Part shown: positions 1-64,000 of the stretch, in pieces
Numbering within the stretch: the first letter of the stretch is position 1
Layout of the letters: each line of letters begins with the position of its first letter
Source: Vreelandella azerica
GTDB taxonomy: Bacteria; Pseudomonadota; Gammaproteobacteria; Pseudomonadales; Halomonadaceae
Reading direction: 5' to 3'
Assembly: GCF_013112225.1 (NCBI RefSeq)
Contig: NZ_JABFHI010000004.1
Location: 372,001 to 436,000, forward strand
DNA: 64,000 bases
Position numbers and translations under genes: made by a program
The notes under the pieces: model-generated
The model's database searches: none
Seen by the model: only the letters and a program-made list of their open reading frames with translations
Told to the model about the DNA's origin: nothing

Positions 1-650
1 AACAGGAAATCAATATTGAGGCTACGCTCGTGGGCCTCGTCAATAATGATGGTGTCGTAGCGTAACAGCAGAGGATCATGCTGGGTTTCTGCCAGCAGGA
101 TGCCGTCGGTCATCAGCTTGACCAAGGTGGTAACACTGCTCTGGTCATGAAAACGCACCTGATAACCGACCTGATCGCCCAGCGGCACTTCCAGCTCTTC
201 CGCCAGGCGAGTGGCAACACTGCGCGCTGCCAGACGGCGCGGCTGGGTATGGCCAATCAAGCCGCGCCGCCCGCGCCCCAGCTCCAGGCATATCTTGGGC
301 AGCTGGGTGGTTTTACCTGACCCGGTTTCCCCGGCCACTACCACTACCTGATGCGCTTCAAGCGCCTGCATGATGTCTTCGCGGCGCTCGACAACCGGCA
401 GTTCATCTGGGTAATTCAACGCCACCTTGAGCGCTTCACGCTTGGCCAGCGTTGCCTGAGCGTGCTGTAATTCGTGCTCGACCTTATCAAGCCCACGGTC
501 AATCGGCTGGCGGTTGTGCAGCCGACGCTGCAAACCAGCCAGACGCTTTTCCAGCTGTTCAGCCTCGCGCACCATCACGCGGGAGCTTGCTTGACGCAGC
601 TGCTCAAGACGCTGCGCATCACTACTGCTTACCGGCGTTTCTGAAGTCAC
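1..650 (-). CDS. hrpA: ATP-dependent RNA helicase HrpA, N-terminal part (runs off the left edge)
   Basis: The first about 216 residues of a DEAH-box RNA helicase. Reading leftwards from a GTG at 650, preceded by ACAGGAAA, the protein shows the Walker A motif [15 protein letters not shown], the motif Ia stretch [14 protein letters not shown] and the DEAH box in [17 protein letters not shown], close to the left edge. These match E. coli HrpA in order and spacing. Such helicases unwind RNA using ATP, and HrpA is linked to mRNA processing and rescue of stalled ribosomes. The remaining roughly 1,000 residues of the family length lie outside the window. HrpB is less likely, because the N-terminal extension before Walker A and the motif wording follow HrpA. 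No in-frame ATG serves better than the GTG. Confidence 0.9.
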
Positions 651-703
651 AATCAGCGTATTTTCCTGTCAGGTCGGGCCATGGTGGTTTACAACTTATA
701 CCA

Positions 704-785
704 AGATGGCCCGCTCTATATGAACGGGCCATCTATTGTAACGCCTTTGTGCAAAAGACGGCTAACGGCGTGCGGCTTTGCACAA
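704..785 (-). terminator. Two inverted repeats downstream of fadD
   Basis: Two perfect inverted repeats fill the gap between fadD and hrpA: AGATGGCCCG (704-713) with CGGGCCATCT (725-734), and TTGTGCAAA (747-755) with TTTGCACAA (777-785). The second begins 5 bases after the fadD stop on the minus strand. Neither has a strong U-tract, so termination is inferred from position and stem strength. Confidence 0.5.
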
Positions 786-789
786 TAAA

Positions 790-2445
790 TTATGGCTCAT
801 CACGTAGCTGGCGTCTCAGCACCTTGCCCACATTGGTCTTGGGCAGCTCATCACGAAACTCCACATATCTCGGCACCTTGTAGCCTGTCAGATCTTTCTT
901 GCACCATTTACGCACGTCTTCAACGCTTAACTGGTCATTTTTGGAGACAACAAACAGTTTGATGGCCTCCCCACTCTCTTCATCTGCGACACCCACGGCG
1001 GCCGCTTCCAGAACATCCGGATGGCCGGAAATCACATCTTCCACTTCGTTGGGATAAACGTTGAAACCCGACACCAGAATCATATCCTTTTTACGATCAA
1101 CGATGCGGATGTAGCCATCATCGTCAATCACCGCGATATCCCCGGTGTGGAACCAGCCATCGGCATCAATGGCGTTGGCCGTTTCTTCTTCACGCTGCCA
1201 GTAGCCTTTCATGACCTGCGGCCCTTGCACACAAAGCTCGCCCGGCTGGCCGAATTCAAGGTCGTTGCCATCACCGTCGACCACCTTGACCGCCGTGCCA
1301 GCCACCGGCTTGCCAATACTGCCCAACTTGCTGGCGTCAACCGGGTTGAAGCTTACGATGGGCGATGTCTCAGTGAGCCCATAACCTTCGGCCACATCGC
1401 AACCGGTCACCTCTTTCCAGCGTTTGGCTGAGGCGCTGGTCAATGCCATCCCGCCTGAAATCGTCAATCGCAGCTTGGAAAAATCCAACTGCTTGAAATC
1501 TTCGCGGTTACATAGTGCATTGAAAAGCGTGTTCAGACCGATAAAACCAGTGAACGGCAGGCCCTTGAGTTCCTTGACAAAGGCATCCAGGTCACGCGGG
1601 TTGGTAATCAGCAATGAGTGATTACCGGTTTCCATCAAGAACAGGCAGTTAACCGTAAAGGTATAAATGTGGTACACCGGCAATGGAGCAATAATCAGTT
1701 CTTCACCATCTGTGAGAGTACTGCCAATCGCCTCTCGGGCCTGCAGCATATTCGCTACCAGGTTGCGGTGGGTCAGCATGGCCCCTTTTGGCTTGCCGGT
1801 GGTTCCCCCGTGTATTGCAGAGCTGCCAGGTCATCCAGGTCGCGGTGGACATCCTGATGCGACAGCTTAGAACCTTTTGCAAAGCGCTGCGAAAGCTCAA
1901 TGCCCCGGGAAGCGAATAGGCAGGCACCATTTTTTCACGTGCTTGACCACGGTGTTGATCAGCCAGCGCTTGGGTGCCCCATGCAGGTCGGCCAGCTGGG
2001 TCACCAAGACGTGCTTGATCTCGGTTTTACCGAGCACCTTTTCAAGCTTGCTGGCCATATTGGCCAGAATCACAATGGCCTTGGCGTTGGAATCCTTGAA
2101 CTGGTGGGCCATTTCCCGCTCGGTATACAGCGGATTGGTATTAACCACCACAAGGCCCGCCCGCAGCGCACCAAACACCGCAACGGGGAACTGCAGCAGG
2201 TTAGGCAACTGTATGGCGATGCGATCCCCGGGTTCCAGATCGGTTTCGTGCTGCAGCCAGGCGGCAAAGTCGCCTGACAGGCGGTCAAGGTCAGCAAAGC
2301 TTAGCGTCTGCCCCATACAGGTAAAGGCAGGCTTGGGGGCGAAGCGCTTGACCGCAGCATGAAAGATATCGGTGACCGAGCTGTATTGATCGAGACCTTC
2401 CAGCGCTGGCCCTGTAAGAATCGGGGCATTGGCATGTTCACTCAT
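790..2445 (-). CDS. fadD: Long-chain fatty acid-CoA ligase FadD (three apparent frameshifts)
   Basis: Activates long-chain fatty acids to acyl-CoA with ATP for beta-oxidation. Three one-base losses break the frame: T run 1930-1935 (plus strand) needs a 7th T, T run 1875-1878 a 5th, and C run 1805-1809 a 6th. Repairing them gives 552 residues, near the 561 of E. coli FadD, and rebuilds the AMP-binding signature YTGGTTGKPKGAMLTH near residue 211. Downstream are YGLTETSP, WFHTGDIA, the FACS motif region DRKKDMILVSGFNVYPNEVE and the C-terminal lysine in KTNVGKVLRR. Start ATG 2445 has GGAG 7 bases upstream; a TTG at 2451 is less likely. All three lesions sit in homopolymers, so I read them as sequence errors rather than decay. 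Confidence 0.88.
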
Positions 2446-2655
2446 CGGCAATCTCCACTGTCAGAGTCGATGCTGGACACCGACGTTATTATTGTTGACG
2501 GTGACTTTGGCGCCACCGATGTATTAACAATATACGATGCTGAACAAGCTGTAAAACGAGTGATTGAAACTATCGTTTAAAAACCACCGCTTCAACCGCA
2601 CCCACTTAACCATCTATCCAGCACAGTGATGAGTACACCGACATCAGTCATATAT

Positions 2656-3441
2656 TCAGTTGGACACGTAACGTGCGCAAATTTCTCCCGACTTCCAGAC
2701 AACTAATTCACCTGGCTGCAGCCGTTGCCAACACTCATTATGGGTGAGCGGCTCGGTCGCAATAACAGACACAATGTCATCCGGTGTGGTGTGCTCCACA
2801 AAATTGACGGTCATTTCCGCGTCAGACAGTTCCGCTTCGCCAAAGGGCGCGCGGCGGGTGATATGCGCCAGCTTCGTTGAGCAGTAGGTATACAGATAGT
2901 CACCATCGGAGAGCAGCATGTTGAATACCCCCAATTCGCGCAGCTGCTCACACAGGCGATGTAAAAGCGCCCAGAGCCTTTCAGGGTCATCTGGCGGCTG
3001 CGGAAAATGCTCACGCAACTGCCCCATTATGAAGCAGAAAGCATGTTCACTGTCGGTGGTGCCGACCGGCGTAAAGCCATTGAGAGGCAGGCTTTTCCAA
3101 TCACTGCTGAGCTGGCCGTTGTGAGCGTAACACCAGGGTCTGCCCCACATTTCACGGGTAAAGGGGTGGGTATTGGCCAGCTTGACCCCACCCACATTAG
3201 CCTGGCGTATATGGCTAATGACCACATTGGATTTGATCGGGTAATCGCAGATCAGGCGCGCAATCGGAGAATCCACTGACGGATGAGGGTCGCGGAATTC
3301 CCGATAGCCACCTTCTTCATAGAAGGCGATTCCCCAGCCATCTCGATGAGGGCCTGTCCCACCCCCACGGTGTAGAAACCCGGCAAAACTGAAGCAGATA
3401 TCGGTTGGCACATTGGCACTCATGCCCATGAGCTCACACAT
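2656..3441 (-). CDS. yafJ: Class II glutamine amidotransferase, YafJ family
   Basis: A 261-residue stand-alone glutaminase-type (Ntn hydrolase) domain. It begins MCELMGMSA, so Cys2 becomes the N-terminal nucleophile once Met is removed. Other family hallmarks are FLHRGGGTGPHRDGWG (about 23-38), SHIRQANVG (about 76-84) and the oxyanion-hole region YAHNGQL. E. coli YafJ has the same length and order. The family is predicted to release ammonia from glutamine, but no physiological partner is known. It stands alone between fadD and a small membrane-protein gene. Start supported by CAGGA about 10 bases upstream and by the need for Cys at position 2. Confidence 0.9.
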   Translation of the reverse strand: MCELMGMSANVPTDICFSFAGFLHRGGGTGPHRDGWGIAFYEEGGYREFRDPHPSVDSPIARLICDYPIKSNVVISHIRQANVGGVKLANTHPFTREMWGRPWCYAHNGQLSSDWKSLPLNGFTPVGTTDSEHAFCFIMGQLREHFPQPPDDPERLWALLHRLCEQLRELGVFNMLLSDGDYLYTYCSTKLAHITRRAPFGEAELSDAEMTVNFVEHTTPDDIVSVIATEPLTHNECWQRLQPGELVVWKSGEICARYVSN

Positions 3442-3514
3442 GCGGCGGCATCCTGTTTTCCCTTACTGACTCAAGGTGTGTACAAACTGACGTTTCTTAA
3501 AAAATTCAACGAAA

Positions 3515-3949
3515 TTATAAGACCGGCTCCTGACGTTGGGCCCCTTTGGTATCTTCCGCGGCCTGGGTGGATGTTTGTGAGGCAGCATCCGCCCTGGCGT
3601 CAGGCGACGGGCGGCGCAGCCACCAGATGGCAAGCCCGATCAAGGCGCCTAGCGTCACTCCCAACAATAACCACAAAAGGCCTTCCTTGAATGCCGAGGT
3701 GTTATTTTCCAGAAACCCGACCGCCGCGACCATGGCCGCAGGTGCCCAGCCGGTGTAAAACTCGCCCTCTTCTACCAGCGGCAGGCTGAAACGTGCAGGC
3801 GCCCACATGGCGCCCGCAATTATCCAGGTCAGCAGCAGGCGCAAAAAGCGCGGCAGAATGATAAAGGTCAGGTAGACCGCAACAAAAACCAGCAGCGAGA
3901 TTGCATAGTAACTCGCCCAAAGCAGTGACATTGATTCTTCAACCAGCAT
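3515..3949 (-). CDS. Unrecognised integral membrane protein, 144 aa
   Basis: I do not recognise the family. The protein has a hydrophobic N-terminal segment (about residues 10-45, SLLVFVAVYLTFIILP then LLLTWIIAGAMWAPA), a short loop containing EEGEFYTGW, and another membrane segment near residues 85-110 (LLWLLLGVTLGALIGLAIWW). A basic turn LRRP then leads to a hydrophilic tail rich in Ala, Ser, Gln and Glu. Start ATG 3949 is fixed by AAGGAG 4 bases upstream; longer frames starting further right lack such a site. It is divergent to ptrB, whose first possible ATG begins 2 bases away. Probably an inner-membrane protein of unknown role. Confidence 0.6.
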   Translation of the reverse strand: MLVEESMSLLWASYYAISLLVFVAVYLTFIILPRFLRLLLTWIIAGAMWAPARFSLPLVEEGEFYTGWAPAAMVAAVGFLENNTSAFKEGLLWLLLGVTLGALIGLAIWWLRRPSPDARADAASQTSTQAAEDTKGAQRQEPVL

Positions 3950-3950
3950 A

Positions 3951-6110
3951 ATGCTCCTTATCAGGGTGCTCTCACCCAACATTCACTTTTTCTATGGTAC
4001 CTATCAATTGACCAAAGCACAGCCGCAACACAAACCCAGTTCAGCGATCAACCACAATTTTAACCATTATTATCACCCAGATGACCCAGACTGGCACTGG
4101 CTTGAGGATGCCAAGGACCCCAAGGTGAGTGATTTCCTGTTGGCTGCCAACGCACAACACGCCGAATGGTTTAGGCCGCTGGAGCCTCTGGCCGAAAAAC
4201 TCTACGAAGGCCATCTGGCCCGCAGGGAGCTGGCCGTTACAGGGCTTGAGACAGCGCTTGATCACTTTACGTTCTGGACGGTAACCGACGCTGATCAGGA
4301 TTACCCCTGCTGGTGGCGTTACCCCAACGGCCAACCCGAGCAGCGCGAGTGTTTTTTCAATCTACCGGAACGTGCTGCTCAGCATGAATTCTTCGATATT
4401 GGCGATATGGCCCTGCCCGCTGATGAACAGTGGCTGGCATGGACTGAAGATACCCAGGGCGATGAGCGCTTTTCGCTATGGATCAAACGTTTACCCAAGG
4501 GTTCAGCACACTGCCTGCTCAAGGATATTGGCCCTGGCCTTTGCTGGGCAGAAGACCAGACTGACACCGGCGCCACCCTGCTGTTTACCCGCTTTGATGC
4601 CACCCAGCGGCCAGACAGCGTATGGCGGCTACCGCTGGCCTTTGATCAGGACACGGCCACGGCGCTGCCGGAAGCACTGGTCTACCGGGAAGCTGATCCG
4701 GAGTTCTGGGTGGGCGTCGGCAAGACCCGCTCACGCCAGTGGCTACTGATTGAATCGGCCTCCAAGGACACCAGCGAAGTGCTGCTACTGGCTGCCGAGG
4801 CTCCGGATTCGCCGCTTGATTGCCTGCACCCGCGCCAGCCAGGCGTTGAAGCCAGCATTGAGCATCGTCCTGGTTTCTTCTACCGCCTGCATAATCAGCA
4901 AAGCGCGCATTTCCAGCTGGATGTTATCGAAGAATCCCGCATCAGCCAGGCAGATGCCTGGCAGACGCTGATTGAACACAACAATGACACCACCCTGGAA
5001 GGTGTCGACGCCTTTAGCTGGGGGCTGGTGATCGCTGAACGTGACCACCAGCAGGCGCAGGTCTATCTCCGCCGCCTGGTGTTAGATCAGCAGCACAAGG
5101 CGACAGTGGATGAACGCCTTGCTCTGCCGGAAACGCCCTGCTCACAGTTACTTGAAGATGCTCCGCATTTTGATACCACTCAGCTGCGCTTACGTGAAGA
5201 ATCCTTCACTCAGCTACCGCGTTGGGTCGAACTGGACCTCGCCACCCTTGAGCGCCGCGTGATCAAGACACAGCCACTTCACGGTGACCTCCAGCCGGAG
5301 CATCTGATCAGCCAGCGCATCTGGGCCACCAGCCATGATGGCGAAAAAGTGCCAGTGTCCATCGTGATGCGCGCTGACCTGGCAGGGCAAGCCCTACCCA
5401 CCTTGCTGTACGGCTATGGGGCCTACGGCGAACCGCTTGACCCCTGGTTTTCGATTGCCCGACTGGAGTTGCTGTCGCGCGGCATCGCCTTTGCGGTTGC
5501 CCATGTACGTGGTGGCGGCGAACGCGGCGAGCCCTGGTATCTGGATGGCAAAATGGCCAACAAGGAAAACAGCTTTCATGATTTTCTGGCTGCCCGAAAC
5601 GCCTTGGTCAGCGAAGGGGTGAGCTTGGCGGATCGCATCCTGGCTTGCGGCGCCAGCGCAGGTGGCTTGCTGGTAGGCACCTGCCTGAACCGCGCCCCTC
5701 AAGCGTTCTGTGGCGCCGTACTTGATGTGCCGTTTGTCGATGTGCTGCGCACCATGCAAAACCCCGAGTTACCGCTGACCACCGCAGAATATAGCGAATG
5801 GGGCAACCCGGCTGACGCAAGCGTCGCCGAACGCATTCAGGGCTACTCACCGATTGATAATATTGCGCCTCGCCATTATCCCGCCATCTGGATCGAAGGC
5901 AGCTGGTTCGATACGCGGGTCAGCTACTGGGAGCCCGCCAAGTATTACGCCAGATTGCGCCAATGCCAGCAGGGCGAAGCCCCCATAATGCTACATACCG
6001 ATATGAGCAGCGGCCATGGCGGCGCTTCGGGTCGCTTCAAGGCATGGCGAGAAGCCGCCCGACAGGATGCGTTTATTCTGTGGGCATTAGGTCGCACCGA
6101 AACTGAATGA
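3951..6110 (+). CDS. ptrB: Oligopeptidase B (S9A prolyl oligopeptidase family)
   Basis: Serine peptidase that cleaves after basic residues in short peptides, cytoplasmic in known relatives. The N-terminal two thirds form the beta-propeller (conserved entry motif HWLEDAKDPKV) and the C-terminal third the alpha/beta hydrolase domain. The nucleophile elbow is GASAGGLLVG (Ser near residue 570), with the Asp in SWFDTRVSYWEPAKY (about 652) and the His in SSGHGGASGR (about 687). Up to 719 residues, against 686 in E. coli, so the start is uncertain: ATG 3951 abuts the divergent gene and lacks a clear ribosome site, and TTG 4008 is an alternative. The frame is intact. Confidence 0.9.
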   Translation: MLLIRVLSPNIHFFYGTYQLTKAQPQHKPSSAINHNFNHYYHPDDPDWHWLEDAKDPKVSDFLLAANAQHAEWFRPLEPLAEKLYEGHLARRELAVTGLETALDHFTFWTVTDADQDYPCWWRYPNGQPEQRECFFNLPERAAQHEFFDIGDMALPADEQWLAWTEDTQGDERFSLWIKRLPKGSAHCLLKDIGPGLCWAEDQTDTGATLLFTRFDATQRPDSVWRLPLAFDQDTATALPEALVYREADPEFWVGVGKTRSRQWLLIESASKDTSEVLLLAAEAPDSPLDCLHPRQPGVEASIEHRPGFFYRLHNQQSAHFQLDVIEESRISQADAWQTLIEHNNDTTLEGVDAFSWGLVIAERDHQQAQVYLRRLVLDQQHKATVDERLALPETPCSQLLEDAPHFDTTQLRLREESFTQLPRWVELDLATLERRVIKTQPLHGDLQPEHLISQRIWATSHDGEKVPVSIVMRADLAGQALPTLLYGYGAYGEPLDPWFSIARLELLSRGIAFAVAHVRGGGERGEPWYLDGKMANKENSFHDFLAARNALVSEGVSLADRILACGASAGGLLVGTCLNRAPQAFCGAVLDVPFVDVLRTMQNPELPLTTAEYSEWGNPADASVAERIQGYSPIDNIAPRHYPAIWIEGSWFDTRVSYWEPAKYYARLRQCQQGEAPIMLHTDMSSGHGGASGRFKAWREAARQDAFILWALGRTETE

Positions 6111-6166
6111 CCGGAGACTGGTTAAAGCACCCTTATTGCTGAATGGCAAACCTTTAGAGTATTCAC

Positions 6167-6628
6167 TCAAGGTGATATAGGCAGGATGGCAATAATATGC
6201 TCTTCCAGCTTTTTCTCGGGGACATCGTCCTGGGAAACCGCAAAATGACGAACGCTGACGCCTTTACGGTGAACGCGTTCGGCATCATTACTCAGCAAAG
6301 GATGCCAACCGGCCAGCTTGCGCCCTTCGGCAACCCGCCGATAGGCACAGCTATGTGGCAGCCAGGTAAACTCTTTCACCCGTTCAGGCGTTAGTTGAGT
6401 GCAGTCCGGCACGCTATCAAAGCGGTTTTCATAATCGCTACACTGGCAACTGTGGGTATCCAGCAGGCGGCAGGCCACATTCAGCACCGCCACTTCCTGA
6501 GTGTCATCATCATGGAGCTTCAGCAGGCAACACTGCCCGCAACCGTCGCACAGCGCTTCCCACTCTGGCTGGGTGAGCGCTTCCAGCGGATAGCGCTCCC
6601 AGAAGCGTTCACGTAGTTGTTCAGACAC
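6167..6628 (-). CDS. ycgN: YcgN-family cysteine-cluster protein (UPF0260)
   Basis: A 153-residue protein of the YcgN/YkgJ type, with a CxxCxxCC-like cluster CDGCGQCCLLK near residues 28-38. More cysteines follow in CRLLDTHSCQCSDYENR and VPDCTQL, and then WLPHSCAYRRVAEGR. The family is presumed to bind a metal or Fe-S cluster; its function is unknown. It is followed on the same strand after 31 bases by nothing but the convergent ptrB end, and preceded by ycgL and rnd. The rnd-ycgL-ycgN order suggests one transcription unit, as in several gammaproteobacteria. Confidence 0.88.
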   Translation of the reverse strand: MSEQLRERFWERYPLEALTQPEWEALCDGCGQCCLLKLHDDDTQEVAVLNVACRLLDTHSCQCSDYENRFDSVPDCTQLTPERVKEFTWLPHSCAYRRVAEGRKLAGWHPLLSNDAERVHRKGVSVRHFAVSQDDVPEKKLEEHIIAILPISP

Positions 6629-6659
6629 TCAGGCCCTCCTTTTTTCGGCTGCGTATGGC

Positions 6660-7013
6660 TCAATAACGTGCTTCTGTGGGTGCCCGGTAAAGATCCAGCA
6701 AGTAATCATCTTTGGCTGGCGGCATCTGGAAGTAGAAGCCCTTATCGCGGATAGCGGCCAACACATCGGCGCTATTGGCGCGCGCCAGTGGTTTATCCGG
6801 TGTCAGCATCAAGGTCATGATCGATATCGGCTTGCCAAAACGCTCCAACAAGACCTCCGGAACGTCGGCCAGCCCGTTGCGTTTATCGACGTAAAGATAC
6901 ATTTCTTCCTTACGCGGGCTTCTGAAAACTTCACAGATCAGGCGTTTGGCATTGAGATAGTTGTTTGAACTGTCACTGGAACGGGCATGGGAACTGCGGG
7001 CGTTATCACTCAT
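6660..7013 (-). CDS. ycgL: YcgL domain-containing protein
   Basis: A 117-residue protein with the YcgL domain at about residues 24-110: [20 protein letters not shown], then [19 protein letters not shown] and the tail [20 protein letters not shown]. The N-terminal 20 residues are Ser/Asn/Ala-rich and probably disordered. Function is unknown in the family. Its ATG overlaps the rnd stop in an ATGA arrangement, pointing to translational coupling with rnd upstream. ycgN begins 31 bases after its stop. Confidence 0.88.
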
Positions 7014-8132
7014 TGGTTCGTTTCCTGTAGCGCTTCCTGGATAGGTGCATTGAGATATTCACCGCGCCAGCCCTGGGGCAGTGTCAAAGGCTCGCCAGCC
7101 ATTGACTGCATTACCAGGCGTTCAATATCGCGGCGGCGCATCAGCATCTCTGGTGCCACGCCCAGTACGTCTGCCTGGGCAACCACCGCTTTCTTAAGTG
7201 CCTTGAAGAGCGGTTTGAAGGGGGTCTGGCCGGGTCTGGCCAGGCGAGAGGTAACGCCTCAGGCGCCGTTTCGTAGGCCTGCTTGACCAACGCCAGCAGG
7301 GCATCCCCTTCCTTCTTGACCAGCACAGGTTTGACGCCTTCTACCGCCGCCAGCTCATAGCGATTTTTAGGCATGGCATCGGCAATCGCAAACAGCAGCT
7401 TATCGCCTACCAGCCAGTTGCGGGGCAGATTACGTCGACGGGTTTCAGCTTCACGCCAGAGAGTCATCAGGCGATAGGCTTCAATCTGGCGCGGCGTCAA
7501 CCGCCACAGCAAGCGCTGGCGGGTAAACCACTGACCTGCGTTCTCAGTGTGCGCCTGATCGACGACCGCCTGGCATTCCTGTTCAACCCACCCCAGCCGG
7601 CCGAGTGATTCTAACTGGGCCTTCTGCTGGGCCCAGACCTTGAGCAGATAAATCACATCCAGGGCCGCATAATCACACTGCGCTGGGCTTAGCGGGCGCT
7701 CAAGCCAGTTCGAGCGGGTTTCTTCCTTGGGCAACACTTCCTGGGTCCAGTGCTCTACCAGCTTCTGATAGCCCATTCCCGGGTTGTCGCCCAGAAATCC
7801 CTGAGCCACCTGGGTATCAATCAGTGGCGTTGGCAAAACTCCGGCCCAGCGCTGGAACACATCCAGGTCTTCACTGCTGGCATGCAACAGTTTAACCGCT
7901 GGCCCTATCAGCAAGGCCTGAAACGCTGGCGTGCATTCAACCGCCAGCGGGTCGACCAGATAGGCGGTGTCATCACAGGCGAATTGCACCAGGGCGGGCA
8001 CCGGGTAAAAGAGTTCTCGCGGAAGAACTCCGTATCCAGCGCAATCACGCTGGCATGAGCGACATCAGCGCAGGCATCATCCAACGCCTGGGGTGTATCA
8101 ATCCAGCGGTAAGACGGTGAGGCAATAGACAA
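7010..8132 (-). CDS. rnd: Ribonuclease D (two apparent frameshifts)
   Basis: 3'-5' exoribonuclease that trims tRNA and other stable RNA precursors. Two one-base losses interrupt it: A run 8007-8010 (plus strand) needs a 5th A and G run 7220-7224 a 6th. Repair gives 374 residues, against 375 in E. coli, and the DEDD exonuclease signature. [11 protein letters not shown] (Exo I) is restored across the first error, followed by [12 protein letters not shown] (Exo II) and [13 protein letters not shown] (Exo III), then the HRDC region [16 protein letters not shown]. The stop is 7010-7012, inside the ycgL start. Start is TTG 8132, since no in-frame ATG exists after the upstream stop. Both lesions are in homopolymers, hence likely read errors. 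Confidence 0.88.
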
Positions 8133-8186
8133 AGGCTTGATTCCCAGTTAATAAATAACGTGCAGTAGGGTACGGCTTGACAGCGT

Positions 8187-8789
8187 CTAGTCGCTGCTGA
8201 AAGGCAGGCGACCGTTGAAAGCGCGGCTCAGGGTGCCACCATCGACGTACTCAAGCTCCCCCATCGGCACGCCATAGGCGAGGCGTGAGAAGCGTACGCC
8301 ATAGTCACCCAGCTGCGATGCAATGTAGTGGGCGGTCGCCTCGCCTTCCACGGTAGGGTTGGTGGCCAGCACCACCTCGGCCACCTCGCCTTGAGCCACC
8401 CGCTGTTCAAGCAGATCCAGCCCAATCGTTTCAGGGCCAATGCCATCAATGGGAGACAGGTGCCCATGCAGGACAAAATATCGTCCACTGAACCCGCCAG
8501 CTTCTTCAATTGCCAGCTGATCTGCGGGGGATTCAACCACACACAAGAGGGTGTCATCGCGGCGCGGGCTTTCGCACAGCGCGCATAGCGGCGCTTCCGT
8601 GAGGGTTCTGCAGCGCTGACAATAGCCAACTTCATCAATCGCTTGGGCAATTGAAGCTGCCAGGCGCTTGCCTCCTTCACGCTCCCGCTCCAGTAGATGC
8701 AGCGCCATGCGCTGGGCCGTTTTAGGCCCAACGCCGGGCAGCACCCGAAACGCTTCCATCAGTTGTTCAATAAGGGGTGAAAAGCGCAT
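8187..8789 (-). CDS. recR: Recombination mediator RecR
   Basis: A 200-residue RecR that works with RecO (and RecF) to load RecA on SSB-coated single-stranded DNA. It has the helix-hairpin-helix [17 protein letters not shown] (about 17-33), a four-Cys zinc finger [16 protein letters not shown] (about 57-72) and a Toprim domain starting [20 protein letters not shown] with [13 protein letters not shown]. Length and order are standard. It follows ybaB after 3 bases, and dnaX lies further upstream: the classic dnaX-ybaB-recR operon. Frame intact. Confidence 0.96.
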
Positions 8790-8792
8790 GGA

Positions 8793-9119
8793 CTAGAACG
8801 GCATCTTGAAACCAGGCGGCAGGTTAAGCCCGGCAGTGGCTTCTTCCATCATAGCCTTGGAACTGGCTTCTACCTTACGCACGGCGTCGTTGACGGCGGC
8901 GGCCAGAAGATCCTCAAGCAGCTCTTTATCTTCTTCCAGCACGCTGGGGTCAACGTCTACATTGATCACGTCGTGGCGACCGTTCATGGTGACTTTCACC
9001 ATGCCTGCACCGGCTTCGCCATGCACTTCCGCCTTGGCGACTTCTTCCTGAGCCTGCTGCATCTTTTCCTGCATTTCCTGGGCCTGCTTCATCAGGTTAC
9101 CCATTCCGCCTTTCATCAT
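8793..9119 (-). CDS. ybaB: YbaB/EbfC nucleoid-associated protein
   Basis: A 108-residue DNA-binding protein of the YbaB/EbfC family, a dimer with tweezer-like helices. It reads [20 protein letters not shown] with the C-terminal signature LPPGFKMPF. The start was set at ATG 9119, which has GGGAGA 7 bases upstream and matches the family N-terminus. A frame ten codons longer has no support. It sits between dnaX and recR, 73 bases after the dnaX stop and 3 bases before recR, as in most gammaproteobacteria. Confidence 0.95.
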
Positions 9120-9192
9120 GGTATTTCTCCCGTTTAACGAACCAGCCAACGTTGCTGGTAAAAAGATTGTTAGGGTCTGTTAACCTAGCTAA

Positions 9193-11173
9193 TTATCGGC
9201 TAGCCGACGCCGGTTTGACACTGGATTCTAATAGTGTGGCACCAAAAGCCTGCTGGAGTTTCTGTATGTTGGGGTCGCGGTTCAGGGTATCAATGGCCTC
9301 TGCATGGCGCTGCTGGGCAATCCGCTGGTCTCGCTGCTGGGGTGTTTCCAGTGCGGGATCAAGGGCCTGCACTTCAAACACCACCTGGCGCTCAACGCCT
9401 TGGGCTTGCAGCGCTTTAGCAATGCGCTGCTGATGGATCTCCGCGCGCATCGCCGCCTGGCTGGGTGCCAACAACAGCACCAGGGTATGACCGTCATCAT
9501 GACCGCACTGACAGTGCGCTGCCAGATTGCGCGTCAGTCCGCCCAGGCCTAAAGAGTCGAAAAGCGCCAGCCAGCGACTGTGATCCAGATAAGAAGAATC
9601 TTCAGAGCCAGCTTGCTCAGAAGCGCTCTGTTCAGCAGTTTCCGTACCAGCAGTTCCAGTTTCAGCAGCTTCGTCAGGCTCAGCAGATGCCCGTTCAGCA
9701 AGGTCCGACTCAACAATGTCAGTCTTAGCAACGCCCGCCTCAATGATGGGCTGCGCGAGATTTGGCTCTGAGGGAGCGCCTGACTCAGCGGCTTCTTCTG
9801 CTTTTTCGCCAGCATCCCAGGGTGGAGCCGATTCAACAGCCACACGCTCCGCAGGCGCTGGCTCACTGGACGCCGATTCAACGGGCATTGGCTCAACAGG
9901 CGCTGGCTCAACAGCGGCCTGCTCACTGGCCGGTTGCCCCTCAACCTGCGGCGTTGGCCGGTCAGCCGTTGCCGATGTAACAGGTTCAGCGGAGGGGTGC
10001 CCGTATCCTCATGAGGTTCAGAATGAGGTTCAGGTTTGAGCGGCAAAGGCGTCTGCGGCGGTCTGGGAACCCCTGAGGGCGAAACGCCAGCATACGCAGC
10101 AGCGTCATTTCCAGTGCGCTGCGCAGATCCGGCGCGTGGGCCATATCGCCTCGGCCCTGAATCCCAATCTGATAGTAAAGTTGCACGTCTTCAGCGGTAA
10201 AGCGCGCGGCCAGAGCCAGTATAAGGTCACGGTCGCCATGGCTATTGTCCACCGCATCCGGCACCATCTGGGCAACAGCCAGACGATGCAGAATCGCGCT
10301 GATATCATCCAGTACGGCTGCGAAGTCCGGCCCCTGCTCTGCCAGAATCGTCACCTCGCCCAGCAGCTTGGCCACATCGACTTCCGCCAGCGCCTCCACC
10401 AGCGCCAGCACATGGCGATGGTCCAGAGTGCCCAGCATGGCCGCCACATCCGCATAGCGCACCTCGCCCTGGCCAAAGGCAATGGCCTGATCGGTCAGGC
10501 TCATGGCATCGCGCATGGAGCCTTCCGCCGCCTTCCCCAATAACCACAGAGCACGCTCTTCAAAGCTTACCTGCTCGGCACTCAGCACATGTTGGAGGTG
10601 CTCAACCACCCGCTCAGGCGGCATATGCTTGAGCGTAAACTGCAAACAGCGGGACAGCACCGTGGCGGGCAATTTATGTGGATCGGTCGTGGCCAGCAGG
10701 AACTTGACGTGAGGCGGCGGCTCTTCCAGCGTTTTCAACAGAGCATTGAAACTGCTGGTGGATAGCATGTGTACCTCATCAATCAGGTACACCTTATAGC
10801 GCCCCTGAGTGGGAGCGTACTGGACGTTATCAAGGAGTTCGCGGGTGTCTTCAACCTTGGTGCGAGAGGCTGCGTCAACTTCAATGAGGTCAACAAAGCG
10901 CCCTTCATCAATGGCGCGGCAGCTATCACATTCGCCGCAAGGGTTCGAGGTGACGCCTTCATCGCCTCGCCCACCGGCCGTGCAGTTAAGGCACTTGGCC
11001 AGAATTCTTGCCAGGGTGGTCTTACCCACGCCTCGCGTGCCAGTAAACAGGTAGGCGTGATGGAGTCGCCCTTGATCAAGCGCATTGACCAGTGCGCGCT
11101 GCACATGGGCCTGACCGACTAACTCATGGAATGTACGTGGCCGCCATTTACGGGCCAGAACCTGATAGCTCAT
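9193..11173 (-). CDS. dnaX: DNA polymerase III subunits gamma/tau (two apparent frameshifts)
   Basis: Clamp-loader ATPase and replisome organiser. Domains: Walker A GTRGVGKTT (about 45-53), zinc module CLNC...CGECDSC (about 64-90), DExx box LIDEVHMLS, and sensor I LATTDPHKLPATVLSRC. After about residue 375 comes a long linker rich in Ala, Glu and Pro with repeated PVES/EPAP units. The tau C-terminal domain (WLALFDSLGLGGLTRNLA onward) follows. Two one-base losses break it: C run 10070-10073 (plus strand) needs a 5th C and G run 9994-9997 a 5th G. Repaired length is 660 residues, against 643 in E. coli. The breaks are not at an A-rich slippery heptamer, so they do not resemble programmed gamma frameshifting. 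Start ATG 11173; ybaB and recR follow. Confidence 0.93.
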
Positions 11174-11287
11174 GGAGCAGGATTTCCTTTGGCGGGCTGA
11201 GGTGCCTTGATGAAACGGCTAATGCGCCATTCTAGCGGCTGAGCCTCAGCCCGCCAACCGCAGAAACTGCGGCTATACAAAGCTGAA

Positions 11288-11638
11288 TCAGGCGTTGTCG
11301 CTGCTTTCGGCGCTGTTAGCGCGCTCTGCAGCGGCTTTTACCAGCTTCTCAAGCTCGCCGCTTTCGTGCATTTCGATCACAATATCGCAACCGCCTACCA
11401 GTTCGCCTTCTACCCAAAGCTGCGGGAAGGTTGGCCAGTTAGCGAACTTGGGCAGTTCAGTGCGAATATCCGGATTGTCCAGCACGTTGACAAACGCAAA
11501 ACGCTCACCGCAGTTCATCAGCGCCTGTACCGTCTGCGCAGAAAAACCACACTGGGGCAGCTGCGGCGTGCCTTTCATGTAAATCAGGATCGGGTTTTCG
11601 CCGATTTGCTGTTGAATGTTTTCCAGCGTTGAACTCAT
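11288..11638 (-). CDS. grxD: Monothiol glutaredoxin GrxD (Grx4 type)
   Basis: A 116-residue monothiol glutaredoxin with the active site CGFS in PQCGFSAQT (about 28-36) and the glutathione-site motif WPTFPQLWVEGELVGGCDI (about 68-86). Such proteins bind a [2Fe-2S] cluster as glutathione-bridged dimers or with BolA, and deliver clusters to apoproteins in the cytoplasm. Length equals the E. coli protein. It is monocistronic, preceded by AGGAGGTCC-like sequence at 11640-11648 on the minus strand and divergent from argF across 211 bases. Those 211 bases show no clear ARG box or terminator to my reading. Confidence 0.95.
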   Translation of the reverse strand: MSSTLENIQQQIGENPILIYMKGTPQLPQCGFSAQTVQALMNCGERFAFVNVLDNPDIRTELPKFANWPTFPQLWVEGELVGGCDIVIEMHESGELEKLVKAAAERANSAESSDNA

Positions 11639-11849
11639 AGGACCTCCTGAGGAATAAAAAAATAAACGTCGTTATGTTGACCACGCACTGACGCCTGCCA
11701 ATAGGCTAGCTAAAATTGATAATGCCACACACCTGCAATACCTGACTATAGCACTAGGCTTTAGGCATATCGGCTATTCTACGCTGAGCATTGCCATTGC
11801 GCATCCCCTAAGGCCTCGCTAGGATAAAGGTTTTACGCGGAGAGCGACC

Positions 11850-12767
11850 ATGGCGACACGCCATTTCCTGACCTTACTGGATCTGACACCTGATGAGTTG
11901 AGCTACCTGATTCAGCGTGCCATTACGATCAAAAGCAACCTGAAAACCCAGGGACCAAGCTACACTCCGCTGCCTAACCGCACCATGGCGATGATTTTCG
12001 AAAAATCATCCACGCGCACCCGGGTATCCTTTGAGACAGCCATGGCCCACTTTGGTGGTCACGCCCTGTTTCTGTCTCCCCGAGACACCCAGCTGGGCCG
12101 CGGCGAACCCATCGAAGACACCGCGCGCGTGCTGTCCGAAATGGTCGATGCCGTCATGGTGCGTACGTTCTCGCACTCAGGGCTTGAAACCTTTGCATCC
12201 GCAAGCTCTGTGCCGGTGATCAATGCGCTGACGGATGATTACCACCCCTGCCAGCTGTTGGCCGACGTCATGACCTGGACAGAATTGCGCGGTAGCGTGA
12301 AAGGCCGCACCGCTGTGTGGATTGGTGACGGCAACAACATGTGCCACTCATGGATCAATGCCGCCCGGCAGTTTGGTTTTAATCTGCGTATCTGCTGCCC
12401 GAAAGGCTATGAGCCGCGTGAAGATATCATGGCCGCTGCCGGTAGCCGGGTCGAGGTTCTACATGACCCGCAGGCAGCGGTTCAGGACGTTGACCTGGTG
12501 ACCACCGATGTCTGGGCCTCCATGGGCCAGGAAGAGGAACAGGCCAAACGCGAAGCTGACTTTGCAGGCTTTCAGGTGACTGAAGCGATGCTCGATCAGG
12601 CTGCCAGGGATGTTGTTTTCCTGCACTGTTTGCCGGCTCATCGCGGCGAGGAAATCAGCACCACTCTGCTGGATGACTCGCGTGCCGCTGTCTGGCAGGA
12701 AGCCGGTAACCGTCTGCATGCCCAAAAAGCACTGATTGAATTCTTGCTGCTTGGCAAGGTGGCCTGA
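11850..12767 (+). CDS. argF: Ornithine carbamoyltransferase
   Basis: Transfers the carbamoyl group to ornithine to make citrulline in arginine biosynthesis. The 305 residues include the carbamoyl-phosphate motif [10 protein letters not shown] (about 51-60), the [11 protein letters not shown] site (about 130-140) and the ornithine-site cysteine motif [11 protein letters not shown] (about 261-271). It is anabolic-type in length and ends in a typical LIEFLL helix. It stands alone, with an intrinsic terminator 50 bases downstream. Start ATG 11850 has GCGGAGAG upstream. Confidence 0.96.
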
Positions 12768-12817
12768 CAGCCATCTGCCGACTATCAGTGACTACTACGT
12801 TCAAGTCAGTAGCCACA

Positions 12818-12855
12818 AAAAAACCGCTCAGGAGAATATCCTAGAGCGGTTTTTT
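12818..12855 (+). terminator. Rho-independent terminator after argF
   Basis: Stem AAAAAACCGCTC (12818-12829) pairs with GAGCGGTTTTTT (12844-12855) around a 14-base loop. The T run serves argF on plus, and the A run makes it usable from the other side for the tRNA-Ala transcript, whose 3' end is 7 bases away. Confidence 0.92.
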
Positions 12856-12861
12856 AAAATC

Positions 12862-12937
12862 TGGTGGAGCCTAGCGGGATCGAACCGCTGACCTCAACAC
12901 TGCCAGTGTTGCGCTCTCCCAGCTGAGCTAAGGCCCC
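12862..12937 (-). tRNA. tRNA-Ala (anticodon GGC)
   Basis: A 76-base cloverleaf on minus: acceptor arm GGGGCCT with AGGCTCC, D-arm GCTC...GAGC, anticodon stem CAACA/TGTTG around loop CTGGCAG (anticodon GGC), T-arm AGCGG-TTCGATC-CCGCT, and an encoded CCA end. All arms pair, with one G-T in the acceptor. Confidence 0.96.
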
Positions 12938-13112
12938 AAATACTAGTCATTTACAGAAAACACTCTGCTTTAGAGTGCGCTGATAGTACTCACACCGCTG
13001 CTGCGCGTCAAGTCGTTAAGACGTCGCCTTAACGCTAATGCGAAGTGAATAATAACTGTGGCAATATACGCCTGACAGTGTCGTTAGCGAGCTAAAAAAC
13101 AGGAGCTTCCCC

Positions 13113-13763
13113 TTGATCAATGTGTTGGTTGCCGATGATCACCATCTGGTAAGAAGCAGCATTGCACTTCTGCTTGAGAACGAGGGTGATATCCATGTAG
13201 TAGGTGAAGCCAACGACGGCGAAAGCGCTGTCTCCCAGTGCCGCCAGCTCAGGCCGGATATCGTGTTGATGGATATCCGAATGCCCGGCATTGGTGGTCT
13301 TGAGGCAACGCGGAGAATTCAGCGCGGCCTGTCTGATATCCGTGTCCTGATCCTGACCGCTCACCTGGATGACAACATCGCCAAAAAGATGTATGAAGCT
13401 GGTGCGGCTGGGTTCCTGAGCAAGGGCGCTGACCCCAGCGAAATGACCAACGCCATTCGCCAAGTATTTCATGGCAGCCACTATATCAGTCAGGAAATTG
13501 CCCAGCGCTTGGCACTTTCCAATATCTCTGATCAGGAAAACCCGTTTGCAGATCTCTCCCATCGCGAGCTGCAGATTGCCATCATGATCGTCAACTGCCA
13601 GCGGGTGCAGGAGATATCCGACCGCCTGCACCTCAGCCCGAAGACCGTCAACACCTATCGCTACCGCCTGTTTGAAAAGCTCAAGGTTGCAAGCGACGTA
13701 GAACTCACTCATCTGGCGCTGCGCCACGGCCTGGTTGAAGGCTACGAGGCGTCCACTGGCTGA
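13113..13763 (+). CDS. uvrY: Response regulator of the UvrY/GacA family
   Basis: A 216-residue NarL/FixJ-type response regulator. The receiver domain (about 1-120) has the acidic pocket ADDHH, the phosphorylated Asp in VLMDIRMPG (about 54) and the LTAH and LSKGAD switch residues. The LuxR-type helix-turn-helix lies at about 145-205 (LSHRELQIAIMIV ... LHLSPKTVNTYRYRLFEKL). It is expected to be driven by a BarA/GacS sensor and to switch on CsrA-antagonising small RNAs. Start is TTG 13113, placed by CAGGAG upstream; no nearby ATG fits. uvrC follows after 51 bases, the order seen in E. coli and Pseudomonas. Confidence 0.93.
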   Translation: MINVLVADDHHLVRSSIALLLENEGDIHVVGEANDGESAVSQCRQLRPDIVLMDIRMPGIGGLEATRRIQRGLSDIRVLILTAHLDDNIAKKMYEAGAAGFLSKGADPSEMTNAIRQVFHGSHYISQEIAQRLALSNISDQENPFADLSHRELQIAIMIVNCQRVQEISDRLHLSPKTVNTYRYRLFEKLKVASDVELTHLALRHGLVEGYEASTG

Positions 13764-13814
13764 AGCATCAACACCCACACATTTCAGCGCGCCGTCAGGA
13801 TTTAACGCCATTCT

Positions 13815-15628
13815 ATGAGTTTTAATGCGAAACAGTTTCTGGCCTCTGTCAGTACCGCCCCTGGTGTCTATCGTATGCTCGATGAACAGGGCAACACCCT
13901 GTATATCGGCAAGGCCAAACGGCTGCATGCGCGTCTTTCCAGTTATTTTCGTGGCCAGCTGAATGCCAAGACCCAGGCCATGGTCAGCCGCATTGCGGAT
14001 ATCCAGATCACGGTCACCCGTACCGAAACGGAAGCCCTGCTGCTTGAACAGACGCTGATCAAGGAGCTGCGCCCGCCCTATAACATCCTGCTGCGCGATG
14101 ACAAATCCTATCCGTTCATTTTTGTCAGCGACCGCCATGCCTACCCGGCACTCGAATATAAGCGTGTTCGCCAGCGGCGTAACGACGGACGCTATCTGGG
14201 CCCCTACCCCAGCAGCGGCGCAGTGCGCGAAAGCCTGGCGCTGATGCAGAAGATTTTTCGTATCCGCAACTGCGAGGACAGTGTCTTTGCCCATCGTTCA
14301 CGCCCCTGCCTGCAATACCAGATTGAACGCTGCAGCGCACCTTGCGTTGGTTATATCTCCGCAGAGGAATATCGGCGTGATGTTGAGCATGCGGTGATGT
14401 GCCTGGAAGGCAAAAGCGAGAACGTCACCCAGGCACTGACAGATTCGATGGAAGCAGCCAGCCAGGCGCTCAACTTTGAAGAAGCGGCCCGCTTCAGGGA
14501 CCAGATCCAGCAGCTGCGCCAACTTCAGCAGCGCCAGTTTGTGGATAATGAACAGGGCAACGCCGATGTCTTTGCACTCGCCCAGCGCCCGGGCGGGCTT
14601 GCGGTATCCATCATCAGCGTGCGCGATGGCCGCATGCTGGGTGCCCGCCATCATAACCCGACCAACGACCTGGATCTTGACCCGGCGACTCTGCTAACCA
14701 ACGTCGTCAGCCAGTTTTACCTTGGCCAACCGCATGACTTGCCAGCTGAAATCATCACCAGCCTGCCGCTGGAAGACAGCCAGCTACTGGCCGAGGCATT
14801 TTCTCAGCAAGCCGGCAAGCGTGTTCGCGTGACGCATCAAGTGCGCGGGCAGCGCGCCCAATGGCAGCAACTGGCAATCACCAATGCAGAGCAGCAGCTG
14901 GCCTCTCGTCTTGCCAGCCACCAACAGATGGAAGCGCGCTTCAAGGCGCTCCAGGAGGCGCTTAGGCTTAGCGAGATGCCTCAACGCATGGAATGCTTTG
15001 ATATCAGCCACAGCCATGGCGAAGCCACCGTGGCCTCCTGCGTGGTGTTTGATCAGAACGGGCCACGCAAGGGCGACTATCGCCATTTCAGGATTGAAGG
15101 CGTCGCAGCGGGCGATGACTATGCCGCCATGCAGCAGGCACTGACCCGGCGCTTGAAAAGAGTCAAAAGCGGTGAGGCCATTGCCCCGGATGTGCTGATT
15201 GTGGATGGCGGCAAAGGCCAATTAAACATGGCCCGCGCCGTATTGGATGAAATGCAGCTCAACGCCATCACCCTGCTGGGGGTTGCCAAGGGCACGACCC
15301 GCAAGGCCGGTCTGGAAAGCCTGTTTCTTGATTCGCCAGAACATCCTCTACCGCTAGACAGCACCTCACCGGCTTTGCACCTGATCCAGCATATCCGCGA
15401 TGAGTCCCACCGCTTTGCAATCGCCGGGCACCGAGCACAGCGCGACAAGGCCCGGCGCACCTCCACCCTTCAGGAAATCGCTGGCATTGGGCCCAAGCGG
15501 CGGCGTGAGCTGCTGCGCTTTTTGGCGGCTTGCAAGGCGTACAGAAAGCCAGCAAGGCCGAACTCGCCCGCGTGCCAGGCATTAGCGCGGCATTGGCAGA
15601 GACAATTTATCAATCTTTACACGGATAA
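13815..15628 (+). CDS. uvrC: Excinuclease ABC subunit C (one apparent frameshift)
   Basis: Nucleotide-excision repair nuclease that makes both incisions next to UvrB-bound damage. The GIY-YIG domain is at the N-terminus (PGVYRMLDEQGNTLYIGKAK, about 16-35), followed by a Cys-rich linker CLQYQIERCSAPCVGYI and a UVR helix near 205-240. Next come the RNase H-like endonuclease domain (MECFDISHSHGE, LIVDGGKGQLNMA) and a helix-hairpin-helix tail. The T run 15519-15523 lacks one T. Read literally the frame runs on to 15722 with a nonsense tail; repaired, it ends in GGLQGVQKASKAELARVPGI and stops at 15628 with 604 residues, against 610 in E. coli. Confidence 0.94.
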
Positions 15629-15718
15629 AAGCTCCTCGGCATGGATGCCATTGCCTAAGGGGGATAGAATAAACAAAATCAATTTACCGCTTTTACTTGG
15701 CAAGGATCGCAGCCCGCG

Positions 15719-16265
15719 ATGAATATACCTAATATCCTGACGCTCATCAGAATAGCCTTTATTCCTTTATTGGTGGTGCTATTCTATCTTCCTTATGCAT
15801 GGAGCATGCCCACCGCTGCCGTGCTGTTTGGATTAGCCTCAATCACAGATTGGCTCGATGGCTATCTGGCACGCCGCTGGGATCAATCGACTCCCTTTGG
15901 CGCCTTTCTTGACCCGGTGGCTGACAAACTGATGGTGGCCATTGCCCTGGCCCTGTTGATCGAACGCTTTGATTCCTGGCTGCTAACCTTGCCTGCGCTG
16001 GTTATTATCGCGTGAAATCGTGATTTCAGCGCTGCGCGAGTGGATGGCGGAGATGGGGAACCGGGGCATGGTGGCCGTTTCATGGATTGGCAAGATAAAA
16101 ACCACTTTGCAGATGGTGTCAATTTTTATCCTGATTGCCTTCCCGCCCGGTCATGCCATTGCCTCAGTGGGTATTATTACCCTGTTTGTGGCAGCCGGGT
16201 TGACGCTATGGTCGATGATCCAGTATCTGCAGGCTGCCTGGCCGCATCTGACCCGCTCGATGTGA
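15719..16265 (+). CDS. pgsA: CDP-diacylglycerol-glycerol-3-phosphate 3-phosphatidyltransferase (apparent frameshift)
   Basis: Inner-membrane enzyme making phosphatidylglycerol phosphate, the committed step to phosphatidylglycerol and cardiolipin. The CDP-alcohol phosphotransferase motif D(x)2DG(x)2AR...G(x)3D(x)3D is visible as [20 protein letters not shown] then LDPVADK. The frame breaks at 16010-16012, where ATCGCGTGA should read as codons for I-A-R. Two bases (one CG of a GCGC repeat) appear lost. Repaired, the protein is 182 residues like E. coli PgsA and continues [14 protein letters not shown]. It closes the uvrY-uvrC-pgsA unit, with tRNA genes immediately after, as in E. coli. The product is expected to be essential, so a real break is unlikely. 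Confidence 0.93.
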
Positions 16266-16296
16266 GCTTTTATCGCTCGGCGTAAAAATTTATGCG

Positions 16297-16324
16297 TTGA
16301 CAAACCCTTAACAGCGCGTATAAT
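16297..16324 (+). promoter_or_regulatory. Consensus sigma-70 promoter of the tRNA operon
   Basis: TTGACA (16297-16302), a 16-base spacer and TATAAT (16319-16324) match both hexamers exactly, 16 bases before the tRNA-Gly 5' end. The sequence after the -10 box includes CGCATCCG, a partly GC-rich discriminator of the kind found at stringently controlled stable-RNA promoters. Confidence 0.92.
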
Positions 16325-16339
16325 TCGCATCCGAGTCAA

Positions 16340-16414
16340 GCGGGAATAGCTCAGTGGTAGAGCATCGCCTTGCCAAGGCGAGGGTCGGGAGTTCGAATCT
16401 CCTTTCCCGCTCCA
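16340..16414 (+). tRNA. tRNA-Gly (anticodon GCC)
   Basis: A 75-base cloverleaf including CCA: acceptor GCGGGAA with TTCCCGC, anticodon stem CGCC/GGCG around a loop with GCC, and T-arm GTCGGGAGTTCGAATCTCC. First of three tRNA genes after a consensus promoter, in the E. coli order Gly-Cys-Leu. Confidence 0.95.
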
Positions 16415-16508
16415 ACTCAGAAAAAGAGTATGTAGTTGGTAATGAGAGGGTCGTGAGCTGGAACGCCAGTCCGATCAAATCTCCTTTCCCGCTCCAACTC
16501 AGAAAAAG
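16396..16508 (+). repeat. Duplicated tRNA-Gly 3' end with flank
   Basis: A perfect 31-base direct repeat occurs at 16396-16426 and 16478-16508. It covers the last 19 bases of tRNA-Gly (T-arm 3' half, acceptor 3' strand, CCA) plus 12 bases of flank ending in CAGAAAAAG. The sequence before the second copy also keeps GAGAGGGTCG, resembling the GCGAGGGTCG of the real gene, so the duplication may have been longer and has degenerated. No cloverleaf can form at the second copy. It lies within the tRNA transcript before tRNA-Cys. Confidence 0.9.
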
Positions 16509-16526
16509 TCTCTCAACAGACTTAAA

Positions 16527-16600
16527 GGCTGGATGGCAGAGTGGTTATGCAGCGGACTGCAACTCCGTGTACGCCGGTTCGATTCCGACTCCAGCCTCCA
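16527..16600 (+). tRNA. tRNA-Cys (anticodon GCA)
   Basis: A 74-base cloverleaf: acceptor GGCTGGA with TCCAGCC, anticodon stem GCGGA/TCCGT around CTGCAAC (anticodon GCA), T-arm with GGTTCGATTCC, and CCA encoded. Second gene of the tRNA operon. Confidence 0.95.
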
Positions 16601-16647
16601 TATCCCTTGCGGCGATTATCACTATTTCGGTGTTTGACTCCCGCCCA

Positions 16648-16734
16648 GCCCGGATGGCGAAATTGGTAGACGCAAGAGACTTAAAATCTCTCGGAGGCAA
16701 CTCCGTGCCGGTTCAAGTCCGGCTCCGGGCACCA
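16648..16734 (+). tRNA. tRNA-Leu (anticodon TAA)
   Basis: An 87-base class II tRNA: acceptor GCCCGGA with TCCGGGC, anticodon stem AGAGA/TCTCT around CTTAAAA (anticodon TAA), a long variable arm CGGAGGCAACTCCG, T-arm GGTTCAAGTCC, and CCA encoded. Last gene of the tRNA operon; no clear terminator follows. Confidence 0.95.
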
Positions 16735-16844
16735 TAAGTACTTTCCCTCCTCACAATAATCTCGGCACTAACTCTTCAATTTTTTAATCACCCCTCCCTA
16801 TATTTGAATTCTTTGATGACTGAAACCAACCTCTTGGCCGATTT

Positions 16845-16865
16845 TTGACGTCTGTGCATCGTCAA
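16845..16865. promoter_or_regulatory. Inverted repeat upstream of nadB
   Basis: TTGACG (16845-16850) and CGTCAA (16860-16865) form a perfect 6+6 inverted repeat with a 9-base spacer, 113 bases before the nadB start. It could be an operator or chance. It does not match the NrtR or NadR site patterns as I know them. Confidence 0.3.
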
Positions 16866-16978
16866 ACCATCCCTTGCGCGCTATTATGTTTTCTTTGTTT
16901 TAAGACGATCTATGCAGACCGATTCAGCAGCGTTTGCAGGAATACCTTAAAAATCATCTGGCGCAACAGGAGCGGCTA

Positions 16979-18571
16979 ATGAGCGTGTCTCATAGCGACG
17001 TTTTGATTATCGGTGGCGGTGTCGCCGGCCTTACCCTCGCCTTGACGCTGGCCAGTCGTTACGAGGTAACCTTGATTCGCCCAGCCCAAGATGATCAGGG
17101 CGCCAGCCGTTGGGCACAAGGCGGCATTGCTGCAGTACTCTCCCCCGCTGACAACCTGGATGCCCACATTCAGGATACCCTGATAGCAGGCGATGGCCTG
17201 TGCGATGAAGACGCCGTGCGTTTTACCGTGGAAAATGGCCCTGCGGCCATACAATGGCTGATTGACAGCGGCGTTCCTTTTACCCCGGATACCTCACCTG
17301 ATGCTCCGTTCCCTTATCATCTGACGCGGGAAGGTGGCCATAATGCGCGGCGTATCATCCATGCCGATGACGCCACCGGCAAGGCGGTGGTGGAAACTCT
17401 CCACCATAACGCCCAGCAGCACCCCAGTATTACCCAGCGCGACAACCTGACCGTGGTTGACCTGTTCGCCAACCAGACTGGGGAATGCAACGGCGCTCTG
17501 GCCGTCGATAGCGATGGCCAGAGCCACACCCTGTATGCCCATTACACCGTGCTGGCAACCGGCGGCGCGAGCGGTCTGTTTCAGCACACCACTACCCCCT
17601 CACCCAATAGCGGCGAAGGCATGATGATGGCAGCCAATCTGGGCGCCTCCCTGATGAATCTTGAATTCCAACAGTTTCATCCGACCTGCTTATACGACCC
17701 AGATGGCCCGGCATTCCTGATCAGTGAAGCGGTCAGAGGCGAAGGTGGAAAACTGCTCAACCAGCAGGGTGAACGCTTTATGCCGAGCATTGATGCCCGC
17801 GCCGAACTGGCACCACGCGACGTGGTCGCCAGAGCCATCGACGCACAGATTCAGGCAGGCACCTTGGGCCATGTATGGCTGGATATCAGCCATCTGGGCG
17901 AAGAGGCCCTACGCCACCACTTCCCGACCATTCTGGCGCACTGCGCATCACGGGGTATCGATATCACCCAGGCGCCAATTCCTGTAGTTCCGGCCGCCCA
18001 TTACAGTTGCGGCGGAGTTGCTACCGACCTGAACGGCGCCACTGAGGTCAGTCATCTTTATGCGATTGGGGAAGTTGCCTACACCGGCTTGCACGGTGCC
18101 AACCGAATGGCCAGCAACTCACTATTGGAGTGCCTGGTATTTGCCCGCAGTTGCGCCCAGAACTTACTGGCGCGCCCCACCGCCCCACCTGCTCAATCGC
18201 TGGGCACAGCACCATTGATGCCCAGCACCACCACAACACCAGACCCAGCTGCCTTGCATGCACTGCGTCAATCAATGCGCGCCAGTATGAGCCAGCATCT
18301 GGCAATAGTCCGTCATCAGGAAGGAATGGCAGCGCTTGCCCAGCAGCTTATCGACCTGACGCATCAGCTGCACACCCTCGACCCTGATATGACCCACCCG
18401 GATAGTCGGCGGTTGCTGCATAGCCTTAAGCTGGCGCGTATGAGTGTATTGGCTGCCCAACAGCGCCATGAGTCACGCGGGCTACACTACTCACCTGACT
18501 GGCCCGAAAAACTGCCCGGCGCACGCCCTTCACGGCTGCGACTTGCCGATTTACCCAGCTTGGCAAGCTGA
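16979..18571 (+). CDS. nadB: L-aspartate oxidase
   Basis: FAD enzyme that oxidises L-aspartate to iminoaspartate, the first step of de novo NAD synthesis with NadA. The 530 residues include the FAD-binding fold VLIIGGGVAGLTLAL (about 9-23), ASRWAQGGIAAVL, the HPTCLYDPDGPAFLISEAVR segment, RDVVARAID and the active-site motif HYSCGGVATD. A helical C-terminal domain follows. The start was set to ATG 16979, which has AGGAG 6 bases upstream and leaves MSVSHSD before the fold. A frame 15 codons longer lacks a ribosome site. It stands alone; the rpoE-rse genes often found next to nadB are absent here. Confidence 0.95.
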   Translation: MSVSHSDVLIIGGGVAGLTLALTLASRYEVTLIRPAQDDQGASRWAQGGIAAVLSPADNLDAHIQDTLIAGDGLCDEDAVRFTVENGPAAIQWLIDSGVPFTPDTSPDAPFPYHLTREGGHNARRIIHADDATGKAVVETLHHNAQQHPSITQRDNLTVVDLFANQTGECNGALAVDSDGQSHTLYAHYTVLATGGASGLFQHTTTPSPNSGEGMMMAANLGASLMNLEFQQFHPTCLYDPDGPAFLISEAVRGEGGKLLNQQGERFMPSIDARAELAPRDVVARAIDAQIQAGTLGHVWLDISHLGEEALRHHFPTILAHCASRGIDITQAPIPVVPAAHYSCGGVATDLNGATEVSHLYAIGEVAYTGLHGANRMASNSLLECLVFARSCAQNLLARPTAPPAQSLGTAPLMPSTTTTPDPAALHALRQSMRASMSQHLAIVRHQEGMAALAQQLIDLTHQLHTLDPDMTHPDSRRLLHSLKLARMSVLAAQQRHESRGLHYSPDWPEKLPGARPSRLRLADLPSLAS

Positions 18572-18626
18572 TTTCTGAACGGAACGTTTGAGTGCTATTC
18601 TGAGAGAGAGGGCATCCTGCGAGAAA

Positions 18627-18654
18627 AGCCATAGCGAGCCATAGCGAGCCATAG
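18627..18654. repeat. 10-base tandem repeat, 2.8 copies
   Basis: AGCCATAGCG is repeated at 18627-18636 and 18637-18646, followed by AGCCATAG at 18647-18654, in the short gap between the convergent nadB and ygfX genes. Probably neutral slippage. Confidence 0.9.
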
Positions 18655-18692
18655 ATAGTGTGCAGCTAGCGGCTGAATAGAAGAGTGGAGAT

Positions 18693-19124
18693 TCAGGAGC
18701 GATATAGCAGCAGATACCGGCGCAGTTCACGCTGCGCCTGTGGCGAGGCACTATCAGGCCACAACCAGAGGCTTCTTCCACCCACCTTAAGGCATATCAG
18801 GTAAGGCCCAAGGTAGCGGCATGTCAGTACATGAGGGTGACTCAATTCCCCGTTACTCTGCAGCCAACGCCCCTTTAAGACGTTGGCAGCTGGCTCAACC
18901 CACAGGGTTTTCGTTTGCCTTTGTTGCTGATGGGCGCTAAATGGCCAAGCACGGCTGAAAAATACGCTTAACAGTATCAACCCTACCAGCCACAACAGTA
19001 GCAATAGGCCCCAGCCTGCCAACTGCCAGGCGAGCAGGCTCAGCCCAGCGACATACAGACAGCCATGACAACCGACCTGCCATCTAGAGGGTACGATAGA
19101 CAGCGTTATCGACGGTTTCAGCAT
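18693..19124 (-). CDS. ygfX: YgfX-family inner-membrane protein
   Basis: A 143-residue protein of the YgfX (CptA) type. A short N-terminal strand region ITLSIVPSRWQ leads to two adjacent membrane segments (about 22-58: YVAGLSLLAWQLAGWGLLLL, then WLVGLILLSVFF). A soluble domain with KGRWLQSNGEL and RSLWLWPDSASPQAQRELRR follows. In E. coli YgfX is encoded with SdhE and has been described as a toxin affecting FtsZ/MreB, which is debated. Its ATG lies 41 bases inside the end of sdhE, so the two are translationally coupled. The family N-terminus fits this start. Confidence 0.8.
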   Translation of the reverse strand: MLKPSITLSIVPSRWQVGCHGCLYVAGLSLLAWQLAGWGLLLLLWLVGLILLSVFFSRAWPFSAHQQQRQTKTLWVEPAANVLKGRWLQSNGELSHPHVLTCRYLGPYLICLKVGGRSLWLWPDSASPQAQRELRRYLLLYRS

Positions 19125-19377
19125 GTTCCACGATCATCTGGACGATTCGGCGCAGGTGCGGAGTTTCGGGCCATTCGCGACGCATCAACCAGCCAAAAAG
19201 ATCCTGATCCTCTTCTGTGATCAGCTGCTGGAACGCCTCTTGGTCGTCGCTGGCCAGCGTATCGTAACGCTGCTCAAGGAAAGGAATCAGTAGCAGATCC
19301 AATTCCCACATCCCCCGACGAGAGTGCCAGTATAGCCGCTTGCGTAGAACCGCCTGTGCAGAAGTGTCGTCGCTCAA
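19084..19377 (-). CDS. sdhE: FAD assembly factor SdhE
   Basis: A small (97 aa) factor that attaches FAD to succinate dehydrogenase flavoprotein SdhA. The diagnostic motif RRGMWELDLLLIPF matches the family RGxxExD site (RRGMRELD in E. coli), followed by LEQRYDTLASDDQEAFQQLI and DQDLFGWLMRREWP. Start chosen as TTG 19377 with TGAGG 6 bases upstream; GTG 19389 is an alternative giving four more residues. ygfX overlaps its 3' end. Opposite and divergent is ihfB, 254 bases away. Confidence 0.88.
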   Translation of the reverse strand: MSDDTSAQAVLRKRLYWHSRRGMWELDLLLIPFLEQRYDTLASDDQEAFQQLITEEDQDLFGWLMRREWPETPHLRRIVQMIVEHAETVDNAVYRTL

Positions 19378-19631
19378 CGTCAGCCTCACTGAATCAATGA
19401 AATGAAGCCTCAGTATACCTGAGCAAACAGGGCAAGGCAGCCATGCCACTTGCCTACCCAGCAAAGAAACAGTTATTTTTGCTAGAAGGTTGTTTTACCT
19501 CAATTGTTTTATGCACTATTGCACAGTATGCTGAACTGCCTGTGACTACTTTAATAACGGTACCCATAACGGCACCTGAGACGATGCCGCCAAGGCACTT
19601 AAGGCCTAACGAGTTCGCATGGAGCCTACTG

Positions 19632-19928
19632 ATGACTAAATCAGAACTGATTGAACAGATTGCAATGCGACAGCCCGAGCTGTCTGCCAAAGACGTTGAG
19701 ACCGCCGTTCGGCTGATCCTTGATGATATTACCGACACCCTGGCAGAAGGAGGACGGGTGGAAATTCGCGGTTTCGGCAGTTTTTCACTTCATTATCGCG
19801 AACCACGCACCGGGCGAAACCCTAAGACAGGTGATCCGGTGAAGCTGGAAGGTAAATACGTTCCTCACTTCAAACCTGGCAAGGAACTCCGCGAGCAGGT
19901 AGATGCCAGCCGCACACTTGGCTACTGA
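19632..19928 (+). CDS. ihfB: Integration host factor subunit beta
   Basis: DNA-bending protein that pairs with IhfA. The 98 residues start [11 protein letters not shown] and contain the family signature [18 protein letters not shown], then [12 protein letters not shown] and [14 protein letters not shown], near identical to E. coli IhfB over the core. Start ATG 19632 has GGAGCC upstream; an open frame extending back to 19443 has no ribosome site and no similarity. In most gammaproteobacteria rpsA lies directly upstream. Here the upstream 254 bases carry no rpsA sequence. lapA and lapB follow, as is usual. Confidence 0.95.
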
Positions 19929-20041
19929 ATCACAAAAAATACCACCAAACGCGGTCTCTGCGACCTTATGCGGGATGACGTGAGTCAAAGAGTCATACAC
20001 AATAGCGTTATTGCATTCGTCATAAATCAGGAAACCTAAAC

Positions 20042-20347
20042 ATGCGTTGGATTAAAGGGCTGATTCTAGCCGTCATCTTACTAGTAGTGCTTTTGGTTGG
20101 CATTCTATTTGCTGTTAACAACCAGCAGACAATTGGCCTCAACCTGATCTGGTTGGAGCTGCCACCCATATCGCTCTCCGTCTGGCTGCTGGCCACTCTG
20201 ACTGCTGGCGTCATTCTGGGTATGGTCGCCATGCTGGGTGTCTATGCGCGCCTTAAGGCACATCTGGCACGCGCTCAGCGTCGCAACAAGCAGCAACAGA
20301 AAGAACTTGATCGCCTGCGTACCCAGGAGCTAAAGGAACTGGCTTAA
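20042..20347 (+). CDS. lapA: LapA, lipopolysaccharide assembly protein A domain
   Basis: A 101-residue inner-membrane protein with two membrane helices (about 6-26: LILAVILLVVLLVGILFAV; about 43-66: LSVWLLATLTAGVILGMVAML). The conserved NNQQTIGLNLIWLELP lies between them, and a basic coiled-coil tail follows. In E. coli LapA is made with LapB and helps control LpxC levels and LPS assembly. The stop abuts the lapB start (ATG 20348), so the pair is co-translated. It begins 113 bases after ihfB. Confidence 0.92.
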   Translation: MRWIKGLILAVILLVVLLVGILFAVNNQQTIGLNLIWLELPPISLSVWLLATLTAGVILGMVAMLGVYARLKAHLARAQRRNKQQQKELDRLRTQELKELA

Positions 20348-21547
20348 ATGCTCGATGTCCTGCTGCTGATTGTATTAATGGCAGCGATTGCCATCGGTTA
20401 CGGCCTGGGGTACCGGCAAGCCAGCAGGCGTGCGTCTTTCAACGCCAGGTCATCGTATCAGACACCCAGGCGGGAATACTTTGTTGGGCTTAATTATCTG
20501 CTTAACGAGCAGCCCGATGAAGCTATTCACACCTTTATCCAGGCACTTGAAGTCAACAGTGAAAACGTTGATACCCATATTGCCCTGGGTAAGTTGTTCC
20601 GAACTCGGGGAGAGGCCGATAAAGCGGCGCGCATCCATCAGAACCTGCTTGCCCGTCCCGCTTTAAGTCCGCAGCAAAATGAACAAGTACAACTTGAGCT
20701 GGCCCGTGACTTTATTGCCCTCGGCGTTCACGACCGCGCCCAACGGTTGCTCCGCGGCATCATTGAAACCCCTCAACAGGATGCCCAGCGCATCAGTGCC
20801 AAGCACCTGCTGGTTGACCTTCTTGAGCGCGAGAAGGCTTGGCAAGAGGCGTTGGACATCCTTTTACCGGTGCTCAAACAGCAACCCCGAATGGCGCGCC
20901 CTGCTGCCCACTGGCTATGTGAAATTGCTCAACAGGAGATCCAGCAGTCCAGCCGCTCACTAGCCAAACGCCACCTGAAAAAGGCTCTACAGCTAGACTC
21001 TGCCTGTGCGCGGGCCTACCTGCTACTGGCAGAGCTGGAGATAGACAATGGCCATCATTACCCTGCTATCGCTCATCTGAGGGCGCTCGCACAACACGCC
21101 CCAGCGCATATCCCCAGCATGTTGCCGACCCTTGAGCGTGCCTACTGGCTTGGCAATGACATAGACGACTACAGGCAACATCTATCGTCACTGGTTGAGC
21201 AAGCGCCCCTTACCAGTGTGATCATTCGGTTAAGCGAACAGATACGTCAGCAGGACGGTGTCGAAGAGGCGATCAGGATCACCGGAAACTTACTCGCCAG
21301 GGCTCCAAGCCTGGGTGGCCTGGATCACCTGATTGATCTTTACATCGAAAGCCAGCAGTTAGAAGGCCGCACACAGCCGGATGAGCGCTTACTACTGCTC
21401 AAACACCATACCCGCGCCTTGCTCAACAACCGCACCCGCCACCGCTGCGGTCACTGCGGTTTCAGCTGTGATACCTTGGAATGGCAATGCCCTAGCTGCC
21501 GCCGCTGGGGCACCATCGAACCCGTTACCGGCGTAGAAGGCGAATAA
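20348..21547 (+). CDS. lapB: LapB (YciM), LPS assembly regulator with TPR repeats
   Basis: A 399-residue membrane-anchored TPR protein. One N-terminal helix (LLLIVLMAAIAIGYGLGYR) is followed by the conserved EYFVGLNYLLNEQPDEAI and about nine TPR-like units to residue 350. A rubredoxin-like zinc tail ends the protein, with CGHCGF and CPSCRRWG (about 365-392). In E. coli LapB directs the protease FtsH to LpxC and so sets LPS output; the metal-binding tail is required. Start immediately after lapA. Length matches E. coli (389). Confidence 0.94.
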   Translation: MLDVLLLIVLMAAIAIGYGLGYRQASRRASFNARSSYQTPRREYFVGLNYLLNEQPDEAIHTFIQALEVNSENVDTHIALGKLFRTRGEADKAARIHQNLLARPALSPQQNEQVQLELARDFIALGVHDRAQRLLRGIIETPQQDAQRISAKHLLVDLLEREKAWQEALDILLPVLKQQPRMARPAAHWLCEIAQQEIQQSSRSLAKRHLKKALQLDSACARAYLLLAELEIDNGHHYPAIAHLRALAQHAPAHIPSMLPTLERAYWLGNDIDDYRQHLSSLVEQAPLTSVIIRLSEQIRQQDGVEEAIRITGNLLARAPSLGGLDHLIDLYIESQQLEGRTQPDERLLLLKHHTRALLNNRTRHRCGHCGFSCDTLEWQCPSCRRWGTIEPVTGVEGE

Positions 21548-21578
21548 CCGACAGCCTGGCTTTCTACCCAGTAGACAT

Positions 21579-22274
21579 TCAGGATAATTCCGCCACAATC
21601 GCTGCCAGTGCTGCCATGGGGTCTTCAGCTTGGGTAACCGGCCTGCCCACCACCAAGTGCGTGCTGCCTGCCTGCATGGCTGCAGCAGGCGTCATGATAC
21701 GCTGCTGATCATCCACTGTGGCAAAAGCTGGACGGATACCCGGTGTCACTTTCAGAAAATCATCGCCACAAGATTGCCGGATAGCCGCCGATTCCTGCGC
21801 CGAACAGACAACCCCATGCAAACCACTCTGTCTAGCCAGGCGCGCCAAATGCTCCACCTGCTCACCCGGTGACGCTGATACGCCCGTTTCATGCAGTTCC
21901 TCAGCGCTCAGGCTAGTCAGCACAGTGACCGCAATCAAATGCGTGCTCAGGCGGTGCGACTGCAAACGCTCAACGGCGGCCTCCATCATCCGGCGTCCAC
22001 CGCTGGCATGTACATTGACCATCCACACACCCTGCTCGGCCGCCGCCTGAACGGCGCCTGCCAAGGTGTTGGGAATATCGTGAAATTTCAGATCCAGAAA
22101 TACCTCAAAGCCTCGGCCATGCAAGGCTTCCAACACAGCGGGCCCGCTGCGGGTAAACAGCTCTTTGCCTACCTTGACACGGCACTGAGCCGGGTCGAGC
22201 TGATCAGCCATGCACAGGGCCGCATCCAGTGAGGGATAATCCAAGGCAATAATAAGAGGAGAGTTGACTGCCAC
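21579..22274 (-). CDS. pyrF: Orotidine-5'-phosphate decarboxylase
   Basis: Last step of UMP synthesis. The 231 residues show the catalytic [10 protein letters not shown] (Lys and Asp of the K-D-x-x-D array, about 62-71), IIALDYP at the N-terminus and the phosphate site VTPGIRP with [12 protein letters not shown] near the end. Start set to GTG 22274, with TGGAG 7 bases upstream; the 34-codon longer frame has no similarity. In E. coli pyrF follows lapB on the same strand; here it is inverted and converges on lapB with a 31-base gap. Confidence 0.95.
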
Positions 22275-22491
22275 AGAAGTACTCCATTTACCCGTCAATA
22301 AAAGCCAGGAGTATATCAGTCTGATGGTCAGCGTAATCCCTGCATGACAAAAAATTGCGAGATCTCTTACAAGCAAACAAGCCGATGTCTTACAGCAATT
22401 ATGACAGCTTTAACTAATTTAGAAGAGTGACAAGCCAGAAGGCTCGGCACGCCCCACACCAAAAGATCTAACATCGCAAAGGAGAAAGACG

Positions 22492-22770
22492 ATGAAAATC
22501 ACCACAAAAGGATGGCTGGCAGCACTTTTGATCACCACGTGCCTGGGCCTGTCTTCGCCCCTGCTGGCACAGCAGGTTGCCCCAATCAATATCAACACCG
22601 CCGATGCAGCCTTGCTGGAAGAACTTCCCGGCATCGGGCCTTCCCGCGCTGAAGCCATCATTCAGGAGCGTGAAACCAACGGAGAGTTTACCAGCGCTGA
22701 CGACCTTACCCGGGTAAGCGGTATCGGCAATGCTACAGTAGAAGGCCTCAAAGACCAGATTGAATTCTGA
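22492..22770 (+). CDS. Small exported helix-hairpin-helix protein, ComEA family
   Basis: A 92-residue secreted DNA-binding-type protein. A signal peptide (about 1-26, ending SPLLAQ) is followed by a tandem helix-hairpin-helix domain: ININTADAALLEELPGIGPS and then LTRVSGIGNATVEGLKDQI. ComEA-like proteins in Gram-negative bacteria bind incoming DNA in the periplasm, and some relatives have no proven role in competence. AAGGAGAAAG precedes ATG 22492. It stands alone, followed by a strong hairpin. Confidence 0.9.
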   Translation: MKITTKGWLAALLITTCLGLSSPLLAQQVAPININTADAALLEELPGIGPSRAEAIIQERETNGEFTSADDLTRVSGIGNATVEGLKDQIEF

Positions 22771-22798
22771 TTCGTAGCTTCAAACACATTCACTCATA

Positions 22799-22845
22799 CT
22801 CACGTTTCAGCTACCCGAATATTACCGGGTAGCTGAAGTCGTGAG
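22799..22845. terminator. Long hairpin between convergent comEA-like gene and prpF
   Basis: CTCACG + TTCAGCTACCCG (22799-22817) pairs with CGGGTAGCTGAA + CGTGAG (22826-22845), 18 paired bases with a small internal bulge and an 8-base loop. There is no U-tract. Its place between two convergent 3' ends suggests a bidirectional terminator or 3'-end stabiliser. Confidence 0.75.
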
Positions 22846-22872
22846 CAATACTTAGGGCTGAGGCGTCCAGCT

Positions 22873-24050
22873 CTAAAAGCTATCGCCGGGAACCCGCACC
22901 CAGCCTTCCATCAGTATGCGGGCACTACGGCTCATCACCGCCTGATCGATCTGCCAGCGCCCGTCTATCAGGCTGGCTTCAGCACCTACCTGTAAACTGC
23001 CGGAAGGATGACCAAAGGTAACGGCATTAAGCTTGCCACCCCCGCTGCCAGGTTCACCAGAGTGCCTTCAATCGCCGCCGCTGCGCCAATCGCCACGGCA
23101 GCCGTGCCCATCATGGCATGGTGCAGTTTGCCCATGGAAAGCGCGCGAACCAGAAGGTCGACATCCTCGGCCTTGACCGCCTTGCCACTTGAAGCCGTAT
23201 AGCTGGCGGGCGGGGCAACAAAGGCCACCTTGGGAGTATGCTGGCGATTGGCTGCCTCGGCGAGATCGCTGATCAGCCCCATCTTGAGTGCCCCATAGGC
23301 ACGGATGGTCTCGAACTTTTCAAGCGCTACCGGATCACCATTGATGGCTTCCTGCAGCTCAGCGCCGGTATAGCCAATCTCGTCGGCGTTGACAAACACC
23401 GTCGGGATTCCAGCATTGATCATGGTCGCCTTAAGTGTGCCAACGCCAGGGACTTCAAGATCATCCACCAGGTTACCAGTCGGGAAGATGGCGCCCTCTC
23501 CGTCTGCAGGATCCATAAAGGCTACGGGCACTTCGGCGGCAGGGAAGGTCACCCCATCCAGCTCGAAATCGCCGGTTTCCTGCACTTCGCCGTTAGTGAT
23601 GGTTACCTTGGCAACAATGGTTTTTTGGATATTCACCTGCCAGATACGTACCTCAAGCACCCCGTTCTCGGGTATCCGCGCAGGATCCACCAAGCCGTTG
23701 TTCACCGCAAAAGGCCCCACCGCCGCTGACAGGTTGCCGCAGTTGCCGCTCCAGTCGACAAAGGGTTTATCAATAGACACCTGGCCAAACAGGTAATCCA
23801 CGTCATGCTCGGCGGATTCACTTTTTGACAGGATCACGGTTTTGCTGGTGCTCGACGTAGCACCGCCCATACCATCAATCTGCTTCTGGTACGGGTCAGG
23901 GCTGCCGATCACTCGCAGCAGTAGTTTATCCCGAGCTTCGCCGGGCACCTGCGCGGCTTCAGGCAAGTCGGCCAGGTTAAAAAACACACCTTTACTGGTG
24001 CCGCCACGCATATAGGTGGCCGGAATTCTGATTTGTGGCACTGAACTCAT
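22873..24050 (-). CDS. prpF: 2-methylaconitate cis-trans isomerase PrpF (one apparent frameshift)
   Basis: Isomerises the 2-methylaconitate made by AcnD so the methylcitrate cycle can proceed. It begins PQIRIPATYMRGGTSKGVFF (substrate-site region) and has GGATSSTSKTVILS and DWSGNCGNLSAAVGPFA, the paired diaminopimelate-epimerase-like fold motifs. The C run 23039-23043 (plus strand) lacks one C. Repair continues the protein as NLAAGGGKLNAVTFGHPSG to a stop at 22873, 392 residues, the usual family length. It is last in gntR-prpB-prpC-acnD-prpF, and an intrinsic terminator lies between acnD and this gene. Confidence 0.93.
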
Positions 24051-24077
24051 GGTCTTGCTCCACAGCTAACATCTCAT

Positions 24078-24106
24078 AAAAAGCCCGGCACACCAGGGTG
24101 CCGGGC
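24078..24106 (-). terminator. Intrinsic terminator between acnD and prpF
   Basis: On minus, GCCCGGCAC and GTGCCGGGC (24083-24091 with 24098-24106) form a 9-bp stem with a 6-base loop, followed by five Ts (A run 24078-24082 on plus). It lies 50 bases after the acnD stop and 28 bases before the prpF start, inside the operon, and would lower prpF expression relative to acnD unless read through. Confidence 0.85.
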
Positions 24107-24155
24107 CTATTCTGATCATCAAAAGATGATACGTCTTTGCAACCCGGTATCGGGC

Positions 24156-26767
24156 TCAGGCCGTTTCGGTGGATTCGAGGAAATCCTGAGCGAAACGCTG
24201 CAGTACGCCACCTGCGGTGTAGATGGTGACTTCTTCAGCGGTATCCAGACGGCAGATGACCGGCACACGTTCAACCTCGCCGCTCGCGCGATGAATAACC
24301 AGGGTCAGCTCGGTACCCGGCGACAGCTCGCCTTCAACGTCATAGATTTCAGTACCGTCCAGTGCCAGCGTATGACGCGTCGTGCCCGACTGGAATTGCA
24401 GCGGCATCACCCCCATACCAATCAGGTTGGTACGGTGAATACGCTCAAAGCCTTCCGCTACAATCGCTTCAACGCCAGCCAGCGCCACACCCTTGGCAGC
24501 CCAGTCACGTGATGACCCCTGGCCATAATCATCACCGGCAATAATGATCAGCGGTTGCTTACGCTCCATGTAGGTTTCAATGGCTTCCCACATCCGCGTC
24601 ACCTTACCTTCCGGCTCGATACGCGCCAGCGAGCCCTGCTTCACCTCACCGTTTTCATCGCGCACCATTTCATTGAACAGCTTGGGGTTGGCAAGCGTGG
24701 CACGCTGAGCAGTCAGGTGATCACCACGGTGGGTGGCGTAGGAGTTAAAATCCTCTTCCGGCAGGCCCATCTTGTGCAGGTATTCGCCTGCAGCGCTGTT
24801 CATCATGATGGCGTTGGACGGCGACAGGTGATCGGTGGTGATATTGTCAGGCAGAATCGCCAGCGGGCGCATGTTCTTGAGGTTACGCTCGCCAGACATC
24901 TTGCCTTCCCAGTACGGCGGACGACGGATGTAGGTACTCTGCGGACGCCATTCGTACAGCGGCTCAATCTGCGCCTTGGCGCTCTTGTCCAGATCAAACA
25001 TCGGGATATAGGTCTGGCGGAACTGCTCGGGTTTAACTGCGGTTTTGACGATAGCATCAATTTCCGCGTCGTCAGGCCAGATATCCTTCAGAGTGACCGG
25101 GTTGCCCTCGGCATCATGGCCCAGCACATCCTTTTCAATATCAAAACGGATGGTACCGGCAATCGCGTAGGCCACTACCAGCGGCGGCGAAGCAAGAAAT
25201 GCCTGCTGGGCATGGGGATGAATACGCCCATCAAAATTGCGGTTACCTGACAGAACCGCGGTGGCATAGAGATCACGCTCAATGATTTCCTGCTGGATTT
25301 TCGGGTCCAGAGCGCCAGACATGCCGTTACAGGTGGTACAGGCATAAGCCACAACACCAAAACCAAGCTGCTCCAGCTCGTCCATCAGACCTGCATCTTC
25401 CAGATACATCTTGACCGTCTTGGAGCCCGGCGCCAGCGAAGACTTGACCCAGGGTTTACGGATCAATCCGAGTTTATTGGCGTTACGTGCAATCAGGCCT
25501 GCCGCTACCATGTTGCGCGGATTGGAGGTATTGGTGCAGCTGGTAATGGCGGCAATAATCACAGCGCCATCCGGCATCTTACCTTCCGCCTCTTCAGCAC
25601 GCGCCGCCTCCAGACCAACGGCAATCCCTCGCTGGGCAAGTTCAGAGGTGGGCAGCTTGGCATGCGGCTTTGAAGGCCCTGCCAGGGTGCGGTAAACCGA
25701 TGACAGGTCAAACTCCAACACACGCTCGTAAGTGACGCCCTTGAGGTCATCCGCCCACAGGCCCGTCTGCTTGGCATAGGTTTCCACCAGTGCCACCTGA
25801 TCGTCATCACGCCCGGTTAGCTTGAGATAATCAATGGTCTGACCATCAATGTAGAACATGGCCGCCGTGGCGCCATATTCCGGGGTCATGTTGGAGATGG
25901 TGGCACGGTCGCCTACAGTCAGGCTATCAGCGCCTTCACCGAAGAACTCCAGGTAGGCACCGACCACCTTGGATTCACGCAGAAACTCAGTAATTGCCAG
26001 CACCATATCGGTACCCGTGACGCCCGGCTGCAGCTTGCCAGTCAGCTTGACGCCGACAATGTCCGGCAGGCGCATCATCGAGGCACGGCCCAACATAACA
26101 CTTTCCGCTTCAAGGCCACCGACACCCACGGAAATGACCCCAGAGCATCGACCATCGGCGTGTGGCTGTCAGTGCCGACACAGGTATCCGGGAAAGCCAC
26201 GCCGTTTTGCTTCTGAACCACCGGCGACATTTTCTCCAGATTGATCTGGTGCATGATGCCGTTACCCGGCGGAATCACATCGACGTTTTCGAACGCGGTT
26301 TTGGTCCAGTTGATGAAGTGGAAGCGGTCATCGTTGCGACGATCTTCCACCTGACGATTCTTCTCAAAGGCATCCTTTTCAAAACCGGCATGCTCGACCG
26401 CCAGAGAGTGGTCAACAATCAGCTGGGTGGGCACCACAGGGTTGACCTTGGCCGGGTCGCCACCCTTTTCTGCAATAGCATCACGCAGACCCGCCAGATC
26501 CACAAGCGCCGTCTGGCCAAGAATGTCGTGACACACCACGCGAGCAGGATACCAGGGGAAATCCAGGTCGCTGCGGCGCTCAATCAGCTGCTTGAGCGCA
26601 TCGGTCAACATGGCTGGGTCGCAGCGGCGCACCAGCTGCTCGGCCAACACGCGGGAGGTGTAAGGAAGCTCGGCATAGGCACCTGGCTGGATATCTTCAA
26701 CGGCCTGGCGGGTGTCAAAGTAATCCAGGTCAGTACCTGGTAAGGGTTTGCGGTAATCGGTATTCAT
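24156..26767 (-). CDS. acnD: Fe/S-dependent 2-methylisocitrate dehydratase AcnD (one apparent frameshift)
   Basis: Aconitase-family enzyme that dehydrates 2-methylcitrate to 2-methylaconitate, paired with PrpF. N-terminus MNTDYRKPLPGTDLDYFD is the AcnD type. Fe-S ligand regions TSCTNTSNPR and CTTCNGMSGAL, and the swivel-domain motif GDDYGQGSSRDWAAKG, are intact. The C run 26138-26141 (plus strand) lacks one C; repair gives VDALGVISVGVGG across the join and a 870-residue protein, the family length. Literal reading gives two overlapping frames, 26767-26075 and 26129-24156. A housekeeping aconitase is excluded by the sequence and by neighbours prpC and prpF. Confidence 0.94.
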
Positions 26768-26822
26768 GGCGGCAACTCACGGCGAGAGATCAAAAGACGG
26801 GATCAGAAAAGCGGGGTACCAG

Positions 26823-26847
26823 CTCCCGACGGCATGACCGCCGGGAG
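26823..26847. repeat. Hairpin between prpC and acnD
   Basis: CTCCCGACGG (26823-26832) pairs with CCGCCGGGAG (26838-26847) apart from one mismatch, around a 5-base loop. No U-tract on either strand, so it is more likely an mRNA-stability or processing element within the prp operon than a terminator. Confidence 0.55.
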
Positions 26848-26870
26848 AATGATCAGAACAGACGCTGCTA

Positions 26871-27998
26871 TCAGTCGCGCTGCTCGATCGGCACCCATTC
26901 GCTCTTCTCGGGGCCGGTATAATCGGCACTCGGGCGAATAATGCGGTTGTTGGCGCGCTGCTCAAACACGTGAGCGGCCCAGCCAGTCACCCGCGAGCAA
27001 ACAAAGATCGGTGTGAACAGCTTGGTCGGAATGCCCATGAAGTGATAGGCACTGGCATGGAAGAAGTCAGCGTTACAGAACAGCTTCTTCTCGCGCCACA
27101 TCACTTCTTCACAGCGCACGGAAACCGGGTACAGTACAGTGTCGCCGACATCCTGGGAAAGCTTCTCGGACCAATGCTTGATGATCTCGTTACGCGGGTC
27201 GGAGGTGCGGTAGATGGCATGGCCAAAGCCCATGATCTTTTCCTTGCGCTCCAGCATCCCCATCATTTCGCGCTCGGCTTCTTCCGGCGAGGTCCAGTCC
27301 TCGATCATTTCCATGGCCGCTTCATTGGCACCGCCGTGCAGCGGGCCACGCAGAGAGCCAATCGCACCGGTCACGCAGGAATGCAGGTCAGACAGCGTCG
27401 ACGCACAAACGCGAGCGGTGAAAGTAGAGGCGTTGAATTCGTGCTCGGCGTACAGAATCAAGGACACATTCATCACATCCGCATGCAGCTTGCTGGGCAC
27501 TTCATCACGCAGCAGATGCAGGAAGTGAGCGCCGACAGAATCATCGTCGGTTTCAGTTTCAATACGCACGCCGTCATGGGAGAAACGGTACCAATAGCAG
27601 ATGATTGACGGCAGCACAGCGACCAGACGGTCCGTCGCATCCTGCTGCTCGTCAAAGCTCTGTTCGGTTTCCAGGTTACCCAGCATGGAGGTGCCGGTGC
27701 GCATCACATCCATTGGATGCGCATCCTTGGGAATCTGCTCCAGTACGGCCTTGAGCGCGTCTGGCAAGCCACGCAGGGTTTTCATCTTGGCGATGTAGGC
27801 AGAAAGCTCAGCCTGATTGGGCAATTTGCCTTTCAACAGCAGGTAAGCCACTTCTTCAAAGGTCGCTTTTTCGGCCAACTCTTTGATATCGAACCCTCGA
27901 TACGTCAGGCCCGAACCGGTTTTACCTACCGTACATAGCGCCGTTTCACCTGCGCTTTGCCCACGAAGACCTGCACCACTGTTCTTTGCATCTGCCAT
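26871..27998 (-). CDS. prpC: 2-methylcitrate synthase
   Basis: Condenses propionyl-CoA and oxaloacetate to 2-methylcitrate. A 375-residue citrate-synthase fold, with the short N-terminus of the PrpC group (LTYRGFDIKELAEKATFEEV, about 31-50). The catalytic His is in GPLHGGANEAAMEM, a second His in GFGHAIY (MGFGHAIYRTSDPR), and the late catalytic Asp region is NADFFHASAYHFMGIP. Sits 75 bases after prpB and about 100 bases before acnD on the same strand. Its length and context exclude the larger GltA-type citrate synthase. Confidence 0.95.
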   Translation of the reverse strand: MADAKNSGAGLRGQSAGETALCTVGKTGSGLTYRGFDIKELAEKATFEEVAYLLLKGKLPNQAELSAYIAKMKTLRGLPDALKAVLEQIPKDAHPMDVMRTGTSMLGNLETEQSFDEQQDATDRLVAVLPSIICYWYRFSHDGVRIETETDDDSVGAHFLHLLRDEVPSKLHADVMNVSLILYAEHEFNASTFTARVCASTLSDLHSCVTGAIGSLRGPLHGGANEAAMEMIEDWTSPEEAEREMMGMLERKEKIMGFGHAIYRTSDPRNEIIKHWSEKLSQDVGDTVLYPVSVRCEEVMWREKKLFCNADFFHASAYHFMGIPTKLFTPIFVCSRVTGWAAHVFEQRANNRIIRPSADYTGPEKSEWVPIEQRD

Positions 27999-28073
27999 TT
28001 TACGTACTCCTGAAAGCGTTATTTCGTCATCACGCCGTTAGGCATGACGCCTTTATAGGGGTCAATCTGCGGC

Positions 28074-28976
28074 TTAGTTGCCGCCCTGCTCGGCAAACAG
28101 CTTATCCAGCTTCTGCTCAAAGTCGTGATAGTTGAGAAAGTCATACAGCTCATCGCGGGTCTGCATGATATCGACTACTTCACGCTGATGGCCGTTATCC
28201 AGAATGCTTTGATAAACCTTGAGCGCAGCAGCGTTCATGGCACGGAAAGCTGACAACGGATACAGCACCATACGGCAGCCCACCTCGCCCAGCTCTTGCT
28301 GGCTGAACAGCGGCGTGGCGCCAAATTCAGTAATATTGGCCAGAATCGGCGCGTCAACGCGCTCGCAGAAGGCCTGGTAATCTTCCAGGGTGTGTACCGC
28401 TTCGGCGAAAATGGCATCAGCACCGGCTTCAATACACGCCTGAGAGCGCTCAATGGCCGCATCCAGACCATCTTTCTGGAAGGCATCAGTACGTGCGATC
28501 AGATAGAAATCCGGGTCAATCCGTGCATCGGCAGCAGCCTTGATGCGGTCAACCATTTCTTCCTGGGAGACAATCGCCTTGTTCGGGCGATGGCCACAGC
28601 GCTTCTGGGCAACCTGATCTTCAATATGAACTGCCGCAACGCCTGCGCGCTGCATTTCCTTGACGGTACGCTCAATGTTGAATGCACCACCCCAACCGGT
28701 ATCAATATCCACCAGCAGCGGTAAGTCTGTGGCGCCGCAGATACGATGGGCATCTTCAACCACATCGTTCATCATCGTCATGCCAAGGTCTGGCAGACCG
28801 AAGGAAGCGTTGGCAACGCCGCCACCCGAAAGATAGATCGCCTGATGGCCCACACGCTCCGCCATCATGGCGGTGTAAGCGTTGATAGTGCCCAGAATCG
28901 GCAGCGGGCGATTGGCTTCCAGCGCGGCACGAAAGCGTGCGCCAGGGGTACGTGGTGAGGAAGCTGATGATGGCAT
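28074..28976 (-). CDS. prpB: 2-methylisocitrate lyase
   Basis: Splits 2-methylisocitrate into pyruvate and succinate, the last step of the methylcitrate cycle. The 300 residues form an isocitrate-lyase/PEP-mutase barrel with [15 protein letters not shown] (about 51-65) and the metal-site [11 protein letters not shown]. The catalytic loop appears as [13 protein letters not shown], with the active-site Cys in KRCGH, and [12 protein letters not shown] follows. First enzyme gene of the operon, 68 bases after the GntR regulator stop on the same strand. Confidence 0.95.
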
Positions 28977-29044
28977 GGAGTGTCTCCTTATAAATCCGGT
29001 TGGGTAGCCGGCTGGTTGGCCAGCGTCTATAGCTAACTGATCCG

Positions 29045-29785
29045 CTAGCCTATTGTTTGTGCTTTTTGTTCAAGTGCTGCCGCATAGCGGTCAGCCACGT
29101 TTTCCCGCGAGGCGCTAACGTGACGACGCATCAACAGCTCTGCCAACTCGGCATCTCCTGCTTCAATGGCATCCACGATGCGATGATGCTCGACAAAGGC
29201 GCGATGAGGCCGCGAACCGCTGGCGCTGAACTGGGTGCGATACAGCCGCACCAGGTAATAAAGGTCATCGCATAACAGATTCATCAACATCTTGTTATGG
29301 CTGCCCAATACAATGCGGTAGTGAAAATCCAGATCCCCTTCACGCTGGTAATAGGCCTCACCGCGTTTAAGGTCATCCTGGCTTTCATGCACGGCCAATA
29401 CGTTGCGCAGACCGGCAATTTCATCCTTGGTCATGTGCTCGGCGGCCAGGCGCGCTGCCATGCTTTCCAACGCCTCGCGTACATCGAAGAGCTCCAGCAG
29501 TTCCTGCATGGATAGCTGCACCACGCGTGCGCCAACATGGGGAACCCGCTCGATCAGGCGATGAGCTTCCAGACGACGCATGGCTTCACGCAGCGGCCCA
29601 CGGGAAATGCCATAGGTTTTTGAAAGCCCCGGCTCGGTAATCTTGCTGCCTGGCGCAATCTCTCCACGTACAATCGCATCCTGCAACTGATGGAAGACCC
29701 GCTCTGCCAGAGTACGTACTTCCGGTGATGCGTCTTCAGCCGTTTCGGCCGATGTAAGTAGTGAACGCGTAGCAAGTGATGTCAT
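29045..29785 (-). CDS. GntR/FCD-type regulator, probable controller of the prp operon
   Basis: A 246-residue regulator: an N-terminal winged helix (about 25-90, with [20 protein letters not shown] and [20 protein letters not shown]) and an FCD effector domain (about 100-230). The FCD domain carries metal/ligand histidines in [17 protein letters not shown] and ALMRRHVS-like [16 protein letters not shown] proteins usually sense small carboxylates; methylcitrate or 2-methylisocitrate would suit, by inference from the position directly upstream of prpB. Start ATG 29785; a perfect 12-base palindrome ends 6 bases before it, suggesting autorepression. A 20-codon longer frame would translate through that palindrome and is less likely. 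Confidence 0.88.
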
Positions 29786-29790
29786 GGCTG

Positions 29791-29802
29791 ATTGTCGACA
29801 AT
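29791..29802. promoter_or_regulatory. Palindromic operator next to the GntR start codon
   Basis: ATTGTCGACAAT is a perfect 12-base palindrome whose nearer end is 5 bases from the ATG of the GntR gene, over the ribosome-binding region. It has the GT-N-AC core layout (TTGTCGACAA) known for several FCD-family operators. Binding there would block both transcription and initiation of the whole unit; this role is inferred. Confidence 0.65.
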
Positions 29803-30090
29803 TATGGTATGAATGAACTTTATCCTCGTCTGATACTGGCGTCAACTAGCCAATATAGCCGATATTATGCATCTTTCGTTGTACTCTTGCCTTTCGTCTA
29901 CTACTTAGTGTCAACAATCTACCTGAAACCAGCGTTAGCATTGCCTTTGTCAATGCTATTTACTTCATCGGCTGGCAAAACCGCTGGCAGGTGGTGGATA
30001 AAACGTGGAAACCGCGTCGACTGGCGACACTGGCTTAACACTCATTGCCCCCTAAACTATGCAGCCATTCACTCGCCTGGTTGATGGTGC
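29803..30090. other. Gap between the GntR gene and pabB, with an unexplained open frame
   Basis: No recognised gene. On plus, a frame ending at TAA near 30038 reads SIAFVNAIYFIGWQNRWQVV then DKTWKPRRLATLA, which looks protein-like (a hydrophobic stretch then a basic tail). It has no plausible ATG or GTG start in frame and no ribosome site, so it may be a gene remnant, or a short gene damaged by a base error. The divergent promoters for the GntR gene and pabB must lie here, but I see no strong -35/-10 pair. Confidence 0.35.
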
Positions 30091-31455
30091 ATGAACGTAG
30101 CGCTGACACTGACGTCTCTTCCTTATGTAATGGACCCTATTGCTGTGTTTGCACGCTTGCGCAAACGGCCTGGGGCTGTCTTGCTCGATAGCGGCCGACC
30201 TGACGCCAACGGCCGCTATGACATTATCAGCAGCGACCCGCTGGCAACACTGTCCATTGGCCCTACCGGCGAGGCAGCTTTCAACTCCCGTGCGTTACCC
30301 AAGCCACCGGATACGTTGCACAAAGCGCCTTTTGCGCTGCAGGAATGGTTACTGGCGCAGCTTGACATCACGATGCCAGAGAACGATCTGCCGTTTAGCG
30401 GCGGCCTGATCGGGTACTGGAGCTATGATCTGGGGCGTTATACCCAGCAGCTCGATAGCCAACGCCCTGCCCCTACGTCGCTGCCACTGGCGCGCCTGGG
30501 CCTGTATGACTGGGCACTGGTGATTGACCACCTGAAGCAGGAAGTCACCCTGCTGGCCTCCCAGGCCCGGCGTGCGCAGGTTCTGCAATGGCTGGACGCC
30601 GCCGCTGCACCTGATGAGCCTTTTGCCTTGACGACAGCTTTCCGAGCGCAAATGACCCGCGAAGGCTATAGCCAGCGATTTGCTCAGGTGCAGCGTTATA
30701 TCCGTTCCGGTGATTGCTACCAGATCAACCTGGCCCAGCGCTTTTCCGCACACTATGAAGGGGATGTCTGGGCGGCCTATCTTCGCCTGCGCCGTGCTAC
30801 CCCTACGCCGTTTTCGGGCTTTATGGCCTGGCAGGACAAGGCGGTATTGTCCCTATCGCCCGAACGTTTCATACAGGCGCACCAGGGCAAGGTCGAAACG
30901 CGACCTATCAAAGGTACCCGCCCACGGGGCGCCAGCAGGGAACACGATGAGCAACTTGCTCAGCAGCTGTTGAGCAGCACTAAGGATCGTGCTGAAAATG
31001 TCATGATTGTGGATTTGTTGCGCAATGATCTGGGGCGGGTGTGCCAGTTCGGCAGCATCCATGTGCCCCAGCTATGTGAACTGGAAAGCTACCCGAATGT
31101 GCATCATCTGGTGAGTGTGGTGAGAGGCCAGCTGGACAAGGCAAACACGCCGCTGGCACTGCTTGAAGCTGCCTCACCGGGCGGGTCGATCACCGGCGCG
31201 CCGAAGATTCGCGCCATGCAGATCATCGATGAGCTGGAACCCTGCCAGCGCAGCGTTTACTGCGGCAGCCTGGGCTATATTGATCACACTGGCAGTATGG
31301 ATACATCGATTGCCATTCGTACCGTGGTGGCTGACGCCGGTCAGCTACACGTGTGGGGCGGCGGCGGCCTGGTGGCAGATTCCCAACCGGATGCCGAGTA
31401 CGATGAAACCCTCGACAAGATCCGTCACCTGATCAATGCGCTGACCTCAAGGTGA
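30091..31455 (+). CDS. pabB: Aminodeoxychorismate synthase component I
   Basis: Makes 4-amino-4-deoxychorismate from chorismate with glutamine-derived ammonia (PabA or TrpG), for folate. The 454 residues have an anthranilate-synthase I N-domain and a chorismate-binding domain with IRSGDCYQINLAQRF (about 208-222), the PIKGTRPRG loop, DLLRNDLGRVC and the C-terminal GAPKIRAMQIIDELEP and GSMDTSIAIRT. The KGT motif with a lysine (PIKGT, as in PabB) rather than the PIAGT of TrpE supports this call over a second trpE; the window's TrpE has PIAGTRKRG. It faces cysB tail to tail, with one base between the stops. Confidence 0.93.
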   Translation: MNVALTLTSLPYVMDPIAVFARLRKRPGAVLLDSGRPDANGRYDIISSDPLATLSIGPTGEAAFNSRALPKPPDTLHKAPFALQEWLLAQLDITMPENDLPFSGGLIGYWSYDLGRYTQQLDSQRPAPTSLPLARLGLYDWALVIDHLKQEVTLLASQARRAQVLQWLDAAAAPDEPFALTTAFRAQMTREGYSQRFAQVQRYIRSGDCYQINLAQRFSAHYEGDVWAAYLRLRRATPTPFSGFMAWQDKAVLSLSPERFIQAHQGKVETRPIKGTRPRGASREHDEQLAQQLLSSTKDRAENVMIVDLLRNDLGRVCQFGSIHVPQLCELESYPNVHHLVSVVRGQLDKANTPLALLEAASPGGSITGAPKIRAMQIIDELEPCQRSVYCGSLGYIDHTGSMDTSIAIRTVVADAGQLHVWGGGGLVADSQPDAEYDETLDKIRHLINALTSR

Positions 31456-31456
31456 A

Positions 31457-32500
<1,044 letters not shown>

Positions 32501-32716
32501 TCAGTCTAATAGAATAAAAAACATAATCATAATATCGTTATAGTATAAAAAAATCCATGGCAGACGTGTTTATTTGCCACCAGTGCCGATGACCGCTAAC
32601 ATTTGTCGGCTTGGCGCATTGTAAACGCGCTATCGATTCGCACGACCTATGTTGCATTCACTATAGCAACGACTTACGCAACGCCATTGCAAGAGCAACG
32701 CAAACAGGAGAATTCT

Positions 32717-33037
32717 ATGTCCCAGGTTGATGTCACTAACGCCAATTTTGAGCAAGAAGTGATCAACGCCGACCAGCCCGTATTACTGAAGTTCTGGGCC
32801 CCCTGGTGTGGCCCTTGCAAAGTAATGGCACCGGTGGTTGACGAAGTTGCCGAGGAACGCGGCGATGGTCTGAAAGTGGTCAGTATCAATGTTGACGACG
32901 CGCCTGAAATTGCCGCTGAACAAGGCGTGCGTGGTGTCCCCACCGTCATGCTGTTCAAATCCGGCACCAAGGTTGCTTCACTGGTTGGCGCACAATCCAA
33001 ATCCCAACTCAACCAGTTTATTGAGCAAAACGCCTGA
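32717..33037 (+). CDS. trxA: Thioredoxin
   Basis: A 106-residue thioredoxin with active site WCGPCK in FWAPWCGPCKVMAP (about 27-40), the conserved cis-Pro region GVRGVPTVMLFKSG (about 70-83) and GAQSKSQLNQFI near the end. General cytoplasmic dithiol reductant. The start was set to ATG 32717, with CAGGAG 9 bases upstream; the frame reaches back to 32603 but without a ribosome site or similarity. A bidirectional terminator follows. Confidence 0.96.
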   Translation: MSQVDVTNANFEQEVINADQPVLLKFWAPWCGPCKVMAPVVDEVAEERGDGLKVVSINVDDAPEIAAEQGVRGVPTVMLFKSGTKVASLVGAQSKSQLNQFIEQNA

Positions 33038-33054
33038 TAGCCATCAGGCCTATC

Positions 33055-33085
33055 AAAAAGACCGCCGTTTGTGGCGGTCTTTTTT
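33055..33085. terminator. Bidirectional Rho-independent terminator after trxA
   Basis: AAAAAGACCGCC (33055-33066) pairs with GGCGGTCTTTTT (33073-33084) around GTTTGT. It has a T run on both strands, so it can end trxA on plus and the convergent transporter gene on minus. Confidence 0.93.
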
Positions 33086-33099
33086 ATATCTGCCGCCCG

Positions 33100-34224
33100 C
33101 TATTCATCCCGCTTCATAGGAGGCTTGGTCGCTTCACGCAGTGGCTTTTCAACCGAATCCTCCAGATGCGCACCTGGCCCCAACAAATGCGCCATCCAGC
33201 GGGTTTGCGGATGGCTATCCAGGGCAATCTTCAGCGTCATGGTCAACAATACCGATAGCAGCATTCCCGCCGCACCAAATACCCAGCCCCACACCACCAG
33301 GGAGAGAAACGCGATCAGCGTCGACAATCCCAAGGCGCGCCCCATCAAGCGTGGCTCCACCAGATTACCCAGCACGAAGTTAATACCCAAATAGCACATT
33401 GATAGCAAGAACGCCTGCCACAAACCACTATCCTGAGAAACCAGCAACAGCAACACCGGCGGCACCGCCGCAATGGCCGAGCCAATATTGGGTATAAAAT
33501 TCAGCGCAAATGCCAAGACCGCCCACAACAGCGGAAATTCAACTCCCACCACCAGACAGGAAATCCACACCAGCACTGCCGTGGCCAGACTGATAATCGT
33601 CTTAACCGCCAGATAGCGCTTGAACGTACGGCTGAACTCAGAGAACCGCTTCAGGCTAGGCGCCGGATTTTCCAGCGCCAGCGATACCTTGTCGCGAAAG
33701 TGCAGCGTTTCGAACAACATGAACACCACCAGTAGCGACACCACTATGCTCTGCATGAACAGATTGCCGATCTCACCCAGAATCGCCGGCATCCAGGACG
33801 TGATGCTCTGATTATCAAACAGGGTATTCAGTTGTTCAGGGTCAATCGCAAGCCCCATGGAAGACAAGGTATTCAGCAGACTCTCATAGGCCGCATAAAG
33901 GCGCGTCTCAATATCCGGCAGCGAATCGACAAAGGTGCTGAAACTGTTAACCACCAGCAAGCCCAGCAGCGATGCCAGCCCCAGCAGCACCATCAAGGTC
34001 AGCAACACCGCCAAACGCATCGACAACCCCAAGCGGTGAAGCCACTGCACCGGCGATGTACAAACCACCGCAATAAAAAACGCCAGCAACAGCGGCACCA
34101 GCAAGCTGGAGCCCGCTTTCATGCCACCAATAATAATCACTAGCGCCGCCAGAGATAGCGTGGCATTGAGCGGCATACTGCTGTAGCTGTCGTTTTGTGA
34201 CGGTTCTTTAACGGGGTCAAGCAT
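33100..34224 (-). CDS. AI-2E family transporter (PerM/TqsA/YdiK type)
   Basis: A 374-residue inner-membrane protein with the family layout: two helices near the N-terminus (SLAALVIIIGGMKAGSSLLV, LLLAFFIAVVC), a third (LAVLLTLMVLLGLASLLGLL), a soluble insert, then five more helices after residue 170. The conserved VEPRLMGRALGLSTLIAFLS and FIPNIGSAIAAVPP, typical of this family, lie in the last third. Members export varied small solutes or Na+, and only a few handle AI-2, so no substrate is assigned. The start was set at ATG 34224, with AAGGAGG about 13 bases upstream (rather far). A 29-codon longer frame has no support. Confidence 0.86.
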   Translation of the reverse strand: MLDPVKEPSQNDSYSSMPLNATLSLAALVIIIGGMKAGSSLLVPLLLAFFIAVVCTSPVQWLHRLGLSMRLAVLLTLMVLLGLASLLGLLVVNSFSTFVDSLPDIETRLYAAYESLLNTLSSMGLAIDPEQLNTLFDNQSITSWMPAILGEIGNLFMQSIVVSLLVVFMLFETLHFRDKVSLALENPAPSLKRFSEFSRTFKRYLAVKTIISLATAVLVWISCLVVGVEFPLLWAVLAFALNFIPNIGSAIAAVPPVLLLLVSQDSGLWQAFLLSMCYLGINFVLGNLVEPRLMGRALGLSTLIAFLSLVVWGWVFGAAGMLLSVLLTMTLKIALDSHPQTRWMAHLLGPGAHLEDSVEKPLREATKPPMKRDE

Positions 34225-34465
34225 ATGACGCGCAAAGCCTCCTTGCAGGGTGATGGATACTGCATGATGACGCCTCGCGCCCCTTTGCACAAACGTCATA
34301 CGCGTTAGCATGCAGCAAAAACCATATAGCTAATAAAGGAAACTATGCTGGTAGCAAGAACTTTTGCTCTTTAATCGTCTCAAAGGCGAACTTGGTACAC
34401 GTCAGGGTCAACAGCTACTCAGCGAATCACCTTCGCTATCGTTAAACACTGTCAGGAAGGCTTTT

Positions 34466-37095
<2,630 letters not shown>

Positions 37096-37254
37096 ATGTT
37101 GGAAAATGTCATGCCTTATGTATACGGCGGTATCATCTTACTCAGCGTTTTGTGTTTTGGCACCGTGATCTGGCTTGGACGGAGTTTGCGCGCAAGCGAG
37201 GCGCCAGCGCCTGCTGAAGAGGAAAAAGATTCCCAGGAAGCCAAGGCCAGCTAA
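37096..37254 (+). CDS. Small single-pass membrane protein, 52 aa
   Basis: Short gene with a good ribosome site (AGAGGTAAAGG just before ATG 37096). The product has a short N-terminus MLENVMPYVYGG, one membrane helix (about 13-31, IILLSVLCFGTVIWLG), then RSLRASEAP and an acidic tail AEEEKDSQEAKAS. Positive residues directly after the helix (RSLR) place the tail in the cytoplasm. I do not recognise the family; the size, site and clean helix support a real protein. It lies 172 bases before ydiJ on the same strand, though too far to claim an operon. Confidence 0.65.
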   Translation: MLENVMPYVYGGIILLSVLCFGTVIWLGRSLRASEAPAPAEEEKDSQEAKAS

Positions 37255-37426
37255 CCAGTTACCGGTGCTCAGTGGCCATTTTATGGCTTTTTTGCCGATG
37301 CTACTGTGTGCAGTCAGGGGTGCCTGCGGTAAAGTGGAAGCATTCGAATGGCTGGAATCTGGCCGTGTTCTTTCACCTCGTTCTGCCTGAGGCAGCCGAG
37401 CCGATAACGATGGCGTAGCCCCTACC

Positions 37427-40400
37427 ATGATTGCATCCCTGGATTCTGACCGCGTCGCCTTTGAGTCGCTAAGCAGTGACTATGTGCGCTTCCTTGAAAT
37501 CCTCAAGGCCAATGGCTTTGAAGGTGAGATTTGCCCGGATTATGCCAGCCGCACCGTGCTAGCCACCGACAACTCCATCTACCAACGCTGGCCCCAGGCG
37601 GTGGTGTATCCTAAGCACAGCGAAGACCTCACGCGCATTACCCGAATGGCGGCTCAGGTGCCTAACCGCAATATTGTGCTCACCGCTCGTGGCGGCGGTA
37701 CTGGTACCAACGGCCAGTCATTGACTGACGGCATCGTGGTTGATGTGTCGCGGCATATGAACCGCATCCTGGAGATTGATGTAGCGAACCGTCGGGTTCG
37801 GGTTCAGGCAGGCGTGGTGAAGGATCAGCTTAACGCGGCCCTTAAACCCCACGGGCTGTTTTTCGCACCAGAGCTTTCCACCTCCAACCGCGCCACCATT
37901 GGCGGGATGATTTCAACCGACGCCAGCGGCCAAGGCAGCTGTGAATACGGCAAAACCCGCCATCACGTGCTGGAGCTTGATACCGTCCTGATCGGCGGTG
38001 AACACCTGCATATAGCCGCCCACTCAGCAGCGCTGAGGAAGACGCTGCCTGCCAGCAGGCAGGCATCATCGGGGATATTCACCGCACCGCCGCCAGGATT
38101 ATTGACCAGCAGCGAGACCTGATTGAGGCCAAGTTCCCGCCCCTCAATCGCTGCCTGACCGGCTATGATCTGGCCCATCTGCGCACCGAACAGGGCGAGC
38201 TGGATATCAACAGCCTGCTGTGCGGCTCAGAAGGCTCGCTGGGCTTTCTGAATGAAGCCGTCCTGAATGTGCTGCCGATTCCTAAGCACTCCACCCTGGT
38301 CAACGTGCGCTACGCGGGCTTCATGGATGCCCTGCGCGATGCCAAGGCACTGATGGCCAGCAGCGAGCGGCCGACCTCGATTGAAACCGTCGATGATCAG
38401 GTGTTACTGCTGGCCATGGACGATTTTGTGTGGGATAGCGTCGCCACCTTTTTCCCTGAAGGTGATACACCGATCCGCGGCATCAATCTGGTCGAGTTCA
38501 ATGACGACGACCCTGAGCGCCTGGCCCGCCGGATCAAGGCATTTACGGATCACTTGAGCCAGGATACCAGCGTTCAACGCTTGGGCTACACCCTGGCCCA
38601 AGGGCGGGCAGACATCCAGAAAGTCTACGCCATGCGCAAACGCGCCGTGGGCCTGTTAGGCAATGCCAAAGGCGAAAAGCGCCCGATTGCCTTTGTCGAG
38701 GATACCGCTGTGCCTCCGGAGCATCTGGCGGATTTTATCGCCGAATTCCGTGCTGCACTGGATGCCCGCGAGCTGCAATATGGCATGTTCGGCCATGTGG
38801 ATGCCGGGGTGCTTCACGTGCGCCCGGCCATAGATATGAAAGACCCGCAACAGGAACGCCTGATTCGCGAGGTCTCAGATGAAGTCGTCGCCCTGACTCA
38901 GAAATATGGGGGCCTGCTGTGGGGCGAGCATGGTAAAGGGGTACGCTCCGAGTTCGGCCCTAAATTCTTTGCTGAACTCTACCCCAGCCTGCAACGGGTC
39001 AAGGCAGCGTCCCGGAAAACCAGCTCAACCCGGGCAAGATTGCTTCGCCCCTGCCCGCTTCCGTCAACCCTGATGATGGCGTGATTGCCCGGGACAGCGA
39101 CCCTGCCCTGCTCAAAGTGGATGGCGTGATTACCCGCGGCCAGCTTGACCGACACATTGATGAGCGCGCCTGGCAGGCCTATGACGCGGCGGTGTATTGC
39201 AACGGCAACGGCGCCTGCTACAACTACGATGTGGACGACCCCATGTGCCCATCGTGGAAGGCGACTCGGGATCGCGTGCATTCACCCAAGGGCCGCGCCA
39301 GCCTGATGCGCGAATGGCTGCGCTTGCAGCAGGAGGCGGGCATTGACGTAGTGGAAGAGTCACGCAAGAAAAAAGCTGAAGGTGTGTTTGGCTTTATTAA
39401 AAGCTTTCCGCTGCGCGCCATGAATACCTTGAGCAGAAAACAGCGCCACGACTACTCCCATCAGGTGTATGACGCCATGGCGAGCTGTCTGGCGTGTAAA
39501 TCCTGCGCTGGGCAGTGCCCCATCAAGGTTAACGTGCCCCAGTTCCGCTCCCAGTTTCTGGAAGTCTACCACGGCCGTTACCTGCGCCCGCTGCGCGACT
39601 ATATCGTCGGTGGCACCGAGCATATGCTGCCGACCATGGGCAGAGTGGCCCCGCTTTATAATGCCGTGATCGGCCAGCGCTGGGTGGATACCCTGATGCG
39701 TAAGGGCTTGGGGATCAGCGATTCGCCCAAGGTCTCCCGCGCCAGTGTCAAAAAACAGCTGCGCGCCTGGGGGTCGCGGAAGCCACGCCTACCTCGCTGG
39801 CCATGCTGACGGAAAAGCAGCGCGCCAATAGCGTGGTTCTGGTTCAGGATGCCTTTACCACCCATTTTGAAGCCACCCTGGTGATGGACATTATCGAACT
39901 GCTGACCCGCCTGGAGATACGGGTGTTAGTTATGCCCTTTTCCGCCAACGGCAAACCGCTGCATGTGCAGGGTTTTCTGGGCGCTTTCGAACGCACCGCC
40001 CGTCAGCAGGCCAAGCGCTTAGCCACCCTGGCGCGTTTTGAAGTACCACTGGTGGGCATTGATCCGGCCATGACGCTGACCTACCGTCAGGAATACGTTA
40101 AAGCCCTTGGCCAGGATGCCGTGCCCCCGTGCTGCTGCTCCAGGAATGGCTGGCCACGCACCTGAACACCCTGGCGCCACAGCGGCTTGAACTGGATGAC
40201 CCAGGGTTCCGGCTGCTTTCCCATTGCACCGAAAAAACCAATGCCCCCGGCAGCCCCAAGGCCTGGCAGCAGGTGTTTAACGCCTTTGGTTTACAGCTTG
40301 AACTGGCCAGCAGCGGCTGCTGTGGCATGTCGGGCACTTACGGCCATGAAACCCGTAACGTGGCAACCTCAAAAACCATCTACGCTCAATCCTGGCAGCC

Positions 40401-40554
40401 CCAGGTGGAAGCCGAGGAAAATAGCGGCAGACTACTAGCCACCGGCTATTCCTGCCGCAGCCAGGTCAAACGCTTCTCACAGCAGACCTTGCCCCACCCG
40501 TTACAGGCACTGCTGACGCAGTTAAGATCGGCTGATCAGAAAAGCGTCGGTTAA
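37427..40554 (+). CDS. ydiJ: YdiJ-type FAD-linked oxidase / D-2-hydroxyglutarate dehydrogenase (four apparent frameshifts)
   Basis: A large flavo-Fe-S dehydrogenase, about 1,044 residues when repaired (E. coli YdiJ 1,018). Order: FAD-binding PCMH domain (VLTARGGGTGTNGQSLTDG, FAPELSTSNRATIGGMISTD), FAD-oxidase C domain (FGHVDAGVLHVRPAIDM, GLLWGEHGKGVRSEFGP), a ferredoxin region (CNGNGACYN, CLACKSCAGQCPIKVNVPQF), and CCG-type cysteine motifs at the end (SSGCCGMSGTYGHE). E. coli YdiJ oxidises D-2-hydroxyglutarate. Errors: one base lost near 38033-38036, G run 39769-39773, C run 40124-40128, and at 39008-39014 about four bases missing from the conserved AAFDP-x-NQLNPGKI motif. Start ATG 37427 lacks an obvious ribosome site. 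Confidence 0.9.
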
Positions 40555-40559
40555 AACGT

Positions 40560-40588
40560 AACAAGCCCCGCCTGAAGCGGGGCTTGTT
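40560..40588. terminator. Strong hairpin between convergent ydiJ and trpC
   Basis: AACAAGCCCCGC (40560-40571) pairs perfectly with GCGGGGCTTGTT (40577-40588) around CTGAA. It ends ydiJ on plus, 5 bases after its stop, and the trp cluster on minus (ACGTTTT follows on that side). U-tracts are weak, but the 12-bp GC-rich stem and position support bidirectional termination. Confidence 0.85.
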
Positions 40589-40611
40589 GCATGAGCACAA
40601 AGAAAAAAGCG

Positions 40612-41414
40612 TTAGAAAAACAGGGTTTTCAGCGCCTGGCCGGGGTCTTCTTCGCGCATAAAGGCTTCGCCGACCAGAAAACCGTTGATCTCATGGTCAC
40701 GCATCAGCTCAACATCGTCGCGGGTATGAATACCTGATTCGGTAATCACGGTCACGTCTGCGGGGATACGTGTCAGAAGGTCCAGGGTGGTATTCAGGCT
40801 GGTATCAAAGGTGTGCAGGTTACGGTTGTTGATACCCACCAGCTTGAGATCCAGCGCCAGCGCCCGTTCCAGCTCGTCACCGTCGTGAACTTCCACCAGC
40901 ACATCCATTCCCAGCTGCTGGGCCTGCTGGTTGAGATCGCGCATTCTGACATCATCCAGCGCCGACACAATCAGCAGAATACAGTCAGCGCCTATCGCCC
41001 GTGCTTCAGAGACCTGATAGCCGTGGGTGATAAAGTCCTTACGGATGACCGGCAGGCTGCAGGCATCCCGAGCGGCAATCAAGTAGTCTTCATGCCCCTG
41101 AAAATAGTCTGCATCGGTCAGCACAGACAAGCAGGCGGCACCGCCTTCGGCATAGCGCCTGGCAATCTCGGCAGGCTCAAAGTGCTCACGAATCACGCCC
41201 TTGGACGGTGAGGCTTTTTGATCTCCGCGATCACGGCCGGGTCGCCACTGGCGATCCGCTGGTTCAAGGCCTGAATGAACCCACGCGGGGCACTCTGATG
41301 CTTGGCCAGCGCCAGAAGGTCAGTTTCAGACACCGCCTCGCGGCGCTCGGCGACTTCCTGATCCTTGCGGGCCAGAATACGGGTAAGAATGGTGGGCGTT
41401 GCCTGATCAGTCAT
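40612..41414 (-). CDS. trpC: Indole-3-glycerol phosphate synthase (one apparent frameshift)
   Basis: Ring closure to indole-3-glycerol phosphate in tryptophan synthesis. The 267 residues (repaired) form a TIM barrel: [14 protein letters not shown] (substrate-binding Lys, about 51-64), [26 protein letters not shown] (catalytic Lys), [11 protein letters not shown] and [16 protein letters not shown] run 41215-41219 (plus strand) lacks one T, splitting the KKASPSKG motif; read literally the gene is two frames. It is a stand-alone TrpC, not fused to TrpF as in E. coli. It is last in trpG-trpD-trpC, 10 bases after trpD. Confidence 0.94.
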
Positions 41415-41424
41415 AGGGTCTCTC

Positions 41425-42444
41425 TTACTGTTTGAAGACGCTGGTGAAATGCGCCAGCTCTCGCAGTTTTTCCAATGGCAGGCCGGAAGCCTGAGCGTCT
41501 TGAGCGACCATCACGCCTTCCTTCAGGGTATCCGCCACACCGGCGCAGTAAAGCGCCGCACCGGCATTCAGCGCCACCATATCCGCCGCAGCCCCTTCGC
41601 CTGCCAGAGATGCTTTTACCAACTGAAGGCTTTCCGCCGCACTGTTAGCCTTCAGGGAAGCCAGGCTCTGGCGCTCGATGCCCAGGGTTTCAGGCTCAAT
41701 GGTGTAATGATGGATGGCACCGTCCTTCAGCTCTGCCACCAGAGTAGGCGCGGCCAGGGAGATTTCATCCAGCCCATCTTCGGAATGTACTACCATGACA
41801 TGGCGGCTACCCAGCTGTTGCAACACCTCAGCCATCAGCGGCACCAGCTCAGGCGAGTAAACCCCCAACACCTGATTCGGCGCACCGGCCGGGTTGGTCA
41901 GCGGCCCGAGAATATTGAACAGGGTACGTACCCCCATCTCGCGGCGCGGGCCAATGGCATGGCGCATGGCCGGGTGATGATTGGGGGCAAACATGAAGCC
42001 TACGCCAACCTGCTCGATACAGCGGCTGACCTGCTCCGGGTTGAGATCCAGGTAAATACCGGCAATATCAAAAAGATCCGCACTGCCTGATGAAGACGAC
42101 ACACTGCGGTTACCGTGTTTGGCCACATGCGCCCCGGCACCGGCGGCAACAAAGCTTGCCGCCGTGGAGACATTGAAAAGATTGGCACCGTCGCCCCCGG
42201 TGCCAACAATATCAACCACATTGCCGGTATCCAGAGTCACCCGCTTCATCAGCTCGCGCATCACCTCGGCCGCTGCGCTGATTTCAACCGCGCTCTCGCC
42301 TTTCATTGCCAGCCCCACCAGCAAGCCGCCAATCTGGGCATCGGTCGCCTCACCGGTCATGATCTGACGCATCAAGGCGTGCATCTGGTCAAAGGTCAGA
42401 TTTTCGCGCTGCATCACAGCGTTAATGGCATCTCGCATGAGCAT
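41425..42444 (-). CDS. trpD: Anthranilate phosphoribosyltransferase
   Basis: Attaches phosphoribose to anthranilate. The 339 residues include the helical N-domain MRQIMTGEATDAQIGGLLVG, the PRPP/metal site VGTGGDGANLFNVSTAASFV (about 80-99), KHGNRSVSSSSGSADL and the anthranilate-site region HHPAMRHAIGPRREMGVRT with FNILGPLTNPAGAPNQ. Not fused to TrpG, unlike E. coli. Start ATG 42444, with GGAGG 11 bases upstream (a second ATG at 42438 is possible). trpG lies 37 bases upstream. Confidence 0.95.
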   Translation of the reverse strand: MLMRDAINAVMQRENLTFDQMHALMRQIMTGEATDAQIGGLLVGLAMKGESAVEISAAAEVMRELMKRVTLDTGNVVDIVGTGGDGANLFNVSTAASFVAAGAGAHVAKHGNRSVSSSSGSADLFDIAGIYLDLNPEQVSRCIEQVGVGFMFAPNHHPAMRHAIGPRREMGVRTLFNILGPLTNPAGAPNQVLGVYSPELVPLMAEVLQQLGSRHVMVVHSEDGLDEISLAAPTLVAELKDGAIHHYTIEPETLGIERQSLASLKANSAAESLQLVKASLAGEGAAADMVALNAGAALYCAGVADTLKEGVMVAQDAQASGLPLEKLRELAHFTSVFKQ

Positions 42445-42481
42445 GAATTTGTGAGCCTCCAGGCTGAGATAATGAGCGTTT

Positions 42482-43071
42482 TCAGCTACGTTTGAGGAAA
42501 TTGGCCAACAGCTGGTGGCCCTGACGGGTCAGGATCGATTCCGGGTGGAACTGTACGCCTTCTATATCCAGTTCACGATGGCGCAGACCCATGATCAGAT
42601 CCGGCGTCACATCATCGGCGCCTGTCCAGGCGGTAATCTCCAGGCACTCGGGAAGGCTGTCCTTATCCACTACCAGGGAGTGATAGCGGGTGACTTCCAG
42701 CGGGTTTTCAAGCCCGGCAAACACGCCTTGCGCATCATGCTGGATGGCCGACGTCTTGCCATGCATTACCTGAGGCGCGCGCACCACCTTACCACCATAC
42801 ACCTGACCGATGGCCTGATGCCCAAGGCATACCCCTAAAATAGGGAGCTTACCGGCAAAATGGCGGATCAGATCCATCGAAAGACCCGCCTCATTTGGCG
42901 TGCAGGGACCGGGGAAATCACGATATGGCTGGGCGCCAGGGCATCAATCTGAGCCAGGCTGATTTCATCATTACGATGTGTCAGCACCTCAGCGCCCAAT
43001 TCACCCAGATACTGGACAATATTGAAGGTAAAACTGTCGTAGTTATCCAGCATCAGAACTTTTTGTACCAT
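42482..43071 (-). CDS. trpG: Anthranilate/aminodeoxychorismate synthase glutaminase subunit (one apparent frameshift)
   Basis: Class I glutamine amidotransferase that feeds ammonia to TrpE, and probably also to PabB, since no separate pabA is seen. 196 residues when repaired: [20 protein letters not shown], then [14 protein letters not shown], nucleophile Cys in [16 protein letters not shown] (about 80) and the His/Glu pair in [11 protein letters not shown]. One base is lost at 42909-42914 (plus strand CCGGGG), splitting the PGPCTP motif. It is preceded by a 330-base gap with an intrinsic terminator, so trpGDC may have its own promoter. Confidence 0.94.
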
Positions 43072-43232
43072 AAGCCTTTGAAACTCCTATATCCAACTTT
43101 GAAAAGGCTCATGTATTACCCAGGTTTTTACCCAGATTGGTCATCGTGCCTTTCACTGATGAAAGCCATTGTAACGCCAGGTATGGATCGGTGCTATGCC
43201 AAGGTCTGTCAGACTTCATTCATGCCAAAAAC

Positions 43233-43262
43233 AAAAAACCCACGTCCTTTAAAGGAAGTGGG
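43233..43262 (-). terminator. Intrinsic terminator upstream of trpG
   Basis: On minus, CCCAC and TCCTTT (with one mismatch between) pair with AAAGGA and GTGGG, followed by six Ts (A run 43233-43238 on plus). It lies 140 bases after the phosphoribosyltransferase stop and 160 bases before trpG. It could end that gene or act as an attenuator. In the surrounding gap (43072-43401) I see no leader peptide with an ATG and tandem Trp codons and no strong promoter. Confidence 0.8.
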
Positions 43263-43401
43263 CTAATGATGTAAAACGCCTCTCGAGGACAGCGTATGGC
43301 TCATTGCTGCACATAAGTATCTTTTCTTGATATCGAAAATGATCAGCTTCCAGCAAGGTAATCTCGTTAGAAGCATTCAGCTCATCAGACGAGCCATCGC
43401 T

Positions 43402-44136
43402 TTAATAGAGTCTTGCCGCAGCGATTCGATTTCTGATGGCGTCAATTGATAAGGCTTTGCGGTAATGTCCCGCTTCACCTTGTGTGAGCGAGTCGATGCC
43501 AAAACCAAATTCTTGTTTGAGGAATTCATCTAACGGTACCCCATGTTTATTCCACAGATCGTGTCGCATTTTTTCACTGAGCGCAAGTTGCCCTGATTCA
43601 TTAAATCCTGTCAATGTCGTCGCACCAATAACCTGGCCTCCATGTGCCTCGATATGCCCTCTCAGCCCGGCTAAAGTACCGCCCATGGTCATGGTATCGT
43701 CAACAATCAAGTACTCCTGTCCTACATCCACCTCACCATCAAAAGCCGCGTGATTCGCCAAACGGTGGTCAGCGCTAGCGTTAGTATGGTAAGCCCTGAC
43801 CGTCTGCACAATTGTTGGGTTAACCTGCAAGCCAAAATACTTGGCAATGCGCGCCGCATAGGCAGCAGGTATCCTGTTGGCTCCCGTGGCTTCTTCTGCA
43901 ATCACGGGCACTATAACAGGCTGTCGAATCCCCATGATGATACCGACCTTGCCCAGGCAATCATCTGTGACAAGGTCATCCACCAACCTTTTAGCGGCGT
44001 CAATATCGCCTGACTTAGCAGCCATATAATCCGGATGTTTTTCAGCAGAACCCAAAGGAGTGGCAAAGGGAACTCGAGGGAAATCATCCTTCCAGGGCGT
44101 CCTGAAAAACGTCAGGAAATTGGTCGGTGGAGGCAT
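43402..44136 (-). CDS. Phosphoribosyltransferase-domain protein inserted in the trp cluster
   Basis: A 244-residue protein with a type I phosphoribosyltransferase PRPP loop, YLIVDDTMTMGGTLAGLRGH (about 143-162). Around it lie VGIIMGIRQPVIVPVIAEEA and a C-terminal GFGIDSLTQGEAGHYRKA segment. It resembles neither trp enzymes nor the pyrE, apt or upp groups closely enough to name a substrate. The DNA reads as more A/T-rich than its neighbours by eye. It sits on the trp strand, 101 bases after trpE and 330 bases before trpG, and is probably an acquired accessory gene. Start ATG 44136 is the first in frame; the ribosome site is weak. Confidence 0.75.
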   Translation of the reverse strand: MPPPTNFLTFFRTPWKDDFPRVPFATPLGSAEKHPDYMAAKSGDIDAAKRLVDDLVTDDCLGKVGIIMGIRQPVIVPVIAEEATGANRIPAAYAARIAKYFGLQVNPTIVQTVRAYHTNASADHRLANHAAFDGEVDVGQEYLIVDDTMTMGGTLAGLRGHIEAHGGQVIGATTLTGFNESGQLALSEKMRHDLWNKHGVPLDEFLKQEFGFGIDSLTQGEAGHYRKALSIDAIRNRIAAARLY

Positions 44137-44237
44137 GCCTTCACTTGTCGCCTATAGTATGAAAGTGAGTGTCAATAAATCACCGCTCTCATTTGCACAA
44201 ACCATGCCTGCATAGCTGCACTTTGCCAAGTTTAAGA

Positions 44238-45725
44238 CTAGCGCTCGTCCAGTCCACCTTCCGCCATGGCCACCGCTCTGAACAGGGCACGGCCCTTATT
44301 GAGGGTTTCCTGCCATTCAAGTTCTGGCACGGAGTCGGCGACGATACCAGCGCCGGCCTGAACGTGTACCTGACCATCCTTGATCACGGCAGTACGAATC
44401 GCAATGGCGGTGTCCATATTGCCATGCCAGGACAGATAGCCCACCGCACCGGAATAGATACCGCGCTTGACCGGTTCGACTTCGTCAATGATTTCCAGTG
44501 CGCGAATCTTCGGCGCCCCGGATACCGTGCCTGCTGGGAAGGTGGCGCGCAGCGCATCCATGGCGGTCAGTGACGGCATCAGCTGGCCGGTGACATTGGA
44601 GACGATATGCATGACGTGAGAGTAGCGCTCCACCACCATCTGGTCGGTCACCTCGACACTGCCCGTCTGGCTGATGCGGCCCACATCGTTACGCCCCAAG
44701 TCAATCAGCATCAGGTGTTCGGCAAGCTCCTTGGGGTCTGCCAGCAGTTCAGCTTCCAACGCCTTGTCTTCTTCCTCGTTCTTGCCGCGCTTACGGGTGC
44801 CTGCAATCGGGCGTACCGTAACCTCACCTTCTTCGGTGCGGGTCAGGATTTCCGGCGATGAGCCGACCACCTGATGATCGTCCAGATTGAGGTAAAACAT
44901 GTAAGGAGATGGATTCAGGCTGCGCAGCGCACGGTACAGATCCAGCGGCGGCGCCTGATAAGGCGTCGACATGCGCTGAGAGGGCACGCACTGCATGATG
45001 TCCCCGGCCAGCACGTATTCCTTGATTTTTTTCCACGGCCGCCTTGAAGCCTTCTTCGGTAAAACCGGATTCAAAGTCGCTTTCTTCAACGGCAGAGCGA
45101 CCGCTTTTTTGCTTTCAGGCCGGGTGTAGGCCTCGCGAAGACGCTGTTCGAGATGCTTAAGATGCTGCTCAGCCTTGGACAACGCCTCAGGTTCAGACGG
45201 GTCGGCATGGGTCAGCAGCGTCAAGCGCCCGGAGAGATTGTCAAACACCACCAGGTCGTTGCACACCATCAGCAGAATATCCGGCACCCCCAGGGGGTCG
45301 GGCTTCTCGACTCCACGCAGGCGGGGCTCAATATAGCGGATGGTGTCGTAGCCGAAATACCCTACCAGGCCACCGTCAAAACGCGGCCGGTTATCCAGTT
45401 TGGGCACCTTGAAACGCTGCTGGAACTGCTCGATCCAGTCCAAGGGGTCAGCTACTTCCGTCACCCCTTCAGACTCACCCTCGCGGATATGGCGCACGGT
45501 AAAACCGCGTACTTCAATGCGTTCCTGGCAAGGCAGGCCGATAATCGAATAGCGCCCCCACTTTTCTCCGCCCTGAACGGATTCCAGCAGGAAAGTCCAA
45601 GGCGTATTGGCCAGCTTCAGATAGGTAGAAAGCGGCGTATCCAGATCCGCCAGCACATCACGGGAAACAGGAATACGGTTATAGCCCGCCTGGGCCAGCT
45701 CGGCAAAGGTGTCTGGCGTCATCAT
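44238..45725 (-). CDS. trpE: Anthranilate synthase component I (hidden compensating frameshift pair)
   Basis: Makes anthranilate from chorismate with TrpG. 495 residues: N-domain with [19 protein letters not shown] (tryptophan feedback-site region LLES), then [48 protein letters not shown] and [16 protein letters not shown]. The frame is open, but residues of about 205-230 are wrong. T run 45105-45110 (plus strand) lacks a T and T run 45026-45032 has one too many. Restoring both replaces [20 protein letters not shown] by a family-like segment containing [20 protein letters not shown]. Its ATG overlaps the gph stop (ATGA). Confidence 0.94.
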
Positions 45726-46419
45726 CTGGCAATCCTTGTCGCACAGGGCGTTTCAGCGATTAAATCAAAAAGAGAATCAAGCAGCACATCAGGGGCACTC
45801 AGGGCAATCGGCTCACCGTGGTTATAGCCGTCTGGCAGCGCAAAGGTGGTAAAACCTGCCGCCTTGCCTGCCCCGACATCGTGGCGGGAATCTCCCACCA
45901 TGGCGCAATCAGCCGGGCTGACGCCGTATGTTTCAGCCGCATGCAACAGTGGCAACGGGTGAGGTTTCTTGTGCGCCAGGGAATCGCCCCCAAGTACAGA
46001 TCAAAATACTCTAACATGGCGAAGTGCTGCAAAATCGGCACGATAAAGCGTTCGGGTTTGTTGGTGATCAACACCTGGCGTAAACCCGCCGCACGCACAG
46101 CCCTAAGTACATCCAGGGTGCCTGGGTAGAGGCGGGTCAATTGATCAGGTGCTTCACTGTAGTAGGCCAGAAACGACTCATAAGTACGCGCATTGAGCGT
46201 CGTATCCGCCGCCTTACCCAGCGCCCAGCGCAGTGCGCGCTCGATCAGCACCGGCGCGCCGTTGCCTACCCAATCGCGCACATGCGCTTCTTGCGGCTGG
46301 GCAAGCCCTTCGTCTGCCAGTGCTTTCTGAACCGCGACGGCCAAATCCGGCACCGAATCAATCAGAGTACCATCAAGGTCAAAGGCGACCAGTTGCTTGT
46401 CTTTCAGCTGTGCGTGCAC
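45722..46419 (-). CDS. gph: Phosphoglycolate phosphatase (one apparent frameshift)
   Basis: HAD-superfamily phosphatase that removes 2-phosphoglycolate. Motif I is [15 protein letters not shown] (about 13-27), motif [12 protein letters not shown] (about 115-124), motif III the Lys in [14 protein letters not shown], and motif [19 protein letters not shown] run 45987-45991 (plus strand) lacks one C; repair reads [15 protein letters not shown] and gives 232 residues, the family length. It lies between rpe (11 bases before) and trpE (overlapping ATGA), the common rpe-gph-trpE arrangement. Confidence 0.94.
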
Positions 46420-46430
46420 TGGCGCCTCCG

Positions 46431-47132
46431 TTATTGCCCTGCTTCAGCCAGTTTGGCGCGCATCTGGCTGATCACGCTGTCATAGCCGTTCGGATCATCG
46501 GCCTGATGGGCACTGAAAATAGCCGAACCCGCCACGAAAGTATTGGCACCCGCCGCCGCGACCTCAGCAATATTATCAACCTTGACGCCGCCATCCACTT
46601 CAAGGCGGATATCACGGCCAGAAGCATCAATTCTGGCCCGCGCTTCACGCAGCTTATCAAGCGTCGCGGGGATAAACGCCTGACCGCCAAAGCCGGGGTT
46701 AACGCTCATCAGCAGCACCATATCGATCTTGTCCATCACGTAATCAAGATAGGACAAGGGAGTTGCCGGATTGAAAACCAGCCCGGCCTTACAGCCGCCA
46801 TCGCGGATCAACTGCAGCGAGCGGTCGATATGCAGGGAGGCTTCGGGATGAAAGGTAATCATATCGGCCCCGGCATCAATGAAGCTACTGATCATCTGAT
46901 CCACTGGCGTCACCATCAAGTGAACATCAATCGGTGCAGTAACGCCGTGCTTGCGCAGCGCCTCGCAGACCATAGGGCCAATGGTCAGGTTAGGCACATA
47001 GTGGTTATCCATCACATCGAAGTGTACCCAGTCAGCGCCGGAGGCCAGCACCTTATCCACTTCTTCACCCAGACAGGCAAAGTTGGCGGAGAGAATAGAG
47101 GGCGCAATCAGAAAATCCCGTGGAGTGGTCAT
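46431..47132 (-). CDS. rpe: Ribulose-phosphate 3-epimerase
   Basis: Interconverts ribulose-5-phosphate and xylulose-5-phosphate in the pentose phosphate pathway. 233-residue TIM barrel: [17 protein letters not shown] (about 7-23), [17 protein letters not shown] (metal His and Asp), [24 protein letters not shown] and [12 protein letters not shown] with the second catalytic Asp. It is the first gene of the rpe-gph-trpE unit, which ties sugar phosphate supply to tryptophan synthesis as in many proteobacteria. Intact frame. Confidence 0.95.
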
Positions 47133-47345
47133 GAGCTATCCAGATCATAGATGAAAAATTCATGCCTATGATACCAGACCTTAAAATCATGCGTTTGCAG
47201 CAAGCTAACGCATCAGGATAAAAATTGCCCACATTTGTATTCTAAAAAAGAATATAAAAATGACTGTGATTCCATAAATGCAGGTTTAAGTTTCTTTGCC
47301 TTTCCCTTAACCCGTTAGGCTTACCGGCCTTCAAGGAGTTACAAG

Positions 47346-47450
47346 ATGGCATTTCCTGTTCTGCCTACCATCAACAACACCCGTCTGGGCGCCAGCCTGT
47401 TGGCACTGACGCTGGCAGCCAGCGTCTCTACCAATACGCCGGTCACCTGA
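47346..47450 (+). CDS. Short ORF encoding a signal-peptide-like 34-residue product
   Basis: ATG 47346 follows AAGGAGTTACAAG, a strong ribosome site. The product begins MAFPVLPTINNTRLG, then has a hydrophobic core ASLLALTLAASVS and stops after TNTPVT. That is the shape of a signal peptide with almost no mature part. It may be a real small exported peptide, or the 5' end of a gene truncated by deletion or base error. It sits in the 374-base gap between rpe and yajG. A TATAAT at 47456-47461, just after the stop, may be the -10 box for yajG. The rest of the gap is A/T-rich without other features. Confidence 0.45.
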   Translation: MAFPVLPTINNTRLGASLLALTLAASVSTNTPVT

Positions 47451-47506
47451 GCCGCTATAATGACGATTCACGCTTTTACCTTCAGACAATAAAACCGGAG
47501 TCTTGC

Positions 47507-48099
47507 ATGGGTCGTCGTCAACTTGTTCCACTTTTCTGCGTACTATTAGTCGGTGTCTGGCTCGCGGGCTGCGCCAGCCCTCATTATCTGACACTCTCAC
47601 CAACGCGCACGGCTGAGGTGCCACCGCTTGGCAACGGGCAGCCTGTGAGCGTGTATGCTCAGGATGCCCGTGACTCTGATGTGATTGGCCATCGCAGCGG
47701 CCAGGACATGTCGACCTCTGTGATTACCGTGGATAGCCACCAGTTGGTGCCGAAACTTCAGGAGGAAGCCGAGCGCGCGGTGGCGGATATGGGCTTTACA
47801 CCCACACAGGAAAGGGCTGACGGCAGGCCGATATTGACGCTGGAGCTTGCCAGCCTGAGCTATACCCACGGTGACAGCAGCCAGCTGGGCCTGAATGAAG
47901 CCAATATTGAAGGGGTATTGCGCGCCATTGTGCAACACCAGGGGGCGACCTATACGGGTACTTATACGTCCCGTCGCGTTCAGAGCTACGCAGTCAAACC
48001 AGGCCAGACGCCAATACCCGTATGCTTAACGAGCTTCTCAGTGATGCACTAAACCGCGCTTTCAGCGACCGCCAGCTGGGCGAGTTACTGGCCCGCTAG
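47507..48099 (+). CDS. yajG: YajG-family lipoprotein (one apparent frameshift)
   Basis: An outer-membrane-type lipoprotein of the YajG family, function unknown. Signal peptide about 1-22 with lipobox LAGC-AS (Cys near residue 23; Ala-Ser follow, so no inner-membrane retention Asp). Mature part: YLTLSPTRTAEVPPLGNGQP, VYAQDARDSDVIGHRSGQDM and GFTPTQERADGRPILTLELA. One base is lost at 48007 (CAGACG for CAGGACG); repair ends the protein with DANTRMLNELLSDALNRAFS and stop at 48099, 197 residues, near the E. coli length. Read literally it stops at 48052 with a nonsense tail. Confidence 0.82.
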
Positions 48100-48143
48100 C
48101 AATTGTTGCAACGCCACCACGGCTTTCTCCGCCGCTGAGCCTG

Positions 48144-48789
48144 TCAGGCCAGCGGCCCGCGGCGGCGCAACCCCCAGACGCTTTCCACTCGCCCCTGGGC
48201 ATCTCTGGCACCGCTTCCAAGCTCGGTGAGCACAAAATTGGGGGTAAACAGCGTTTCGATTTCGGCTTTGTGAACGCTATAAGGCGGGCCTTTATCCCCC
48301 TCATCATGATGAAGACTGACCAGTAAGCCCTGTGCACCGGCTGGCACCAGCTGAGCCAGATGAAACGCATAGCGCTGGCGCGTTGCTGGCGGCAGGGCAA
48401 TCAGCGACGCTCTATCATAAAACGCGCCTATCTCATCGACCTGACGGATATGCAGGTGAAAAAATCGCCTTGCCACAGTTCCACCATGCCTTGCCGCGCA
48501 ATCGCAAACCGCCCTGACGATAACGTGATACCCCCGCCTGTGAGCGGTTGCCCTGCTGCTCATCAAGAAACTGCTCAATGGCTTCAGGCGCCAGCTCAAC
48601 GCCCAGCACAGGATAGCCGGCGTCAGCGAGCCAATGCATATCCAGACTTTTGCCGCAAAGCGGCACCAACACCTTGATGCCAGCGGGAATATCGAGGCTT
48701 GGCCAGAAGTGCGCAAGTGCCGGATGGGTGTCGTTGCGGTGGAAACCGATGCGCCCTTCACGCCAGCGTTGCAGCCATTGTTCACGCAT
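48144..48789 (-). CDS. tpm: Thiopurine S-methyltransferase (two apparent frameshifts)
   Basis: SAM-dependent methyltransferase; bacterial TPMT enzymes also methylate selenium and tellurium oxyanions. Repaired length 215. Motifs: WREGRIGFHRNDTHPAL (about 9-25), VLVPLCGKSLDMHWLADAGY with VLGVELAPEAIEQFL (SAM site), LWQGDFFHLHIRQVDEIGAF (restored across the second error) and YDRASLIALPPATRQRYA. Errors: C run 48531-48535 and A run 48459-48464 (plus strand) each lack one base. Start ATG 48789 has AAGGAGG 7 bases before it. It follows ygiM by 12 bases and is probably cotranscribed with it. Confidence 0.9.
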
Positions 48790-48801
48790 CAGTTTGCCTC
48801 C

Positions 48802-49434
48802 TTACTGAAACCAGCGATCACGTTTCTTGCGCCGACGCGGCAGGTGCGGCACGATCAAGCCCACTATCAGGCCTGCCCCCGCGACACCGCCGCCATACAT
48901 AAAGTAGCGTAATAGCAGATCTTCTTCCTGAGTATCCAGACGCGCCTGGAGTTCACGCACCTGCTGGAGTTGCTGGCTGGCTTCTTCTTCAAGGGCAGCG
49001 TTGCGGTTTTCAAGCTCGCTGATACGTTTTTCACGAACATCCAGCGTTTCGGTCATGCTAGCCACCCGCTGCTCCCACTGCTCGTTAATACCTGCCAGTT
49101 CGGTTGACAGCGCCTGAACCCGACCTTCAAGCGCAGGCAGCTGCTCCCGGGCACTGGGAGTACCCTGAAGTTCATCACTCAGGACCCAGACAGCATTGCC
49201 GTCGCTGTTACGTACGCGAGTGTAATCACCGCTGGTTTCCAGTACCTCGACCTGTTCACCGGCGGTCAGAGTACCGATAATCCGGTAGCCATCGGTTGGG
49301 CCACTGCGCACATAGGTGCTCAGTTCATCGCTCACCCAGGCTTCGTTAGACTGCGCCAGCGCAGTACCACTGGTCAGCCCAAGCAGTAACATCGTCATGG
49401 CTGCACGGGCACGGCGTTGAGTGAATTGCTTCAT
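48802..49434 (-). CDS. ygiM: YgiM-type SH3-domain protein (TIGR04211 family)
   Basis: A 210-residue exported or membrane-anchored protein: a signal peptide (about 1-28, ending GTALAQ), a bacterial SH3 domain (about 30-90: YVRSGPTDGYRIIGTLTAGE, VRNSDGNAVWVLSDEL) and a long coiled coil (about 98-178). One C-terminal membrane helix (VAGAGLIVGLIVPHLP) and a basic tail RRRKKRDRWFQ finish it. This is the E. coli YgiM layout. Function unknown; SH3b domains often bind cell wall. It precedes tpm on minus, with the DUF1820 gene 48 bases upstream. Confidence 0.9.
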   Translation of the reverse strand: MKQFTQRRARAAMTMLLLGLTSGTALAQSNEAWVSDELSTYVRSGPTDGYRIIGTLTAGEQVEVLETSGDYTRVRNSDGNAVWVLSDELQGTPSAREQLPALEGRVQALSTELAGINEQWEQRVASMTETLDVREKRISELENRNAALEEEASQQLQQVRELQARLDTQEEDLLLRYFMYGGGVAGAGLIVGLIVPHLPRRRKKRDRWFQ

Positions 49435-49482
49435 TTTTCGTCCTAAAAATGTTCATCCTAAGGGTGGTCATCGCGAAGTCGC

Positions 49483-49809
49483 TCAGCTATCCCGCGAAGG
49501 CAGTGGGAAAGGACGCGGAAATTCAGCCACCCGCGCCTCACTTTTAACCGCTTTCAGCGGCCCACCCCTTTCCACTTCATCAATGCGCATAATCGCATTC
49601 AGGGGCAGATAACTGCGTTTCACACCTTCCAGAGTGCGCTCAAGCTTTTCACTGGTGGGATCCACGACAACCCGGTTGGGGTCGCCAAACACAAACTCTT
49701 CCACTTCAATGAACCCCCACAGCTCACTTTGGAAGATTTCACGCACATAGAGTTCCCATACTTCACCGTGCTGGTGAACGACGACGCGATAAATCGGCTT
49801 AGCCGCCAT
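49483..49809 (-). CDS. DUF1820 family protein
   Basis: A 108-residue cytoplasmic protein: PIYRVVVHQHGEVWELYVRE (about 4-23), then GFIEVEEFVFGDPNRVVVDP and LERTLEGVKRSYLPLNAIMR, and a Pro/Arg-rich tail. These are hallmarks of DUF1820, found widely in gammaproteobacteria with no assigned function; the beta-strand pattern suggests an RNA- or protein-binding small fold, which is a guess. Start set at ATG 49809, preceded by AGAGGAAAGG; the 37-codon longer frame has no support. Encoded just upstream of ygiM on the same strand. Confidence 0.82.
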   Translation of the reverse strand: MAAKPIYRVVVHQHGEVWELYVREIFQSELWGFIEVEEFVFGDPNRVVVDPTSEKLERTLEGVKRSYLPLNAIMRIDEVERGGPLKAVKSEARVAEFPRPFPLPSRDS

Positions 49810-50021
49810 TTTGACCCTTTCCTCTTGGCATTTGAACCTCTGGGCATTGTTACCCGTAAAAACCCGCAAGCCTACCACAGCTGGGGTATTTTGCCTGCAA
49901 AGCGTTGATGCAGAGTTCAAACAGCCATGGCCGGTGCGTGTTTAGGCCTGTATGGTAGAAAAGTAACCATCGCTTTACGGTTCATCATTCAGCGCCCACC
50001 TTAAACTCAGGAGCTATCATT

Positions 50022-51245
50022 ATGCAGAAGGATCCCAATAAAGGTTATATCGCTTTACTTGGCTGGAGCCTCAATGCTATTGAAGCTGCGGAAACGTTTG
50101 ATCGACGTTATATCGTGGTTGCCCCCGACTGGGCAGAAGATTACTGCCAGAAACATGATATCCCCCATGTTCCATGGAACTTTGAGCGACTTAATGATCG
50201 CTCCATGGAAATTGCCGAGACCCTGAAGGAAAAAGGGGTCGATGTTGCCATCCCACTGTTCGAGGAAACCGTCGAATGGGCCGGTGCCATCAATTCGGTA
50301 CTGCTCGATAATCCGCGTCTTTATGGCCAGTCGCTGCTGCTGCGCGACAAGGCACTGATGAAGCGTCGCGCTCAGCTGGGCGGTATCCGGGTAGGTATTT
50401 TTGAAGAAGCCCATGATAAGGAAGACGTTGTGCGCTTTTTGAAGCGCGTTAACCAGACGCTGCTCAAGCTGGATGGCGACCCGAACGACCCCATTCACCT
50501 GAAGGCGTTCGACAAGGCGGGCTGTCTGGGTCACCGAGTGATTCGCACCCCGGATGAAGTGGATACCATTCCTGAGGAAGAATTTCCGGTATTGATGGAA
50601 TCCCACCTTGATGGCTGGGAATTTGCTGTCGAGGCCTGGATTCACAACGGCAAGATTGCCTTTCTGAATATATCCGAATACGTCACCCTGGGGTACTCGG
50701 TCTTCGTACCCGGCTCGCCAGAAATCGAAAAGTATCGCCCGCAGATCACTGCCCAGATCGAGAAACTGATCAAGACCTTCGATATCGAATTCGGTCTGAT
50801 CCACCCCGAGTACTTTGTTACCAGCGATGGCGAAATGTACTTTGGCGAAGTCGCCTATCGTCCGCCCGGTTTCAAGGTATTTGAGCTTTTGGAGCGGGTG
50901 TATGGTTTTAACGCCTATCAGGCATCCATGCTGGTGTTCGACCCCCACACGACGCCCGAGGAAGTCGCCAGCTTCTTCCCGAAAGAAGTGGTTGACGCCG
51001 ATGGTTACGCGGGTTGCTTTGGGGTGTATCCACGCCGCCGCGTGGTCAGCCGTCTGGAAATCCCCGAAGAAGTTGAAGATCACCCCTACTTTGAATCTCA
51101 CGAATTGACGCCACCGATGGAAGAAACCGTGACCAAGCGTACTGCCTTCGGCACCCACTGGGGGCTGATTTACTTCAAGGGCGATGATGCTCACACAATT
51201 CGCGATTTGCTAAAACACCAAGAAGACCTCGACTTCTATGTATAA
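50022..51245 (+). CDS. ATP-grasp ligase of amino-acid-ligase type, substrate unknown
   Basis: 407 residues. An N-terminal Rossmann-like pre-grasp domain (about 8-100, GYIALLGWSLNAIEAAETFD) leads to the ATP-grasp core (about 105-310). Conserved metal/ATP residues appear in FGLIHPEYFVTSDGEMYFGE (His261, Glu263) and EVAYRPPG (Glu276, Arg280), the H-x-E ... E-x-x-x-R-x-x-G layout of L-amino-acid and dipeptide ligases. MESHLDGWEFAVEAWI is the usual acidic-rich strand before it. A 95-residue C-terminal domain follows. Such enzymes join a carboxylate to an amine through an acyl-phosphate; the substrates cannot be read from sequence. SD CAGGAG precedes ATG 50022. The putative peptidase gene starts 31 bases downstream. 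Confidence 0.8.
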   Translation: MQKDPNKGYIALLGWSLNAIEAAETFDRRYIVVAPDWAEDYCQKHDIPHVPWNFERLNDRSMEIAETLKEKGVDVAIPLFEETVEWAGAINSVLLDNPRLYGQSLLLRDKALMKRRAQLGGIRVGIFEEAHDKEDVVRFLKRVNQTLLKLDGDPNDPIHLKAFDKAGCLGHRVIRTPDEVDTIPEEEFPVLMESHLDGWEFAVEAWIHNGKIAFLNISEYVTLGYSVFVPGSPEIEKYRPQITAQIEKLIKTFDIEFGLIHPEYFVTSDGEMYFGEVAYRPPGFKVFELLERVYGFNAYQASMLVFDPHTTPEEVASFFPKEVVDADGYAGCFGVYPRRRVVSRLEIPEEVEDHPYFESHELTPPMEETVTKRTAFGTHWGLIYFKGDDAHTIRDLLKHQEDLDFYV

Positions 51246-51276
51246 TCCTACCCAAAGGTTGGGATAAGGAGTCACC

Positions 51277-53320
51277 GTGACGACGGAAAACGATACATCT
51301 TCCCCGAAGATGACAAGCTGAACCTGTTAGTCAAAAAGCTGTTGGATGCCGTGCGCCTGCTGGATCAGGCGCCGGTTTTTTCCAAGCCAGCTAAACTGCC
51401 ACGAGTATTCGATACTGCGCGGCGTGTTCTGCTTCAGCCCGGTGGCTGTGCAGCACTTGAATCTCACGCCGCCACCCTGGAAAACGCTGGTGTGTTCGAA
51501 GGTTCAGACTGGGCAACCCCCAATTTCTGGTGCCCTCCCTGACGACCTATGCGCTGCAAAGCGCCGATGCCAATAGGGTGGTCATTGAGGCGCTTAGCGA
51601 ACTGCGCCTGTTGGCGGTGGCCAAAGGCAGCTATGTTCACCCTGCGGTATCCGCTGAGCATTCCCACCATTACCTGACCCAGGTCATGGCCATTAACCTG
51701 TGGCAGCTGTTCTCCGCTCCGTCAGAGGCCGAGCGCGAAACTCAGGGGCGTTTAGCACTGATTTCGCGCCAGCTGTTTCAACACCTGGCTGAACGCATCG
51801 GCTACGAGCATATTATTGATCAGCTGATCGACGAGATCTGGCGGATTCTCAAGCAGCGGCCCATCCAGGTTGATTCAATCAAGCAGATGATCACCCAGAT
51901 TGCTCTGTGTCAGGCCAACCCGGAGATTGACCTGGGTAGCAGCGGCCAGGGCGCTGCGCGGCTGGTCAGCTCGCTTTATGGCCCGACCCAGGCCTGTCAG
52001 GAAGACCCCGGCGTTGATATTTATCGCCAGCGGCTGGAAGTCATGGACAACGCCGCCCTGCAGGCAGAAGCCACCGGCTTTGCCCGCGCCATGCACGACA
52101 CCGGCTTGGTCTCGCCCTATCACCCGGTGCTTATCCGCCATCTACTTGATGTCAGCGACTATCTGGTCGCTGAGGCACTGGGGCTTTCCTCCACCGGGCG
52201 CGACTGCCTGCTGTGCTACCGAGAACTGGTTCACGCCCTGATACGCGGCGGCGTGTATCCCGCCACCTGCCAATCAGTCTACGGCCTGGCGCTGATGCTT
52301 GAGCGCGGCATTCTCTATCAGTCTCCTGTTGCCCCTGCGTTGTGGCGCCAACTTGGCCTTTCGCTTTCCGAGTGGTCAGAATCGCGGCTTAATATCGCCT
52401 ATGGCACCAATGCATCTCCCAAGGCGCGCTTGCTGGAAGGGGTGCTGTGCATGCTTGGCCTGCCGCTTGGAGTTGGTCAAGGCAATAACCCGACCTGCCA
52501 GTCAGCGCGAGCGCTTTCCATGTGGGCCTATAACGACCCGGATTACATGTTGCAGATGGTCGCTTGGGCCGCTCGGGATGATGAAATCGTCATGCATTTT
52601 GAAGGCCAGCCGATTTCGTCATTACAGAGCCAGAGCGGCGTGGCAACCGAGCTTCCCATGGATCTGGACGCGGTCTCATTAATTGTTGTACCGCATCTGG
52701 ACCGCATTTATGCCGAAATGGGCCGCCGCTGCATAGGCCGTGAAGGTGACCCGCACCGCTGGGTCAACCCGGAATTTCATGGTTGGTGGGCGGGTCGCGG
52801 GTTTCGTATCAACGTCGATGTGGCCAGCGGCCAGCTGATGGATGTGGATGACTTCCTGCGCCACTTCTACGCCAGCTATCACCCCTATTACAATGGCAAT
52901 CAGCCGCTTATCCACCCTCAGCCTGCAGGTATTGCGGTAACCGACAGCGCTGCGCGGTTTATCGGCTGGCATGCGATTACCATACTGCGGGCCTCTCTTG
53001 GCCCCAATGATCAGATGCGCATCTACTTCTACAACCCCAATAACGATAGCGGACAGAACTGGGGCGATGGGGTCGTGGTCAGCACCTCTGGCCACGGTGA
53101 GCGTTTCGGTGAAGCTTCACTGCCTTTTGAGCAATTTGCCTCGCGCCTGTATATTTACCACTTCGACCCTTTGGAGCGCGGCGAGCTTGCCAACGTCACC
53201 GACGCAGAGCTGGAAACAGTAAAGGGCCACCTGGCTCGCAGCTGGGGTGCTGACCGTCTTCCCCCAACAGATTTACAGGCGGAGGAAGGTATAGCGCCGC
53301 CTGAGCCGCCTCAAACCTGA
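51277..53320 (+). CDS. Unrecognised 681-aa protein with a papain-like C-terminal half (two apparent frameshifts)
   Basis: I do not recognise a named family. GTG 51277 follows AAGGAG by 5 bases. One base is lost at 51300-51305 and one in T run 51524-51526; repair gives 681 residues. Residues about 1-330 are helical (LNLLVKKLLDAVRLLDQAPV, HHYLTQVMAINLWQLFSAP). The second half has GVGQGNNPTCQSARALSMWA (Cys near 408), then FIGWHAITILRASLG (His near 566) and YFYNPNNDSGQNWGDG (Asn near 587). Cys at a helix start, His at a strand start and Asn soon after is the order of papain-like peptidases and transglutaminases, so a cysteine hydrolase or acyltransferase is inferred. No signal peptide. It lies between the ATP-grasp gene and tlyA (7 bases), so the three are probably one operon. 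Confidence 0.7.
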
Positions 53321-53327
53321 CGCTTTT

Positions 53328-54092
53328 ATGCCACGACTCGACCAACTGCTGGTCAGCCTTGGGCTGGCCGCTTCACGTACCCGCGCTCAGCGGCTGATTC
53401 GCCATGGGCGCGTCAGCCGTGCGGATACGCAACAGACCCTGACCAAGGCCAGCGAAAAACTGGCTGAAAACACCCCGCTTGCCGTCGCAGATGACCCGGA
53501 AGAGCGCTATGTTTCCCGCGCAGGGCTGAAGCTTGAAGCCTTGTTGCTGGCCAGAAACAAACGCTTTGATGGTCAGACAGTACTGGATGTAGGTCAGTCC
53601 ACTGGCGGATTTACTGACTGCGCCCTGCGCTTTGGGGCAAAGACTGTGATTGGTATTGAGGTTGGCCACGGGCAACTGGCTGACGCGCTACGCCAACACC
53701 CTCAGGTCATCTGCCTGGAAGGTATCAATGCCCGGCGCATGAGTCAGCAACCAGAGTTATTGGCCGCCTTGGGTGAGGCACCGCTGGATGCGGTAGTGAT
53801 GGATGTCTCCTTTATTTCGCAAACCCTGATCGTGCCCGAGATAGCCGCCCTGCTGCCGGAAGGTGGTGAGCTTTATTCACTGGTCAAGCCACAGTTTGAG
53901 CTCAGCCCCCAGGCACTGGACAAGCGCGGCGTGGTGACTGATTCGAGGTATTTTGCTCAGGTTGAAGACAAGCTGCGTCACACCTGCCAGGTAAATCAGC
54001 TGACGATTCTTGACTGGCAGGAGAGCCCGATTACCGGCGGCGACGGTAATCGGGAGTTTCTGCTCCATGCCCGCTTGGATCATTCCGCCTGA
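53328..54092 (+). CDS. tlyA: TlyA-family rRNA 2'-O-methyltransferase / hemolysin-like protein
   Basis: 254 residues: N-terminal S4 RNA-binding domain (about 1-60, MPRLDQLLVSLGLAASRTRA then RLIRHGRVSRAD) and a FtsJ-like Rossmann methyltransferase domain (VLDVGQSTGGFTDCALRFGA SAM site about 87-106, with catalytic-type Lys and Asp in RYVSRAGLKLEALL, VVMDVSFIS and LVKPQFE). TlyA enzymes methylate ribose at C1409 of 16S and sometimes C1920 of 23S rRNA; older names call them hemolysins. Here GQSTGGFT has Gln where many TlyA proteins have Ala or Val, a minor change. Third gene of the ATP-grasp operon; its 3' end overlaps mscK by 13 bases on the other strand. Confidence 0.92.
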   Translation: MPRLDQLLVSLGLAASRTRAQRLIRHGRVSRADTQQTLTKASEKLAENTPLAVADDPEERYVSRAGLKLEALLLARNKRFDGQTVLDVGQSTGGFTDCALRFGAKTVIGIEVGHGQLADALRQHPQVICLEGINARRMSQQPELLAALGEAPLDAVVMDVSFISQTLIVPEIAALLPEGGELYSLVKPQFELSPQALDKRGVVTDSRYFAQVEDKLRHTCQVNQLTILDWQESPITGGDGNREFLLHARLDHSA

Positions 54093-57000
54093 CGGCGAGC
54101 ATCCGCCGCAATGGACTGCACTTGCACCGGCGTTGAGCGGTCACTGTGCAGCCAGACATCCATCTGCTCGAAGGCGACCCGTATTCCGGCGTTGCGGAAA
54201 AGCTCATCCACCCGGCAGTTGATCTCATCTGACGCGTACAGACGATCCATGATGTCATTGACGAAGATGCGCAGTTCGAAGTTGAAATTATGCGGCCCGT
54301 AATGGACGCAGAACACCTGCGGCTCCGGGTCGCTAAGCACCCGAGTATTTTCCGCCGCCGCCTGATGCAACAGTCGATGCACCATGGCGAGGTCTGAACC
54401 GTGAGCCACGCCATAAGTCAGCACGACCCGGGTGACGTTATCCGACAGGGACCAGTTAATCAGCTGATCGGTTACAAAGGTCTTGTTGGGGATGATGATT
54501 TCCTTGCGATCAAAATCAGTCACCGTGGTGGCACGAATACGGATACGGTTAACGGTGCCATGCAGGTTACCCAGGGTGATAGTGTCACCAATCCGGATGG
54601 GCCGCTCGAACAGGATGATCAGGCCAGAAATGAAGTTGGCAAAAATCTCCTGCAGCCCGAAGCCCAGGCCTACACTCAAGGCCGCCACCAGCCATTGCAG
54701 CTTGTCCCAGGATACGCCCAGCGCGGCAAGCGACATCACCACGCCCACCCCAACTATGGTGTAGGACAGCAGCGAGCTGATCGCATAGGCGCTGCCCTGT
54801 TTGAGGGCCAGCCGCGACAGCACCATTACCTCTAAAAGCCCCGGCAGATTACGCGCCATGATGGTGGTCACGGCAATAATAAACAGCGCCGTAAAGAAGT
54901 CGGAAATTGACAGCACATCTTCCACTAGCGCCTCATCGGAAAGATTCACCAGCGCTACCTGATCGAGATAATTGAGAACCCCGAGCAGATCCGACCAGAC
55001 GCCATAAATCAGCGCGCTGAAGGCAATCAGCAAAATCAGCTTGGAAAGGCGCAGCGATTGGTTGCTGATCTGCTCCATATCCAAAGGGGGCTCTTCCACT
55101 AATTCGTTGCTGCCTTCAGCATCTTCCTGCAACTGGGCGTGACGCTTGGCCAGGGCACGCTGATAGGCCAAGTGCCGCGCTGCCACCGCCAGGCTACGCA
55201 CCACAGTGGCCTCGACCACTACCCACATACCGAGAATATATAGCGTGACCACAAAGCGCTGAATCAGCTTGAGCGCGGTATATTCGTACCCCCAAGCCAC
55301 TAGCCCCATCATCACCAGCGGCACCGCTGCCATGCTTAGCCCCAGAGTCAGCCGGAACAGCCTTATCCCGAAAAATGGCAGGTGAGCAATCACCAGTTTG
55401 ACCAGTAATACGCTCATAGCCACCAAACCCACAGTGAGCAGAGCAAACGCAAAGGGCCGCATCGCAAGCGGTGTCTGAATCTCTTCTGCCATGGCGGCAA
55501 TTGCCACCACCGGCACCATGGCAATACCCAAGCCACCCAGTAACGAACGCAACCGGCGTGAATACCCGGTTGGCCATTTGAAGTGTTGTTCGGCAACGCC
55601 GTGCACCACCAGAATCCTGCGCCCCCAGGCCACCACCGCCCAGAGCAGCGCGACCTGCATCAGCACCGGCGCATTGAGCAATAACCCAGCGCCTGCCAGC
55701 AGCGTCGCCAGCGGCAGTGCCAGCAGCGCATTCAACAATACCGCCTTGGGCGTATGTAGCTGGGTATCGCTTTTCAACCGCCCTATCTGAGCATGCAGAA
55801 GGCCAAGCTGATGCTTGATTTTCCGTCGCAGGAGCAGCAAAACGCCAGCCAGTAGTATGACGGGAGTGCCTTTAAACACCGACCAGGAATCCAGCGATAA
55901 GCGGTTACTCACCACGCTGCGCCATTCGCCGTTATACCACTCATCATGCAAGGCCGTAGGAAGGCTACGTAACCAGTTCAAATCCAGCGGACGGCTGTTG
56001 GCTACCCAAAAAAGCTGCTCTTCAATGGTGGCGCGCAGATCCTGAGTGATACTGACCAGCTGCTGGTGATTAAGCTGCAGCTCAATTGCCGCGCTTAGCA
56101 GGGTGCCGTAAGCCTGTTCCAGGCGTTCAACCAATTCACGGCGAGCCTGATAAAGGCGCGTTAACGCCTCAAGAAGCTCTGGGGCTTGTTCAAGCCCGGC
56201 TTCCATCAATCGCTGGGATGCCAGCCGATCGCCATGGCGCAGCTCATCGCGTTGGCGAATCAGTTCAAACTGCTTGAGCCGCAAGTCGGCAATTTCATCC
56301 TGCAATTCCCGGCGGTCACTCACTGTCAACAGGGATTGACGCTGTTCACGGAGGATGCGTGAAAGCAGCTGACTGCCGCGAATGGCTTCAATCTGCTCGT
56401 TAAGGCTACGCTGCAACTGGCGGGTGTAGTCCAGCTGACGCTGGGTATCAATGTTTTCACGCACCACGCTATTGGCACGATCAGTGGTACGCAGCAGTTC
56501 CTGGCTTAAGGTCTGGTTCGCCTCCTGAGCGCGGGTTACCAATGGATGCTCCGCGCCAATCAGTGAATTATCACGTGCGGCATCAGCAATCGCCTGTTCG
56601 GATTGCGAGCGGCGCTTGTGATCAATCACGCTCTGCAGGGTTTCAAGGGCTTTTTCCTGGCGGGCAATCTGCAGGGCAACCAGCTCACGCCGCTGTTGGG
56701 CAATTTCGCGCAAACGGCTGTTGGTACTCAGCTCACGCTGATGGAATGTCACCTCCCTTTCGGCCAACACTCTTTCCAGGCGCAGCTGGATCAGCTGTGC
56801 ATCACTGTTGGTACTGCGCTCCTTCTCACTCAAGAGGGCATCGCGCGCATCATGCTCACGGCGCAGCCGCTCGATCCGCTGCAAGGCGGTGGCAATCGAC
56901 TGCTGGGCACGCTCCGGGAGCGTCTGTGCGGATAACAGTTGAGCGCTGATCTCTGCCTGTTGATTCTGCAGCTGCTGCAGCTGTGTCACTGCCTGCGCTT

Positions 57001-57382
57001 GCTGCGCATCCAGTTCCTCAAGCGACTGGTTATTGAGCCGTGCCAAGGGGACAGGTTCACCTTCTGCGGCTATTTCCGCTAACTGGCGTTCCAGACTGAT
57101 AAGCTCATCAGGCGCACGCTCAACACGCTCCTCCAGCAGGCGCTGGCGCTCATCCAGAGCAAGCAAGCGATCATAGGCCCCTAACGCCGCCTCCAGCGCT
57201 TGCTGTTCGCGCAGCTGGGCTGCGTTGGGCTCGCTTTGCATGTCTTCCAGCGTTGCCAGCCGGGCGTCCAGTTCATCGCGCTCTGGAACACCCTCAATTT
57301 CAAGCGCCATGGCGCTCATGGACACCCCGGCCACTAGCCAGCATAAAAGCAGACAGATCAACCCGCTTACACATCTCGACAC
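54080..57382 (-). CDS. mscK: Mechanosensitive channel MscK (KefA), MscS superfamily
   Basis: A 1,100-residue large MscS-type channel (E. coli MscK 1,120). Signal peptide about 1-27 (CVSGLICLLLCWLVAGVSM). A long periplasmic coiled-coil domain (about 30-470) is followed by about eleven membrane helices. The pore helix region GLGFGLQEIFANFISGLIIL is followed by the beta domain RPIRIGDTITLGNLHGTVNR and IIIPNKTFVTDQLINWSLSD. It opens under membrane tension and, in E. coli, with raised external K+, giving osmotic protection; this suits a salt-adapted bacterium. The start was set at GTG 57382, with GAGGAAAC just upstream and the signal peptide following; a 71-codon longer frame is less likely. Confidence 0.92.
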   Translation of the reverse strand: MSRCVSGLICLLLCWLVAGVSMSAMALEIEGVPERDELDARLATLEDMQSEPNAAQLREQQALEAALGAYDRLLALDERQRLLEERVERAPDELISLERQLAEIAAEGEPVPLARLNNQSLEELDAQQAQAVTQLQQLQNQQAEISAQLLSAQTLPERAQQSIATALQRIERLRREHDARDALLSEKERSTNSDAQLIQLRLERVLAEREVTFHQRELSTNSRLREIAQQRRELVALQIARQEKALETLQSVIDHKRRSQSEQAIADAARDNSLIGAEHPLVTRAQEANQTLSQELLRTTDRANSVVRENIDTQRQLDYTRQLQRSLNEQIEAIRGSQLLSRILREQRQSLLTVSDRRELQDEIADLRLKQFELIRQRDELRHGDRLASQRLMEAGLEQAPELLEALTRLYQARRELVERLEQAYGTLLSAAIELQLNHQQLVSITQDLRATIEEQLFWVANSRPLDLNWLRSLPTALHDEWYNGEWRSVVSNRLSLDSWSVFKGTPVILLAGVLLLLRRKIKHQLGLLHAQIGRLKSDTQLHTPKAVLLNALLALPLATLLAGAGLLLNAPVLMQVALLWAVVAWGRRILVVHGVAEQHFKWPTGYSRRLRSLLGGLGIAMVPVVAIAAMAEEIQTPLAMRPFAFALLTVGLVAMSVLLVKLVIAHLPFFGIRLFRLTLGLSMAAVPLVMMGLVAWGYEYTALKLIQRFVVTLYILGMWVVVEATVVRSLAVAARHLAYQRALAKRHAQLQEDAEGSNELVEEPPLDMEQISNQSLRLSKLILLIAFSALIYGVWSDLLGVLNYLDQVALVNLSDEALVEDVLSISDFFTALFIIAVTTIMARNLPGLLEVMVLSRLALKQGSAYAISSLLSYTIVGVGVVMSLAALGVSWDKLQWLVAALSVGLGFGLQEIFANFISGLIILFERPIRIGDTITLGNLHGTVNRIRIRATTVTDFDRKEIIIPNKTFVTDQLINWSLSDNVTRVVLTYGVAHGSDLAMVHRLLHQAAAENTRVLSDPEPQVFCVHYGPHNFNFELRIFVNDIMDRLYASDEINCRVDELFRNAGIRVAFEQMDVWLHSDRSTPVQVQSIAADARRQAE

Positions 57383-57635
57383 CGGCGTTTCCTCTTCAAG
57401 CAGCGACAGGGTGAGCCTGGCTAGCAACGACGCACCCTGTGCATCCCGTGAACGGGGTGGCAGTATTTTTAACTGCCAGGTTATCTTATCGACTATCGAC
57501 GCATTGTCCGTTGCGTCATCGCTAAGCGCAATCACCAAAGTCAAGGATGACTCAAGGATGACGGGTTGAAGACTTAGGCAGGCAGAAGATGACAAAAAGC
57601 GCTAACATGGATTTTTTGTTCAGTGAGTGATTACC

Positions 57636-58722
57636 ATGTTCATTCGACACCGATGGTTATTGTGCCTGCTCCCCATCACCTTAGTAGGTGTTTTACTTCC
57701 CGGTGTGCAAACCTTTGCACAACCCACTAACCGGGCTGAAATTGAGGCACGGATCAACGCCTTGAACAACGAGCTGGAAGTCCTCCAGCAGGAACTTGAA
57801 AGCTGGCCAGACACCTCCGCCTCAAACGTTGGAGACGACAATGCCTTTGAGGATAATATATTTGAAGGTTCTGCCATTTTGCAGCCCCCTTGCCACCCCA
57901 GGCAATCGCCATTGAAGATCTGAATGAACGGCGCGACCTGGAGCAGGCTTCCAACCGCAATCCTTTCGCAATCACTACCCACCGTACCAACTATCTTCTG
58001 CCGGTAAGCTACAACAGTGAACCTAACCGTGAAAGTTTTGCACAAATCGACCCGGACGATGAACCAAACAACACAGAGCTTAAATTTCAACTAAGTGTCA
58101 AGGTCGGCCTTGCCACCGGGCTATTTGCCCACTATGGGGATCTTTACTTTGGCTACTCACAGCGAAGCTGGTGGCAGGCCTACAATACGGAAGCCTCATC
58201 ACCCTTTCGCGAAACCAATTACGAACCGGAACTGTTTGTCGACTTCGATAGTGCCTGGGAAGTGCTCGGATGGGTGAATACCCGCAACCGAGTTTCTCTT
58301 AACCACGAATCCAACGGGCGCTCGGGCGAACTGTCACGTAGCTGGAACAGACTCTATGCCGAAAGTACCTTCCAGCGTGGCGATTGGGCGTTTGTCGTTG
58401 CCCCCACTGGCGCGTGCCTGAAACAAAAGATGAGGACGACAATCCGGATATACAGCGTTATATGGGCTATGGCGACCTACGCCTGGCCAAACGCCTGAAC
58501 AACGACCACGAAGTGATCGCCCAATGGCGGGGAAACCCGAATGCGGGAAATCATGGCACCCAGATTGATTATAGCTGGCCGGTGTTCAACAGCCTGCGCG
58601 CCCATGTCCAGTATTATTACGGGTACGGTGAAAGCCTGATTGATTACGACCACCGGGTACACCGTTTAAGCCTTGGCTTCAGTCTGAACCCACTGTTCAC
58701 CCCCAGCGGGCTGAACCGATAA
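57636..58722 (+). CDS. pldA: Outer-membrane phospholipase A (two apparent frameshifts)
   Basis: OMPLA, a 12-strand barrel that hydrolyses phospholipids reaching the outer leaflet. 362 residues when repaired: signal peptide about 1-28 (LLCLLPITLVGVLLPGVQTF), an acidic spacer, then the barrel with KFQLSVKVGLATGLF, DLYFGYSQRSWWQAYN, the catalytic SLNHESNGRSGELSRSWNR (His, Ser and Asn in the HxSNG-type site), APHWRVPETKDEDDNPDI and the closing strand HRLSLGFSLNPLF. Errors: C runs 57885-57889 and 58401-58405 each lack one C. Start ATG 57636, with a GTG three codons before as an alternative; both have weak ribosome sites. Confidence 0.92.
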
Positions 58723-58806
58723 GCGCCTAGGTTGTCACATTGCCTGAAGATGCTATCCTGAAGTTATCAGTTAAAGCTATCTTCATTAAACTAAAGGAAT
58801 ATTTTT

Positions 58807-59139
58807 ATGAGCCAGCATTCATCCAAGTACGCTGATCAGTCTGAACAGCTTAAAGCTGACTTGCGCCATCTTACCGACACCGTTGAAGAGCTGGTTAATG
58901 CCACCTCTGAAGATGCCAGCTCGGAAATGCGTGACCTGCGTAGCCGCGCCGAACGTAGCCTGAAAGATACCCGGGCGCGCCTTGAAGCACGTGGCGAGCA
59001 ACTCTATACCGGCACCCGCGACGTACTGACCGACCAAGCCGACAGCTGCGACCGCTATGTACGTGAAAACCCCTGGGCCAGCATTGGCATTGGCGCCGCA
59101 GCTGGTTTGTTGGTAGGTCTAATGCTCGGACGTAAGTAA
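58807..59139 (+). CDS. yqjD: ElaB/YqjD/DUF883 family ribosome-associated-type membrane protein
   Basis: 110 residues: a helical N-terminal region (about 10-80, LKADLRHLTDTVEELVNATS, then MRDLRSRAERSLKDTRARLE) and the family tail CDRYVRENPWASIGIGAAAG with one membrane segment LLVGLMLGRK. E. coli YqjD is tail-anchored and binds ribosomes in stationary phase. The yqjD-yqjE-yqjK order matches E. coli, which is why I use this symbol rather than elaB. AAAGGA precedes ATG 58807; yqjE begins right after the stop. Confidence 0.88.
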   Translation: MSQHSSKYADQSEQLKADLRHLTDTVEELVNATSEDASSEMRDLRSRAERSLKDTRARLEARGEQLYTGTRDVLTDQADSCDRYVRENPWASIGIGAAAGLLVGLMLGRK

Positions 59140-59544
59140 ATGTCTTCAGGGCCAGCCCAACGCACCCTGGATGCCGCCAGACGCCTGTTAAAAACACTTT
59201 TCGCCAATGGCGAGACGCGTTTGCGTCTGGCGGTGCTGGAACTTGAAGAAGAACGTGCGCGCTTGCTCGGCTTGATGCTACTAGTAGGGGCAAGCCTGGT
59301 GCTTCTGCTTCTCGGTGTTGCAACGCTTACCGCACTGGTGGTGATTATTTTCTGGGATAGCTACCGGATTGCGGCCATTGCTATTAGCTCAGGCGTGCTG
59401 ATTGCAACAAGCCTGCTGCTTTCCCTGATTGCGATGCGCAAAGCAAGACGGCATACGCTGTTCAAGGAAACCTTGAAACAATTCGCCACCGACCGTGCCC
59501 TGCTGGAGCTTGAACAGGATGCCAACGCCGAACACAAGCGCTGA
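59140..59544 (+). CDS. yqjE: YqjE phage-holin-family inner-membrane protein
   Basis: 134 residues with two membrane helices (LLGLMLLVGASLVLLLLGVA about 43-62 and the segment around AAIAISSGVLIATSLLLSLI about 78-97). They are flanked by a charged N-terminal helix ETRLRLAVLELEEERARL and a C-terminal amphipathic helix FKETLKQFATDRALLELEQD. This is the YqjE/putative actinobacterial-holin-X family; its role is unknown. ATG 59140 comes directly after the yqjD stop, and yqjK starts inside its last codons, so all three are coupled. Confidence 0.88.
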   Translation: MSSGPAQRTLDAARRLLKTLFANGETRLRLAVLELEEERARLLGLMLLVGASLVLLLLGVATLTALVVIIFWDSYRIAAIAISSGVLIATSLLLSLIAMRKARRHTLFKETLKQFATDRALLELEQDANAEHKR

Positions 59545-59833
59545 AAAAACACCGAATAAGCAACTGTCACGGCGCGAACGCAAGCAGGCACTGCTGCAGA
59601 CTCTTGAACAGCAGCGTATCGACATGATGGTGGACAGCTTGCGCCTTAATAGAGCTGCTGCACCCATTGATGCGACCTGGCAACAGCTGATTCGCTTCAA
59701 AAAGCCGCTCTACCTGCTCGGCGGACTTATTGCCTGGAAGCTGGCACGCAAACCCGGCCGACTAATGCAGCTGGGTAAAAAAGCCATTTCAGGCTATGTC
59801 GTTGCCAAAAGAGTACGCCAACTGACACGCTGA
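59519..59833 (+). CDS. yqjK: YqjK-like protein
   Basis: A 104-residue basic protein: SRRERKQALLQTLEQQRIDM (about 17-36), then a likely membrane-associating segment PLYLLGGLIAWKLARKPGRL and a basic tail VVAKRVRQLTR. It corresponds to YqjK by position and the helical basic N-terminus; sequence support for the family is modest. Start ATG 59519, within the last 26 bases of yqjE, has GGAG 10 bases upstream. It converges on the flavoprotein gene, with 8 bases between stops. Confidence 0.72.
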   Translation: MPTPNTSAEKTPNKQLSRRERKQALLQTLEQQRIDMMVDSLRLNRAAAPIDATWQQLIRFKKPLYLLGGLIAWKLARKPGRLMQLGKKAISGYVVAKRVRQLTR

Positions 59834-59841
59834 CCGCCAAC

Positions 59842-61040
59842 TTAACACGCCTGCCCACAGGCAACACCGCTCGCCCACGCCCACTGGAAGTTGTATCCCC
59901 CAGTTCTCCGGTAACGTCCAGCACTTCGCCAATAAAGCGCAGCTGCGGCAGCCCTTTGACGCTGAAATCCCGTGATGAAATATACTCGGTGGATACACCG
60001 CCCAACGTCACCTCAGCGGTTCGCCAACCTTCGGTCGCGGTAGGCTTGAGCTGCCAATCGTTAAGCCGTTGTGCCCACTCATCCAGCTGGGCATTGCTGT
60101 ATTGGGCCAGCGGCGTTTCGTTAGCATCATCGCCATACCATTCAGTTAACGCCTGGGCCACACGCTTGGGGAAACGCTCCCCCAGCCAGGTCTGCAATTT
60201 GCGTCTGGGTGTCTGTTCACGGGCTGAGCGCAAGCTGGTGGCGACATCTTCATCAGGCAACAGATTAATGCGTAGCGCTTCGCCGGACTCCCAAAGCGAC
60301 GAAATCTGCAGCATGGCTGGCCCCGAAATACCGCGATGGGTAAACAGCATCGGCTCCTTGAAATAACCGCCGCCGCATTCCACGGCCACCTCCAGGCTGA
60401 CACCCGAAAGCGCTGCACAACGGGTTTTCCAGGGCTCACCCAAAGTAAAGGGCACCAGCGCTGGCCGGGTGGGAAGCACTTCCAGGCCGAACTGACGGGC
60501 AATGTCATAACCAAACCCCGTCGCGCCCATGGTCGGAATCGATAAACCTCCTGTAGCCACCACCACCACACCGGCTTCGATACGCCCCAGTGAGGTATCC
60601 AGGCAGATGCCCTCCCCTTGAGGCTCCAAGCGATGTATCTGAGTTTTAAGCTGGATATCCACGCCCGCCCATTGCGCTTCGGTTAACAGCAGCTGAACGA
60701 TATCCTTGGCAGAGGAGGCACAAAACAGCTGCCCTGGTGCTTTTTCAACGTAGTCAACGCCATGGCGTTCCACCAGTTCGACAAAATGTTCCGGCCGGTA
60801 ACGCTTTAGGGCGGAAATACTGAAATAAGGATTTTGCGAATAGAAATGCTGTGGTGTGGTGGCCAGGTTGGTAAAGTTACAGCGCCCGCCACCGGACATG
60901 AGGATTTTCTTGCCCGCTTTATTGGCATGATCCAGCAGTGCCACGCGCCGACCGGCATAACCTGCCTGAGCAGCGCACATCAAACCTGCCGCACCGGCAC
61001 CGATAACGACAACATCGTAGGTCATGGCAACATGGCCCAT
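59842..61040 (-). CDS. BaiN/HI0933/YhiN-family FAD-dependent oxidoreductase (one apparent frameshift)
   Basis: A flavoprotein of the HI0933 family, physiological substrate unknown. 399 residues when repaired: FAD fold DVVVIGAGAAGLMCAAQAGY (about 8-27), KAGKKILMSGGGRCNFTN (about 41-58, a family signature), VVVATGGLSIPTMGATGFGY, LFTHRGISGPAMLQIS and the C-terminal FAD segment. C run 59897-59901 (plus strand) lacks one C. Repair restores GYNFQWAWASGVACGQA and stops at 59842, whereas the literal frame runs on to 59727 through the yqjK region. ATG 61040 has GGAAGG 6 bases upstream; ATG 61025 would start MTYDVVVIG. Confidence 0.86.
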
Positions 61041-61221
61041 GGTCAGCCTTCCCATTGGTTAAAGGGTAAAAAGCAGATTCGATAGCCAGCTCAACAGCTG
61101 ACAGATATTTGGCGGCTAGCCTACCAGTTGGCTTGGAATCTCACCAGCGTCAGACTGCTCAATAACCGCACGACACCCTGACCTGATGCATAGGATAGGG
61201 GAAGTCGACGAGGCGGCTGAA

Positions 61222-61286
61222 ATGTACATCAATCCATAAATGGTATAACTTATGTACAATATATTCTTTTTTTGATGTGCACATCA
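61222..61286. promoter_or_regulatory. Paired TGTACA sites and a 14-base palindrome upstream of the RND operon
   Basis: In the 316-base gap before the efflux operon, TGTACA occurs at 61223-61228 and 61253-61258, exactly 30 bases apart. A perfect 14-base palindrome, TGATGTGCACATCA, lies at 61273-61286, 70 bases before the first ATG. These look like operators for a dimeric regulator, possibly TetR-type. TACAAT at 61255-61260 could serve as a -10 box within the second site. No regulator gene is adjacent on this side. Nothing else in 61041-61221 stands out. Confidence 0.5.
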
Positions 61287-61356
61287 CCTCAAGTGATCAC
61301 TCAAGCACAACGAAAGCGCTTTATTATCAATATTTAACTTTATTACCCAGAGTGCC

Positions 61357-62499
61357 ATGATGATTATGACGTGTTTTCCATTTCAGCCCAGATGGCGGCT
61401 TATCGATAAATCGCCTTCACTGGTATCGCGAATCAGGGTGCTATGCATTTCTTTGCTTGCCCTGACAGTCATGAGTATCCAGGCCACCTGGGCGCAGCAG
61501 CCACCGCCGCCGGTTATTGCCGCCAGGGTCGCCGTAATTGACTGGACAGATCCAATCAAGGCGCTCGGCACCTTGGAAGCCGATGAAAGCATTACCCTGT
61601 CAGCGACAGTGACCGATACCGTTACGCAGATCAATTTCAGCGATGGCGAGCTGGTAGAAGCCGGTCAGCTGCTTATCCAGCTGAACGATACCGAAGAACA
61701 GGCCCAGCTCAGAGCGGCCAGAGCCCTGCAGGATGAGCGTCGCAATGCCCTTAATCGCGTCACCCAGCTGCAGGAGCGTAACCTGTCTGCCCGTGCCGAT
61801 GTGGAAGACAATCAGGCACGTCTGCGCCAGGCGTCCGCTGAAGCAGATGCCCTGGAAGCGCGCTTGACCAACTACCGGCTGACTGCCCCCTTTGACGGGC
61901 GCGTCGGGTTCAGGGACATCAGCCTGGGGGCCCTGGTCACGCCCGGCATGTCACTGGTCACCCTGGATAAGCTGGATATCATGCAGCTCGATTTCAACCT
62001 CCCTGAGGTCTACCTGGGTCAGCTGGAAGCCGGTTTGTCGCTGACCGCCACCAGCGCCGCTTACCCTGATAACGAATTTAAAGGTGAAGTGGCCACCATC
62101 GGCACCCGGGTTGACCCGGTCTCGCGTAGCGTAACGGTGCGCGCCGAAGTGGATAACCCTTCGCTGCATTTACGCCCCGGTATGCTGATGCAGGTCACCC
62201 TGGCCCCTACTAGCCGGGAAGCCCTGGTGATTCCTGAATCTGCCATTGTCCCGGAGGGCCAGAACCACTTTGTCTGGCAGCTGGATGAAGCCGATAGCAA
62301 CCGGGTCAGCTGGCAGGAAGTCGAGATCGGCTCGCGACGCGAAGGCGAAGTCGAGATCATCAGCGGGCTGGACGGCGGTGATCTGGTCGTCGCCCACGGC
62401 ACAGAGCGGGTGCGTGAAGGTCAGCAGCCTGAGCTTCTGGGCATCATGGATGACAGCACCAGCATTGCCGAACTGCTGCGCCGTGAGGAGTCGCGCTGA
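61357..62499 (+). CDS. RND efflux periplasmic adaptor (membrane fusion protein)
   Basis: 380 residues. The N-terminal signal/anchor (about 25-47, VLCISLLALTVMSIQATWAQ) precedes the lipoyl/hairpin layout: ALGTLEADESITLSATVTDT, FSDGELVEAGQLLIQLNDTE, a short coiled-coil hairpin (about 110-170), RLTAPFDGRVGFRDISLGAL-type LTAPFDGRVGFRDIS, then a beta barrel and the membrane-proximal domain with LRPGMLMQVTLA and IPESAIVPEGQNHFVW. It links an inner-membrane pump to an outer-membrane channel. The stop overlaps the permease start by one base. Several ATGs sit at the start (61357, 61360, 61366); I keep the first, as the ribosome site does not decide. Confidence 0.9.
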   Translation: MMIMTCFPFQPRWRLIDKSPSLVSRIRVLCISLLALTVMSIQATWAQQPPPPVIAARVAVIDWTDPIKALGTLEADESITLSATVTDTVTQINFSDGELVEAGQLLIQLNDTEEQAQLRAARALQDERRNALNRVTQLQERNLSARADVEDNQARLRQASAEADALEARLTNYRLTAPFDGRVGFRDISLGALVTPGMSLVTLDKLDIMQLDFNLPEVYLGQLEAGLSLTATSAAYPDNEFKGEVATIGTRVDPVSRSVTVRAEVDNPSLHLRPGMLMQVTLAPTSREALVIPESAIVPEGQNHFVWQLDEADSNRVSWQEVEIGSRREGEVEIISGLDGGDLVVAHGTERVREGQQPELLGIMDDSTSIAELLRREESR

Positions 62500-64000
62500 T
62501 GGTTATCTCTGACCTTTCTGTCCAGCGGCCGGTACTGGCCACCGTACTGGCGGCACTGATTGTCGCTTTCGGCCTGCTTGCCCTCGAGCGCCTGCCGCTG
62601 CAGGAATATCCGTCCATTGATCCACCGGTGGTGGGCATTGATACCCGCTACCCCGGCGCCTCGGCCAGTATTGTCGAGACGCGCATCACTCAACTGCTGG
62701 AAGATCGTATCTCGGGAGTGGAAGGCATTGAGGTCATTTCCTCAAGCAGTGAGGACGGCCGCTCAAGCATCAACGTTGAATTCAGCCTTGATATGGATAT
62801 CGATGCCGCCGCCAATGATATCCGCGACCGGATTTCCGGCTCACTGGATAACCTCCCTGAAGAAGCCGACCCACCGGAAGTTCAGAAAGCTGATTCAAGC
62901 TCTGATGTGGTGCTGTGGATGAGTCTATCGGGCGAGAACTACAGCATGGCGGAGCTGACCGATTACGCTGACCGCTATCTGGTGGACAGCCTTTCGGTTC
63001 TCCCCGGCGTATCTCAAGTACGTATTGGTGGCGGGCGAGAATACGCCATGCGGGTCTGGCTGGATGCTGATGCCCTGTCGGCTCGCGAGCTCACCGTGGG
63101 CGATGTGGAACAGGTTCTGCGGGAGGAAAACGTAGAGCTACCCGGTGGTGCAGTGGAATCTCAGGAGCGCCAGTTTATTGTCCGCCTGCCACGTAACTTC
63201 AGCACCCCGGAAGACTTTCGTTCTCTGGTACTGGCAGAAAGCGATAGCGGCTACCTGATTCGCCTGGATGATGTGGCGCGGGTGGAAATAGGCTCTGTAG
63301 AGGAAAGGACCATTTTTCGCGGTAACGGCACACCGCTGGTCGGGCTTGGGCTGATGAAGCAGTCAACCGCCAATGTGCTGGAAATTTCCCAGGGTGCCCA
63401 GGCTGAGATGGAACGCCTTCAGGCCACCCTGCCGGATGATATGTCACTTAGCCTGAACTTTGATGCATCGGTGTTTGTATCCGGTGCCATCAAGGAGGTA
63501 ATGATCACCCTATTTGTGTCCATGGGCCTGGTGGTGATCGTGATCTTTGCCTTTCTGGGTAACATCCGTACCACTTTTATCCCGGCGATCACGGTTCCCA
63601 TTGCCTTGATTGGCACCTTTGCCGCCCTGGCAGTCATGGGGTTCACGATCAATCTGCTAACCCTACTCGCACTGGTATTAGCCATCGGCCTGATCGTTGA
63701 TGATGCGATTGTAGTACTGGAAAATATCCATCGACGCATGCAGGAATACGGTGAGACCCCTCTAGTCGCTGCCTTTCGTGGTTCGCGCCAGATTGCCTTT
63801 GCGGTTGTGGCGACGACTCTGGTACTGATTGCCGTCTTTGTACCTTTAAGCTTCCTGCAGGGGGACATTGGCCGCCTGTTCTCGGAATTCGCCCTCACCC
63901 TGGCCGCCGCCGTGGCGCTATCCAGCGTGCTGGCGCTGACCCTGACGCCGATGATGGCGTCGAAAATCCTCAGCGCCGATATGCACGAAAGCCCTATTGC
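62499..64000 (+). CDS. RND efflux permease, N-terminal part (runs off the right edge)
   Basis: The first about 500 residues of an AcrB/MexF-type (HAE1) proton-driven pump. It starts MVISDLSVQRPVLATVLAAL (TM1), with porter-domain motifs LQEYPSIDPPVVGIDTRYPG, ASIVETRITQLLEDRISGVE and LPGVSQVRIGG. TM2-TM4 follow, with IALIGTFAALAVMG, then LLTLLALVLAIGLIVDDAIV, which carries the paired Asp residues of the proton relay, and VVLENIHRRMQEYG. The frame is open to the edge with no lesion. Start ATG 62499 overlaps the adaptor stop (TGATG), with GAGGAG upstream. Substrate unknown. Confidence 0.93.
   Translation, partial: MVISDLSVQRPVLATVLAALIVAFGLLALERLPLQEYPSIDPPVVGIDTRYPGASASIVETRITQLLEDRISGVEGIEVISSSSEDGRSSINVEFSLDMDIDAAANDIRDRISGSLDNLPEEADPPEVQKADSSSDVVLWMSLSGENYSMAELTDYADRYLVDSLSVLPGVSQVRIGGGREYAMRVWLDADALSARELTVGDVEQVLREENVELPGGAVESQERQFIVRLPRNFSTPEDFRSLVLAESDSGYLIRLDDVARVEIGSVEERTIFRGNGTPLVGLGLMKQSTANVLEISQGAQAEMERLQATLPDDMSLSLNFDASVFVSGAIKEVMITLFVSMGLVVIVIFAFLGNIRTTFIPAITVPIALIGTFAALAVMGFTINLLTLLALVLAIGLIVDDAIVVLENIHRRMQEYGETPLVAAFRGSRQIAFAVVATTLVLIAVFVPLSFLQGDIGRLFSEFALTLAAAVALSSVLALTLTPMMASKILSADMHESPI

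Follow-up and report, generated by a model that had tools for sequence, protein, structure and literature searches.

A solitary mobile-element-type phosphoribosyltransferase gene in the trpE–trpG spacer of Vreelandella azerica

In the genome of Vreelandella azerica, a gene for a phosphoribosyltransferase (PRTase) is found between trpE and trpG, which raises the question of what kind of enzyme is encoded at this unexpected position, where the gene came from, and whether its product has anything to do with tryptophan biosynthesis. The locus was analysed within a stretch of 64,000 nt, here referred to as the window. There is a good probability that the gene is a free-standing PRTase domain of the type carried by phages and plasmids, recently gained in a variable trpE–trpG spacer, and that its product is a tolerated or newly recruited enzyme.

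Arrangement of the locus

Open reading frame (ORF) calls with translations place rpe, gph, trpE, the PRTase gene, a hairpin and trpGDC in this order on the minus strand of the window (Table 1), which bears out the gene order and strand given in a preliminary description of the sequence. While trpE was identified by a profile match, all other gene names derive from reading the translations. The gene trpC lies beyond trpD on the same strand. The trpE–trpG interval spans 1.17 kb, in which no second gene was found, and a consensus scan revealed neither a promoter nor a terminator in the short gap that precedes the PRTase gene. An RNA-family search of the window at the gathering threshold returned four tRNAs and nothing else, so that no trp leader family was found.

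Table 1. Features of the trp locus in the window (positions count from the first nucleotide of the window).
Feature	Position	Strand	Remarks
rpe	46431-47132	-	named from translation
gph	45799-46419	-	between rpe and trpE; frameshifted as read; named from translation
trpE, anthranilate synthase component I	44238-45725	-	left flank of insert; TIGR00564, 566.7 bits (cutoff 517.7)
trpE–PRTase gap, 101 bp	44137-44237	-	from trpE stop to PRTase start
solo type-I PRTase, mobile-element (polyvalent protein/KfrC N-terminal) family	43402-44136	-	244 aa
intrinsic-terminator-like hairpin and U-rich tail	43227-43263 (hairpin 43238-43263)	-	downstream of PRTase
trpG leader, 131 bp	43072-43202	-	76% identical to trpG leader of congener G007
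trpG	42482-43071	-	right flank of insert; frameshifted as read; open in congeners G034 and G017
trpD, anthranilate phosphoribosyltransferase	41425-42444	-	named from translation; relative in 81 of 82 genus genomes (E<=1e-80)

Downstream of the PRTase gene, ten base pairs with one internal mismatch form a hairpin of -14.8 kcal/mol (z -3.09; none of 200 shuffles as good) that is followed by the U-rich tail UUUUUGUUUUU. The U-tailed terminator suggested earlier is hence borne out as a structure, although the strict consensus terminator scan lists none at this position and a wider 81-nt fold does not stand out (z -1.15; equalled by 24 of 200 shuffles). The hairpin would end PRTase transcripts before trpG, and it probably came along with the PRTase gene.

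The assembly is a draft of 20 contigs and 3.42 Mb with 89% completeness, in which the window is part of a 446-kb contig. Between positions 40612 and 46419, trpG and gph are frameshifted and the start of trpC looks truncated. Across 25,145 sites aligned with the congeners G034 and G017, the window carries 18 deletions and 5 insertions of one or two bases that are private to it; G034, for which private deletions but not insertions were counted, has no private short deletion at these sites. Given these many private single-base indels of the window, the frameshifts in the trp locus look like assembly errors, and the readings of trpG, gph and trpC are probable sequence errors.

A domain family of phage polyvalent proteins and plasmid KfrC

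The ORF of the PRTase is intact and contains the motif LIVDDTMTMGGT. It scores 21.2 bits against Pfam PF00156, below the cutoff of 26.3, and no other Pfam family was matched; NCBIfam matches are weak, mostly APRT- and OPRT-like, and all far under their cutoffs. With these sub-cutoff scores, a PRTase of a trp or standard salvage type was ruled out, in agreement with the initial assessment of the gene. Sequence searches for relatives of solved structure likewise yielded weak APRT, PurR and OPRT matches (best E 0.0023).

Much closer relatives are encoded by mobile elements. The PRTase is matched by PHROG 22413 (E 6e-62), and 77 viral loci with the domain were confirmed in IMG/VR, the best of which (69% identity) lies in a 2280-aa ORF of contig L073. 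In each of the 42 of these 77 loci whose ORF context was examined, the domain is part of an ORF that measures 433 aa or more from stop to stop, and this ORF exceeds 2,000 aa in 32 of the 42. Since all examined viral loci hold the PRTase within larger ORFs, the nearest relatives, with 64-69% identity, are single domains of phage polyvalent proteins of approximately 2,300-2,700 aa. The one relative in genome contigs, with 66% identity, is embedded in a protein of 2688 aa from Marinobacter iranensis. This protein appears to belong to a prophage and also carries InPase and LPD38 domains as well as a below-cutoff ART-PolyVal match; the TrpE of this genome is 64% identical to that of the window. A phage search added two Moraxella phages, in one of which the domain occupies the end of a protein annotated as coat protein. 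Among plasmids, 157 records match the PRTase, and many of the top 40, with 46-48% identity, are annotated as kfrC/KfrC. The respective gene adjoins KfrA, KfrB and a ParB-family gene in pUZ8002, and a DNA-binding protein, a KfrB-domain gene and ParA/ParB in pAcX50c, while pAeca3, another plasmid with a relative, is typed IncU.

The C-terminal segment GFGIDSLTQGEAGHYRKA of the window protein, which had been proposed to mark an uncommon PRTase subgroup, indeed has counterparts in phage polyvalent proteins (GYGIDSLTQGEAGHFRKA) and in KfrC of an IncP plasmid (GYGIDRLTQGEAGHLRAA). The phylogeny that had been called for was computed from 55 sequences with IQ-TREE and FastTree. The window protein and three phage domains form a group (SH-aLRT 99.4, bootstrap 100; FastTree 0.991), in which the branching order among the closest three sequences is supported at 43.6/76 only. 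Next to be added, at 83.4/96 (FastTree 0.836), is a KfrC clade of five members (100/100 on its own; FastTree 0.999), and the phage domain L075 joins the assemblage of window, phage and KfrC sequences at 99.7/99 (FastTree 0.998). As judged from these comparisons, the PRTase belongs to the "invasive element" (polyvalent-type) PRTase family. It is thus a further member of an already described enzyme family, whose domain and solo forms have been known since 2017, and related solo PRTase domains are widespread in phage and conjugative contexts according to Iyer et al. 2017 (PMC5512222).

The window protein resembles the PRTase domain of phage polyvalent proteins not only in sequence, but also in its domain limits, its DDT motif and a predicted ComF-like fold. 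In contrast to polyvalent proteins, which combine several domains in one polypeptide, the 244-aa window protein has a single domain, and its gene is chromosomal, furnished with a terminator and situated outside any recognisable phage or conjugative element. A similar relation holds for KfrC of IncP and IncU plasmids (RK2/RA3), whose N-terminal region of about 240 aa is of the same PRTase family (46-49% identity) and shares the C-terminal LTQGEAGH and DAIRDRI segment. Unlike KfrC, the window protein ends after the PRTase and lacks the C-terminal dimerisation domain through which KfrC binds KorB and VirD4, and its gene has trp genes instead of kfr or kor genes as neighbours. Since the relatives around the window protein in the tree are parts of larger proteins, loss of the remaining polyvalent gene is the simplest reading of its solo state, albeit not a proven one.

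An AlphaFold2 model built from 44 sequences (pLDDT 88.6, pTM 0.87) finds its best solved structural match in ComF of H. pylori (Z 12.0, rmsd 2.9 over 153 residues), yet at only 15% sequence identity, followed by OPRT and APRT chains (Z 9-10). In Foldseek, too, ComF is the top match (E 2.7e-6), ahead of the defence toxin ShosT (E 1.4e-4), though the TM-scores are low. The ComF match agrees with the connection to ComFC made by Iyer et al. 2017 (PMC5512222). The product is expected to adopt a type-I PRTase fold, with PRPP-Mg bound via the DDT motif. D146 and D147, the catalytic DD motif of type-I PRTases, are invariant in the 44 aligned sequences, and R125 is kept. Among 43 relatives, 42 columns reach 90% conservation or more, of which the window protein retains 40 (33/41 to 41/41 for the relatives themselves in leave-one-out counts). 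The two departures, His117 in place of an Arg found in 42 of the 43 relatives and Met151 in place of a Gln found in 39 of 43, affect conserved positions, so that activity may be reduced. The dN/dS of the window gene is 0.17-0.20 versus L073 and L074, with dS above 1, whereas no value was obtained versus L003; among three phage domains it amounts to 0.07-0.17. The low values can be explained by purifying selection on the phage side.

Recent gain in a variable trpE–trpG spacer

With one genome per species searched, relatives of the PRTase are sporadic. Counting its own genome each time, they were detected in 6 of 82 genomes of the genus (E<=0.001; best other 42% identity), 7 of 275 of the family (E<=1e-15) and 12 of 390 of the order (E<=0.001), eight of the latter being partial (G248, G285, G341, G392, G459) or weak matches of 59-84 residues (G383, G442, G297). 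G004 (L070), G092 (L071) and G086 (L072) possess solo PRTases of this family that are more distant (33-39% identity) and lie among genes that, read by eye, appear to be nucleotide-sugar and polysaccharide export genes; the relative in G086 is split between two ORFs. With a GC content of 0.503 and a GC3 of 0.484, the window gene has the lowest values of the 40 window ORFs of at least 200 aa, a few of which are likely spurious. Hence, the gene is neither conserved at this site throughout the family nor matched to its surroundings in codon use. The congener G034, which matches the window in four blocks over approximately 28 kb with 94-97% identity, lacks the PRTase gene and, like G017, has 78 bp between trpE and trpG. 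The gain thus looks recent. Acquisition by transfer, an inference of the preliminary description, is supported by this absence from G034, by the lowest GC and GC3 and by the grouping with phage domains. Of the clean empty site that was to be expected in a related genome, the absence of the gene in G034 could be confirmed, while the site itself is imperfect, with 60 bp at the junction in G034 versus approximately 1.15 kb in the window.

The spacer proves to be variable in the genus. A search for the native trpE (E<=1e-120) was positive in 23 of 82 genomes, of which 22, including that of the window, carry trpE and trpG on one contig and were counted; G096, with the two genes on separate contigs, was dropped and G098 was kept despite a trpE that reads as broken. 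In four genomes, the trpE stop is separated from the conserved trpG codon by 96, 96, 103 and 203 bp. The distance amounts to 1.1 to approximately 18 kb in 18 of the 22, that is, in 17 of the 21 others and in the window itself; five of these 18 were read separately, as the trpE-stop pattern had missed them. Spacers of other genomes are occupied by genes for formate-dehydrogenase-like subunits, by nuo genes, by a Fic/Doc gene or by an oppositely oriented gene of the ZnuA family; one example of each kind was verified in Pfam and the rest were read from translations. The Fic/Doc gene (PF02661) lies between trpE and trpG of G007 (L015, 1048-1476, minus strand), and a short ORF ahead of it could encode an antitoxin; it represents, besides the PRTase gene, a second small gene of conflict type in this position. 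Within this genus, the adjacency of trpE and trpG that had been taken as a usual arrangement therefore fails. Nor is it supported that the insert uncouples TrpE from TrpG supply: the two genes are separated in most congeners anyway, and the trpG leader past the terminator is matched in G007. Judged from these genomes, the trpE–trpG junction is a variable locus.

A parallel is found in Pseudomonas aeruginosa, where foreign DNA in the form of pyocins is also inserted between trpE and trpG. In contrast to this hotspot, the V. azerica spacer has received one small enzyme gene rather than a tailocin, and congeners hold metabolic and metal-uptake genes. As a separate observation, the trpE that belongs to the rpe-gph-trp locus is missing from 59 of the 82 genomes of the genus (E<=1e-120). 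The two inspected examples, G061 (L154, 4325-6441) and G026 (L155, 4981-7067), contain at another location a different TrpE with approximately 36% identity that directly adjoins its own TrpG-like gene and has TIGR01820 (TrpE-arch) as best model, below cutoff. These pairs are candidates for a replacement of trpE by an imported pair.

How the insert arrived can be approached via its flanks, for which a six-frame comparison with the collected loci recovered the trpG leader only and no phage or plasmid gene. Apart from its match in G007, this leader has shorter matches in G098 and G080, but none could be detected in G034 and G017, the closest relatives, which share another spacer. Thus, either the leader came with the insert or both relatives shortened theirs; a weak alignment between the G034 spacer and a portion of the window leader means that this spacer could be a shortened leader instead of a different spacer. 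As the leader resembles the one found in a different lineage of the genus, insert and leader may well have been imported together by homologous recombination, with the conserved trpE and trpG serving as flanks, rather than by site-specific insertion. Substitutions private to the window are more frequent in rpe-gph-trpE (114/3148 vs 346/21997 sites; Fisher P 4e-13). Changes private to G034 are also raised there (P 0.002), and a recombination-tract ratio test around trpE was not significant (P 0.08). Upstream of rpe, at window positions 47431-47442, a segment of approximately 3.7-3.9 kb with apparent sulfate-type ABC transporter genes is missing that is present in G034 and G017.

Possible role of the enzyme

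Expression of the PRTase would depend either on trpE transcripts that read through or on a weak promoter within the gap between the two genes. If, as proposed, transcription is then ended by the hairpin before trpG, tryptophan synthesis would be little affected. Clues to the reaction come from KfrC of RA3. In the experiments described in PMC8124265, its overproduction slowed growth of E. coli, strongly affected A. tumefaciens and had a weaker effect in P. putida, whereas C. necator grew unimpaired. The same account reports that a KfrC fragment of residues 1-249 could not be cloned without rearrangements, and that exchange of the DDT motif for AAA abolished the growth effect in E. coli. Together with the analysis of Iyer et al. 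2017, these data suggest PRPP-dependent chemistry, which is also the most likely reaction type of the window enzyme. In all likelihood, the host tolerates or has newly recruited an enzyme of mobile-element origin that acts on the PRPP/nucleotide pool.

Whether such an enzyme is still of use to the cell can be questioned. It may be the remnant of a phage or plasmid that once integrated here and has decayed down to one last open gene, and the lack of any other mobile gene in the insert flanks, the replacement of the conserved Arg117 by His and a branch that is longer in the tree drawing than those of the three nearest relatives would fit such a fate. However, the ORF is intact and stops right after the domain, the terminator-like hairpin follows next, nearly all conserved positions are kept and dN/dS is about 0.2, even if phage history may account for much of the latter. 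We therefore regard decay as possible but doubtful. Alternatively, the gene could have been domesticated as an anti-invader or growth-control enzyme that, when active, lowers PRPP or makes an unusual nucleotide, as might be supposed for the KfrC domain and the defence toxin ShosT. The DDT-dependent growth inhibition of E. coli by KfrC and the second rank of a ShosT structure in Foldseek point in this direction, as does a weak sequence match to the ShosT of PADLOC (E 0.018, 12.9 bits, 43 residues). Yet, the insert contains no second gene that could act as the partner known from ShosTA, the structural alignment with ShosT is poor (rmsd 14, TM 0.46/0.29), no confident match emerged from the defence library and growth of C. 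necator was not affected by KfrC, which renders an anti-invader or growth-control function rather unlikely. A reading of the locus as a defence system was rejected, the weak ShosT match being the only one in the defence library.

TrpD, the anthranilate phosphoribosyltransferase, uses PRPP. This shared substrate and the position of the gene between trpE and trpG, on their strand, would make an ordinary chromosomal PRTase that serves the trp pathway in PRPP supply or use beside TrpD conceivable. Such a role is highly improbable, however, as the gene is sporadic, with no relative above 42% identity in 81 other genomes of the genus, belongs to a family of mobile elements, shows a foreign composition and occupies a spacer that is filled by unrelated genes in other species. 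Slightly less remote, yet still a long shot, is the idea that a PRTase associated with phage invasion has been taken over as a stand-alone enzyme under expression of the trp locus and, by consuming or sensing PRPP, which TrpD requires as well, could tie tryptophan synthesis or growth to invasion by foreign DNA. In this case, small conflict genes would generally use the spacer as a landing strip, with the PRTase in V. azerica, the Fic/Doc gene in G007 and the pyocins in Pseudomonas as its occupants.

Taken together, the free-standing phage- or plasmid-type domain is preferred, and the product is most likely a tolerated, recruited or decaying mobile-element enzyme. The locus is a tidy case of gene traffic rather than a new system; a published description of this locus was not found in the literature listings. 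It provides a small, single-domain and chromosomal version of a family whose role was called enigmatic in 2017. As the relatives detected here mostly form part of proteins with more than 2,000 residues or of a plasmid protein whose overproduction retards growth, the small window enzyme is a handy candidate for assigning the reaction. At the same time, the trpE–trpG junction, known as a pyocin site in Pseudomonas aeruginosa, is seen to be variable in another bacterial genus as well.
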